Assembly: GCF_036373705.1 (NCBI RefSeq)
Contig: NC_089856.1
Location: 28,678,298 to 28,742,297 of the forward strand
Length of the DNA: 64,000 nucleotides
Reading direction: 5' to 3'
Source: Amia ocellicauda
Taxonomy: Eukaryota > Chordata > Actinopteri > Amiiformes > Amiidae
Shown here: one piece after another, positions 1 through 64,000 of the stretch
Layout: each line of letters begins with the position of its first letter
How positions within the stretch are numbered: position 1 is the stretch's first letter
Program-made: the position numbers and the translations under genes
Notes under the pieces: generated by a model
Seen by the model: the letters and a program-made list of their open reading frames with translations, nothing else
Told to the model about the DNA's origin: nothing
Databases searched by the model: none

Positions 1-39
1 ATGGGCTTAAATCAGATGTCCTGACTTCGCAACAGCTCT

Positions 40-370
40 GGTTTAGCCTTCCCATTCAGTAATGGTTGTCTTTCGACTTCAAAGGGAACGTTAGGTTATT
101 ATCATAACCCTGGTTCCCTGAAAAAGAAAGACAACCATTGCCCTTCAGGGGTCGCTTGGTCAGATGACCTTCATGACGAAGAAATGGCAGGTTGCTACTG
201 TGAGGAGGAGACACTCCTCAGGCACGGGGGGTGAGACTCTTGTTCCCAGCAGGGCCCCTATTGGGCAGCTTTGGTACAAGTTTTCACATGATTTGTGGTC
301 AGAAGGCTCTTCCCATTCGGTAATGGATATCTTTCTTTTTCAGAGAACTAGGGTTATGATGATAACCTAA
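40..370. repeat. dispersed repeat, partner of 6740-6890
   Basis: The motif CTTCCCATTCAGTAATGG occurs near 51 and, with small changes, near 311, and its reverse complement occurs near 6790. A second shared block, CCCCTATTGGGCAGCTTTGG near 255-274, is found inverted at about 6845-6865. Positions 61-160 also fold on themselves, because AATGGTTGTCTTTC is matched by GAAAGACAACCATT. I take this as an unnamed mobile-element family whose copies point in opposite directions. No convincing protein is encoded. Confidence 0.55.
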
Positions 371-689
371 CGTTATGTCAATAGGTCACACTGATGTGAA
401 GTCATTGATTTAGAACTTCTGTCTTGACACTGGCAGAATTAAATGTGGGTAATTTTCTTTAGTGCCTCTTACAGATATCCATTAGCTGTATCTGGGTATT
501 ATTCCTCATCAGCTGTAATTGTTAAAGGAAAAAGACAAACTTGAATGAGGTAGGAGCAGGGAGAAAGCTTGGTTTCTGAGGGATTTTGTTACTCCTGTCG
601 ATGAACCAATGACTTGACATCACAGCACCCACGACTTTAACTCCCCAGTGCTGACTTTGTAGCAAAGTTTGTTGGTTGTAGAGTAGCAC

Positions 690-1045
690 ATTAGAACATA
701 AGAACATAAGAAAGTTTACAAATGAGAGGAGGCCATTCAATCCATCGTGCTCGTTTGGTGTCCATTAATAACTAAGTGATCCAAGGATCCTATCCTATTG
801 CTAACTATCCCAGAGTCCAGATCATTAATATAGATTAGAAAAAGCAAAGGCCCTAGTACTGATCCCTGTGGAACTCCACTAACAACATCACTCCAGTTAG
901 AAGCAACTCCTCTAATCGACACCCTCTGTTTCCTATACATCAACCAGTTCATAATCCGTCTACTTACATTACCCTGAATGCCTACAGCTTCCAATTTGAG
1001 GATCAGTTTTTGGTGTGGAACCTTATCAAAAGCTTTCTGAAAATT
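690..1045 (-). mobile_element. CR1-like LINE fragment (reverse transcriptase + octamer tail)
   Basis: Read on the minus strand from about 1040 down to 745, the translation has reverse transcriptase motifs: [11 protein letters not shown], then [11 protein letters not shown] and [20 protein letters not shown]. This is the palm region of CR1/L2-clade non-LTR retrotransposons. The frame leaves RT-like sequence just after IYINDL, before the expected FADD box, so the catalytic core is lost. At the low-coordinate end (about 690-712) there are two TTCTTATG units, resembling the short octamer tail of CR1-type elements. The copy therefore looks like an internally deleted remnant with its 3' end preserved. 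It is not functional. Confidence 0.75.
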
Positions 1046-1328
1046 AGCAGCTAGTCTCCAACAGTCGCCAGGTTGATTTGCATAATCATGTAAACAAAAG
1101 CCGGTCTCTAATAAACGCTGGGTTACTTGACAATATTTTATTAATAAATAAAAGGGAAATCGATACAGTTTCTAAAGATACATTAACACATTTGAAAGAA
1201 CCTTCCACAATATATTTACGTAAACTTTTATTTTTATTTTTTGCATCTTGTTTTCAGTAAATATATATACCGTATATTAATTTAAAAAAACACCATCACG
1301 TGTGTTTTTATTAATTTATTTCTCACTT

Positions 1329-1332
<4 letters not shown>

Positions 1333-1384
<52 letters not shown>
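1333..1384. repeat. (TA)n microsatellite, left of Tc1 copy
   Basis: An uninterrupted TA run of about 26 units ends exactly where the Tc1 terminal inverted repeat begins. A matching run follows the other end of the element. Confidence 0.95.
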
Positions 1385-1387
<3 letters not shown>

Positions 1388-2584
1388 TCACCTAAAGGAT
1401 TATTAGGAACACCTGTTCAATTTCTCATTAATGCAATTATCTAACCAACCAATCACATGGCAGTTGCTTCAATGCATTTAGGGGTGTGGTCCTGGTCAAG
1501 ACAATCTCCTGAACTCCAAACTGAATGTCTGAATGGGAAAGAAAGGTGATTTAAGCAATTTTGAGCGTGGCATGGTTGGTCTGAGTATTTCACAATCTGC
1601 TCAGTTACTGGGATTTTCACACACAACCATTTCTAGGGTTTACAAAGAATGGTGTGAAAAGGGAAAAACATCCAGTATGCGGCAGTCCTGAGGGCGAAAA
1701 TGCCTTGTTGATGCTAGAGGTCAGAGGAGAATGGGCCGACTGATTCAAGCTGATAGAAGAGCAACTTTGACTGAAATAACCACTCGTTACAACCGAGGTA
1801 TGCAGCAAAGCATTTGTGAAGCCACAACACGTACAACCTTGAGGCGGATGGGCTACAACATCAGAAGACCCCACCGGGTACCAGTCATCTCCACTACAAA
1901 TAGGAAAAAGAGGCTACAATTTGCACAAGCTCACCAAAATTGGACAGTTGAAGACTGGAAAAATGTTGCCTGGTCTGATGAGTCTCGATTTCTGTTGAGA
2001 CATTCAGATGGCAGAGTCAGAATTTGGCGTAAACAGAATGAGAACTTGGATCCATCATGCCTTGTTACCACTGTGCAGTCTGGTGGTGGTGGTGTAATGG
2101 TGTGGGGGATGTTTTCTTGGCACACTTTAGGCCCCTCAGTGCCAATTGGGCATCGTTTAAATGCCACGGCCTACCTGAGCATTGTTTCTGACCATGTCCA
2201 TCCCTTTATGACCACCATATACCCATCCTCTGATGGCTACTTCCAGCAGGATAATGCACCATGTCACAAAGGTCGAATCATTTCAAATTGGTTTCTTGAA
2301 CATGACAATGAGTTCACTGTACTAAACTGGCCCCCACAGTCACCAGATCTCAACCCAATAGAGCATCTTTGGGATGTGGTGGAACGGGAGCTTCGTGCCC
2401 TGGATGTGCATCCCACAAATCTCCATCAACTGCAAGATGCTATCCAATCAATATGGGCCAACATTTCTAAAGAATGCTTTCAGCACCTTGTTGAATCAAT
2501 GCCACGTAGAATTAAGGCAGTTCTGAAGGCGAAAGGGGGTCAAACACAGTATTAGTATGGTGTTCCTAATAATCCTTTAGGTGA

Positions 2585-2587
<3 letters not shown>
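1385..2587 (+). mobile_element. Tc1/mariner element, DD36E (Incomer-like), near complete
   Basis: The element is bounded by perfect inverted repeats of about 29 bp beginning CACTCACCTAAAGGATTATT at 1385 and ending with the reverse complement at 2587. Each end abuts a TA dinucleotide within a (TA)n tract, as expected for TA-targeted Tc1/mariner insertion. The 1.2 kb length is normal for the superfamily. By my count 36 residues separate the second catalytic Asp from the Glu, a spacing reported for the Incomer (DD36E) group. The copy is probably immobile by itself because its transposase frame carries a stop codon. Confidence 0.93.
1533..2555 (+). pseudogene. Tc1/mariner transposase, one nonsense codon
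   Basis: The frame opening at ATG 1533 (Met-Gly-Lys-Lys) runs through a helix-turn-helix segment, meets an in-frame TGA at 1689-1691, and is then open to the stop at 2553-2555. From the internal Met at 1731 it is 274 aa. Catalytic DDE residues are visible in AWSDESRF, QQDNAPCH and NPIEHLWD, so the catalytic domain is intact while the DNA-binding part is broken. Compared with the partial copy at 3976-4220, this copy lacks 18 bp (six residues) in the first helix region, so it carries two lesions. A downstream start at 1731 would give a catalytic domain without the full DNA-binding domain. Confidence 0.88.

Positions 2588-2589
<2 letters not shown>

Positions 2590-2627
<38 letters not shown>
2590..2627. 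repeat. (TA)n microsatellite, right of Tc1 copy
   Basis: A TG/TA run of about 18 units follows the element's right end. With the left tract it indicates that one longer (TA)n array was split by the insertion. Confidence 0.9.
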
Positions 2628-2632
<5 letters not shown>

Positions 2633-2675
2633 GTGCAAAAGTTTTAGACAGGTGTGAAAAAATGCTGTAAATACT
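2628..2675. mobile_element. possible terminal fragment of another Tc1-like element
   Basis: GTACTGTGCAAAAGTTTTAG followed by ACAGGTGTG resembles a terminal sequence common among fish Tc1-like elements. No transposase is attached. The call rests on remembered motif similarity only. From 2676 to 3220 I see no other feature. Confidence 0.4.
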
Positions 2676-3220
2676 TGTTGTGACCAGCCTTTGCCTTCAA
2701 ACAGCTACTGATCTGCAAACGTTACTGTAATGTAGCCTACTGCATTGGAATGTATATGTTATACTTTGTACACTCTCAGCATGGTGATACTGTAGCTTTA
2801 GACATATTAACATAAAATACACATTTACTACTGAGACATTAAACGCGACAGGGAGTTGGCTTTGATTAATATGAACTTGGTTGTCAGTTTTGCATCATGT
2901 CTGTCTTAGAACTGTAACCTACCCGCAATTCTGTACTGACTCCTTCAATCCATAATAAATGCACGATCATGACCACACAGAAATATTTGGTACCCCCTGG
3001 AGCGCATGCGCCAAATCAATCTAGAGCGGTCTGCGCTTGTGCGAAATCAAGGTGATTGCTAGAGGATGCACGATATCCAGAGGGTGCCGGATTTGTCATA
3101 ACACCTGAAACCCCAAGTACGTTACATTGTGTTTTGGAATTGTGTGAGGTGGACTGTTATTTATATAGTGATGTTTACAATTATAATACTTAATCGTTTA
3201 ATAAAACATTGAAACGTACA

Positions 3221-3353
3221 GTGGCTCGTTGAGAACATGAAAAAATAGCCCCTCTGGTTATGTCGTGATCACAACATAATGGGAGGTAATTTATGTCGTG
3301 ATCACGACATAACCAGAGGGGATATTTTTTTTTCCATGTCCTCAATGAGCCAC
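3221..3353. mobile_element. foldback/MITE-like palindromic element
   Basis: The segment starts GTGGCTCGTTGAGAACATG and ends with the near reverse complement CATGTCCTCAATGAGCCAC. Both arms continue inward through CCCCTCTGGTTATGTCGTGA and its inverse, leaving only a short centre near 3272-3290. Almost the whole 133 bp can pair. It has no coding capacity and looks like a non-autonomous DNA transposon. Confidence 0.75.
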
Positions 3354-3975
3354 CGTAGAAACTGATACTTTATCGTGTTACTTCACTTTCGACGTGTCCA
3401 TAGGGCTGCTGTGGTACTAGAGACTTGAGTATCTCTCTCCTCCACGGGAACTGCAGAGACGCCTGTAAAGCGCATTCAGCCTCATCGGCTCTCACTGGTC
3501 ATCTGAGCAGCGGTGGCCAGCAGTGTCATCATCGCCAGTAACGACAACATATTACTGCACTTGAGTCTGGAGTCTTGCCTGTGCTTTATTGAGAATGTAT
3601 GTGGGTCTGTTATACTTGCCAACATTGAATGTATAACATATTTAGTGTTTATTTATTATTTATGTATTAATTCATGTTATTTACATATTTTTAATTTCCA
3701 GATTTAGGCATTTAATAGATGTTACCTTAATTAAAAAAGTGGATTATTCCACAGATGTTTAATTCATAATATGCTGTATATAACATTTTTAATAAATGAG
3801 AATTGTCCATTATTTGACATAACTCATTTTCAGAAAAGCATCTTTAGGGTAAATAAGTACAATGAATTCAAATGACTGAATTTGTATATACTGTCTTATA
3901 TAAATTGTGTGTGCTTGTATTTTGTTGTGTTTTTTTTTTTTTTACACATTTGTTCTAAGGTTGTACCCATGATCA

Positions 3976-4220
3976 CGGGTAACTGAGCAGATTGTGAAAT
4001 ACTCAGACCGGCCCGTCTGGCACCAACAACCATGCCACGCTCAAAATTGCTTAAATCACCTTTCTTTCCCATTCAGACATTCAGTTTGGAGTTCAGGAGA
4101 TTGTCTTGACCAGGACCACACCCCTAAATGCATTGAAGCAACTGCCATGTGATTGGTTGGTTAGATAATTGCATTAATGAGAAATTGAACAGGTATTCCT
4201 AATAATCCTTTAGGTGAGTG
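3976..4220 (-). mobile_element. partial Tc1/mariner copy (5' end only), inverted
   Basis: The reverse complement matches the left end of the 1385-2587 element: the terminal repeat ends at 4220 next to TA, and homology runs through the leader into the first transposase codons until about 3976. It retains 18 bp in the N-terminal coding part that the larger copy lacks, so it is closer to the ancestor there. The rest of the element is missing. Confidence 0.88.
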
Positions 4221-4631
4221 TATACAGTAGCCTATAGCACACGCTCATATAATTTTTTTCCCTTTTCAGAAACTATATATACTGTATTTTCCTCTTCAAC
4301 TCTGGATGCCTAATCCATATTGATGTCGGAAAAAACAACCTGCTGGTTTACCTCTGAAAGTGTCGCGCGAGAGACTCTTTACCGCTGGAAGGGCTGTGTT
4401 AGTGTTGCCTTTGACTGGGCAGGTTTATGCAATTATATACATGGCACAGTGGATTGTGGGTATTATCATCAGTCGAGCTACGCAGGCACTTAAAAGTAGC
4501 TTTTTTTAATTGCCCATTCACTGATACAATTATGTTAATACCCACTCAGGGGTGTAAAATGCTGTGCAAACTAACAATTTGAAGTTTTCTCAGTATTTTT
4601 TGTTTTAAATGTTTACAGATGTGTATTGTGT

Positions 4632-4634
<3 letters not shown>

Positions 4635-4677
<43 letters not shown>
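4635..4677. repeat. (AAT)n microsatellite
   Basis: About fourteen TAA/AAT units precede the orphan SAM-like segment. The stretch from 4221 to 4634 shows no other recognisable feature. Confidence 0.95.
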
Positions 4678-4683
<6 letters not shown>

Positions 4684-4880
4684 TCCTGTCCTTTGAAGTG
4701 ATTTATAATGAACCCTTTGGGTTCAATGCATTCAAGAAAAGTACTGCATGGGTCTTATTTAAAACATATATATTATTTTTAATAGTAATAATAATATCAA
4801 TGTTACTAATACTAATATTGCTGTTGTTGTTAAAGGAAATGATTATGTATGTATTTATGTGTTACTTTATGTATATTACA

Positions 4881-4985
4881 GATTGACTTCTTTCACACAC
4901 TGGACACCAGATGAAGTTTGCCAATGGCTGGAGGATAAGGGACTTGGAGAGTTCAGAGAGATATTCTTGGTCAGGCACTATGAAT
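4881..4985 (+). pseudogene. orphan SAM-domain-like exon fragment
   Basis: After an acceptor-like site (TATATTACAG ending at about 4880) one frame reads FTHWTPDEVCQWLEDKGLGE followed by FREIFL. This is the characteristic first half of a sterile alpha motif (Trp, Val-X-X-Trp-Leu, Gly-Leu). Reading continues for about a dozen residues that no longer look like SAM, and no neighbouring exon completes the domain. A second stretch after an acceptor-like TTATTACAG at about 5490 has an open frame but no recognisable domain. It could be an exon of an unseen gene or of a mobile element, or a dead gene piece. Confidence 0.45.
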
Positions 4986-5809
4986 GGCATTTTATCAATG
5001 TCCGTATTGTCCAGTGACACTTGACTTTAGCACAGTTAAAATAATTGATAATTGATGATCACTAGAAACAATGTATTGCAGTTGAAAACCACACCAGGAC
5101 ACCAAAAAGAGGTCATTTTACAAATAAGGCTAATTTAACAAACCATTTTAATATGCCTTGGCCTTTTATACAGAGTATGAAATAAATGTGCTTACATTAG
5201 GAGTCAAGACAGAGAGGCTGACCGGATCGGGTCCGAAAGCGGAAATCATCCAGCCATGAGCCAGTAACATTCAAACGAACTGACAGGCTAGTCATAAATT
5301 TGCTACATGGCACGATTAATTTGTTATTAACTGAAATGTAGAATGGAATGAATGTGTGGAAGCTGAACATTGATACAATAAATGTTTATTCATTTTAATT
5401 ATCATAATTTGTCTTAATCTGTATTTGCTTTTTTAAAACGGCAGGACTGAACATGTTGAACATTGTTGTGAATTAAATTGTTTATTACAGCCTAGATGAG
5501 AGGTCAGGGACTTGGGAGAGGATGAGAGGAGTGTTGTAGACCATTTCAGAAAAATGGCAACTGAGCCCCTATGTAGAATTACTCCAGGAGAAGATGAGGA
5601 GCAGCTAGGCACACTACTAGTGAAGTCCTTGAGAAATTCCCTAGCCTAAAAATTTAAAAAATGGTAATTGCTGGCATTTTTTTCCATGTATGGAATGCTA
5701 TACCACATGTACAATATTGTGTGTAAGAACATTGTATATCCTTATTTATTATTAATATTGAGATGGTAAAGACATATGGTGAATTCCAGAAAATGTGTTT
5801 TTATTATTA

Positions 5810-6360
5810 TTGTTATTATTTATTTCTTAGCAGACGCCCTTGTTCAGGGTGACTTACAAAATATAAGAGCAATTCAAAGTGCAATAATACAGTGGAATCA
5901 TACAGTGCAATCATACAGTGCAGTTCAGGCATAATACATTTTACAAATTTAGAATATATATAAGGTATATAAGGAATATATAAGGTCTTACATCCTAGAT
6001 TGTAAAAGCTGATAAGTGCAGACAAGATGTTAAGTCAAAGTTAAGAACTAAGGGAGAGGGAGCATAGGGGAAATCAAAATAAAACAATACAAGTGCTATT
6101 AATGCAAAGGCAAGAGTATGACAAAACATAAGTGCAATCTTACAGGAGAGTAAATTACTGAATTGCAAGTAGTGTCTGAAAAGATGCTTCTTGAGTAATC
6201 GCCGGAAGGAGGTCAGAGACTCTGCTATTTTGACTTCAGTGGGAAGCTTCCACCACTTAGGGGCAAGGGATGAGAAGGAGCGGCTCTGGAGGAAGGGGAG
6301 TGGAGAGGAGGCAGAGTTAGTCTTCTGGTCCCGGAAGAGTGCAGCAGTCTGGAGGGGATG
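5810..6360 (-). repeat. LINE/SINE-type repeat with LINE 3'-end motif
   Basis: TTAGCAGACGCCCTTGTTCA followed by GGGTGACTTACAA (about 5827-5860) is the inverse of a LINE/SINE 3'-end motif; diverged forms are also at 17245, 23295 and 25155. The adjoining stretch to 6360 is purine rich and ends at the copied 80 bp segment. I cannot name the family. Between 4986 and 5810 I see only the weak open frame near 5490-5650. Confidence 0.5.
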
Positions 6361-6440
6361 TATGGAGAGACAAGGGTCTGAAGATAACTCGGCGAGGTGT
6401 GGTCGAGACAGAGGTAGGTGAGGTTCAGTGGGGAGATCCA
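6361..6440 (+). repeat. 80-bp direct repeat, left copy
   Basis: The block starts TATGGAGAGACAAGGGTCTG and recurs at 7974-8053 with three mismatches by eye. The left copy is continuous with the repeat at 5810-6360. The right copy begins exactly at the TA that flanks a Tc1 3' end. Confidence 0.9.
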
Positions 6441-6739
6441 GCTGAGCTATGGACTGGGAGACATAATGCTGGTGGCCACCGCAATAGTTTCAAGGACACA
6501 CTAAAAATCTCTCTGAAAAGTTTTGACATCAACACTGAGAACTGGGAATGCCTAGCATGGGATCATCTCTCTTGGCGTGCTACCATAACCAAGGTGCTTA
6601 ACATGCTGAACACCAAAGGACCTTGGAAGCCGAAAATAATTGGGCTGACAAGGCTAAAAGTGGTGCACCTATGAACATCAACACATTCCTGATATGTAAA
6701 ACTTGTGGCAAACTGTTCCAGGCCAGGATTGGTGTCATC

Positions 6740-6890
6740 AGTAACCAAAGGACCCACGAACAAATGGTTCCCTTTCAAATCGAAAGACAGCCATTACCTA
6801 ATGGGAAGAGCCTTCTGACCTGCCAATCATTGAAAGTATGTACCAAAGCTGCCCAATAGGGGCCCTGCTGGCAGGAGGAAGACCCGCCCC
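6740..6890 (-). repeat. inverted partner of the 40-370 repeat
   Basis: It contains CATTACCTAATGGGAAGAGC and CCAATAGGGGCCCTGCTGG, reverse complements of motifs at the window start. From 6440 to 6740 there is a chimeric stretch with no recognisable domain. Confidence 0.6.
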
Positions 6891-7189
6891 TGGCTTTGAG
6901 AAGTGTGCTCACCTGCTCTTCGGAGATCAGTTTAATTTTTGCTAATCCTCTGCAGAGTATAATTTCCAACTTTTTTGTCTCTTCGGAGCTCAGACTACAG
7001 TCATTTTATTCTTATTGTTTCTCTTCAGAGGTAGGTGTGCGGTGGGAGTCTTGTTCAGAGCTGGCCTTGGTCCTTTTACAAATTCGAGTGACGTAAGGAG
7101 AGGAAAGAGGAATGAGACTACTTTGCTGGAGCAGCCTCCCCGCGGCTGGTTGGCTGACCATCCTGCTCTATCTCTCCAGATTGTCTCGA

Positions 7190-7512
7190 CCTCTGTCGGT
7201 GGACTTTAAACTGCTTGACACGTCAAGAACGGCACTCGACAAACCAACTCTGTCGACCTCGACCAACACATCGACTTCGACCAACCTTGTCAATCCCTCG
7301 ACTTTTCTGTCGATATTGACCAACTCCATTGGTCCCTTGACCTCTCTGTCGATATCGATCCTGGAATTCCACCCCTCGTCCATCCCTTGTCTACCTCGAC
7401 CAACCTTGTCGACCACTCAACCACATCTGTTGACCTTCGTGCCACTCTATCGACCTCTCGACCTCAACATCATTGCATCGACCTGCTCTCGACTTCTGGA
7501 CACGCGTGTCAA
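7190..7512. repeat. degenerate TCGAC-rich tandem repeat
   Basis: TCGAC or GTCGA recurs more than fifteen times, often as CTCGACCAAC or CTGTCGAC, with irregular spacing of roughly 12-25 bp. An open frame crosses it with a Ser/Thr/Leu-rich, low-complexity translation that I do not consider a protein. It may be a minisatellite or part of a mobile element. The retained CpGs are unusual for old vertebrate repeat DNA. Confidence 0.6.
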
Positions 7513-7560
7513 CCTTTGACTTGAATCCAGTTGAAATGCAATTGAGCATGCATTTCACTT

Positions 7561-7973
7561 GCTGAAGGCAAAACGCCCCATAACATGCAGGAACTAAAGA
7601 CAGCTGCAGTACAGGCCTGGCAGAGCATCACCAGGGAAGAAACCCAGCATCTGGTGATGTCTCTCGGTTCCAGACTTCAGGCAGTCATTGACTGCAAAGG
7701 ATTTGCAACCAAGTATTGAAACTCACTATTTAATTCATGATTATGTTAGTTTGTCCAAATACTTTTGAGCCCCTAAAATTGGGGGACCACATATAAAAAT
7801 GGGTGTAATTCCTACACCGTTCAACCAATTTGGATGTAACTACCTTCAAATTAAAGATGAAAGTCTACACTTAAAGCACATCTTGATTGTTTCCTTTCAA
7901 ATCCATTGTGGTGGCATACAGAGCCAAAATTATGACAATTGTGTCACTGTCCAAATATTTATGGACATAACTG
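7561..7973 (+). mobile_element. Tc1-like element, 3' end (copy 1)
   Basis: One frame reads [20 protein letters not shown] and ends GFATKY followed by a stop at about 7717-7719: the C-terminus of a Tc1-type transposase. The non-coding tail runs to a terminus CAAATATTTATGGACATAAC at 7973, followed by the TA target. The upstream two thirds of the element are absent. It is closely related to 54440-54845 but a different family from the DD36E copy at 1385. Confidence 0.85.
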
Positions 7974-8053
7974 TATGGAGAGACAAGGGTCTGAAGGTAA
8001 CTCGGCGAGGTGTGGTCGAGACAGAAGTAGGTGAGGGTCAGTGGGGAGATCCA
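7974..8053 (+). repeat. 80-bp direct repeat, right copy
   Basis: It matches 6361-6440 and starts with the TA dinucleotide that abuts the Tc1 terminus, so the insertion target lay inside this repeat family. Confidence 0.9.
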
Positions 8054-11000
8054 TATGTCAGGTGACCCATCGTGTCTTTAACCTGTTGCCAACCCGTGCA
8101 AACTGTGTGATGCAATAGGACACCAACACGATACATCCACAGTAAAATGTTTCAAACCTGTTTGAAAGTGCACAGATGAGCAGAATCTGTCATCCTATCA
8201 CGTCGATGTAGGGATTCATGCTAATACTACACTGACATGACACAGACACAACAAAATCGGGTCGGTGTCTCATCACATCAGTCTAGTGTGCGTTGGCCTT
8301 AAGTGTATGACCTTTGCTGCCTTACACTTGCGTCACCGTCGCATGTCACACAAAAGTTGCGCCTCATAGTATTATTATGTCATCAAGGTATAGTTTGAAA
8401 TTAAAATCTGATAGAAAAGCATTGAGTGTTGGCAGTTGGACAAACTGTGACAACCTGCAAGCCCATGCATTACATAAGATAGGTTGCAATGTTATTTTGG
8501 TAGTTTGTTAAACTTTACTGTCTGGGGTTGCATATATTCTAACATTCCCAAAGTGGGTCATGCAGTAAAAAACTTTGTGCAAACATTCACCCCACAAAAC
8601 ACTATCACTTTGCTTTTTGTAGTAAATTATCAACCTTAATACATTGAGAATGAAGACATGGCATGTGATGTTAATAGTATATAAACATGTAAGAACAAGT
8701 ATTGATAATTAAATGTCAAAATGTACCATAGGACTTTAAAATGCATAAGGAAAATGGTTGTGTAACAAATCAGCACCAGGTATTAACTTGTGGGTTGCGG
8801 GTTGCGGAGAGGGCACTTAGGTCTCTGCAGACCAAAGGGACAGTGGCTTATACTAACACAGCAAGAGCATGCCAGTTTCATTAACATCATGCAGACAGGA
8901 GCAAATAAATCCATGTAAAATAAATTTATTTTGAAAGGTGTACTGTATAAATCCACCATATTGTGGCATTGAAATACGTGTGTATCTTACATATGCTGTA
9001 AACACACAGATCTGCGAGGAGTCTTAGTGGGTTTAGCCAAAGCAACATGTCAGCACTTGATGAACACTGAACTGGTGAACGTACCAGTGAACGAATCCTT
9101 ATAGTGAGTCAAATTATTTGAGTTACTCAAAAGAACCATAATTCCCACCACTACTGTGTATTGTATTGCAAAGGCAAATGTGAATGCAAGCAGGGCTGAA
9201 CTTGGGGGTGAGTCACCCTGGGGCCATTCAACCCAGGATTAGATGGTGTAGTTTGAAAACAGCTGAAGACATTTACAGAAGTGGTAGGCAGGGGAATAAA
9301 GGGTTAAGTGTAAGCACAGCTTTGCGGCCTCTGCACTTCCTGTTGGTGACAGCCAGCTGCCCGTTAGTCAGCCTCACATGCTGGGGCCCTCAGCAACTCC
9401 TTCCCTAATTACCATCACAGGAGAAACACATAGGCCCCTGACTGCTTCCGCCAGATAACATCCAGCTACCCTCCTGCTTCTCCTTTCTCCTACAATGCAA
9501 CTGCCCAGCCCTTGCTCACAAGCTGTTTGTTCACAATGGTTTCATCCAAAATTAGACTCAATGGTGTCTTCCACAGTGTATTTAGTTTCAAGCTTTTAGT
9601 ACCCTTCCTCATCATTGAATAGTTGTCCATTGGAAGAATAAAGTGAACAACATGTTTTACCAAATTTATCTTGTGTTATTCAACAAGAAGCATACTAAAT
9701 TCATGTACAAACAGGCATTGGTTTATCTCTCTCAGCTCTGAAATACCCAGTATCTGTTGAGTATAACATATGTTCACATAGCCTACTTGCACTTCTCATG
9801 CTTCTGTTTGTGTGAGAGAACATCACACTTGAGGTCAGCTTCTAGATTAAAATCTCAATTACAATGATAACATTGAAATCAACCACAATGTATTGATCAA
9901 ACTAACAACATAATAAAATTCCTTTAGTAATTCTAAATGACTGAATGATAGATTAAGAATGCTGTTTCCTTTAAGGGTCCCAGTTAGTAAACTTAGTAAA
10001 GTTAGTAAACTGGGACCAAGACATGTGTTTTCCTGATCACACCCTCCCTTTTAAATCACAAAAGGTAGCTAAACCAGCTTGAAAACTTCTTAATTAGATG
10101 ATTATACAAAATCAATACTTTACTGCTTGGCGGAGAAGTGAAATTGGTAAGAGGAAAACTTTGATATGAATGAGGTAGTATCAATCCAAGCTATCAGCAC
10201 TGTGAAGGTTTGCCAACAGATCATTATTTTTGTCCAAAGTCATTATAACAGTAATTTATAATATATACAGTATATAGAGTTTATAAAATATACATATAGT
10301 ATATAAAGAGTTTACAAACTGTTGAAGTGCATTAGGTAAGATTTTTTATTTTGTTTCCTGTTTTGTTAGTGTCTGTGTTGTTTGCCAGTGACAAGGCACA
10401 ATCTTCATTCTGAGTTTGAAGATCAGCAAGTGTCCAGTGAGTCTTGCTCACACGACTACAAGGATCAGTTAATTTTATAGAAACAAAACTGAACTTGGAT
10501 TACAGTGCCAAATATGAACACTGAAAATCCTCATTAGTTTGACTGTAAGGTGACAAAAGTCCTGTTTGTCAGAGGAGTGCAGTTATATTTATTAGCTTAG
10601 ACACCAGTACAGTGCTGTAAAATGTCACATTTATACGTCTGTTGGCAGGTCATTATGAGTACCTGTTACGTTCTCAGTAAGCTAAACAAGTGACTCACAG
10701 ACATTGATTTTGCTGCTCTAGAAAGAGATCCTATAAGAGCAAGCAGAACCATTTTCATACTGGTCTGAAAGTGTTCAACACACAGACAGGTTACGTCAGA
10801 TAAATTAGTAGTCCTTAACATAGGTGATTGTGAGGGGATTTGGTGAAAATGTATTACAATTCTGAAATGCACTGATAAAATAAGCTCATAGGCCTGTTTG
10901 TAGCCTGAAAAGCAGTCAGGGACACCAGTGGAAATTAAGTGCTGGGCTTTAAACAGTTACAACAAGATATGCTGTTGAAACTGACATCCGTGGATCCTTT

Positions 11001-13829
11001 CATCTCTAACTTTGATTAGATTTGAATGAATAACCAACTAGAATCCAAACTAGCAAGATAGGGGGATAAGGGTGACTTGCTTATTTATTTATTTAGCCAG
11101 TTTTCTTTTAAACCTTCTTTTGCACTGAATACATGATCTGGCAATGGTACCTATTGCATATACAATGCAGGGAAATAGTGTTTAATAGCTCACATTTTAA
11201 TGCATAATAAAATCTTAAGCAAGAGCTAAGAATTGTGAATCTTGTGACAGTGCTTGAGTCAGAGGTGGTCTGTTGTGCTATTTTTAAGTTACTTCACACT
11301 TCACATACTTGTAGCCCCGCAGTGCTGTGTTGTTGGTACAGCTTCCACCTGAAATCAGATGTGTAAGGGGCAGGGGCATAACTGTGTAACTGAGGTTATA
11401 TGGTGGAAGCAGTAGGTGGTGGTGACAGTGTTTGAATTCAGTGTTGCACCAGCCATAAAGTAATTTAGGAAAATTTTAAGGAAAATTTGAATGAAGGGCT
11501 ATACTCTTATTGCTATTTATCTTGAAGCACTTTTAGTCAAAATGGTGTTACACATTGATTTCCTTCTGTAGGATTTAGTTTTTATACTTGTGCTTTATAA
11601 TGAGCTGAATTGAATTTAATGAAAAAAGTAGAAGGGGGGACTTAAGTAAAGAAAAAGAAGTCAAAAAGAAAGAGACCATGAGAGGGAGATAGAAAACAGA
11701 GAGACCTAGAGTACCTAAGAGGAGGCAGTGGCGGAGGACAGGCCTCTCTTAAGCGGTCTCAGTTTCTCTTTCTCTCTGTGCTGCAACCACCATGACCCAG
11801 AGCATCACCACAGCGGTATTCTGGTTACGCTCTGGTTTGCTCACACACTCCCTGCTGACGCGCTGAGGAATGTACAGGCGTGCTGTGCTTCCGATTGCTA
11901 CCCCTCGCTGTTCAGCCTCATACCTGCCCTACACTCTCTTTTTCACTACTGCACATCCACCTAAACAGAGGCCTGTGTATAGCACATGGATTCCAAATAC
12001 TGTTGTTGGGTTTGCAAAAATGTATACTAATTTATATCTATATGTATATGTGTGTGTGTGTGTATATAACTAAGCATGCCTAAGGAAATTCATCTTGAGT
12101 GCAGTAATCGTGCTGTGTATCAGGGTAGATTGCCGGGCCTCACTTTGGTAATTGTGGATGCTGAAGGTGGCCACATTGTACTGTCTAATGTGGTGTACCA
12201 ATGGGTGGTTCTGGTTTAAATCCATTGTTAGTGCTGCTGTTATGAAGTTACTCCACGTTTCACATTCGGCACAGTCTCCCTCAGCCAGCCAGGGGTTATT
12301 TCTAAGGTTTTGTACCATATCACCACTTTTTTCCTGAAAGCAACAGAGACTCAACATAGGTGTTGAAAAGGGGAATGGGATTCTGATGTTTGCACCTAAA
12401 CCTGCACAGAATATTGGGTATAGAGTAGACTGGTTTGGAAGTGATATTGCATCTATTGCTGGTTATGGAGAACCACAGGCCTGCATGTATGGTTCTGAAG
12501 AGCTGGATGCGGTGGTAATGTTGACTAACATTTCAGAAATTGATTAATGTGAGTCTTTAACAGTTCCGGGAAAACCTTACAAGGTCATTTCTGAGAGGCA
12601 AGAAACATTCGCCACATGCTGTAGAAGGCAGCAAAACAGGAAATTTCAAGTTTCCTCTGCCGCTTTTAGAAACGGCTTGCATCACTTGTAAAAGCAAGAA
12701 CAACACACATACACACACACATACATGAGTGCACACTCACACCCATGCACAGTCAACACCCATACACACTCTCACACATCCAACACAAAGATTAAAACAC
12801 ATATACACACACCAACCTTCTGTGGAGACAACGAGCTAAACCACATACTACCTTATCTGATAACCAGGAGGTTGCTGAGATGCACTACTCTGTACGACCT
12901 GAGCACAGTCTTTTCTCTCTGCTTTCCATCTAAAATGTTGTGTGTGCCTGTGCCAGGGTACTTATTTGTGTAGAGTCCACTAATGGTCCAGCTCTTTTAT
13001 GCATTCAGCCACTTATCATTAATTTAAACTCTTCATTGCTTTACATTTTGTTAAATACACTTGCGTGTTCTTTGACCTATATCGCAACTGTGGGAATGAT
13101 TTATTGTACTTTACTTGTCTACAAATCAACAGATACAAACAAACAGAAATGTTTAAGCAGCAACATCCTGAATATGGTCACAAGTAAAAGAAGATCAAAA
13201 AATGATGCCTGGGCTGGAGGCAACAAGAAAAGAAATAGCCTACATATGATCACTTTTTAAATATCCCTTATTAAAACTAAACAGACATCTGACATAGGCC
13301 AGTACTAGCATGACATATTTAGAATGTAGACTATTTGAAAACTCTTGATTTTCCTTTTCATTTAAAAATAAATAGGGAAATGGGCACATTTTGATAATAC
13401 CCTCGTTATAAAATACATTTTTAACCGAAAGTATTTTGTAATATCAAAATTCTTTCAATTTCAGAGATTCTTGATTTAAAACTAAAACTTAGACCATTTA
13501 ATGAAGGTAATTACAATACAATTAATTGCTTTTTGAAACTGAATTTATAACATAACATTGGGAACTAATCTACATTATTCATGGTTTTGACAGTGTGGAA
13601 ATAAGGGGATTTACATAGTGTTTTAATATTATCTGGGTGTTGACAAAGCTGTAGTTTGCATAATTTCCAGGATCAAGTAGGCCATTGAGGAAGTCTCAAT
13701 CGAGGATTAAACTATGGACATATTAAAAGGACACAGCTTCCTCAGTGACCTATGCCATATAGCCTACCCTACACTGTGTGCAGGTGAAGACACAATTAAA
13801 CAGGCAAAGGTTTTTATGGAAATTATAGC
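8054..13829. other. intergenic, no gene recognised
   Basis: The open frames here are short and show no domain. Minor items are a nested AGTTAGTAAACT repeat near 9978-10017, a CA/CT-rich stretch at 12700-12800, and a minus-strand open frame at 12070-12333 that follows an acceptor-like site but has no recognised homology. Old diverged repeats are likely. Confidence 0.6.
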
Positions 13830-13835
13830 TTTATT
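13830..13835 (-). terminator. candidate poly(A) signal of nrros
   Basis: AATAAA on the minus strand lies only about 22 bases after the nrros stop codon. If used, the 3' UTR would be roughly 40-50 nt. More distal signals cannot be excluded. Confidence 0.5.
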
Positions 13836-13857
13836 TGTTTATCAATGGCTCAATAAT

Positions 13858-15822
13858 TTAATGCTCAAATGTTGTGGCCCTCCAGTATCTCTTCTTGATC
13901 ACCATGGGAAGTAATCTGGGCCTGAAGGAAAGATAAAAGACAATGCAGATTCCAAGAAGAGAGAGGCACACAGGTAGGAAGAGCAGAATATATGTCCAGG
14001 AAGGCTCCTCACCATTTTTATCAATACACATGTGAGAACCAAAGAGCCATTCCCTGCGTCCAGTATTGGAAAGGAGACATGTTGCCTCTGTTCTATCCTC
14101 AATGTTCATAGTCACTTTTTCTTGAAATATATCCAACCAGTCCAGCTCGCAGCAGTTGAAAGGGTTTCCTCCAAGGAAGAGAGTCTGTATGCTGTGACCC
14201 AACACTTTTGCCTGGTCAGGAAGGATAGTGGTTAAATTGTTGTCTCTCAAGTCCAGCAACTTAAGACTGAGGCTTAGTATGGAATCTGGAAGGTGGGTTA
14301 GTGAGTTTCTGGAGATGTCTAAAGACTTTAAGTGTGTGCATGGTGTAAAGTCAAGATGGGATATAGCGGTGTTACCTAGGCTCAAATGTTGCAATGTTCT
14401 GCTGAGGCTTTGCAACATATTCTGTTCTATGTGGATTCCTGGATTGTTGGTTAATTCCAAATGTGTAATGGGTGTCCCTTCAAATGCCCATGGTGGCACT
14501 TTTTGTAAATTACAATTTAATAGATGCAGGTGGCGCAAGGAACTGATATTTCCCCACATGGCACAGTCTGAGTAGTTTGCATCTGCACTTCTATCTTCAG
14601 TGGAGCAAATGCCAACTTTGTTATAACTGAGGTCCACAGTTGCCAGGCTCTGCATGCCTACAAACAACCTGGGAGGGATTGTTTGCAAATAATTGGAGCT
14701 CAGGTTGAGATGGGTCAAGTTGGGCAGGACGTGCAACAAGCTTTGGTTGGTACGAAGCTTTGTCAGTAGGTTATTGCTCAAGTCCAGTTCGATGAGAGAA
14801 GCTGGGAACTCCTCAGAAGTTATATCCAAAGACTTCAAACAATTCCTTCCTAGCCTGAGCCTTGATAGTGATGGCATCTTACTTAGGAAGCCACGCGGGA
14901 GGTAGTGGATCTGGTTTTGGCTCATATCTAGCAGGTCCAGGTATGAGGTGTTACTGTACAGGGTTTCATCCCACAGGTTGGCGGTGGTCACATTTGTAAT
15001 GTTGTTCAGGTTGTAAAACTGGATGGTGGTGGGCCAGTCTTCAGAGTTGTTTTCAGCCAGGTGTTCATAAAAGCTGAGCTGGTTGTTGGAGAGCAGCAGG
15101 TTGCGAATGTGGCTGCGGTTTGGAAGAAGGGGAAAGAAGAGGAGCTTGTTATCTGAAAGGTCTAGAGTCTCCAGGTAAAAGACTTCTTCCATGTCCTGGG
15201 TGGCAATGAACCACTCAATGGCATTGTGGCTGGCATTCAGTACCACTAACTGGGTGAGATGGAAGTCCATCAGACAGGGCAGGTTGTTGAAAGCCAAACT
15301 GAGCCTTTGGAGTTTCTGCAAACTGTGAAAGGCATGTTCCTCAATCTCGAATAGGAGATTCCTCTCCAGGTTGAGCTCCACCAGCTGATGGAGGCTGCTG
15401 AAGATGGACCTGTCCAGCCTCATCAGGAGGTTCCTGGATAGAGAGAGGACTTCCAGTGAGGTGAGATTCTGCAGAATGAATGAGGCCATGTCTTCATTCA
15501 GCTCATTCCCTGAAAGGTCCAAAACTCTCAGTCTAGGCAAAAGGCGCAGAGCCAGACCTGTCTGATGGTAACCTGTCTCAAGACTGTTTTTGGCCAAGTT
15601 AAGGTTTTCCAAGCAAGGTGTGTTGGAAAAGACTCCATGTTCAATGCTCTTTAAGCCATTGTCAGCGCAGCTCAGAGTGCGGAGTTGAGGGTACTGAGCA
15701 AGGGAGGAGTTTTCCAGCACCTTAATATAATTTTTGTTCAACTGGAGCTCATCAATGTTTTGTGGAAGATTTGAGGGCACAGTCATTAGCAGACAGTCAC
15801 TGTACATCGCAGTCCTCTGTAT
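13858..15822 (-). CDS. nrros: nrros main coding exon
   Basis: The acceptor AG (15824-15823) follows a T-rich tract, and the exon begins ATA CAG AGG ACT GCG before the Met at 15807. That Met is internal: the upstream residues plus exon 2 restore the N-cap that aligns with human NRROS. The exon carries all LRRs, the membrane helix and the stop TAA at 13858-13860. Confidence 0.93.
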   Translation of the reverse strand: MQRTAMYSDCLLMTVPSNLPQNIDELQLNKNYIKVLENSSLAQYPQLRTLSCADNGLKSIEHGVFSNTPCLENLNLAKNSLETGYHQTGLALRLLPRLRVLDLSGNELNEDMASFILQNLTSLEVLSLSRNLLMRLDRSIFSSLHQLVELNLERNLLFEIEEHAFHSLQKLQRLSLAFNNLPCLMDFHLTQLVVLNASHNAIEWFIATQDMEEVFYLETLDLSDNKLLFFPLLPNRSHIRNLLLSNNQLSFYEHLAENNSEDWPTTIQFYNLNNITNVTTANLWDETLYSNTSYLDLLDMSQNQIHYLPRGFLSKMPSLSRLRLGRNCLKSLDITSEEFPASLIELDLSNNLLTKLRTNQSLLHVLPNLTHLNLSSNYLQTIPPRLFVGMQSLATVDLSYNKVGICSTEDRSADANYSDCAMWGNISSLRHLHLLNCNLQKVPPWAFEGTPITHLELTNNPGIHIEQNMLQSLSRTLQHLSLGNTAISHLDFTPCTHLKSLDISRNSLTHLPDSILSLSLKLLDLRDNNLTTILPDQAKVLGHSIQTLFLGGNPFNCCELDWLDIFQEKVTMNIEDRTEATCLLSNTGRREWLFGSHMCIDKNGEEPSWTYILLFLPVCLSLLGICIVFYLSFRPRLLPMVIKKRYWRATTFEH

Positions 15823-17786
15823 CTGGTCAAAAACAGAATGGTTACAGGGGTTACTTTACAAGACCAATATACGTCCATCAAAATAAAGCAATCATACTCA
15901 TCACTGTTACCACATGAAACCATGGCAAATCCAGACACTGATAAAATAAGCACAAAACTGTATACCCTATCTCTTCTCCCAGACTGTAATATAAATTTAG
16001 ACTGGAAGTATAAATACACAAACTGCAGTACAGCATCAGCAGAATTCGGTAGTTAAAATAAATTAGATGCCAAATGTAATGGCTTTCTTAAAAAAATAAT
16101 GCAGAAATTGAAATTTGTATGGTTAGGTTTTTTGTTTTGTTTTTTCATCTGTATACTTGAACTGTACTTGAAGTTTTATAACACAATACAAGTTAACCAA
16201 AATAATTTAAAAAAGCTTTGGCATATTGTGCATTTTAATACTGTAGGGTGTGGGAATAAATCCTATTGATCTGAGATAAAAACAATTAGGAAAGTTAATA
16301 CTTTGTTGTCTGCATTAATCAGTTCTCCGTTGTGGTTTTCTTTGAATCTGTGTCTCTCTTGCCTTAATTAAGACACATCCCATGCAATGGTTCTTTGTAA
16401 ATATGTATGCCTTAAACCAATTTTCTCATCATGATGTATCATTAAACCTAGAAAGGTATTGCAACACCTTTCAGACCCTTGCCTTCACATCAATCCCTTT
16501 GGTTTCACACTTCTGTTCAGCAGGCTCAATGTCAGCACCCTTAGTAGACTTTTTCTTCTTTACACTTTCTTTCATTTCAATTGCTTATCCACTCATGACA
16601 GCAACTGATAAAACTAAGAACGCAGCAGTCTGTGAAAACGTGCCATTGTGCTCCTAAGTTGCAGCAGTAGTAGACTGCCAGAAACCTGTGAATGTCTGTG
16701 TGACAAATGTGATGATGCTTAGGATAGAAGATGCAGCAGGTTGCAAATTTCAGGCCCCTATCTTTATATGATATGCAGTTGTATATATAGGCTATGTATA
16801 CCTTGATTTATTTTGGTAAGTACTAGCACTAGCACTAGCCAGCACTATAGAAGATGTATGTCTATTTCAAAAACCTGAAATGTGCTTAAGCTTTGGAGCT
16901 GCCTGAACCATGTTTGCATTAAAAACTTACTTTTTCTAGGTACAAATCTGAATCTAAAAGATTCCAGATTTGCTTTTGACAGCTGAGGGATGGGAAATCA
17001 TATAGGGAAGTATATCAGGGTTGCGCAAGTTTGCGTGCATATATCTCTGACAATGAGCTTCAGAGTTTTATTCATTTCCCCTGCACACTTCCTGCAGGCT
17101 GACCTTTCTGAAGCTTGAGCAGTTTGAAGGCACAGTTGTTAATTGCAAGGTACATGGAGACAACAGATAAGCACAAAATATAATACATATAAGCCATACA
17201 AGTACAGCAAATTAAAGGTGATGTAGTGTTTTTTGTATGTTTTTAATTTTTTGCAGATGCCCTTACCCAGGTTGTTTTCATATTACATAGCAATGGCAAC
17301 TACTGCCAGGTGAACACACAATGCTTTTTAAGGTACTGCTCAGTATAAGTTACAAGCATGTCCATAGCCTGCACTTCAAAACCTGATTGTAAGGTCTGTG
17401 ATTGGCCTTAGTTCTTGCATGTTGACTTTACCCCTTTTAAAAATTACAGTTTCTGTTGTGATCAATTATACTGCTTACTGCGTGGTCTGCAGAGATCTCC
17501 CCCAAGATTCAGGTGAACCGCAATCAGAAATATCTGAGACTTTTAGTTTTTTCTCTTAATTTTCATGAAATAAATGCCTTTCCAGAACTCTTATCCTCCA
17601 CAACTTCCCACCCATCAAGTTACTCTTAACTGATTTTTTTTCCACAGCCTACCCTCTGAATGTTGGATTAGTACTTACCACACTGCAGGAGGTTTGCTGA
17701 GGGTGAATAGAAGCAGAAGCCAGCAAGTTGCAGAGTTGACCCAGAGTGAAGTACAACAGGCAGGGTATGTAGTGCAGAATTGGCAT
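13858..17786 (-). CDS. nrros: negative regulator of reactive oxygen species (LRRC33)
   Basis: Two coding exons, 17786-17679 and 15822-13858, join in phase 0 to give about 690 aa, close to the 692 aa of human NRROS. The family is an LRR type I membrane protein of myeloid cells and microglia that anchors latent TGF-beta1 and restrains NOX2-derived ROS. Visible parts are a signal peptide (from MPILHYIPCLLYFTLG), an N-terminal cap, about twenty LRRs over residues 55-600, a cysteine-bearing C-cap (GGNPFNCCELDWL), one membrane helix near 647-669 and a short basic tail. LQNLTSLEVLSLSRNLLMRL and NNLPC distinguish it from its relative LRRC32/GARP. The two cysteines used in this family for disulfide linkage to pro-TGF-beta have equivalents in NNLPC and LGRNC, at about residues 219 and 364. 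fbxo45 lies next upstream, as in human 3q29. A non-coding first exon was not found. Confidence 0.95.
15823..17678 (-). other. nrros intron
   Basis: GT-AG intron between the signal-peptide exon and the LRR exon. It holds no coding feature. It contains one copy of a local 70-bp duplication (16695-16766) and a diverged LINE-end motif at about 17245-17290. Confidence 0.85.
16695..16766 (+). repeat. local duplication, copy 1
   Basis: A block with TGACAAATGTGATGATGCTT and TTGCAAATTTCAGGCCCC is repeated at 17837-17905 with few differences. The two copies flank nrros exon 17679-17799. Confidence 0.9.
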
Positions 17787-17799
17787 CTTCACACCATCA
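17679..17799 (-). CDS. nrros: nrros signal-peptide exon
   Basis: The acceptor (TTTCCCACAG ending at 17800) and donor (GTAAGT from 17678) bound a 121-bp exon. ATG at 17786 opens 36 codons: a hydrophobic signal peptide followed by a segment with the N-cap cysteine (QQTSCSV). Thirteen bases of 5' UTR precede the ATG. Joined to the next exon in phase 0, the spacing from this cysteine to MYSDC fits human NRROS. Confidence 0.88.
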
Positions 17800-17836
17800 C
17801 TGTGGGAAAGAGAGAAAGAGAACATCTGTGTGTTAG

Positions 17837-17905
17837 TGTGTGTGACAAATGTGATGATGCTTAGGATAGAAGACACAGCAGGTTGCAAATTTCAGGCCCC
17901 TATCT
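17837..17905 (+). repeat. local duplication, copy 2
   Basis: Partner of 16695-16766. It lies just upstream (on the minus strand) of the acceptor of the nrros signal-peptide exon. Confidence 0.9.
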
Positions 17906-19100
17906 ATACTGAATACCACAAAGTTAAATATTTTTCTTCAATGCGCTTCTGTACAGGTGATCAGGTTTCAGACCCTAGTACCAACAGAAAGTGTCGTCAT
18001 CAAGGATGGTGACAATTCACCACTGTTAATAAATGGAAGAAAGGAAGAAAGACCATTCCTGTGCATCTGTACTTGATCATTGCCACAAATATGCATCCCC
18101 CTGATCAAACAGTGCACATAATGTGGGAGTTGGGCCCTCTGTGATTAAGCTTTCCCAGAGACACAGAGGCGGTAAGACTTTCTGTTGTAATTGTATTCTA
18201 AGCAATAACTTGGAGAATATTCTCTTTGTGGCACGCCACTTTCTTAACTTTCCACAGTGTACGTGACATTATCATCCCTTCAATAAAACCTCCTTCAACT
18301 GCAACCTGATTTCACCATTGATTTGACCATTGTCTGCCTGCTTCTGGCAAAGAAAATAGTAAAGAAACACTACTGTATAATTATAAACACACTACATTGT
18401 TATCATTACGTTGTACATCTTCATCACTGCAGATTTTACCTATTATTGCCCAATACACCGAACATGGGTTAAGGATATGTGACGTCTGAATATGTGTACT
18501 TATACAGTAAGTTGTGCCTGTAAAGTACTACTCTCTGACTGTATAATGTTTTCTCTCTTTTTTAATCCTGCTTGAGTATTTTTAAGAGAGAAATACTTTT
18601 TTTTAAGTTTGATGGTAAAATCAAAGAGCTGACAGTATATTTATGTTGACCCAACTTTATTTTGCCTTTAATTTGCCATCTCCCTCCTACAGATGTGTAT
18701 ATGGATATTGTGTATAAATAACCATGATTGTTTCCATCATGTTAAAACTGAAACATGTTTCCCATAGTTAGGTTGTACATCACTTAAGGGGTAATTTAAA
18801 AAAGCAACAACAAAACCATAACATACCTCAAAGTTTAAACCATTAAATTATACAACTGTAAACACTGATATCTATGAATTGACATGCTTTTATCTATTTT
18901 GGTGGAAGTATATACAAACTATAAATATCAATACAGAAAACAAAAAATACAACAGTGATGTCCAAATATAACACCAGATTTCACATTTTTGTACCTTAAA
19001 CTTAAATGTGCTTCTTCTCCTAGAAGTAATTAAATTAAATTAAAAGACAAAGAAAGCCAGTATAGAAGAATCTAAATTCTAACTTCTCCATTTTCAAATC

Positions 19101-19140
19101 TTTATCCTGCATATGTACATTCTCTCATATGCAGGATAAA
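19101..19140. repeat. perfect 15-bp hairpin
   Basis: TTTATCCTGCATATG at 19101-19115 is followed, after a 10-base loop, by its exact reverse complement at 19126-19140. The surroundings are AT rich. Confidence 0.9.
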
Positions 19141-20388
19141 TTTGACCAAATTAGTTATTTATGTAAAAATATAATAAATGCTGAAGGATAGTACCCATGA
19201 AAAATGTTAGTCTATATATATAATCCACATTGTGCTGAATAGCATGGTGTTTTTATAAATATATGACTTTAGTTCAAATGTAATTGATGATTATGTTGGA
19301 CAATTGTAACAATGCTATAGTCTACAAATCTTCAAAACTTGACATGAAGGTATTAAAACAGACTTTATGGAACAGACCATTTGTTCAATGTTTTTCTTAA
19401 TACAAACAGTTTGTTAATGAATTTCTATCCAACAATTAATTAGGCAAAGTATAAAATACGGCTTTGGAATTTAGTTTTATTATACAAGGAAATCTAGCTA
19501 ACAGACTACACCCATTTCAATCAAACTTATACTATGTGCTTTTTTCCCCAGCTCAATAACACATATTCTAATTATATTCTCCATGAATTATGAAAATATA
19601 CCAAACAGGATCACTATAGAAATATAAAATGCAGTAACAAAACTGATATTCATTAACCCTCCAGTGCTAAAATACTGCAATAATCTTGAAACTGCATATA
19701 TTATAAACTGTTGTTTATTCAAAAGTGTCTCCCTGCTTAGCTTTTATGCTTCTTAACAATCTATAAAAGTTGTATAACGTAAGTTCTTAGCAGTTATACT
19801 TAGAAATAGAACTCTGGAAAGGGTTTCTCTAATGTCCAGTATTTAACACTATTATAATTGTAGTATTCAAGACATTGTTATTTTCATTGAAATAACATTA
19901 AACATCAATTTATAAAAATATCAAATTCTAATTTAAACATAAATTAATATATTAACTAAGTGGTTTGCTGATATAATTCAGTAGGAATACATTCAGCTAT
20001 GGATTAGATGGGCTTGATAAAAATATTCATATCACATTTTTAGAAACCCAAACCAAGATCACACAGTAGACACTATGTTATCGAAAGTATTGGGAAACAG
20101 ACAAATACCATAGGACAGCTGTTCTTGTTGTATTTAATAAGTGGTTGGGCCATCTCTGTTCTCACTGACTTTTAACAGATAGCTGAAGGAGTCCTGTGCC
20201 CTTGCTCCCACATGCAACAGCTCTTGCTAATTCTAGTGCAGCGAGAGAAGTTGGTCTCTGCTGGGGTCCCTTTCTGATATCGGCATTCCAGTTAATGCAA
20301 GAAATTAGGGTGAGGACTTGGAGCAGTTAATTATATGGTATCATCACTAGTCTCCATGAACCATGTTGTTACACTCTTTGCTTTGAGA

Positions 20389-20575
20389 CATGGGGTCAGA
20401 TTAAATGAAAACTTTGACCCACCCGCTAATAGCAAACTACAAACCTGTACATCATAGCGGGTATATTTATGATTAGAAGAAAGTGGCATCTTACTAAAAA
20501 TGAAGCCGCAACTGAGTACAGTTCTGTAGTTTTCCATTAGCGGGTGGGTCAAAGTTTTCATTTAATCTGGCCCAT
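20389..20575. mobile_element. foldback element with ~42-bp arms
   Basis: The left arm includes AAAACTTTGACCCACCCGCT. The right arm holds its reverse complement near 20537-20556, and homology extends outward to CATGGG on both sides. About 100 bp of centre separates the arms. It is probably a small non-autonomous DNA transposon. Confidence 0.75.
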
Positions 20576-22097
20576 GGTGTGTTATTGTACTGGCACACGT
20601 ACAGGCCTTCACCTTAAATACCCATCAATGCTGGCAATACATCACAGTATGTATATGCAGTTGTGATACAATCTCTTGCTGCAAAGAGAGGTATGTCTAA
20701 TTTTTTTTGATACTGCAGTATATTCTAATTCTGGAACACAAAGCTGGAATGTGAAGACACCGTATTTGGTGTAAATAACAATGTAAAAAATAAAAGTAAA
20801 TAAAAAAGAATGTACTGCACAGCCTGAAAGACGTGTTTCCTACTGTGGTCCCATACGGTAAAATATTCTGTGTGGTGATGGCAGCTTTCAAGGTGTGAAG
20901 GTTTGAGAGCTGGGTGGTTTGCTGTGTGTGACAAATAGCTTTTGGTGCCTGCTTAAGGTAAGCAGCTACCAACTTTCTACAGCCTCTATTAAATCCAGCC
21001 ACTTAACCGCAGAGTGGGTACTAAATTAAGAAAGTGTGAAATCATTGTTAGTTTTGTATTAATACAAATAATGCATATGCTTGCCACCAATATTTTATTT
21101 TTGAGGGGGGATACAGGGTTCTGGGCACCTGTGTACTGATGAAAAATACTATGCAACCATATAAGCACTACAAAAATCATTCTTCACATGCCCTATGCTG
21201 TTTTTATATTTTACCTGATGTTTAATAGTCAAACAGTTAGTTCAAGTACTCTCTGAATTACTCATGTTACTTAAACCCTGAAACCTCTCATTACTTCTGT
21301 TGTTAGACTATTGCTGCAAATTACAGCAATAACCGTTATGACCACAACTCTCTCAAGACAAGTCGCACCATACAAAGAGAGAAACCAGCAATTCTTTCAT
21401 TCATTTCTTACTGTAACAGGAGTAATTCTTTTATGTCACCGCATCAATAAAATGCACAGTCCAGTTATGTCTTCCTCAAACTCACTGCCGAAAGACTAAT
21501 GTACATACCCGTGCTATAGAAATGATAACAGCAGGGTGGATTTACAACCCAGGCACTTATTTCAGTTATTTAAGTTCAGTCATAATTTGCACTTTGATTT
21601 TGAATGTGCTGACTTGCTCATTGCAGTTTAGTAGTTCACTTCAATGAGCAATTGGCCCCGTGAGTCGTAAATAGTGATTCTGGACATTTCAACTGACTCA
21701 TTCAAAACTGTACTGCAGGGTTTCAACTAAAGAGTTAACTTTTTGGAGAAGAACAAATGTACCAGTTCACATTTTTTATTATATTATTGTTATTATTATT
21801 AAATTTACTTTTAATTTACTTACGTGGTTGTATCGGTTAGCCTCCCTTTATGCCTCCACCAGCCCATCTCGTGACCATGGTGCCTCTTACTTGCTTTGCT
21901 GCTTACACCTCTAGCCGCAGTAGTAGATGTTCACTGTCAAAAACATTGACTCGATCTCAGGCTTCTTGAATTTTTTTCTTTCTGGATTAAATTAGTATCT
22001 GCGGAAGAAGGCAGGCAGCGGAAACCAAGTCACATGAACTACCAAGATGATAAAAGGTTCGCACAGCGGGGTCAGAAGAAAACTAGAGTTTCTTCTT

Positions 22098-22228
<131 letters not shown>

Positions 22229-22879
22229 TCTGTCTCTGTGTTTTTCATATTCTCTGCCTCTTTTGAGCTATCCAAAAACCACATTGTATATTAAAGCCAG
22301 CCAACTAGAAGTGTGGTTAAGAAAACTTGTTTCATTGTTGCTTTTTTTGTTTTCTTCTTGTCTCCTGCTGTTGATTGTCAAGTTTAGCCAGCCCCAGCCA
22401 CCCACAATGGTCCTTTAGCATACATATTAATTTTGATTACTAAGATTATTACACCAAGGGATGGATGCAAGTGTTACCTGTTCACAACAAACTTACTTCA
22501 GCACAGATGACCAGCTGCTGTTTACGTGTCCTGTATGACTCAGTGTCCAAACTCCCTACAGATTCCTGCTAGTATACAGGAATTCAATATTTATTTTCAC
22601 TGCAGAATCCCTGAGGGAGCCCTGCAGGATATTTGCAGAAAACCACTTCAATTTCCTCATCAGAACTCGGCTTACTTCTGATTCCAATTTTTACAGCAAA
22701 ATCCTCCTTATCAAAGGAAAAAGTACAAAGGCATCACTTGGAGGCTAATACAGCAGGATATGCTGCACCTTGAGAACAAAATGAAGCAGTTTGGCAGATG
22801 GTCTAGTGTTGTGCAGTGCCTGCAATTAGACATGGAGGTTTGGGGTTGTTTTGCTTGTGCACAAAAAGGAAATATTGTC

Positions 22880-23335
22880 TGTACCTTGATTCTCTCATGT
22901 CACTCCTTTTTCATACCCTACACTGGCTTTCTATTACTGCCTGTATGAAAATCAATACTTGAGTCCTTCAACACTGCTCTCTTCACCATTCTGCTCCAGT
23001 CTCCAGTCTCGTGTCCCTATATTCACTCTTCGTTCATTTTCTGCAGTTGGATAAAAGGCCTGGCTCACTCTGTATACCCTCTCTTGCTCCACAGTGTTGG
23101 GAGCAGTTGCATGAACATAGGAGGTGCAAAGTCACTCCATAAAATGTATCTGTGTAGATTACACCTTTAGGTTATTCTAATCTCCCCTTATACCTTAATG
23201 GTATTCACTGTATTTTTTATAATGATGTTACCTTTCTAATGTTATTTATATGTATTACATTGTATGTTATCCTTTGAAAAACCATGCAAGTCCCCTTAGA
23301 TAAAGATGACTGCTAAGTGACTTAATAATAACATT
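22880..23335 (+). mobile_element. degenerate L2-type LINE 3' region
   Basis: A decayed translation near 22895-22945 reads HSFFIPYTGFLLLPV, reminiscent of the HVTPLFHSLHWLPV motif of fish L2-type ORF2 C-termini. The segment ends with the LINE-end motif AGATAAAGATGACTGCTAAG near 23300. Frames are broken throughout. Confidence 0.45.
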
Positions 23336-24374
23336 AATAATAATGCATAGAGAGAAAGAGAAAGAGATTGACTTGATTGAAAACCTGCAGTGTTAAATGT
23401 GTGTTGCAGTATCTTGTGATAAAAGCCCAGCACCTCTAGAAAAGCACTGTGTATTTTCACACAGATAGAGGCTGCTGTAAACCACAAACCCTCTCTCGCT
23501 GACACACCCCTCTACCTCTCATTCTACTCCAGGGTTTATCAGCAGATACCACTTGAGAGGAAACCACATGATGCTCACACCCTTCCTGCCAGGCTGCACA
23601 CTTTAGCACTTCTGCTACAACATTCAGCTTTCCACTGCAACTGTGAAATGGAAAGACACACACTCATCGTAAATTAAAGCCCTGCTGTAAAAGCAACGCA
23701 CACAGCAGCTTTGCAATACATAAACCCTTGCGTACCCCAGTGCTCCACAGTAAAAACATGACATACAGTCACACACATAAATCCAGACTGCAGGACTGTT
23801 TAACATATTAAGAATACAACCCTGAAAATATGTGACTGTAAAATGCAGCTCCAGATAAAGGCCTTCTTATAAACACAGAGACTCAAAGCTAAATTATAGA
23901 TTATATCAGAAAAGCTGCAATGGGGTTCATCTACAGTTTGACTCCAGTTTCTAAATTGAAAAAAAAATAAAAAAATAAAAATTGTGAGGGGGTGCATACA
24001 AACAAGAAGGAACAGTACATGTAGCGCAGTTATCCAAGGCAAATGTAAATTAGGGAACATGTGCCTCAACTGTTATTATGCCAACCATGCTTTTTTTTGC
24101 TTTCTTGAGCAACATTCGGTTTTACATTTTGTAACACTTATTTTTTTGTACTTGGGAATTAAAATAAGGAAGGAAGCTGAGAGCTGCAATCGATAGGAAA
24201 GCGTTGCTATTTACTGCGTTCAGGCTTCCTGTCCTTGGTGACACAGTCATTTCTGCAGCTTGTGCACACAGAAGCTCAGCACTGGCTGAAAACAGCACAC
24301 GTGTGGTAGAGGGCAGCAGAGTAGAAGGCTTTACTATTTTCTTTAAAAAAACACTGGACACTATATATGAACAG

Positions 24375-24453
<79 letters not shown>
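24375..24453. repeat. (TA)n microsatellite
   Basis: About 39 TA units, the longest perfect run in the window together with 41483-41555. Confidence 0.97.
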
Positions 24454-24455
<2 letters not shown>

Positions 24456-25019
24456 CTATATTTGAATGTCTTGTTATTATTTGTACTCTTTCAATATTCT
24501 GAAGCTTAGTTTTTTGGATGGCTTGTAATGCATCTCGACTTGACTGCCTCAAACCTGCTTAATGCATGGGGCCTGCTTACACTCTCTTGACTCCTGCAGC
24601 ACTGGTATTTGTGACCAAAGGCTCCCTCTGTAGAGCGAAAGTTAAGTAGGCAGCAGAACCTTTTCCCAGATCATTTGCAAAGCTTTTTGCCAAAGTATAA
24701 AAATGTAAAAGTGTAGGGAAACAGAACAACCCTGGTGTTTTAAAGCTTTAGTTACCCTGTTGTGGTTTGCTACATATGTTGTCCCAAATGTGAGGATGTA
24801 AGCTGGTGGAATTACAAAACCAGCAAGAGCTTTGGTGTGGCAAAGAGGAATTGATTTGGTATGTTTGGTTGTGTGAGTCTGTCGTAACACTACCCAGGTT
24901 TATTTATTTCCTTTAAGAATGACAAGCTCATTCTGATTTGCAGCCAAAAATGGTCGTTAGTCACTCTAATTACTTTAACAGCAGATGGCCTGGCTGTTAA
25001 GGCCAAGGGCCTGTTAGAA

Positions 25020-25200
25020 CTATAATGTATGATTTGTATTTTATATTAAATGTATATTTTAACTTATGCACCTCTGTATTTTGTAAACTGTAATTGTTTT
25101 ATGCTTGATTTGAAATGTATATTGTATTATTGCACTTTTGTATTGCTTATGTAACCTGTAAGTTGCCCTGGAAAAGGTAATCTGCCAATCAATCAATACA
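25020..25200 (+). mobile_element. LINE 3'-end fragment
   Basis: An AT-rich segment ends in GTAAGTTGCCCTGGAAAAGG, close to the 3'-end motif of other LINE/SINE pieces in this window, and is followed by (AATC)n. No coding part remains. Confidence 0.5.
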
Positions 25201-28200
25201 TAATAAGGGACTTTCAAGCTGATCTCCTCTACAGACTCAAAATTCTATTAAAACATGCAAAAACAAAAAAACTAAGAAACGGCTCCATATCACAAAACTA
25301 CCACACAATTTGATATGGTGACAAGACATGTCTAGAAAATGTTTATCTATCTGATAGTATAACTTTCATATATATGTATATATATTTGTTTTTCATTATG
25401 ATTCTGTATTGAAACCACTGATAAAACAGTTCCCTTTACAAGGACTACTCTCAGTTCTAGGGGGGCTTTTTTAACTTGACAGTAATCACATGATTGAAAC
25501 TGTTAGGCTATAAAAAAAGGCTACAACCTATATATATACTAAATACACACATACATATAAAAACTTCTGTAGAAACCCAGTGTTAGGGCACATGAACAGT
25601 TTCATTTTCCTGTTTTGTTCATTCCTAGCTGTTTTCGTGACTAATAAAATACCTAAACAATAGGAAGTTAACTAATGTTGCATTTTTTTGTTTTGACATC
25701 TCTAAAACATTAATCCAATGTTTGCCAAACTAAGTAATTGGGAAACACTGCCTCCTGATTTTGTTTTTTATATAAATGTATAATTAAAACAATAATGCAT
25801 TAAATTAAAGTTTAATGCATTCAGTTTTAGTAATTCAAGTTTTAGTAAATAAATGAGGTTTCAGTTCCAACAAAAGTCAGGAGAGATGGAGATGAAGTGA
25901 GAAAGAACTATTGGTCATGTAGCCCTCACATGCAGTGCAGGTAGGCTAACTCAAACAGTACTCCAGTTACGGGAGAGAAGCAAAAGTAAAAGCAAAGAAA
26001 GTGCATCAAAGCCAGGGAATCCATGTTCTTTACTTCCTGTAGCTCTTGCTCTGACACTGCAGGATAGCGTTGTTGACATGGACTATTAACGCAGTGAGAA
26101 AAGTTCCAAATTCTGATTGCCAGTGCTGTAAAATGGCAAGCAGATATGTGACAGGTTACAGTGTGATGTGTTCTACTGCTTTCAAAACATGACAATACCA
26201 GGTATTTCCAGGCTGCCGAGTGCTTCACCTGGGAAACGATTCTGCTCAGAGAGCAATATGTTGTCCGTAGAGTAGAGAATTCCAATCTGAAAAATGCCAG
26301 GGGACAGTGTGCTGCTGGTTAATTGTTTCTGGAGTTTGAAGGGTTGATGGACCCTTAAACTAAACCAGTCTCTATGTGCAGTTTATATTCTTTGGGGTAG
26401 TGGTGTACAAATCCAGTTTTAGTGCCATATTTGACAAACAATATAACATGGGTTTAAAATGATCCAGCTGATTGGATCAGTTAAGTAATTAAGGGCCCAA
26501 CAGCATGAAAGTGAGAAGACCTTGAGGACTGGAGTTGTGTACCTAGCTGTTGACCATCATTTTCAGCAGAAGCATAATTTCAATGTATGTGGGAAAACCA
26601 CAGAGCACTCAGCATATCGTAATTATTTCCTTCAGCATGATGTGAAACTTAACGTGGTGTGCTATCATAAAAAAAGATCTGAACCTTTTTTCAAAAGTTG
26701 CTGAAAGTTTTTAAGTTAGTTTCAAAGACAGTACAGGTAGGGTCTTACAGTCCAGAGATTGTTGCTGGATTTACCAGACTGTGAATGGGGTTCCCCAGGC
26801 TGCATATTCAGCCCAGTACTGGTGGGATTGGGTGAGTCTGAAGCCTGACAGGGTCTCCTGTGGCTTGCTGGAGGCCAAAGAGCCTGCATGGTTATCAGTG
26901 AAAGAGTCTCTGTACAAAACCTGAGCTCTGCTGTTTGAGCTGTGGCCTGCAGTATATTAAAAAAAATATACCCTAGAAACATGCATTTTAAAGGATGTGT
27001 GCTAGTTGCCACCAACTCTTCTGGGTGAGGGTCTTAGCAGTGAGCTGGGTTGTTGAAATAAATGCAGTCTCCAGTCTGGGTGTTATAAAGAAATGTATTA
27101 GTTTCATGTTTTATTTACTTATTTTAGTAAATGTGTTCCTAGTCTTTGTTCTAAGACCCTAGCGTTTGTTCTACCCTAAACCACCACTTGTATATCACCA
27201 AGTCAGATGCCCTGATTTCTGTTCTGCTTTTCCAGAATGCAGCAATGTTGTCACATCTAGCCTCTGTGCCACAGGGCATCATTTCTGTACATAAGACCAG
27301 GACTTGCCAAACTTGGTCTTTGAGATCCCAGTGTTTTTTTTGGTTTCCATTGCAGGAATGTTTCAATGACTTACTTGATGCATCAAACTTCAGTCAATAA
27401 TTTAGTCAGGTATACCCTTTTTATTTTTCAGCTGCTATAAAGATAGGGTTGCAAATTACTTTTGAATTGTAAAAGTAATAGGGAATCAGCTATTTGGATT
27501 AACAAATAATGTGTAATAATGTTGCCAAATAACACAGTGACATTTCCAAATTTAAACTGGTTCCAGTACTGTGCTCATGGTTACACTCCTAGGCTTCAGT
27601 ATTGGGAGGAGGAAGTGAAAGCATTTCTGCTGTTGTTTTTCTAAACATATACAGTGCTGAAAAAACACAAACTAACCCCTTGAACTTACTGTCTCTGACC
27701 AATCAGGAAGCTCCATGTATTGCCCTTGTAGAAGAACAGAAACCGCGCACAACGCCACACACATACACACAGGTCTTTAATGTGGTTCCACGTACGTAGA
27801 ATAGCAGTTCATTACACCCAGTTGCTCATTGCTGGAAGATGTATTCAATCTTCAAACAAATAACAAAGGAATGGTAAACTGGGTATATTAAAAACACAAA
27901 AGCTGTTCTCTCAATCCCGTGCCCCCCACCCCCAAAAACAAATGTGGAGAGAAAGGGAACTGATCTTTCCTGTATTTGTCTTAAAAATGTCAGGTTTCTG
28001 TATGTTATCTCCTTTTATGACAAAAATCCAGTTAAATAACATAATCACATTGGATGTGAAAACTGCAATACTAGACCTCGGTAGCTGTAGTTCAATGTGT
28101 TTTCTAGGCATCTTAAAACAAATGCAGCAGGTTGCACTAATTAGCATGATTGATGAGGAAATAAATGAAAATCAGGTGGGCAAGAAAACAGCAATTAATT

Positions 28201-29619
28201 GTGTATACTGTGCAGACTACAGACTTAAGATCAAAATATTAAAATAGTCCCCTGCTGGAAATGCAGGATGTCTCCGTTTTATTTTTCTTTAAGCCAGTAC
28301 ACCCTCTAGTGTAGACAACTCAATATTACAATACACATTATACAAGGTAGAATGCAGGGGTTCTTGCTACCAAAAGATATAGAGCAATCATGTTGCAGTA
28401 CTCTTTAATTGTGCTTTGATATTTTACTAGTAAAGAGGGACAGGGATGTCAGGTTAGTTCAGTGGGCTTCATATTAGATGCATTGAATATCTTAAAGCCT
28501 AAATCTCTGGTGAGTGGTCAGACAGTTCACGTTCCTGATCCCTTGTCACCTTCCAGCATACGTCACCATTCCTGATTAAGGACTCAAGTATGTGAATCAA
28601 AATACAAAAACAAGAGGCAGTTTGTTGGACTTTATATTTCAGGACACATGTACAGTACAGTGGGCAGCAATGCTAGGTAGTGTGCTTGTTGTCAGTACCT
28701 CTGGGTGTTCTGTAACCCTTTAGGCAACTTCCTTACATTGGAACTCAGTAAAATCGGCATCTTTGCAAAGTTTTGCTCTGTGTAACTCATTTAAACTCAA
28801 CACATTTCATATTTAGAGTCAGTCCCTGTGAGGTAAATCCAGACTCGCAAGGAACTGAGATCACTCCAGACTGGCACCACTTAAATTTTATTCAAAGGCT
28901 CATATGTTCACTGATACTAGCGATAAAACCTAATAAATAAGAAGTATTGGAATATTATCAGGAGTACCACGCTCCATGTGTACAGGAAAGCCAGGCAAAA
29001 GTGAAATGTATTGGACTCTTTCAAAGCCAGATTATACAGACCAACTTTAACTGTAGGTTAAAAATGGATGTCATGTGTGGATCCCTGCAGTTCAATACTA
29101 CGTACACAGACATTTGGCTTGAATGATTCTGTTCACCTTAATTTATATGTCACATGAACGAGCAGTCAACATCATTGTATTTGTTCACCACCATCATCAT
29201 TATTATTACTATTATTAAACACATGTAAACCATTATTTTCTCCTGATGTTTATATATATATTTGTCACAATTCCTATTTGGCCTTTTGTTTTGTTTTAGT
29301 TTTTTCTTAAATGACATAAAACAACTTCTACAGATCTTAGCAATAATACGTAATTAAAAAAAAAAAAAAAATGTGTTGCATGATAAGTTAAAATTGTCCA
29401 GCAGCTGTCAAGGTAAAATGTCCACAATTGAGACCCATAAATCTATGCCTCCTATTCCCCATCTTAATCAGCCTTGCCCCACACCCGCCCCAACCCCACC
29501 TGAAATCTTCCACAAGGGCAGGCAAGCATTCTCATCACTGCCGGGCAGGAGTAACCTTTGTGCCAACAAACACAGTCACATTGGCACACGTCTTTGCCAA
29601 CAGGACTTGCCCAGGGGTG

Positions 29620-29805
29620 TCAGCCATCCAGCGGTTTTCCCAAGTACACCATTGTCACTTCAGTGTTGCCATAGACTGCTGACACTGCCGGGTACAGGCA
29701 GGCCTTGGGCAGCCCCCGAAAGGCCACCCCTAGGAACTCGAACCCTCGCTCGAAAGCCAGCGTCTTGTCTTCCATGTCCAGAATGACCCTTATCCTCTCT
29801 CCGAT
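29620..29805 (-). CDS. fbxo45: fbxo45 exon 3 (SPRY C-terminus)
   Basis: The acceptor TGTTACAG ends at 29806; the exon opens with [20 protein letters not shown] and stops with TGA at 29620-29622 after YLGKPLDG. It has 61 codons plus stop. Confidence 0.95.
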
Positions 29806-32386
29806 CTGTAACACAATAGCAGGGTAAATTCCAAATGTCCCGTTTGATATCGATGCTCACTGACTCACTAACGGCCTGATACAAAGACAATTTAGGCATT
29901 GGTCCAAGCTAGATTTAAACATACGGTATGACATAATCAGATGGCTCAATCCTGACTGTTTACAAACAGGCTCTTCTTTAAGGTACTCCCTACAGACTGT
30001 AGATTAATTCACATTTTCCTATAGTAATTGCATTTCTTACATAAGGAAGTACACTGGCAATTAATGACATGGCCTTCTTTAACCCTGCAAATATAATTGG
30101 TGTGCTTTGATTATTCACAATATACATTAAAGAAGGCCACAGTTTTTAACACCTGCAACTTTTGAGTTCGCCATTAAAGTGGCATTCACACAAGTGGCAA
30201 AAAGGTATAATTATTTCCTTTACCAGAATAAAATAATATTACACCCATTTAATTTTTATTCAGGACTCTTACAGTTAACTGATCCACACCAATCAAACCA
30301 ATATTTTTGTTATAAGCAAGATCTAGATAAGCTTCAAATAAATATGAATGTCATTATGCAGAGTAAATGCCATATTTAAAAACACTAAATGTACAACATA
30401 GACCTTACTTAATTATATTACTACATTTTGAATGGGGTCCACTTTAATTAATTTATTTTGTTACATATGGCACCACTTATGTGAGGTAATTTGTAAATTA
30501 GTAAATTCCAGAGAGTGAGGAGATATGCTCTTTACCCATTTCCTGCTGTGGGTGTTCAACCCTACTATCACAATGCCAATCACAGCCAACTATATGTACA
30601 GTTGATTAATATTACATTGACAAATAAATATGAATAATACAATATAATTCTTACTGCTTCAATTACACAAACACCTTTATTTGTCCAACAATTTATCCCA
30701 GGTGTCTTCTTTCAAGAGCTAACAATTAGGCTTGCTGTCAATTGATCTCAGAAGGGTAATAACTAATAATCCAGGGGTTATCAAAACCCAGACCTTCCAC
30801 ACTATTCTGAAGTCTGACACATGACTGGAGTCTGGCACAACGTGAGTGGACACCCCCCACCCTTGTCTCCCATACCTGGTACTTAGGTGCGTTGTTGCAC
30901 TGTGGGAAGTTGCCGTTGACCTCTCCGTTGTGCAGCAGGTTGTTGTCCACCAGGTTCCAGCCCCAGCTCTGGTCATCACTACCCAGGAGCGCTACATAGC
31001 CTTGGCACTGCATGGCGGCCCTCTTGGTGGCAATGCCAATGACAGCCACGGTGCCCAGCGGTCCCTCCCACCAGATCTCCCAGGCATGGCGGCCCTCGGA
31101 GAAGCCAATCTTGCCACGGGCGCCATCGGTGCTCTGTGCAATGGGGTTGCGGTGCAGGGTGAATCCGTTTTTCTTCACGTAGACATTACGAGAGCAGTCG
31201 TGGGAACTCAGGGCATGCTGGAAGGATTTCAGCTGAAGAGAAGAGGTTATTTATCAAGCTTTTGTCAAGGAGAGCAGTTGCAACTGGTGTGTGCTGCACA
31301 AGCCATCATTCTTGTAAAATCCCTATGATTGACACTGACATTACATCTCAACCAAAGTACCCCCGTGCTCTAATTGACATTCCACTTACAATTCATTTTA
31401 AAAACCTGTGCCCAATTCCAGTTCCTTTACCTATAAGCAATTCCAATATGGTTAATATTATAAAACTAACTGCACAATGTCTAGTCCATATTGACAGATC
31501 TAACATTTAGGTTAAACCATCAAGGCTGATATAGTGCATAGCGTTTCACGACCAAACACTTCTGAGCCCCAATGCAGAGTGTAAATAAAAATAAAAAATA
31601 AATCAATATATCCAAATATTTCTGCACCTGACTTATGTTTTTGCCAAATATGTTGGAATGTTCAGTTTTGCAAATGCTTATGACCGTCAATAGTTATACG
31701 ACTGAAGTGCCAGAAAACCGGTATTTTAATGTATCTTATAAATTATGTTATTTTAACCTGGCATTTAAATAACAAAAATAAACCATAAATCGTCTTAAGA
31801 GATACATGGTTACATTTCATTCAAATAAAGTTGCCTGGCTCCTCGGGATGCAGAATTGATTCATAGTAACAGCGTAGGCCAGAGTACTGCGTGGAAACAT
31901 GCGAAAACAGCTATTTAAATCAAAGACAAATCTCTTTCATTTAGTATAGCTAAACTGTAATTTCAGAAAAAAAAAAAACAGTAAGATGCAATGGGCCATA
32001 ATAATAGAACGTGCATAAGGTTAAAGGTAGTTATGCCTGGACAGCAGCAGTGATTAAAACCGGTTTACCTTCCCCTTGTAAGTGGGTAGATTGCAAAGAA
32101 TATCGGAGCGCAGAGCCTCTTCACCCAGGGTGCGGACACACAGGCTTCGCCAGACCTCGCTGTTCTCGTCGGCGCACAGGCATCTGTTCCAGTGTCTGCA
32201 GACCAATGCACAGCGAAGCAAGTCCCGGAGATCCAGATAAGAGAACACATGCTCCAGAACCCGGCTGGGCAGCCTGCCCGCGACCCCGGCACCGCCAGCC
32301 GCCGCGACAGAGCACCCGGCGGCGCCTGCACCAGCAGCAGCTCCGCCAGCGGATGAAGACGCCCCACCGGCCGCCGCTGCGGACAT
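29620..32386 (-). CDS. fbxo45: F-box/SPRY domain-containing protein 1
   Basis: Three exons (32386-32069, 31232-30876, 29805-29620), all joined in phase 0, give 286 aa, the length of human FBXO45. Residues 1-37 are an Ala/Gly-rich leader, 38-83 an F-box ([20 protein letters not shown]) and about 95-283 a SPRY domain ([24 protein letters not shown]). The family member is the substrate-recognition part of an atypical E3 ligase: it pairs with Skp1 and the RING protein MYCBP2/PAM rather than a cullin, and acts in synapse and axon development. Outside the leader only scattered changes from the human protein are seen. The start codon lies in GC-rich sequence just before the Ala run. Confidence 0.97.
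29806..30875 (-). other. fbxo45 intron 2
   Basis: 1.07 kb GT-AG intron. A 13-bp inverted repeat (TGGCCTTCTTTAA at 30070 and its complement at 30127) is the only structure I noticed. Confidence 0.85.
30876..31232 (-). CDS. fbxo45: fbxo45 exon 2 (SPRY N-terminal part)
   Basis: 119 codons, from [20 protein letters not shown] to NNAPKYQ, with acceptor CTCTTCAG and donor GTATGG. It carries most of the SPRY core, including [20 protein letters not shown]. Confidence 0.95.
31233..32068 (-). other. fbxo45 intron 1
   Basis: 836 bp GT-AG intron, AT rich, with no further feature seen. Confidence 0.85.
32069..32386 (-). CDS. fbxo45: fbxo45 exon 1 (F-box)
   Basis: 106 codons, from MSAAAAGG to TYKGK, donor AAG|GTAAAC. 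An upstream in-frame Met at 32455 exists, but MSAAAA matches the family start and gives the family length. Confidence 0.93.
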
Positions 32387-33823
32387 TCTAGGGAAAAGAC
32401 GCAGAAACAAGACAGGCAGCTGATGCAACGGACCGGACCGGAGGAAATGAATCATAAAAAGACAGACAAATGAAAACCAGACTCACAGGACGTGAGACCG
32501 GGTCGAAACCGGGACACCGCTCCTGTTTTACAGGGACCAGCGAGTCTCACACACTCACACGGGGAGCGGATAGGAAAGGACCTAACAAAAACAAGGGTCC
32601 TGGCACACGTGTAATACGCAAATGCGCTACAGCACGAGCTGCCACGTATATGTCGTATACAACGTGTTTCAAAATACATTTGAAATTAGATATATTAATT
32701 CTGTAAAGAAAATAGTGTAAATTACAAATGTTATGCACCATATAGACAATATTTGTATTGCACCACTATTAGGACCTGAGAGGGAAGCCTGCCCAGTTAG
32801 CGTAAACATGGGTGGGATTGTCATTTCCAGACTGTCAAAATTGCAGCTCCGTAAAGGATCACGTAATTGCCCATTCAAACTCGTCCCTTTTATACAATCG
32901 TAAATTCATAAAAAAAAAAAAAACACATTCACGTTTGTTGTCTTGAAATTATTTTGTTTGGCAGGGACAGCAGGAATATCTTTGGATATAACTCGATAAT
33001 ATAAAGATGTAATACACCCAGTTAAATGAATAAGTTACATGTAGATGTGGGACACTGATCAGCTAATGCACTGTACCACTGTTATTAAAACTGAATAATC
33101 AAAACGTTGCATTGTAATCTAGCTACACCCAACACCGCACTGATTTAGCTGCATTTCATGTCACGACGTAGCTGTATCCAAATAAACTCAATTTGACCTC
33201 TTATGAATACAATTTACCTTACTATATGTATGCCTGTACATAATTTAATATAGACATTATGCAGTTGTGAGGACACCCTCCTTTCAATGCGTACTGTACA
33301 CTTACGTAATGTGCTGTATTGTTATGAAGAGCCTTCTGCATCCCTAATTATAAATGTGGCTAACCCTACAATAACTTACGTTTTTAAATAGCCTATATAT
33401 TAAAGAACACCGTGAAGTGATAGGTTTAGGCTACCCTCTTCCAGTTGAAATAATATGATGTCAGTAGCCTATTTAAGATGCATTTAAGGATTCAATCATT
33501 GTTTTCACACTAGGCGCAATGTTATTTTATTCTTACATTAATTTACAAAATGATCATTAGCACTCCCAAATACAACCCGTACTGTGTGATTTCCAGTGAT
33601 GGAGCTGGGGACCCCTGTCACATGACCAGTGTGTGCGCACAGGCGAGCGGCGGTGCCGGCAGTCGGAAGTGACGCGTGTTGGTGTAGGTTTGGTTGGTGC
33701 GCAGCAATCCCAGACAGAGAGGAAAGGGGAGACACAAGAGAGAAGAAAAAATATATTTCAGTACCTGAGGGAGAAAGACAGAGCGAGAAAAATCGGGCGA
33801 TCGTTTGAAGAAGGCTGACAAAC
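32387..33823. promoter_or_regulatory. divergent promoter zone, fbxo45 / fam168b
   Basis: fbxo45 reads leftward from about 32.4-32.6 kb and fam168b rightward from about 33.6 kb, so both 5' ends face this 1.2-kb zone. GC-rich, CpG-containing sequence lies at both borders, with AT-rich DNA between. CGGAAGTGACGCG at 33664-33676 resembles an ETS site joined to a CRE half, as seen in many housekeeping promoters. Confidence 0.5.
33630..33823 (+). other. fam168b: probable non-coding first exon of fam168b
   Basis: A GC-rich, purine-heavy segment ends at the strong donor AAAC|GTGAGTACC (33824). The family has a non-coding first exon, and this is the best donor upstream of the ATG exon. The 5' border is a guess. 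Confidence 0.4.
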
Positions 33824-34163
33824 GTGAGTACCATAGCTTATTACATACACCTGCATTGGGATCCGTGTCTGTGGTCTTTACCTGTTGCAAGTGCTGGCTA
33901 CTTGGAGGTAAGGGTGGACTGGGGGTAAATGGGATACAGAGCACAGTCACCCGTGGATGCGAGATGCTGAAGCTGCCTGTGCAACTGCGGCCTGCGCTGA
34001 CCGATCTCCTTGCAGCGCCCGTTTGGAGGCAGCAGTCACGGCGTACACACTTTCAACTGCGTGTGTTGACCTCAGGCAGAAAGCGATCGAGTGCAAAACT
34101 CGACCTGAACACTGATCGGTTGAATAAATAACCAGGCAAGCAAACGTGTTTTTTTTTTTTGTA

Positions 34164-34221
<58 letters not shown>

Positions 34222-37200
34222 AAAAACAAACACACAAAAAATCCTGTAGGTAGATACACGCATTCTGCAAATAAGTTTTCTTGTCCACGAGTGACCAGGC
34301 ACGTCCGATTAAAAACCACGGAGGCTTTTCAGTATTTAAATATTAGGCTATTAATCATGAGAGGGCAAAACAAAACGTACCTTTTTCTATTAAAAGGGCG
34401 CCATGCCAGTCTTGTGTTCTGTAAACACTGTACCCGTTTTCTCCAAGTCGCAGTAGTTGTTGCACTATAACAGGTAAAAGTAGTTATATATACGAGTAAC
34501 TTGGTTTCCCGTTTTAGCACTCTTTAGTCAGTGTTGTAAAGAATTGGGTTACGAATTCCGAGAAGGTTAATTAATTAAAGGAAATACACTTCATGGATTT
34601 GGGTTACAAATGAACACTTAAATAAGTGTGATCTCTCGATTATTCACACATGTGGGGGAATATGGACTGATGTTGAAGACAAAGCAACTCAATTGTTTTT
34701 CCAGGTAGTTTGTGCATTTGATTATTCGTTTTTTTTTTTTTTTTTATCTGAGTCATGTTGACCCCTTTACACAATATACAGAACTGTGGCCTACTGAGAC
34801 ATTGAGCTTTATATTTTACTTGATACCTGATGAAAGTCCTGCTTTGTTACTGAAATTTGATGTAGGGTTTACACAAGCTGTCAAAACAGACACTTTTTGT
34901 TAAATTGTAATTAAATGTCCTTTGTATCATTATTGATGCAGTGTTGCAGTTTAGGTAACCTATTATTTCAGGCTTATAATACTGTTTTTCATAATTTTGA
35001 AGCATTTTTCAAATGTTAGTCTACACATTTGAGTTCTGAAACTAAAATAGCAATTCATGGTGGCTTTCTTCTGTGACGCAGACGGGTCCCTCCAACAATT
35101 ACTGGACATAGGTGTCTGATATGCAGACATTGGAATAGGAATATGAATTTAATTCCCGTGGTGACATTCCTATCATTTTCTTTCCATTCTAATTAATGTA
35201 ATATATAACCCCTCAATACTTAGTGTTCATCTCATTACCACACCTTTAGATGGTATATTTGCCCCTTTTGAAGTTGAAACTTTTTTTCCCCCTCTCTCTC
35301 TGTCACATATGTATTCTGTCTAGAAGGGATCATGTGAGACCACTTTTTTTTTTCCTCTGGTTGTTAGCCTAGCTCTTCACTGTGTGATGGAAAGTCACAA
35401 CTTCCTTGCATCAACTGGCAGTCATGCTTTTCAATTTCAGGCCAGTGCAGTACTGTACTTCAAACAATTTTCTGCACCACTTAAGGCAATAGTAGTGATG
35501 TGCTGAGATAAATCTGTAAATTAAATTATGAGCCGTCATGTGTTTGTCTTCCCAGGTTGTAGCCAACCAGGGGATTTTCTGGGATCAATAAGTGAGTTAT
35601 GTCTTGCCTGATCAACTTAAATTACATTTTTAGTCTATGCTATGCTGAAACTGCAAAGCTTTCCAGCTCCAGTCTTGCTTTTTTGTTGTTGTTTTTTTTG
35701 TTTAACTCCATTGGTTCATCACCACAAGCTACAGATATGTTTATACTTGCCCTAATGTAGGATCTTTTCAATTATGAATGCAGATCACTGTAGCCCCAGT
35801 GCATAAATCGTTAATATCTAGCAAGTCTGTCAAATTGGATTACTATTTTTCTTTTCTTTTTCTTTTTTTTTTAATAAAGGGATATAACTAAGCTTTTTGG
35901 TTTTTGTGAATCTGCATGTATCTTAAGTTGGTTCTTCCCTAGCTTTCACTTTAGTTCATTCAACCTAGGGTTCAATTACAATGTGAATCACAAAGTTTGG
36001 GATTTTCTTTTAAAGGCACATATTGCTTATGTGAAAGGTCTCTGGGTCAGTTACGTGTCCTTTGAGCCTTATATTTAGTTTCCACTTCCTGCATCAAAGA
36101 GGCTTGTGCATGGTTATAAAAAAAAACATCTGATAGGATTTAGCATTTGCAATTTTTTTTGTATTCTTCCTCACTTTGTGACATTTAGCATTTGAGCATG
36201 TGTAAAATAACTTGGTGTTCGCTCTATAGCTGTGCATATTTGCTTGCAAGCATAAAAATGTGTATGTAATTTGTTTCTAAATAAAACAGTGGTTGGAAAC
36301 CTTCCCAATAATCACATATATACTCAAAATGCATGTTTTGGGGCATCTACAGGGGATAAATGGAAGTATTTTTCAGCAATGAAAAGTGGAACTCTAGATG
36401 AAGAAAACAACATCTTCATGTCCCCCCAAAAAACTTGATTAAATCTGGATTATATTAATCTATGTAATATAGTTTACAGGTTTTCCTTTAAGAATATCAG
36501 ACTGTAAATTGACATTGTTTCACGGTTCCTATTAAAATATGTTTTTTGTTTTCCACATCATTGATGTTATCTGCATAAATATTTCAGAACATAAGCCTTC
36601 ATGTTACGTAACATGTGTGTGTGTGAACTGATTAGCCAATGTTTAGCTTTCCAATTTTAAACAACAGATAAATATTCAAAATACTTTCCCTGCATAGCCT
36701 AAATAATCAAAAATCACTACATTAAATTTGATTAGGAACTTTGAATGGCTTTGAAGAAATTCAACACAGACTACATTCCTATTATAGTTGATGTGCTGGT
36801 CTACATGAATTTTTTATGAACCTGTAAGTATTTTCTTTTATTTCTGTGAAACTAATATTCGTCAGCAGTACAGTGTTGAAATTTTCATGGGAGGAGAGAT
36901 TAATTCTTGCCTGATGACTGTGTTGCTGCATAGGCCTTTCATGGATATGTTGATGGTGACCTGCAAATAATCCCAGTGACTTTCCATAAGAACAACAGCA
37001 AAAACCAGACCAATAGTTCACTAGTGTGTTCCCTGTTTGGAGAGCCTCCTGTCACAGCAGATGGTGTTTTTTCTGTATATGATCCACTTTCCTAGTGAAC
37101 CAAATCTAGATCTCATGTTTCAAATGTAATACATGCAACATTATATAGTTATTGCTCCTTACATATCAAACTTGACTCACAGCACCCCTTAGGAAAGATT

Positions 37201-38340
37201 TCTGTGATCTGGGATAGCATTTCAAGTTCTTTGTTTCCTTTCTCTCTGTATCGCTGTCTGTCCCCCCTGTCCCTTAAATTTTAAATTCAAAAGTTGTTTT
37301 GAATCAAAATTTAAAACAGTCCAGGTATAAACCAGTTTTGATGACAAATTCCAATTGGACATTTAACCATTGCAACACACATACTTTGTTCAGCATCAGG
37401 TTGTGACATTCAGAACAAGCACATTATTAGCCTTCATTAGATGTACACAATTAGTTAACTATTGGTGCCAAAAATAGTGTTGATGTACTGTAGGTGAGTA
37501 ATAAGTTATGATACTTTGAAGAGGTTGTCACAGCAACAGAGATGAAAAAGTAGGGGGGGAATTTGATCAAGTGTGTTGAATACTCCAGGGCTGTACATAC
37601 ATGATACATTTGTACATGCAACACATGGCTCTACAGTTAGGAGATGAACTATTGACTTGACCACTGTAAACACCCACTAGTGAATACAATTTCTTGAATA
37701 TGCTGTTGCTTTGGGGGATTAAAAAATATATATTTTACTACATTTAAATATGTAGTTAGTCCTGTTTCCCAGTTTTTTGGGTGGGTTTTAGCTTGATTTG
37801 TTTGTCTGCCAGGGCCTTTATGGCAGTATTTCCATTTTGTAGCTCTTTGCAAACCTGTCAGTCTTGAATCCCAGCTTCAGCTTACGGATGGGTCTTTTGA
37901 TTCGCGGTCTGAAAGCGGTTGACGGGCTGAGTGACAACACTCTCTGACAGCACGCTGACGTGTCTATTAACACACATCTGTCTTAGTATGCACTGTATCT
38001 CACCTGAAAGATGTGCTTTCATACAGAGACGATAAAACAAATGAATGCACAGCCGTCTGTGTTCAGGCCTTTCCAGAATGGGAATGATTGAGGGCTAGAG
38101 GAGAAGCTCAAGTTCTGTAGTTCTGCTCTCTCTCTCTCTCATTTTAATTCACCACCACCCTTTTCTGGGGAGACAGTTTGAATTCCTAGCTGTCTGTTGT
38201 GATGAGGTCATTATAGCCTTACCTTATAATAAATTAAGTCTATGTTTGCAGTACAATCAATATAAGCTAGTATGCTTTTTTTTCTCTGTCTTGTACATTT
38301 GTAACTTTGCAATAATTTATACCTTTTACTTTTTGTTCTG
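33824..38340 (+). other. fam168b intron 1
   Basis: 4.5 kb intron if the first exon is right. It contains a (TC)n run at 34168-34219 and several poly-T tracts. No coding feature was seen. Confidence 0.5.
34168..34219. repeat. (TC)n microsatellite
   Basis: 26 uninterrupted TC units close to the probable fam168b first exon. Confidence 0.97.
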
Positions 38341-38356
38341 CAGATTGTCTTGCAGT

Positions 38357-38426
38357 ATGAACCCTGTCTACAGCCCTGCACCAACAGGGGTCCCGTATCC
38401 AAACCCAAAGGGAATTGGGTACCCAG
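38357..38426 (+). CDS. fam168b: fam168b coding exon 1
   Basis: The ATG follows an acceptor (TTCTGCAG ending 38343) by 13 bases; 23 codons plus one base, donor G|GTAAGC. It encodes [15 protein letters not shown] onward. Confidence 0.93.
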
Positions 38427-40604
38427 GTAAGCAGCTGGGGACATTGGGCTGGGGCTGGGTACAGCATGTAGTATCCAAATAAACACACACCAAAAACCCA
38501 CATAATATTCAAAACCAAATATATACTTTTGAGTAAACCATGCATTCCCCAAGAAATATGTGATGTACCTCAGTTATTGCACTTTCAATTTACATTCACT
38601 CTCTGCTTGTCTTACACAAAACCATCATTATTTCCGTTATCTGTGCCAGTACCCAATTGGATAGATGTAACGAGAGCTGCCCTAGTTGATGCACATAGGT
38701 TGGTTGTCCTCTGTCGTCTGTATTTGATCTCTACCTGTCTCCTCTCTTCGGTCTGTAGCTGGATTTCCAGTAGGTTATGCTGCAGCTGCTCCTGCTTACT
38801 CCCCCAACATGTACCCTGGAGCCAACACAGCTTTTCAGACAGGTAGGTCTTCTGTGCTGCCTTAAATCTGCTTCTATTTTTGATGTTGCCTTCTCTTTCC
38901 CCAGGCTGTGCACCAGGCTCACACTGCCTGTCCTGCTGAGCCTAACTGAGCTGCAGCCTTCCTAGGGTATCATATCTTACTTTGAACTCCTCCATCTGCC
39001 AAATTATATCACTCTGATTTCAACCAGATGTGAGAAATGTGATTTAAAGAAACCTGATAATAAAATCAAAGGGATTAAGGTGTCAATGATGTCAGCCCTG
39101 TCAACTGAATGGCTATCATTGTTGTAGAGGCTGTTGTCCATGTGGCATTGCTTCTTTTTCAGTAAATTTAGTTTCTTATAAGAATAGCTTCCGCCCTATA
39201 GATTCAGTGACAATAAGGGTGAATCTTCCTTTAGCCATATGCGGACTGTGTAACAAGGGAGACAATTTTGTAGTTGGGCGGAACTCACTGTAGTCATGAA
39301 ACCAATCATCTGAAATTGATAATGGAGGCTTAATTTCCCAAATACATGTTTTCTTTAAAAATAAATGGTTGTTATGGTTATGGTTTAATTTTACAAGCAC
39401 CAAAGAAGTTTACTAACCTGCACCGCTGGGTCGGGGATGACGGAATAGCCCGTGTGCACAGAAGGGGAATTCTGTGTCTTTTCCTTTTATATTTTTATTT
39501 ATATTGTATATGTTTATATTCTTGTGTGAATGGCTACCTTTCTGTAGAGAGCCAGGAGAATGTGATGGAAAGTTTGTGTTGACTTTTTCAGGCTACACTC
39601 CAGGCACGCCATACAAGGTATCCTGCTCCCCAACCACCGGTGCTGTCCCCCCTTACTCCTCTTCACCTAACCCCTACCAGACCGCCGTCTACCCTGTGAG
39701 AAGTGCCTACCCCCAGCAGAATCCCTATGCGCAGGTAGTGCCCAGCTCTCTAAAATGGTTATACTTCACCTGCTCCTGGAGATTCACAGTGTCCTTTTGA
39801 ACTGTGCTCTTAATGAGTTTTTTTTTTTTTGTCACTATAAAATGTGTATGAACAGTTGTGAATGTGCTCTAAAGCATGATTTCTCAGGGACTCTTTTCTG
39901 CTCTTAGTATGGTCAACCCTTTGCCTATCTGCTCAACCAGGCAATTGTGATATTTAGGACTTATTCTGAATATATTTTGAATTTCTCAATCGTTAAATTC
40001 AAATCCTTTGGTTAGCGAGGTGTCACAACCTGGAGTTTTTAGCAGTCTGATGGGAACTTCTCTGTGTAGCAATCGAATGTACTTAAATGTTCGCTCGCTC
40101 TCTTGCTCTCTCTTGCTCTCGCTTTCTCTCTCAGCAGCAAGGCACTTACTACACACAACCTCTGTATGCAGCACCCCCCCATGTCATTCACCACACCACG
40201 GTGGTCCAGCCTAATGGCATGCCAGCCGCGATGTATGCCCCCCAGATCCCACCACCTCGAGGCAACGGTGTCACCATGGGCATGGTGGCAGGGACCACTA
40301 TGGCAATGTCAGCTGGTGAGCAGGGCGTTTTTAAGTACTCAATCCGGACTACACTCACACCTTGTTCAAGCTCCATTCAATTCCAACATGTGTTCCACTA
40401 AATAGCTGGAATTGGAAATTAAGACTTTTTCCTCTGTGGTATACATGTATGTATGTGTATATTTATTGTATTTATTTATTTTTCTCTACAGGGACTTTGT
40501 TGACGACCCATTCCCCGACTCCAGTAGCCCCTCACCAAGTCACAATGCCCACATACCGGCCCCCTGGCACACCCACCTACAGCTATGTCCCCCCGCAGTG
40601 GTGA
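38357..40604 (+). CDS. fam168b: myelin-associated neurite-outgrowth inhibitor (FAM168B/MANI)
   Basis: Five coding exons (38357-38426, 38759-38842, 39592-39734, 40138-40315, 40492-40604) give 195 aa, the human FAM168B length; using the upstream of two tandem acceptors (40135) adds one Gln. The protein is rich in Pro, Tyr and Ala, without a catalytic domain. It starts MNPVYSP and ends [12 protein letters not shown], with family blocks [18 protein letters not shown] and [17 protein letters not shown]. Mammalian MANI is a neuronal membrane-associated protein that restrains axon growth. Close agreement with FAM168B, for example in [19 protein letters not shown], favours it over the paralogue FAM168A. 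It is tail to tail with arhgef4, as in human 2q21. Confidence 0.95.
38759..38842 (+). CDS. fam168b: fam168b coding exon 2
   Basis: Acceptor GTCTGTAG, donor ACAG|GTAGGT, phase 1 at both ends. It encodes [20 protein letters not shown] onward. Confidence 0.93.
39592..39734 (+). CDS. fam168b: fam168b coding exon 3
   Basis: Acceptor TTTTTCAG, donor CGCAG|GTAGTG; it enters in phase 1 and leaves in phase 0. It encodes [15 protein letters not shown] through NPYAQ. The flanking introns hold nothing notable. Confidence 0.93.
40135..40315 (+). CDS. fam168b: fam168b coding exon 4 with tandem acceptor
   Basis: CTCTCAGCAG offers two acceptors three bases apart (exon start 40135 or 40138), differing by one Gln. 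It encodes [19 protein letters not shown] through AMSAG; donor G|GTGAGC. Confidence 0.93.
40492..40604 (+). CDS. fam168b: fam168b coding exon 5
   Basis: The acceptor CTCTACAG precedes [16 protein letters not shown]; the stop TGA is at 40602-40604 after PPQW. Confidence 0.94.
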
Positions 40605-41481
40605 TCTGTTTGGCAGTGTAAGTGAGTGAGTGAAACCTCCATGTCTGGGACTAGTTCAATCTGACTTCTCAATAGAAAAGAGTAGGTGTATGAAGCTGCA
40701 CAGCATAGCATGTGCAGAGGAAAAAAGGTGACATTCCCAGCATTCCTTCTTAGTAATTGTTGTGATTCTCATTATTTTGGCACCTGATGTCCCTTTACAT
40801 GTATTTTGAACCGATTCACTTTAATTTAAACTTGGGAAAAGCAGTCCAGTATTGTATTCTATTTAGCCCCATCATCGTCATTCAAACACAAGAGTTAACC
40901 GTTGCCTCCCTCTCACCCCTCCTGATTCTTTAGAAACTGTCATGTGGTTCTTCCTCTGTGCCTGAATTGTTGGCGTGTCCAGTTTCATTTTGAAATTGTT
41001 CTCGACCACAAATGAGAACACATTTTCTTGCAATTAGTATGCCTTAACTGATTCAGATTTAAGGCAATACATTTTAAAGAAAATTAATGCCAAGTGTCTG
41101 GTTGATCAGAAACCGAATTCAGGGCATTCTCAAGGCTTTTGCTCACCTAGTGGCATTTTCAAGAGAGTAAAGAACTGGATGTAACCTTTACATACTACAT
41201 ACTGTAAGACAAATCACATTGGAGTGCCTGTCCATTTCCCCTTTTAAAGCAGTATATATGGACCCAGGTGTACACTGTTGGAGAAAACAATGTAGAGACA
41301 ATGTGAAGTAACAGCTACCTTGTGCCAAAGTGCTTTTGAAGGTGATAACTGTTTCATTAACTTGCATCTTTCTGTCTCTTCCCCAGGTTCAAAGATGGTA
41401 GATATGCATTCATTTTCAGTCCAGTATTGTAAACTTGGTGCTGATGCCCTGATGTCTCCAAGCAAGATTTGTTCCTTCCAA

Positions 41482-41482
<1 letters not shown>

Positions 41483-41558
<76 letters not shown>

Positions 41559-41580
41559 ACAACACAACACAACACAACAC
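41483..41580. repeat. (TA)n plus (ACACA)n microsatellite
   Basis: About 36 TA units are followed directly by AACACAACACAACACAACAC, two unrelated short arrays side by side in the presumed 3' UTR. Confidence 0.95.
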
Positions 41581-44500
41581 AGAAAAAGAACCAGTTGAAG
41601 AAATCTTCCTGTGCTGTCCACATCACCAAAACACTACCGGGCACCCCCCACCTTCTGAGTCATCACTGCATATCTCCCATCTAATAACAAGGTCTTGATG
41701 CAAACTTGTGTTTTGTGGACTGTCTTGCAATTTTATAGCTAACTATTAAATGATAAAAAGGGAGTTTAAATTAATTTGGATCCATATCTAGTTGAATGCA
41801 TGTTTAAATACAAAAAAAGAAAAGAAAATAATGCTTGCTCAATCTACTGGCAGTGACTGATGCAAAACCATCATATGCAAAAATCCAAAGGAACTGAATG
41901 AAGTTCATATAAAAAAAAAACAAAAAAAACACAAAAACATGAATTCTGCAACTCGATATACCTAATGCAATGTCTTAATGTTACTTTCAAAAATTAGTAC
42001 TTCTTAAAAATGTGTACATTGATTTTACAACAATTCAGTGCAGTGTACTTTGGATAAATGCTACAGTTTAGATTGTTTTATTACGTTTGTTTGTTTTTGA
42101 TGTTGCCGCAGTGGTCGGTCCAAATGGACAGTTGTATTTCATTGGGTGATACGTCTATATAAAGAGTTTTGTGGAGGCTAGTAATGGGGCGAGAGGGTGA
42201 TTCCAGCAGGTGGATAGCTTGGGAAGCCTGTACTGCTCCCATTCCGGCTAGTGTAGTGTTGAGTGTTTCAGGCTCGGGTGTTAGGGCCGCTGTGTGTGTG
42301 TGTGCGAGCGTGTGCGTGTGTGTGCGTGTCCATGTGTGTGTTGTACATGGCTGATGACGGGGCCTTGGAACAACATGGATCTGTGAGCATTTCTACAGAA
42401 CTAATCTCTTTTTTTTGGTCGTTTTGTTCTCTGGTCCAATTTGAAGCCCAGCTGGAAAACTTGGTCTTTAAATTAGGGAATTTAAAGAAATTGCAGACTT
42501 TTATCCCCCCTCAAAAATACTACTGGCTTATAACTAACCCCAAAAGGGATGTTTTATGTGAATGTGTAGTGTCCAAGTTTCCAGCTGAGTTCCCTTTGGT
42601 AGGATAAGTGGTATTTCCATTGGGGCACAAACTAGTTTTTACCTCTAGGTACCCAGGCACTGACTGACTTCATTATTATCTTTCACTCATCAGATGCGAT
42701 GCCTCTATTTCAGGAAAGTGACGGGTCCTGTTCCATTTCTGCTGTATTTTTTAAAAGGGCAAACATAAATACATTTATAAGAGCCATGAATTGTAGTTGC
42801 GGGGTGAGCACCTTTCTGTTTCAGATTATTTTGCCAAGAAGTAAAAATTATCAGTTTTACTTACCTAGAAGATACAAAATTGAATTCCCATTTTAATATG
42901 CAGCTGAGATGCTATATTATATATACAGTGCATTTGAAATCAGGAGTTTTATATATTCCTATATTAAAATTAAGTCATAGTAATAATTTGGCACCCTATT
43001 AGAAATTTTAAGCCTTTTTAAAAATGACCAATGCACAGATCTTTATTCCTGAAGAACATGAATGATGATAAATTGTTCCCAATTTTTTTTTTTTTTTCCC
43101 CCTCTTCTTTCCTGTCACTCTGACTCAAACACTGCAGTAATATAATATTGAAAGCAATCTTAAAAATCAGAGTGGCCTTTCCAAATGCACATTTGCAGCT
43201 AACCAGAAAGAACTGAGTTTATAGAATGCAATAAGACACCATTTACTAAATCTTTGACAGATACAACACCACTTTTCCTTTTTATCCTTAATTCTATGCA
43301 TCTAGGGGTTTTTCTGTATTGTGGTAGAAGAATACTCTATCCTTATTAAATGTACATCCAGCCTACTTACTCTTAGGATTTCTCCTTTATTCAAATTGTC
43401 TCAGAAACTAGGATATTGTAATATGTCACGTTTATGGGTCTTTGAGGGAATGTAAGTTTGAAATGTTAGGCCGTACTGCAGTTTGCTCCAAGAGAACAGC
43501 AAGTGTTGAGATAGATTTGTCCTTGTTTTTTTTTTCTTGTTTTTTTTCTTAGTTGATGCAAGAGGAAGATCATGGTCTCCACAGTGTGCTGATCTGTTCT
43601 CTGAGTTTCTGCACTGCACTTAGAGCTCAGCCTTCATTTACGTCTGTCTTGAATAGGAATTATAGTGGACGCTGAAACGTATAGAAAAGTGATTTCAGTA
43701 CATGCAGCAGTGAATGTAAAATTAAATGGATATTTTGCATGTTCATTTTGAGTGTAATCCCCTCCCCACAGTCTGGTTTTGAATTCCTGAACTGTTGACC
43801 ATATCTGCTATATCTTACAAATGGCACAACTGTCTTGTCTTATGCTGCAGACTTCATTGATGACAGTCCTTAGTGCTTCCCAGTCTGGTTTGCAGTGATG
43901 AGCTTCACTTTTTTTGTTATTAACTGATCTTTGTGTGGAGATTGACATCCTTTAAACACATCCTTCATTTTATTTTACTGTTTATAAAAACTGGCACTGA
44001 ATGGTGTTCTGAGGTAGTTTGGATTTGATTGCACTTGAAATTAGTATACGTATATGTTTAATTTTTAAAATGGAAATAATTTCAAGAAACTAGTTTGGTA
44101 GATCTGCTTTTCCCAAGTTAAAAAAAAAATAAAAATAGGAAAAAGGTCTTGGTATTCACAAACAATACATTCATAGGAGCTGCTGAAAAATGTTCAGTTC
44201 CATCTAAATAGAATTACAGGTCTAGTTTTATTCATGTGGGATGCCTGTTCCCTTCACAAAGTTTACATCGATGGAGTGTCGTGTTGATTGAGTGCTTGCT
44301 GGTTGTGAGATGTCTTGTGGTCTCGCCGTGTCAGTGTATAGAAACCGTAAAGGACAAGTTTTAAAGTAGGAAGTTGGGCTGGCAAAGGAACAGGGCTGTT
44401 TGGTTCTGTGCAAGGTACTTAATTTTTCTTTTTGGTAGAGGTACATTGATGTGATAGTATTCCTCCTCCTAATTCTTAAATTAATGTATTTTGTGTTTTA

Positions 44501-47196
44501 GGTTTTGTTTTATAGAGAGGATTCTTTTTTTGCTGCACTGATGGGTTAGAAATAAGTCAGACACTTCCTAAAGATATACAGTGGCTTTGGATCTCCTATC
44601 AGGTAACTGTTCCCATTTAACACGTGTGGCAGCTATAAGACTGACTACACATAGATTTCCAGCTCAGACAAGAAACCTTTTATTTCACTTATGATTCCCC
44701 AATTTGAAAAAATAAATAAATGCACATTTTCAGACATATTATGTACTTAGTATGTGCATTGAGTAAAAGGATTCTGCAGTATTTTTGGAAGGCCAAGCAA
44801 TGTAAAGTGTGTGTACACCAGTGTAGTAATATAGGACTAAGAACTAGGCTGAGGTGAGAGGGTTCCATTCTGTATTTTGAGTTTTGTTTTTCTGTTTGAT
44901 AACATGTGTTTGGATCATCTTATGTCTAGGTAACAGGCCACGTGGCTTGATGGCCAAGTAATATCTAGTTTGTGCAATATGGGTGTAAGGATTGATGTAG
45001 TGAAGTCTCAAGTGCTTTCAGGATACAATAATGCATGACCAAAAGGAGTATGTCCACTGGGGAGTTCTTAATTTGATATCTAAATGTGAGTTTATAGTTG
45101 GTCTGGATAACAACTTTTTTTTGTGTGTGTAAAAGCTTCAGTAACTCAAATAAATAATTTTTATTCTTAAAATTCACTCATTGGGACAATCATATGCATT
45201 ATTGTTACGTACTGTTCTGTGGCCTGCATATAGAGATTAGTCGGAGTCCGTGTGCTTGGATGTACAGCTCACAGCCTGCTTGGCAAGATGCAGTACTTTC
45301 TGTACTCCGGTGAAGTCCTGCTGATTCACTGGTACCCACTAGGTGGCATTATGTTTTGGATTGTAAATCAGGAAGTCCACACAAGTGGGTTTGAGGTTTT
45401 TCTGAGATGTATTTCTAGCACTGTACAGAAAACATCTACATAATTTTCACTTAAAGCAATAGACTTGTATATTTTAATTACATAACTAAACTTAAAGGTT
45501 GCCAAAATTAGATTATTTTTTAAACATGGACCCCAGCTTTTTAAACTCAAACAGAACTTTACTGACCTTAATGTTTGTTTATTAATCCCCACCCACCAAA
45601 ATGCATATCTTAATTGATTAAATCATCATATATGTTGCTTTAATGATTTGGATAAGGATGTAACCTAATAGGAGCAATGCTTTATCAGGGTGTTATTCTC
45701 CCTTGGTTATTAGACCGTAGAAGTTGTTCCATTTTTCTAACTGAAAAATCTCCCTGCAGCAATGTCTAGCTTGGCAGGCCTGGATTTGAGGATGCACGTG
45801 TGCACTTGGTGGACTTAACCAGCATTTGCAGGCTGAAGACAAGTAACCAAGGAAGGAGACATCCTTAGCTACACAGCAGTTTGTTCCACTCTTGGGATTA
45901 CTGTTGCCTTCCATTAGCCCTAGTATATAAATGCACATGCAAAAGCCTGGGTTCCTGGAGTGGACCACATTGCAATAGTACAGGGAATGTTTATCACTCT
46001 CCTTCCCACCCCCCACCCCCATTATCATGGTTATGCTATGTAAGCTTGCATGTATAGCCTGGATTTTAAGTCTGTATTAGACATCCCTCCTCACTGACAA
46101 AGGCTGGCAGTGATAGATGGTCAATGTGTCACTTTTGATGTTAATGGTTATGCTTTTGTTGGGGGGGTTCTCTGCTTTGTTCATTTGTATCCCCGAAGGC
46201 TCGTTTCTATGTTGGTGTTCCTTTATGGAAAATAATATTGAGCATTGTTGGAAATATTCTGTGGCAATGTGAAGACACTCGAGTAAAACATCATTGCAAT
46301 ATGACTATCTAATAGTGTACCATCTGGATGTCCTTATAGTTTGGGGAAAAATGTCAAGCAATGTCATCTAGTGCTAAATGTCTTCAATTGTGATGGGGCA
46401 GTTGTTTTTCATTTTTTGTCCAGCGTTGTGTTTTGGAGAAGCAATCCCGCTTGCCTGGTGAATGCAGTGTCCAGTCCACCCACAGCAGTCTCTGTTCTGA
46501 TCAGACCCACTACTGCCTTTTTCTGCAAGTGGTTCGCCCTTGGGGAATGATGCTGTAGTGGTGATGTAGGTACATGATCACTTTTGCTTTCTCAAAATGT
46601 AATGTGTGTGGTTACATGTCAAAGGTGGACGATTTGAAGGGATTTAAGTTCTGAAATGTCTTTTTTTCGTCTTCCCCTGTTCAATGCTATGTTGGGTGAA
46701 CAGTGCAGAGCCTGTCAGCTTAGAACTGCATGATGGGAGATGGGAGACGGTGACAGGGAAGAGCTATTTCAAATGTAAAATACAGAGAATAGGAATTTTG
46801 CTGACTTAAGTGCAGGAAAACAGGAAGCCTGTCCAGTTCAGCCCTAGCTGTTCTTATCCATCATTGTTTGATAGGCACTGTGTTTTTACCTTTTCTATTA
46901 TGTATGAAACACTATGCTGAATTAGCAACTATTTTTGGTATTTTCTTTCTTTTTAAGGTTAGTGTTGTCTTCCAACAATAAGCTACAAATAAAATCTACA
47001 ACTTTTAAAAGCATCATTTTGACAAATTTTATCAAACTACCATTTCCTCCCCATTTGTTTTAATTCTGAGCCAGCTGAATTTTTTTTTTCTCCCATTGTA
47101 AAAGCAATCTGAAGAGTAGAGGAGCTCAGATTTAAATTCTCATAAAGGCACGTTTAATGTAACAAAGAAAAGTTATGTATTAATATTTACATTTTC

Positions 47197-47202
47197 AATA
47201 AA
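47197..47202 (+). terminator. candidate fam168b poly(A) signal
   Basis: AATAAA preceded by AT-rich DNA and followed within 15 bases by TTGTGTTGCTT, a GU-rich downstream element. Confidence 0.5.
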
Positions 47203-47639
47203 GATTGACTTGTGTTGCTTAACTTGTATTTGTTTTAGATATTTTTTTCATGATCATATTGGTATTAAGGGGTGAAAAAATATTTTCATAGTGAATTGTT
47301 TGAAGTACAATAATAAACAAGTCAGTTAACGAAGCCTAATCTGTGATGTATAGTTATAAAGGGAAATGGTATTTTGTATTTTCAGCTCTTTTCTGTTAAG
47401 GATCTATAGTTATTCAGCAGGAATATACTTCATAATTCTAGAACCTGCTATCCATCAATTCTTAAAGGTAATCCATGATCAATATATTACAACCGAACAA
47501 ACACGATGGGCTGAATTCTTACATTCTTCAAAGGAAACTAGCACATGCACTATATAGCACTAATCTCTTTAATCATCTCAAACCACCAGATTGAGACTGG
47601 CACCTGACCAGTCTGCAGACTCATCAGAAAAGAGCTCAA

Positions 47640-50600
47640 AGACACATTTGAAATGTTTTTATTTCCCATGGTTTGAGTTGAATGCATATGTAAACAACCA
47701 TACACATACAAAGATAATATACAAACACTTTTTTTTTTTCTTTGCCTTTTTTTTTTTAAACCAAACTATACTTACATTTCACAAGTGCCTAGTTCACTCT
47801 GAAATAGAAAACATTGCAGGAAGCGTAATCACTGACATTCTCCCACAGTCAGAACGAAACATCTTCAGAAAGTTTGTCAAAATATGTACATAAATATTGC
47901 ATTTTCTGGACCTTAATGCTGTAAATACGTACTGGTAAGCAGACAGATTTGTACATCAAATATACCTTTGCAGATTAGTATTATTATTTTTTTTCTGTTT
48001 TGGAGCATTTGCACAATTTGCAATTGATTGCCAAATTGTTGTCTAGTCTTTCTCCTAAAATGTAAAAGGAATTAAACCAAATGTAGATCATTGAATTCTA
48101 CCTGAAAGCTTTGCACCTGCATGTTCAGGAGAAATTTTAGCCCGGCAACTTCTCATACTAATCAATACCAAGGTAAGAGTACTTGTAACAGCACTTCGGC
48201 AGCCATGTTGTGTTACAATATGGATTTACTGTGAACAAAATGCTGTTTTTCATGCAATAAGGTACCATACATTTTGATTTAATTTAATCCAATGCAGAAC
48301 TACTCGTATGAACAGGTACACTGATTTGTTGATTTATTTAATCTGCAACCCATTATTTCATTACCATGGACCAGCAAATGCAAACTAGACACTAGATTTA
48401 TTCCCAATCCAATTAGCTTGAAAAAATGTTTTCAAGCATTCTGGCATGCATTCTTATGCTTGCTTCATAATAGGTTGACTGGATTTTTATTCAAAGAAAA
48501 AAACTGAAAATCATACATGGTTGGATTCAAAGCACCACCATCTTTAAATTGAGCAGTGCAGTGAATTTGCGCGTTGGCTTCCCGTTCAGAGCGTACCTGA
48601 CAGGATATGTAGCAAACCTTCTGTTCTGAAAACTACATGCAGAATGTTAGAGGTCGTCTACAATGTACAATAATAAAGTTCTGCTATTTCCATTTTAGAT
48701 ACCAATTTACAATGGTAGTGAAAACAGGAACTTAAAAAAAAAAAAAAAGTCCCGAAACAAAGAAACCTAAAACATGCAGAGTGTTCAGTTAGTCCACTGC
48801 TGGAACTGCAGACTCAAGTTATAGATGTACAGTTATTTTCCACCAGGTGGCAGAATTATTATTTTTTTCCTCTTGCTTTCTAATGAAATGTTTAAAATTC
48901 TATTTAAAATAATAGAATACATTGGTGGTCTAATTGAGGAAATAGTAGGTTAAGTGCTTAAGGTGCAGTTTCCAATCGTACAAATATCAGTACAGGATCC
49001 CTTTTTATAAAATAAAGCTTTGGCTTTTTTTCCCTTTCCACTTTGTTTGACATGCAGGATAATATAGTGTTACAACAACCTCTTCAACACAGTTTATAAG
49101 GTGCGATGTCTCCCGCAGCTCCCCTACCTGGTTAGCGCCCTGTTTGTCTCTCCTCAGTGCTGCCAGTGATTAAGAGAACTGAATAAGCCTGCTCAGTGAT
49201 TGCAATATTTGTTAGTAGATGCAAGCTTTGCAATTGATACAAATCAACTGGTTCAAACCTAAATAATAATGATTAAAACAAAAAGCAAATGACTGAAAGG
49301 TATTGAAAACAGAACCGTTTGGGAAGCAAACTAAGAAACTGCAAGCTATCCTCAAATCATTGTGCGTGAACTGTGAAATCTCGTCACATTACACTTCCAA
49401 ATCCTGACAGCAATGAGTCAGTCGGGCAGAGAATAATGCGTAGCACCACTGTGTCGACTTAACAATTTTACACATTACAGGCTTGTCTGAAGCTGACAGA
49501 ATCCCTTTAGGATACTGGTTGACCTCGCTCTAAACCATTCTCTCAGTTTCTCCCTGCTTTAATGATGTCAATGAAGAAGGACTTGCAGCTCTTTTGAGAA
49601 ATGTATCCATCAGCATGCTGGACACATTTTAACAACAGCTTGCCAACAACTGCATCTGCTGCTGAAGTTACAGAACTCAAAGATTCAGTGCTTATGCATC
49701 CAACCTGATATTGTGGGACAAAAAAAGGTCAAATAAGGTCTGGGGTTTTAGAGGACCCCACTTCACAACACACTGTCAGTGTCCTGCAGGTTTACTTTTA
49801 TCAAACCTGGGCTGTGGATTCATCCTGTCCTTTTTTGTTGTGTAGATTGTGTTTGTGTGTGTGTATGTGCATGTGTGCAGTATTAAAATAAAACAAAATA
49901 TTTACCATGAGACAAATATGCAACATCAGTTGAAAAGCAGTGTTGTGGCAGCCATCACTGGCCCCTGGGATTCACCAGCCTACTGGTTTTAAAATCAGCA
50001 ATGGGCTAAAGCACATTAGAACCAAATAGAATGAGAGAGACCCATGGGCAATGAACCACCAACACTGAGGTTGGCTTCTCTTGCCATTGAGGATAAATAG
50101 AGACTTTCTTGCTGCTGCTTTCTAATGTTTTAAAAACCTACGGATTTTATGTTTTTTAAACCTGTATCTTGCAGCTCATAAGAATTAACACTTTCCAGGT
50201 AAGCCAGTTGTTTTGTAAACACTTCTTTTATTGGCTTCACGAATCGCTTCTTTATAAAGAAAACGCAAAACTCCCCCATGCAACAGCCTTATTGCTTCAA
50301 TAAATATCAAACGAGCAAGCAGGCAGCGGGACAAGCTTGGAACACGGAAGCTACAGCCGGGGCCCCATTTAGAGTTCATTTATATGGAGAAAAACCTCAG
50401 GCAGCTTAATTATGATTGTGATGAACTGTATATGAAATGTATAGTGTGCTCCTGATGGGAAGACTAGGTCATTTTAAAATGGAAATTGCTAAGTTTTGTG
50501 GGTGTGGTGGTTTTCTCAAAATGTCTCAAAACTTAAAGGTCTACAGCACAGGTTTCTTCCTTATCCTGTGACTCGGCACAACCAGTCAGTAAGAATGAGG

Positions 50601-52334
50601 AGCTCGGTGAAATTCTCAGACATGACTGTTTGGAATCCAGTCTGCATGATTACATTGATAAAAGGACTTTGAAAAGATGGGCTGATGATAAATGATCTGA
50701 CTTAGTTTGGCCTGGTTTAAAAAAAAACAAAAAAACTTGGCATTTTATATTCATAAAAAAAATACATTTACTTCTGTATCTTTAAAATACAGTATAGGCA
50801 CATTTTTCTTTTGCAACTATACATGCTTAAGCAATATTTCTTAGCCATAAAATATAAGTTTGGGATTTTTTAAAAATCTTTTCCTAATGGCATTTCCTTA
50901 AAAATATACAATATCTTGCCATTATTATTCATTTTTTTTCTATTAAATATTTGGTTATCTGCCAACTTTCCAAAAGAAATGTCTGAGATTTATTATCAAG
51001 TACCATCCTTTAATCAAGTCATTTCATTCCCTTGAAGTGCGTTCTGTACTATGTATTTTGGGCCTAATCAGGAATTAATGGCTTTGGAATCATGCTGAAC
51101 CTTTTGAAATTTGATAAGAACAATTCTGGGAAACCTCAAAATGAATCAAAAACTAACAGCAACATTTTCTTAAATTAAGTATGGACTGCAGAATATTCAG
51201 AAAATGTTAGTAATGTCTTTTCCTACCAGCAAATAACTTTTTTTTATGATTACGTCAAAATTATATACAATGTAAAAATAAGGTTCCTCCTCAAGCTTAT
51301 AATTACCGTGAAACAATGACTCAAACACATGCTTCTCTCTTTCCTGTGTCATTTTCAATCTATAATTCTGTGACTAACACTGGAATAGATTGTTAGCTAA
51401 ATCTTTAACTATATGGTCAAATGCATGTGCAGAAATAATGAGAATGGTACCAAACAAACAAAAAGTCTCAACAGTTACTGAATGTTATTAGCAATTCATA
51501 CAAATGTCTATAACATTTCTGAAAAGCATTTAATAAAAGATGCTAATAAAAATAAAAAGTAATAAATTAATGGTAACACATCAGTCCCTGTTTATAAACA
51601 GAAAAAATAAAACACTTTCAGCTTGAATGTTTGGGCACAAACCTGCAATAATGGTATAATGGACTTAAAAGTTAAACCTTGCACAGTGCTTCTGTGTTAG
51701 GTGAAACTCTTCTCTGAGACAGACACACATTTGCATAAAAGCACAGACCAAGTTTCCAGAATCTTGTGATAAAGACACTAAAGCAACAAAGACTAGATCG
51801 TAGCTGGCAAAATCTTGCTGCAAAAACAGAGTTGGAACCTTAACTTTTCTTCAGCTTTTATACACGTGAATCAAAACAAAACTAAAAAAAAGAAAAGAAA
51901 TATCTGGCACTGAGAACAGTTGGCATCCATTGAAGAAAAGAAAAACAAGAAAAAAAAAAACAACAGTCCTTTTGTTCAGTCAAGGTCTTCCAAATAAATA
52001 GACATTGTACTTGAGTTACTAGGAGCAGTAGTAGTAGTATTAGTAGGTGCAGTTGTTGTACTCATAGCAGTAGTTGAAGTTGCAGTGCTAGTTGTAGCCG
52101 TTACGTAGACTTGCTCCCAAATATATAGACACAGTCCGGGAACATAGGTTCAAAGTCTGATTGTAACCAACCTATAAAGTGCTTTCTTGAAGAAAATCAT
52201 AATTATTATTAACAACAACAATAATAATAACAATAACAAAAACTAAACAAAACAAAACAAAACAAAAACAAACCATAAAAAAAGTATTTTTTTTTTGTAT
52301 TCTATTCAGGCACAAGCACAGAAAATCTTCCTCC
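47640..52334 (-). other. arhgef4: probable arhgef4 3' UTR
   Basis: No coding signal from the stop at 52335 down to a minus-strand AATAAA at 47658-47663. If both distal signals are used, the arhgef4 and fam168b transcripts end about 450 bp apart. It contains a TAG/GTA trinucleotide stretch at 52020-52110. The real end could be nearer the stop. Confidence 0.4.
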
Positions 52335-52492
52335 TCACTTCTTAAAGGGCGTCAGTCTGCCGATATTCTGCCAGAAGTTGGATGTCTTGCGTTTAGGCTC
52401 TGCTAGCATGAAAACCTGCTGCTGAGGCAGGTTGGCTGGCAGCGTGGGGTGCTTCTGTCTCAGCAGGAAGTCGTAGTAAGGCCGGGTCACAG
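52335..52492 (-). CDS. arhgef4: arhgef4 last exon
   Basis: The acceptor TCTGCCCAG precedes [20 protein letters not shown]; the exon ends with the conserved TFWQN-like motif, RLTPFKK and TGA at 52335-52337. It enters in phase 1. Confidence 0.94.
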
Positions 52493-55400
52493 CTGGGCAG
52501 AGAGCAGAGCACAGAGAAAATCAGCACACGGCATGACTGTGCACAGTGAACATTGCACACAGTAACAGCCCCAGTGCGACTCATGTATCAACCTAGTGTT
52601 TCTTTACGAAAACAAATAAATAAATACATTAAAGGATATCAAACTAATCCCTGACAGGGGCTGAAACAAATGTTAGAAGCCAGAGGTAACCTATCTGATA
52701 TGGACACCTAATGTATTCTTAATGCTGTAAGAAACACTGCAAACTAGACAGCACAGTACAGGTATACCCTGCTTTGCAGGAAGTGAAAGGAAGTAGAAAT
52801 CTAAAATGAACCCAAAGAGCATCAGTCAGGATCTAGGAACTTTTAATTAAAATTAATATGTCAATTAATATGGTTAGTGTATTGGGTTTATTGTCATGAT
52901 TTATATTATTGTCAATTTATCAAACCAATTTTCTGATTAACAACATATTTATATTAGTATTTAACACATTTTCATGTTCGTTTTTTGTGTTAATGAACTT
53001 ATCCCTATTAATTCAACGTAATTAGCACAATTGTAGTTTAGAACAAATTGCTCAGGAACTGATCTCATGCAAAGTGAGGTACATCTGTATCATAAAAGCA
53101 GCACAAAGATGGGGTCAGATAATACGCTGTTAAAAATACTGAGGCTTTTGCTAAACAAATAACTATACATTTAATTTAACCTCACACACATCATGTGTAA
53201 CAGTTCACTTCTAAGACTGAATGATGTGGGAAGTACCGTGTACTACTGCTGCTCACTGCACTACTTCAAAATGGAAAATAATAGCTGTGAAATACCATCA
53301 TCTCAAAACATAATAAAAGGCAGGTAAAAGTCAAAATCCCCAAAACAATGGACCCAGGAGATGGACACAGCAAATGGGCAGTCAGTGGGGTTAACTGGGA
53401 CACTCTCACACAGCAACGTTACCCAGATCTACTGGAAGAGGTCACGGCTTTGGGACGACACCCAGGACATGGCCCTGCGCAGGACCCCCGGGGAGACCCC
53501 CACCCCCCTCTGCAGCAACAGCCGTGTCTGGGTCATGCGAGGGGTCTCGGGGAGGGCGGCTGGGGTAGGGGGGGGCCTGGGTGGGGTGGTCACAGGATCC
53601 GAGAGGCAGAGGGAGGACTGGGAGAAAGGGGGAGGAGCAGGGGATGGGCTACTGCCCAGCAGCTGCTGAATGTCTGTGACATGCCGGAAGGAGAAACCAA
53701 AAACAGATGTATAGATGACAGAACCACAGACAGACAGACAGAGGGACGGACATGCAAGAAAGGATGAATGGAGGTGAATAAAAAGAGAATAAGAACATAT
53801 GAACATGCATGAAAAGGAAGTATGCAGGTGTGGTTTGAGTGCAGGAATGTGTTTGGACTGATGTGCAGATGAGATACAGTGGGTTATGTTTCTGATACCC
53901 TCTCCAGCGAGAAGCTGACTTACTTCTGTATCCTTAGAGTGACAGTAAGATGAAAGTTGTACTCTCACAATATTTAAATTCATGATATATATGTCAAGTA
54001 GTCATGTACCTTTGGGCTTTCCTGCAGGGTGGCTCTTGCAGGCGTTTTGCATGGCCTGTTTCTTCTGGACCTCAGTGATCGCAAAACCTACCAAACACAA
54101 AACCGACCAATCGTTACCAAGCCTTAGCAAAGGTTACCATGGGCAGGGGCGGTGCAAGGGGGTAGGCATCCTAGGCAATTGCCTGGGGCCCCGGGCTGAG
54201 TGGGGCCCTCCAAATGGGAAACCCCCCCGCTCTCACGAGAGAAAACTCCCCCAATTTTCATTTCGAGGACTGTAATTTTTTCAGAATGATTCAGTACATG
54301 TCTAACAGTGTTGAAATTTAAGAATAAGTTCCATCGTCTTTATGTGTGTACTGTTTGATAATTGATAGGCTCCCAAAGGATTCTGTTAAAAAGCTCATGG
54401 TGATCAGACAATACTTCCTAAACAACAGCACAGAGAACTAGTGGAAAACGCCCCGAGAACAAGCAGGAACTAAAGACAGTTGCAGTACAGGCATGGCAGA
54501 GCATCACCAGGGAAGAAACCCAGCATCTGGTGATGTCTATGGGTTCCAGACTTCAGGCAGTCATTGACTGCAAAGGATCTGCAACCAAGTATTGAAACTC
54601 ACAATTTAATTAATGATTATGTTAGTCTGTCCAAATACTTTTGAGACCCTAAAATTGGGGGGACCACATATATAAATGTAATTCCTACACCGTTCACCCT
54701 ATTTGGATGTAACTACCCTCAAATTAAAGATGAAAGTCTACACTTAAAGCACATCTTGATTATTTCCTTTCAAATCCATCGTGGTGGCGTACAGAGCCAA
54801 ATGATGACAATTGTGTCCTTGTCCAAATATTTATGGACCTAACTGTATCTGGATTATCATGTTATTGAGGGGGAATATTGTGAAGAAATATATTCTGATT
54901 ATCTGAAGTCCAGCTATGAAATGGAAACACTGAGTTAATTTTAAATGAGAATAAGCTTTTGAAGTCAAATGCTAGATATAAGCTTTTTCTCTCGCAAATT
55001 ACTTTGTTTAAAATAAAAAATTGATACAGGCTGTTTAATATGCCTTCTTTGTTTCTAGTTTAATTCCAGATCTAACCTTCTCATTAAAGGCTGATCCAGC
55101 AGAGTGAGCTAGAGACTAGAGAAAATAGAATTGGGCGAGGAGTGGATGTGCAGATTGGAAATTGGGTGTCAGCTTGTTCCTGTCAGTGTCAAGTCCAGAA
55201 AGGTCGGGGTTGGGAGACTGTGTGTGGAGCCGTTTTTTGCAGAGGCCTCACCTGTCTCACGGTCATGCTGCACCTGCCTCCTCTCGTCGGCGAAGGCGCG
55301 GAGCCACCGCTGCTTCTGCTCAGGCTTCTTGGCGCAGAGCAGGTGCACCTCGTCAGCCCCCGGCCCCCGCAGCTTCAGGCTGTTCTTCACGCTCACGTTG

Positions 55401-56576
55401 AAGTCCTTGTCCTTCCCGTCCTCCAAGTCCACCACCTCCATCTGGTCCATGTCCACCCGCCCCTTGTAGTACAGCATGTCCCGACGCAGCAGGTCCTGGG
55501 GATAGACAACAACCAGGCACACATGAGAACACAAAGTGCAAGAGTGTATAACATTCTCTTAACAGACCCTGATGAAGCTCTGGACAGAGGGGAATCAGCG
55601 TCAGGGCTCCTCACCTTCTTACAGTAGACCATTTGGTGGTCGAACAGAAAGAACATGCGCTGCTGACTCTTGGCCTGGGGCTGGGAGATTTTGGCCATTT
55701 CCCCAGAGAAGATGAGCTCTGAGCTCCTGCTGAGAACATCGTCACCCTGAGGAGAAAATGAGCTGGTTCAGATCGGGAACTGCACGGCACCCAAAGAGGT
55801 TTGCCCTTGCTTTTTTTCTTCTACAGGGAAGTGTTAATTCTATGTTTAGTATTACACATGCGTATATAGTTTTACCCACAGTGTTATGTGCAATGACACT
55901 GCTCTAGAGGCAGACTGTCGCATTCCCTAATTCACTGGCTTTACCTCCCAGTCCTCAATGGAGCTTTGCCACTGGGCAATCTTGTCGATGTTTTCAAGGC
56001 GTCGCTTCCTCTCGTTGATCAATCTGGCCACATTCTTCATTGCGTTTAAGGCAGCTTCCACATCTTTATAGTCTCTGCAGGACAGTAGAAACAGAAGAGT
56101 ATTACTAATACTGTACCCCACGTCACTTGCTGAGCTTTTGAGGCAGGATTGAGACAGAAGGTTCAATTCCTGGCCCAACTGCACATGCTCCAGAGAGGCT
56201 GGGTGGAAGGAGCAGGCCTTGCACTCACCTGTGCTGGGGGTTGGTGTACTTGAGCAGTTCAGCCAGCTGCAGGGGATACTTGCAGATCTTCTGGACCGGG
56301 GTGAGCAGGAAGCCGTCCAAGGAGATATCGATCATCTTCTGAAGCAGGCGACAGGCCTCGAAGAAGAACACATACTTGTTGACCTTCATGAGCTTGGAGA
56401 GCTGCAGGCAGGCGCTGGGGTGGTTGTTGCAGTACTCCGAGTAGATCTGGAAATCCATTTGCTGCAAGATGTGAGAAGACTCCCCATTAGAGACCGGTCA
56501 TGTTTGAATGTATGCCATATATTTTAAATAATAATCTATTAGTCATCTTGAACTGCTGTTATTATTATTGTTATTA

Positions 56577-56626
<50 letters not shown>

Positions 56627-59600
56627 CAATTATTAATATTCAGCCTCCATGTTCCTTACATGCTCTAAGAAGCAGGACCCAATTTCGCTGAGGTGTGGGT
56701 ACTCCTTGTTGAACTTCTTCTCCAGGCCTTTGAGGAACTTTTTCTGGAACCTATAGATTTCGTCAATGTTACCGAAGATGGTACGTAACTGCTCATCCGT
56801 GAACATGTCCGTCCTCTTCCGGCACTGCTTGATGTAGCCCTGAGGGAAAAGAGGACAGCACTAATTAAACAGTTACTATTTGAGAAATTGCCATCTGTGC
56901 AATGAGTTTGGTATTAAGAAAGGATGCAAATTCACTCCTGTAGTGGTCAGATAAAGTGAATGCCCTAAATTGTTAGGTTTCAAATCTAATTGATTGTGAG
57001 ACTGGCTGATTATGTTTATTAATTCTGGAAGTTGAAATTGACAGAATAGCACATAGGATATATTTGTTACCAGACGTGTATATTATGAAGGATTAAAATT
57101 GGGCCACTCTTTAATGTGCAAGTTTTGTAGATAAAGCACATTTAAATGGCTTTTAAGTGAGAATCTGTCCAGCTGTCCATTTCCCTTTGAGTACATGAAA
57201 GCTGTGGTGGAACAACCAACAGACAATTTGACCCTCAAAGATCAGACCTTGACAGAAATCCTCCCTTTCTGAGAGAAAACCAAAACAACAAACCAAGGTT
57301 GCAGGTGCTGGGTGCTCACCTCACAGATGTCTTTGAGGTGTTTGATGTAGTCCCTCTCGGTGCTCATGATCTCGTTGATGACATTAGTCCTCATCTGCTC
57401 CTTGCTGGGCAGGGCGGGTCCCAGCCTCCGGCCCATGCTAGCACTGTCCTCCTCATGCCCGTCCTCCAGCTTGGCTAGGTACTCCTCCATCGGCTCATCC
57501 TGATTCACACGCAGCTGTGCACACAACACACTGTCACTGCCGCTCTCACTGAGCTCAGCTCACCCCCTTAACAGACCCTCAATCACTACTTCCCACTGTA
57601 GGCAAACTGCCTACTACACTGAAAAATAAATCAGATTGGGAGTTTTGCCTGCAGGGGGAAACAATGTATTCTTCCTGTATTGTAACCTTGCTTTGCAATG
57701 GCAGCTTCTGAGATATACTTTACAGTAACCTCAATGACTATAGCTTTGAAATTATCCATTGATTTATTTTTAAATGTCTTATACAAATAACTTGCAATTT
57801 CTAATCTATTGTGTTTCATGCTTTTACTGTTTCCTACTCTTTGAGTTGGATCCCCCTGTGAAAAGACCTATAAAATAATGTACAGCTAGCATGGGTGCAG
57901 CCATGGTACTGCAAGTACATATGTGAACCTTTATAGCAAGAGTTTACATCAAAGTTATTTATTGTAGGCAGGTTTAAAATGCTTTTTAACAAATACTGAT
58001 TCCGGTGACTCATTTTAGATCGGTTTGTTTAGTATGCCATTTAACTAAATCAGAGAAAGTTCACCAGCTACAGAGCTGAAAAGACAAATTATTACACTGG
58101 GCTGTTCTTCAGAATCAAATACTTGAGGATACAACTGGTTCTGATACTGCTCCCTACAGTGCAATCCAGCCAGACATCTTGTCATGTGACCCTTCTCAAT
58201 ACCGGCAGCAGCAGATTTTTTTTAAATTAAGTCTTATAAAATGTGGAGGGGGTGGTATTCATTTTATTGTTCTAGAATATTCTATTTTAATTAGCTCTGT
58301 AAATAACTTTAAAAGTACTCCTAATTAATATGTAATTATTATTACCAGTAATAGTATTCATAGTAGTAGTGAAACAGTACTAGTAGAATCATTATAAGTG
58401 AAAGCAGTAGTTGACTGTATTAGCAGTAGCTGTTGTATTTCATTAGCAGTGGTCAGCAGTGAATGTGTCGGTAGACCTGTAAGAGGAGGGTTTTTCTCAC
58501 CCGAACAAAACTGGCTGGGAACCAGCCTTCGCTGTCCAGGATCCTGCCCCACCACCACTCCTTGTTTGTGGCATCCACAACTTCGATTACATCGCCCGCC
58601 TTGAAGCCCAGCTCCTGGTCGTCCATGGTGACATGGTCCCAAAGGGCTTCTGCATACACCACGCTGCCATCACTGATCAGCTGTATAGGAGGACAAGAAA
58701 GCAGGGTTACAGACTATCTGCACCAATGGGCTAGTTTGGTTTCTCAGTAACTTAATGATTCAAATCATTTTGCAAGATGTTTTTTGAAGGACTCTAGACA
58801 ATCCCAGCCCCAGTCACCTGGACTCTGTAATAAGTGCCTCCTATTTGCAGTCCTGACCCGAACAGCACGTTATTACCAGGAAACATGAGTGAAAAATGGT
58901 TTGGGTTCAAAGAAAGAACATGGAACATGTCTAAGGTCGTTTTCAAGGGACAGGGTAAGGCTCCTCATAAACCATCACAGAGACTTGTCGTGCTCAAAAA
59001 AGCATCCCCCAAACCAGTGGCTGTGTCCTGCAGCATTGCTAACATGCTTCATGAACTTCTGAATCAGTACCTGCATGATGCCTAGAGCCAAGCTACCCCA
59101 TGCAGATGCATCTGTGTCTCTTCAGCTTTGTGCTTGGTGTTTTACTGCAGTGCTATCTCTGTGCTCATTTTAATGCAGCAGAATTTCTGAAACAGAATAT
59201 TCCTCGGCCATTGTGCACCATCCTTACCTAAGTCAACATGTTTTATATATAATTTTCTGTATCCTGATACTATTCAGTTTTAACTGTAATGGGGCACACA
59301 GTTGGGGCACACACGGTGCCCCTGCTGTAATCACCATTTACCGGCTTGTTTTTGGCTAGTTAACCCATTCAGGGTTTGCAGGGTTTCGCTTTGGTAATCT
59401 CCAGAAATGTTTCTTTACATCATGTGCCATAAATCTTACAACAGCAAATCATCAGCAGTGTTGAGCAGGTACTGCTGTCTGTGCCTCTTACTGCAAACGT
59501 TATATGTGCCAAATTCTAAAATATATGAATATTTGATGATACACTGAAATACAAATTTCACATGCACAGTAACACACACATGCACGCAAACACAGTATAT

Positions 59601-61260
59601 TAAGCATGAAAATGAATGCACTGTTTCCATCCAGTTACATGTAGATTTGTTTCTCTATTTTCGCATTTGCAGTGGTTTCTTTATTACTTGCCTCCTCCTA
59701 AGCCCATCTAAAGACCAGGCACCAAGAGCCAATCCACAAGCACAACACAGCCAGCCCCAGGCACAAACACACAACACAGAGCTCTGACTCACGATCAATT
59801 ACCACACACCGCTCTGCTCCTCAGTGGGGCTTAAAGACCTGGCTGCCTGACCCCTGAACACAGCATACGGCTGAGTGAGGCCAGCACCTGCATTGCTTGC
59901 GCCCTTCAGACCTGCATTCCTGCAGACTGCACACGGAAATTACCTCTGCTCAGTCTGACAGAGCACAGCATCAAAACCACAGAGACAACGACTAAAGCCT
60001 GTTGCTAAGCTACACACCCACAGAACCTACACTCTCCTCCACCTCCTCTTAGGAGACAAGTATCATTATGTAACTATCAAAACATATATCAGTTTTAGGC
60101 ATACAGTGTTAAAAACAACAAGAACAACCAAAAAATAAATCATCAATAAATTTAGGCTGTTCCCAAAAGCCTTCTTAAGAATTATCAATAAGATAATGAT
60201 AGAATCATTATAAGCAAGCTTCACATTGTATTTCGTGCGCTTGCCATATATTTGCAGTCTAATCATTTTAAATAAATAAATAAGGAAAAATAATGTATAG
60301 TTAAAAAAAAGCTTTAAAAATCTGCCGCAAACCCGAGGTCAGAGTCAATCTCATTCAGGATCAAAGGCCTGGTACGCTCAGTGCTTATGAGAGCTGGGTT
60401 TTCCACTTGATTATTTCATGCCTACAGGGCAGAGTACATGGATTCAGTCACATACTGTCCCTCACATGCTGCCTTTGCTAAATCACATGCAACAGTGGAA
60501 TGCCCTGTGGTGATACACAAACCCTGCCCTCCACCCAACAGAGCCACACGGGCACATGTGAGGTCCTGTGCCCTCCATGACCACAATCGGCACGATTCAG
60601 CCACCCCACTGATGCTGCTGAACTCCTAACCCAGAGCTACACAGCTGACAAATGTAAGCAGTGGGCCCTGGGCTGCATGAGCACAACTGGCAAAATAAAT
60701 GAAAAACGCATACTTTTTATAAAAACATACTTATAAATACATACACACATCTAGAATAGCAGTCTTGATTAAACCTGGTAGAATTGTGTCCTGTCTATTC
60801 CGATTCATCAAGCATACATTTATTTATCTACTACATTGTTGCGAATTACAGCCCCCCCCTCATCCGCATCCTATTACTCCCCTTCGGGTAAAAGTTGTGA
60901 CCAAAGCACACAGATAGCTCACCTCCTCCCTTTCCCTGCCTCCGACACATGCACACAAGTTTGAATGCTTCCAGAAAGTTCTACAGTCATCCAGAATTCT
61001 GTACAAACAGCAAAACCTGAAGCAACACCATAACGGCGCACGCTGTAGGGGTGGACATGAATGAAAACGGTGCTTTTGTAAAGCACCCCCCCCCACACAC
61101 CACCAAACCTGCTGATTTAGTCCTTCACTCCAGTCAGATTCTTATTCTTAATTTAGCAGTCAGTCGCCCTATGCAAAAGTAGCACTTCCTACCCGCCCGC
61201 CCGCCCAGCCACAGCTGTTCACTTTACCTGCGCTCTGCGTCTCAGATCCTGGAAGCCCAT
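52335..61260 (-). CDS. arhgef4: Rho guanine nucleotide exchange factor 4 (Asef1)
   Basis: Ten exons, all phase-compatible, give about 520 aa: 61260-61228, 58680-58501, 57514-57320, 56839-56660, 56461-56229, 56074-55945, 55746-55615, 55495-55252, 54087-54010 and 52492-52335. In order: an 11-residue N-terminus, SH3 (about 15-70; [24 protein letters not shown]), DH (about 110-300; [34 protein letters not shown]), PH (about 320-440; [13 protein letters not shown]) and a tail ending [13 protein letters not shown]. Asef1 activates Cdc42/Rac1 and is stimulated by APC binding to an N-terminal region absent from this form, so this start resembles the short collybistin-like type. Longer forms may begin outside the window. 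SH3 and DH sequence fit ARHGEF4 better than ARHGEF9 or SPATA13, and fam168b next door supports this. A possible alternative last exon is at 53429-53673. Confidence 0.94.
52493..54009 (-). other. arhgef4 last intron
   Basis: 1.5 kb intron. Apart from the candidate alternative exon at 53429-53673 it is AT rich and featureless to me. Confidence 0.8.
53429..53673 (-). CDS. arhgef4: candidate alternative 3'-terminal exon of arhgef4
   Basis: After an acceptor (CATGTCACAG ending at 53674) an open frame in exactly the phase required by exon 54087-54010 encodes 81 residues, [16 protein letters not shown] to SRDLFQ, then TAG at 53429-53431. It is GC rich, unlike the surrounding intron, and proline/serine rich. 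Used as a terminal exon it would replace the tail RLTPFKK and give about 549 aa. C-terminal variation is known in the related collybistin gene. I do not recognise the peptide, and the function is unknown. Confidence 0.45.
54010..54087 (-). CDS. arhgef4: arhgef4 exon after PH
   Basis: 78 bp, phase 1 in and out, encoding [20 protein letters not shown] onward to GKPK. The acceptor TTTGGTAG has a weak pyrimidine tract; donor AAAG|GTACAT. Confidence 0.9.
54088..55251 (-). other. arhgef4 intron with transposon remnants
   Basis: 1.16 kb intron. It holds a GC-rich repeat at about 54135-54260 (GGCATCCTAGGCAATTGCCT, a palindrome-like core) and the Tc1 3' end at 54440-54845. Confidence 0.8.
54440..54845 (+). 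mobile_element. Tc1-like element, 3' end (copy 2)
   Basis: It shares nearly the whole length of 7561-7973: transposase C-terminus with [15 protein letters not shown] and stop near 54593, then the non-coding tail ending TATGGACCTAACTG before TA. It is inserted in the arhgef4 intron, antisense to the gene, and 5' truncated. Confidence 0.87.
55252..55495 (-). CDS. arhgef4: arhgef4 exon, PH second half
   Basis: 244 bp encoding [20 protein letters not shown] through the C-terminal PH helix ([13 protein letters not shown]) to RETG; it ends in phase 1 with donor ACAG|GTGAGG. Confidence 0.95.
55615..55746 (-). CDS. arhgef4: arhgef4 exon, PH first half
   Basis: 44 codons, [20 protein letters not shown] to MVYCKK, phase 0 at both ends; acceptor TTCTCCTCAG, donor AAG|GTGAGG. 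Confidence 0.95.
55945..56074 (-). CDS. arhgef4: arhgef4 exon, DH C-terminal helix
   Basis: 130 bp encoding [20 protein letters not shown] through [12 protein letters not shown], the DH-PH linker; acceptor CTGTCCTGCAG, donor GAG|GTAAAG. Confidence 0.95.
56229..56461 (-). CDS. arhgef4: arhgef4 exon, DH catalytic core
   Basis: 233 bp encoding [20 protein letters not shown] and the conserved DH segment [20 protein letters not shown], which contacts the GTPase switch regions in this family. It ends inside the Arg codon of PQHR. Confidence 0.96.
56567..56626. repeat. (ATT)n microsatellite
   Basis: About 19 trinucleotide units in the short arhgef4 intron between DH exons. Confidence 0.95.
56660..56839 (-). 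CDS. arhgef4: arhgef4 exon, DH middle part
   Basis: 60 codons from [18 protein letters not shown] to [12 protein letters not shown], phase 0; acceptor TTTTCCCTCAG, donor CAT|GTAAGG. Confidence 0.94.
57320..57514 (-). CDS. arhgef4: arhgef4 exon, SH3-DH linker and DH start
   Basis: 65 codons from [20 protein letters not shown] to IKHLKDICE, phase 0. The acidic linker between SH3 and DH is poorly conserved in the family; the DH start [16 protein letters not shown] is well conserved. Confidence 0.95.
57515..58500 (-). other. arhgef4 intron
   Basis: 986 bp GT-AG intron between the SH3 and linker exons, with a TAG/AGT-rich patch at 58355-58440 and no coding feature. Confidence 0.85.
58501..58680 (-). 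CDS. arhgef4: arhgef4 exon, SH3 domain
   Basis: 60 codons [17 protein letters not shown] to WFPASFVR, phase 0 at both ends; acceptor TCCTATACAG, donor CGG|GTGAGA. ALWDH, the WWWG tryptophans and FPASFV are standard SH3 binding-surface elements. In the family the SH3 packs on the DH domain and inhibits it. Confidence 0.96.
58681..61227 (-). other. arhgef4 intron 1
   Basis: 2.5 kb intron; a further alternative first exon could lie here but I found none with a clear start and donor. Sequence is mixed and mostly unremarkable. Confidence 0.6.
61228..61260 (-). CDS. arhgef4: arhgef4 candidate short first coding exon
   Basis: ATG at 61260 opens [11 protein letters not shown] and runs to the donor CAG|GTAAAG, in phase 0 as the SH3 exon requires. 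No acceptor-like pyrimidine tract lies just upstream on this strand, where it is GA rich, so the exon probably extends back past 61534 as the transcript's first exon. A second ATG four bases upstream (61264) is out of frame. Start contexts of both are only moderate. Confidence 0.6.
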
Positions 61261-61372
61261 CCATGCAAACACAGACAGACAAAGAGCAGTCCCCCTTCTT
61301 TTTCCTCTCTCGCTCTCTCTGTGTCTCTCTTTCTCTCTCTTTGTTTCTCTCTCACTCTCAGTCACTGGGGCT

Positions 61373-61534
61373 CTACTGAAAGGCCAGCAGGAACATCAGG
61401 ACCACGTTGATGATGACCAGCAGCATCATGATGACAAAGACCACCACCTTCTGCGTCTCGGGGTTGAGGTTGCAGCGTAGGAAGGTGTTGAACAGGCCCA
61501 GCCTCTGCCGGGCTCTGTGGGTGCTGCGAGCCAT
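61373..61534 (-). CDS. 53-aa single-pass membrane microprotein
   Basis: ATG at 61534 to TAG at 61373-61375. Residues 1-29 are basic and polar (MARSTHRARQRLG, then NLNPETQK) with one Cys at 21; residues 30-52 are an uninterrupted hydrophobic helix (VVVFVIMMLLVIINVVLMFL). The layout is that of a small integral membrane protein with a positive N-terminus next to a C-terminal anchor. The size resembles phospholamban-type regulators, but I see no sequence match to them. It lies 112 bases before the arhgef4 ATG on the same strand, so it may be an upstream cistron of the same mRNA or its own gene. The longer open frame above ATG 61534 crosses a GA microsatellite and is unlikely to be coding. Confidence 0.6.
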   Translation of the reverse strand: MARSTHRARQRLGLFNTFLRCNLNPETQKVVVFVIMMLLVIINVVLMFLLAFQ

Positions 61535-61696
61535 GCTTGCCTGCCTGCCTGCCTGCTTGCCTGCTTTCCTGCGCCGGAGCCCCGCAGGCTGGGAGCTGTT
61601 CCTCAACGCTGCTCGCCTCTGTCCGACACACACCACGCTCCCAGAGGTGGGGGAGGGGGAGGGGGAGCTCCACGTCCAGTCGCTCTCTTTCTCCCT

Positions 61697-61700
<4 letters not shown>
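61535..61700 (-). promoter_or_regulatory. GC-rich 5' region of arhgef4/microprotein
   Basis: GC- and CpG-containing sequence directly upstream of the microprotein ATG, ahead of a GA tract; plausible leader and promoter of the short arhgef4 transcript. No TATA box was recognised. Confidence 0.35.

Positions 61701-61740
<40 letters not shown>
61686..61740. repeat. (CT)n microsatellite
   Basis: About 50 bp of CT dinucleotides with interruptions; on the minus strand a GA tract about 155 bp upstream of the microprotein ATG. Confidence 0.95.
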
Positions 61741-61742
<2 letters not shown>

Positions 61743-63246
61743 TTCTTATTCGTACTGTCAGGAGACAAGGTCTATCTGACGCGGCATCTTGCTTAATTAG
61801 TGCCCCCTTATTCTTGTTCTCATTCTCTCTCTCTCTTTCTGCTGCCTAAGCCCCTTATACACAAGATCCAGCTAATTCTATTGGATCTGATTGACTTACA
61901 TGGCAGTTCTTTTCTCCCCCCTCTTCTTCCTTTTACGCAAAAACTAAAGGAAAAAAATGGTGGCAGGGTTTTGCTTAAGCTGCACTGGCAGAACCATTCA
62001 TCTAACTCCCAGCATTGCTTTCTGTTTTTTTTTCCTTTTTTTTTTTTTAATCATCAGGAACCAATCATCTGGCAGTGTTCAGCACCGTATCCTGGAAACC
62101 AGAGTCGCCAGACAGGCCTTAGCAACACGAAAGAGAGCAGAGGGGGAGGCAGCAGGAGGAGATGCAGTACAATAGATCTTAAAAGCTCTCTGCCTGCCAT
62201 AGCGCTAGCTATTTATTACTGATGTCAGCTGAATGTTGGCGGCCCCTGTGCGCTTTTGTGGTTATTCTTCCCATCGTGTAATACAAAAAAAAAGAGGATA
62301 TCTTCCCTGGATTATTATTTGCCAGTTTTGTCCGTGGAACTGTGGAACTAGCACACAACAATCTCCCAAATTCCTTGGTCTAGAAGCTAACAATCTGCAT
62401 TAGGACCTTGCTAATGGGATTAACAGATATCTCTGCCTTACTGTCACATTACAATCTGCTGGTGCTTGATACATACACATACAACTGTTTATTCCTTCTG
62501 AAAGGCTAATCACCACTTACAACAACACAGGTATGGCTTGTTGAACACTATTAGTGCTTCATTAGATGCCATTAATACTTTTCATTAAAACAACCTGCAG
62601 CCTAAAATTCTCCGCTTTATTAAGCCATTGCTGGTTAAAAGAAGAGGGATACATTCCTGATAACGCAAACCAGTCTAATTTAGTTTCCTACGCAGGCTGG
62701 TCCAGATTTCACCTTGACCAATCTCCTCACAGCTCAGGCATCGGGCTTTCTGAGGGTCCTGATCATTTCACCCCCAGGTGGCTTTGCACGAGCTCACAGT
62801 CTAATTCCTTCTGACATCATGAAAAGGGGGAAGCTCTGCTTTCAGCCAATGTCAGCTCAGTAGTTTAAGTACATCCACTAGCAGCCCAAACAAAGCAGCT
62901 TCAATACAGTACGATACGATACAACTGGTTCAGCAAATTCAAGGAAATGTATCGGGGGACTTTCATTTTATTTTATTTTTACAGCAGCATATGAATCTCC
63001 TCCCCCATATATTGAACGTGTGTAGTATACTGATAAGCTCTTCCCTTGTAAAATGTGATCATATGTGAGCCCTCAGTAAAACATTTTTTTACCAATCACA
63101 CAATTTTGGTGGAATGCTTTTATAGGTTGTAATTAAAACAATCAGCAATGGTTTGCAAATCGTGACTTTTATAATTGTTAGGCTACTGCAATGGAGATTA
63201 ATTATCAATTTTAATTAATGACTTCTAAGCTATATATATTTCCTTT

Positions 63247-63290
<44 letters not shown>

Positions 63291-64000
63291 GTGCATGCAT
63301 GCATGCGTGCATGTTCATCCAATTAATTTCCTCTGATAATCCCAAAATGTATAAAAATATTAAATGACAAAGATTGCAGGGAATTAAAAATGTCCTTCCA
63401 CAAAACCCAGTTTCTTACTGGGAGACACTGACAAACTCACTGCTGGCCATAGCAATAACCATTAGCCCCTGTATGAGTTAAATCCAAAGGGTTATTGTTT
63501 TTTTCTCCTGAGTGGAGGTGGCAGGGGGTGTGAGCAATCTCCATCACCCCCTTTCCACTTTACTGTTCCCCTGAGACACAGTCTGTAATGAAACTGTTCA
63601 GTCCTTCAACACACTACATAGAAAATAATCAACTGGCAGTTAGACCAGTCCGATCAACAGCAGCAGTGAAAAAATATCACCCCCCCGAAGAAAAACTCAT
63701 TCAGAGAGTGGGAGGCTGGTTGGGATTGTAGATATCTATCAGCACTGTACTACTCACTGCTGTGTGTGTATGCCAGTGTGTGTATCTGCTTTTTTGTCGT
63801 TGCTCTTTCTGCAGTTAACTGGAAGAGATAGAAGATTCTGAATCCTATCTACTACTTTTATATTATCTACATTTTACGTTTTTGCATTTTATTTTAAAGA
63901 CCCAAGGAGAAGATACTTTGTATTGTATTTCAAACTTTTTTGGGGTCTTTATTTCTTTATTTTCAAATTCTCAACAACTGATAAACTCAGTCAGCTATTT
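61741..64000. other. upstream non-coding region
   Basis: No gene recognised. It could be an intron of a longer arhgef4 transcript or intergenic DNA. A (GT)n run at 63256-63287 followed by GCATGCATGCATGC is the only clear repeat. Confidence 0.6.
63256..63306. repeat. (GT)n plus (GCAT)n microsatellite
   Basis: Sixteen GT units followed shortly by GCATGCATGCATGC. Confidence 0.95.

Follow-up and report, generated by a model that had tools for sequence, protein, structure and literature searches.

The window, that is, the whole 64,000-nucleotide stretch of Amia ocellicauda DNA that was analysed, carries on its minus strand exons of the Cdc42/Rac GEF gene arhgef4 and, upstream of them, a short ORF that ends in a hydrophobic segment. 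An earlier note on this DNA had described this ORF as 53 aa long with a C-terminal hydrophobic segment, ending 112 nt before an ATG of the same strand, and both statements hold: the ORF runs from 61534 to 61373, and 112 nt lie between the last base of its stop (61373) and the ATG at 61260. The features of the locus, in window numbering, are the following.

52338..57559, minus strand: remaining arhgef4 exons (DH, PH and C-terminal), exon ends approximate
58501..58680, minus strand: arhgef4 SH3 exon, to which the short isoform would be spliced, with ARHGEF4 as best PDB match (3nmz, 1.4e-34)
61169..61264, minus strand: unspliced ORF of 31 aa from an overlapping, out-of-frame ATG (ATGGATGGG)
61228..61260, minus strand: putative initial coding segment (11 residues) of a short arhgef4 isoform, as read from the sequence
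61261..61372, minus strand: GA-rich spacer of 112 nt, from the ORF stop to the GEF ATG
61373..61395, minus strand: acceptor-like site CTGCTGGCCTTTCAG followed by TAG, formed by the last codons of the ORF; an exon entered here would begin with base 61375
61373..61534, minus strand: smim39-type ORF, 53 aa plus stop TAG, helix at about residues 30-50
61758..61860, minus strand: span holding the next three features
ATG 61787, minus strand: short upstream ORF of 9 aa, possible leader of the microprotein exon
ATG 61823, minus strand: short upstream ORF of 8 aa, possible leader of the microprotein exon
about 61860, minus strand: TATA-like TATAAG, possible promoter of the microprotein exon, a consensus match only

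Exons downstream of the ORF on the same strand gave Pfam matches for SH3 and RhoGEF. When ranked against the PDB, the SH3 exon has ARHGEF4 first, with the best ARHGEF9 entry at 2.8e-26, and one DH exon also has ARHGEF4 first (2pz1, 6e-35), followed by collybistin at 3e-29, meaning that the earlier note had named the correct gene. An upstream exon encoding SEEDLYEDF...GGGGEQLAINE, which we take to be the APC-binding region of Asef, falls outside the window, at roughly 64,540-64,630 if the window numbering is continued; the end frame of this exon is compatible with the SH3 exon. With an exon of the APC-binding type upstream and the SH3 exon downstream, the microprotein exon would therefore be located inside the long arhgef4 gene.

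The best 21-residue hydrophobic window of the 53-aa ORF spans residues 30-50, with 3 residues after it and a net charge of +5 before it. The 19-residue hydropathy (KD19) is 3.27, the highest among the 195 ATG-initiated ORFs of the window that are 40-120 aa long, of which 18 reach at least 2.0; by hydropathy, the product is thus a small integral membrane protein with one helix. Its ATG has a strong Kozak context (A at -3, G at +4). Since almost nothing follows the helix, the protein is predicted from its sequence to be C-tail-anchored, with the positively charged N-terminal half facing the cytosol.

The length of the ORF is ordinary by itself, as an ATG ORF of at least 50 aa appeared in 780 of 5,000 dinucleotide shuffles of 307 nt and in 688 of 1,000 shuffles of a 1.3-kb stretch. 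The combination of length and membrane segment is unusual: none of the 5,000 or the 1,000 shuffles gave such an ORF with a 19-residue hydropathy of at least 2.8, a threshold picked with the value of 3.27 already known. Codon usage points in the same direction. The GC content at codon positions 1, 2 and 3 is 0.547, 0.283 and 0.906, and 48 of the 53 codons end in G or C against a null mean of 32.6, a count reached by none of 20,000 synonymous redraws conditioned on the amino acids and the local base composition. The codon-usage log-odds is 9.7 bits, whereas the null gives -8.0 on average (p 0.0002); the score was trained on a small set of other window frames (995 codons, of which a single LRR gene supplied 640). 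Part of this codon signal is regional, because 58 of the 79 codons by which the open frame continues upstream of the ATG likewise end in G or C. Searches of Pfam, NCBIfam and the PDB with the 53-aa ORF gave no match, nor did Rfam for the ORF region, where no significant RNA structure was detected (folding z 0.58). A bacterial promoter scan was set aside as uninformative for vertebrate DNA.

A probable human counterpart already has a name. In a PhyloCSF/GENCODE study, human SMIM39 was reported as a protein-coding gene with brain-restricted, CNS-specific expression and a peptide from frontal cortex (PMC6886504), and PMC7281527 lists SMIM39, along with ASEF, GEF4 and STM6, among the other names of ARHGEF4. 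The guess that a named human small integral membrane protein gene would correspond to the ORF fits this listing, and the expected location is found here, given that the downstream exons of the same strand identify as arhgef4. The 53-aa ORF is, therefore, most likely fish smim39, an orthology that we infer from position, size class and name; the resemblance is one of description, SMIM39 too being named as a small integral membrane protein and linked to ARHGEF4. Literature searches returned nothing for peptide strings of the ORF in article text, for ARHGEF4 together with a microprotein or uORF, or for ARHGEF9 together with a uORF. In broader searches ARHGEF4, ARHGEF9/collybistin and SMIM39, wherever they were queried, were absent among the matches listed, and by term counts neither ARHGEF nor SMIM occurs in the main text of PMC10032668.

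While SMIM39 at human ARHGEF4 was already known, what is new here is a sister ORF linked to arhgef9. A search of the genome (988 Mb, 385 contigs, with the window on contig C7) with the SH3 exon returned arhgef4 itself, two loci at 77% identity on contigs C3 and C10, and two weak loci at 39-40%. The C10 locus is arhgef9, having ARHGEF9 as best PDB match (5.8e-35) and ARHGEF4 at 6e-28. When 70 kb of each of the two loci were searched by tblastn with the window ORF, the best hit (E 2.3e-5) fell at C10 and the next had an E of 0.067. As composition correction was off in this search, shuffle controls were added. The hit belongs to the following ORF.

C10:1846660-1846863 (L022:4054-4257), minus strand: arhgef9-linked ORF of 67 aa, from the same genome, located by tblastn and stop-anchored alignment

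Its start is at 1846863, and roughly 14 kb separate it from the arhgef9 SH3 exon, which lies downstream on the same strand, so that in this genome homologous ORFs lie beside both arhgef4 and arhgef9. The last 39 residues of the two ORFs align without gaps, stop to stop, with 12 identities and a BLOSUM62 score of 71, whereas the best unrelated frame among 3,624 stop-anchored frames (some from overlapping loci) scores 13. None of 100,000 shuffles reached 71 when the juxtamembrane part and the helix of the window ORF were shuffled separately, and each part is unusual alone (15 in 100,000 for the part before the helix, 12 in 100,000 for the helix). Shuffles of the arhgef9 sister (200,000) peaked at 59; among 92 further hydrophobic tails from about 300 kb the best scored 12, and their 184,000 shuffles peaked at 54. 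At the DNA level, the two ORFs are 62% identical over 151 nt with an E of 7e-8, which is not a strict value given that simple repeats reach 2.6e-5. The GC content of the sister at codon positions 1, 2 and 3 is 0.66, 0.39 and 0.88, and the differences over the 39 aligned codons (16, 12 and 18 at the three positions) show a weak third-position excess.

The sister retains the helix, an Asn within it and an LM pair near its end; it differs in an N-terminus 14 residues longer and in a net charge before the helix of -2, against +5 in the arhgef4-linked ORF. The conserved functional part would therefore be the helix and the short stretch preceding it. A genome-wide search with the window ORF recovered only itself, whether the E limit was 0.001 or 10, and as it missed the arhgef9 sister, no claim of a single copy is made. 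A profile of the two ORFs gave no PDB match at E up to 10. Two further candidates were rejected: the single Pfam match of the sister (E 0.085, 12.9 bits, residues 37-63 over the helix) lies below the cut-off of 25, and an A-rich leader stretch of 34 nt that matches across both loci (91%, E 1.3e-6) was discounted since simple GA repeats reach 2.6e-5.

Hydropathy, shuffles, codon bias and the sister ORF together bear out the earlier claim of a real coding microprotein upstream of arhgef4, and the ORF is almost certainly genuine and coding. The same note had called its association with a Cdc42/Rac GEF unusual; the prior annotation of human SMIM39 reduces the novelty of this pairing and the arhgef9 sister raises it again.

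The two GEFs of this genome sort separately with the ARHGEF4 and ARHGEF9 entries of the PDB, which we assume to be mammalian proteins; the split between the GEFs would therefore be older than the common ancestor of fish and mammals. If the microproteins were duplicated along with the GEFs, they would be as old as that split, an estimate made from one genome. Because the arhgef9 sister aligns with the arhgef4-linked ORF, the microprotein probably predates the ARHGEF4/ARHGEF9 split. At C3, where ARHGEF4 (9e-28) ranks above ARHGEF9 (1e-25) in the PDB, no microprotein member was found in 90 kb, of which about 80 kb precede the SH3 exon; this locus is presumably spata13, a name absent from its PDB match list. 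Taken further, the proposal is that the pairing of a microprotein with a Cdc42/Rac GEF is older than the duplication, each GEF keeping its own microprotein in its 5' region, that human ARHGEF9 may hold an unannotated sister, and that the products may act together at neuronal membranes. As a whole we put this forward tentatively, as a possibility falling somewhat short of probable.

Concerning what the ORF is, a chance reading frame within a G/C-rich first exon is extremely improbable: frames of such length did arise in the 307-nt shuffles, but none carried the helix, and the arhgef9-linked sister in effect refutes the idea. The distance of 112 nt to the GEF ATG would suit a regulatory uORF whose translation tunes arhgef4 while the peptide itself is inert. 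However, a peptide has been reported for human SMIM39 (PMC6886504), the codon bias indicates a selected protein, and conservation of the amino acids with the arhgef9 sister extends to the exact C-terminus, making this reading very unlikely. As to the activity of the protein, the simplest functional reading of its sequence would be a helix that binds another membrane protein. A special case of such binding would be a function like that of the regulins phospholamban and sarcolipin, in which a small protein with a C-terminal helix regulates a membrane transporter, for example a calcium pump. Phospholamban, with about 52 residues, a basic N-terminal half and a C-terminal helix, shares the size and plan of the ORF product. 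Nevertheless, PDB searches revealed no sequence similarity (no chain matched at E up to 10), even though the PDB presumably contains phospholamban and sarcolipin, and the helix lacks LFxNF, which we take to be their motif; a regulin-like role is thus unlikely.

How the ORF relates to the GEF transcript depends on the splice sites around it. The earlier note had a short arhgef4 isoform starting at ATG 61260, and this ATG can indeed be spliced in frame to SH3: the 11-residue piece ends in phase 0 at donor 61227 (CAG, then gtaaag), which when joined by reading continues in frame into the SH3 exon starting at 58680 (acceptor ...tatacag). The donor is weak (matrix score 3.7), and two in-frame ATG-to-donor candidates scoring at least 3.6 occur in the 2,840 nt examined, so that the junction is plausible and not strong by itself. 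A second ATG, at 61264, which the earlier note does not mention, lies 4 nt before that of the GEF and opens the overlapping 31-aa frame; it is out of frame with SH3 and meets a stop soon after the splice. Both candidate ATGs have T at -3. The note had also stated that no acceptor precedes the GEF start, and this stands for the GA-rich spacer itself, where none of note was found, but not for the end of the ORF, whose last codons form the site at 61375, the best acceptor-like site from 61860 to 61228. It scores 3.9 against 7.8 for the SH3 acceptor on the same scale, a score equalled or exceeded by 98 of the 4,191 minus-strand AG sites of the window. This is a possible entry for GEF transcripts devoid of the microprotein, and the acceptor-free spacer is therefore insufficient by itself to place both ORFs in one exon.

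Two layouts have to be weighed. A shared exon and mRNA, that is, a two-cistron arrangement of the microprotein ORF and the GEF start, would agree with the exact frame from ATG 61260 through donor 61227 to SH3, with the spacer lacking an acceptor of note, and with the alias listing in PMC7281527, which hints at shared transcripts in human. The alternative is that smim39 is a single-exon gene of its own, nested in an arhgef4 intron and producing a separate mRNA, with no splicing to arhgef4 and a 3' end near AATAAA 60824. This signal lies on the sense strand about 550 nt past the ORF stop and would allow an unspliced smim39 mRNA. Among the 50 novel human genes of the PhyloCSF study whose translations fall below 100 aa, 28 have a single exon (PMC6886504). 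Several of the observations that speak for a nested gene count at the same time against two cistrons, namely the weak donor, the weak context of the GEF ATGs and the acceptor-like site 61375, which makes a shared exon somewhat less likely and a nested gene somewhat more so. In addition, the ORF stop lies 145 nt before the splice junction, a distance that by the usual rule would invite nonsense-mediated decay unless ribosomes reinitiate. Finally, the arhgef9 locus offered no convincing first exon or in-frame GEF start near its microprotein (three candidates with 2-3 residues, scores 3.8-4.7), and conservation of the shared-exon layout is therefore not supported there. A two-cistron layout, proposed from sequence features, is accordingly best regarded as nearly balanced between credible and doubtful, and a nested gene as a serious possibility that leans to the doubtful side.

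The best explanation, which we consider fairly likely, is that the ORF is fish smim39, tail-anchored, with a sister at arhgef9, and encoded in an internal alternative first exon of arhgef4. According to this model, smim39 probably stood beside the ancestral GEF before the arhgef4/arhgef9 split, and its exon most likely follows the APC-binding exon and precedes the SH3 exon. A transcript that begins with this exon, possibly from the TATA-like site, would be read first at the strong microprotein ATG, making SMIM39 its main product, and leaky scanning or reinitiation could yield a smaller amount of GEF that lacks the APC-binding region.

Should the pairing prove ancient, the 53-aa ORF is very likely a gene whose human counterpart is already named, and SMIM39 would be no orphan but would belong to a pair of sister microproteins, each linked to its own GEF. 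Collybistin (ARHGEF9) partners gephyrin at inhibitory synapses, and its gene is a disease gene. An ancient pairing would thus give a testable lead to function (a shared membrane, a shared synapse, or regulation of each other), and the 5' region of ARHGEF9 would possibly be coding, which is relevant to the reading of patient variants.

A partial parallel for the proposed layout is TP53BP1/SEP53BP1, described in PMC10193022 as a dual-coding gene with a small protein and promoter switching. As proposed here, use of another promoter makes a short coding ORF accessible at the locus that also encodes a large protein. In that case, however, the short ORF lies in overlap with the main CDS, and ribosomes get to it by reinitiating once they have passed a uORF, whereas the arhgef4-linked ORF precedes the GEF start.

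The membrane microprotein encoded upstream of the putative short arhgef4 isoform has a sister upstream of arhgef9 in the same genome, and a short, similar A-rich stretch lies upstream of both microprotein ORFs.

C10 (the arhgef9 contig) 1846660-1846863, equal to 4054-4257 of its fetched stretch L022, minus strand, outside the window: 67-aa membrane ORF, the sister of the 53-aa ORF in the window
Window 62010-62043, with its counterpart at about 1846917-1846950 of C10: A-rich element of 34 nt

The stop codon of the arhgef9-linked ORF, TAA, shares bases with an ATG (TAATG). When the two loci were compared, the A-rich elements, which end in ACAGAAAGCAA(T/G)GCTG, were 91% alike; this could be a leader element common to both loci or a chance product of low complexity.

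A further exon and several open frames were found in the window and in three stretches outside it (L002, L003 and L005).

About 64540-64630 in window numbering (540-630 of L002), minus strand: arhgef4 long-form exon with SEEDLYEDF...GGGGEQLAINE
L005:3952-8364, minus: 1,471-aa frame upstream of arhgef4
L003:441-1577 (74441-75577 in window numbering), minus, and L003:5671-6708 (79671-80708), plus: frames resembling Tc1/mariner-type transposases by eye
Window 13861-15855, minus: 665-aa frame with many leucine-rich repeats, matching Pfam LRR_8 at 2.3e-48
Window 32057-32482, minus: frame with an F-box, matching Pfam F-box-like at 1.8e-14

The SEEDLYEDF...GGGGEQLAINE stretch is presumably the APC-binding region, and the 1,471-aa frame is perhaps a large N-terminal exon of the long isoform. 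We take the leucine-rich-repeat frame to resemble nrros and the F-box frame to be, probably, fbxo45; their proximity to arhgef4 may be of interest because nrros adjoins fbxo45 at human 3q29.
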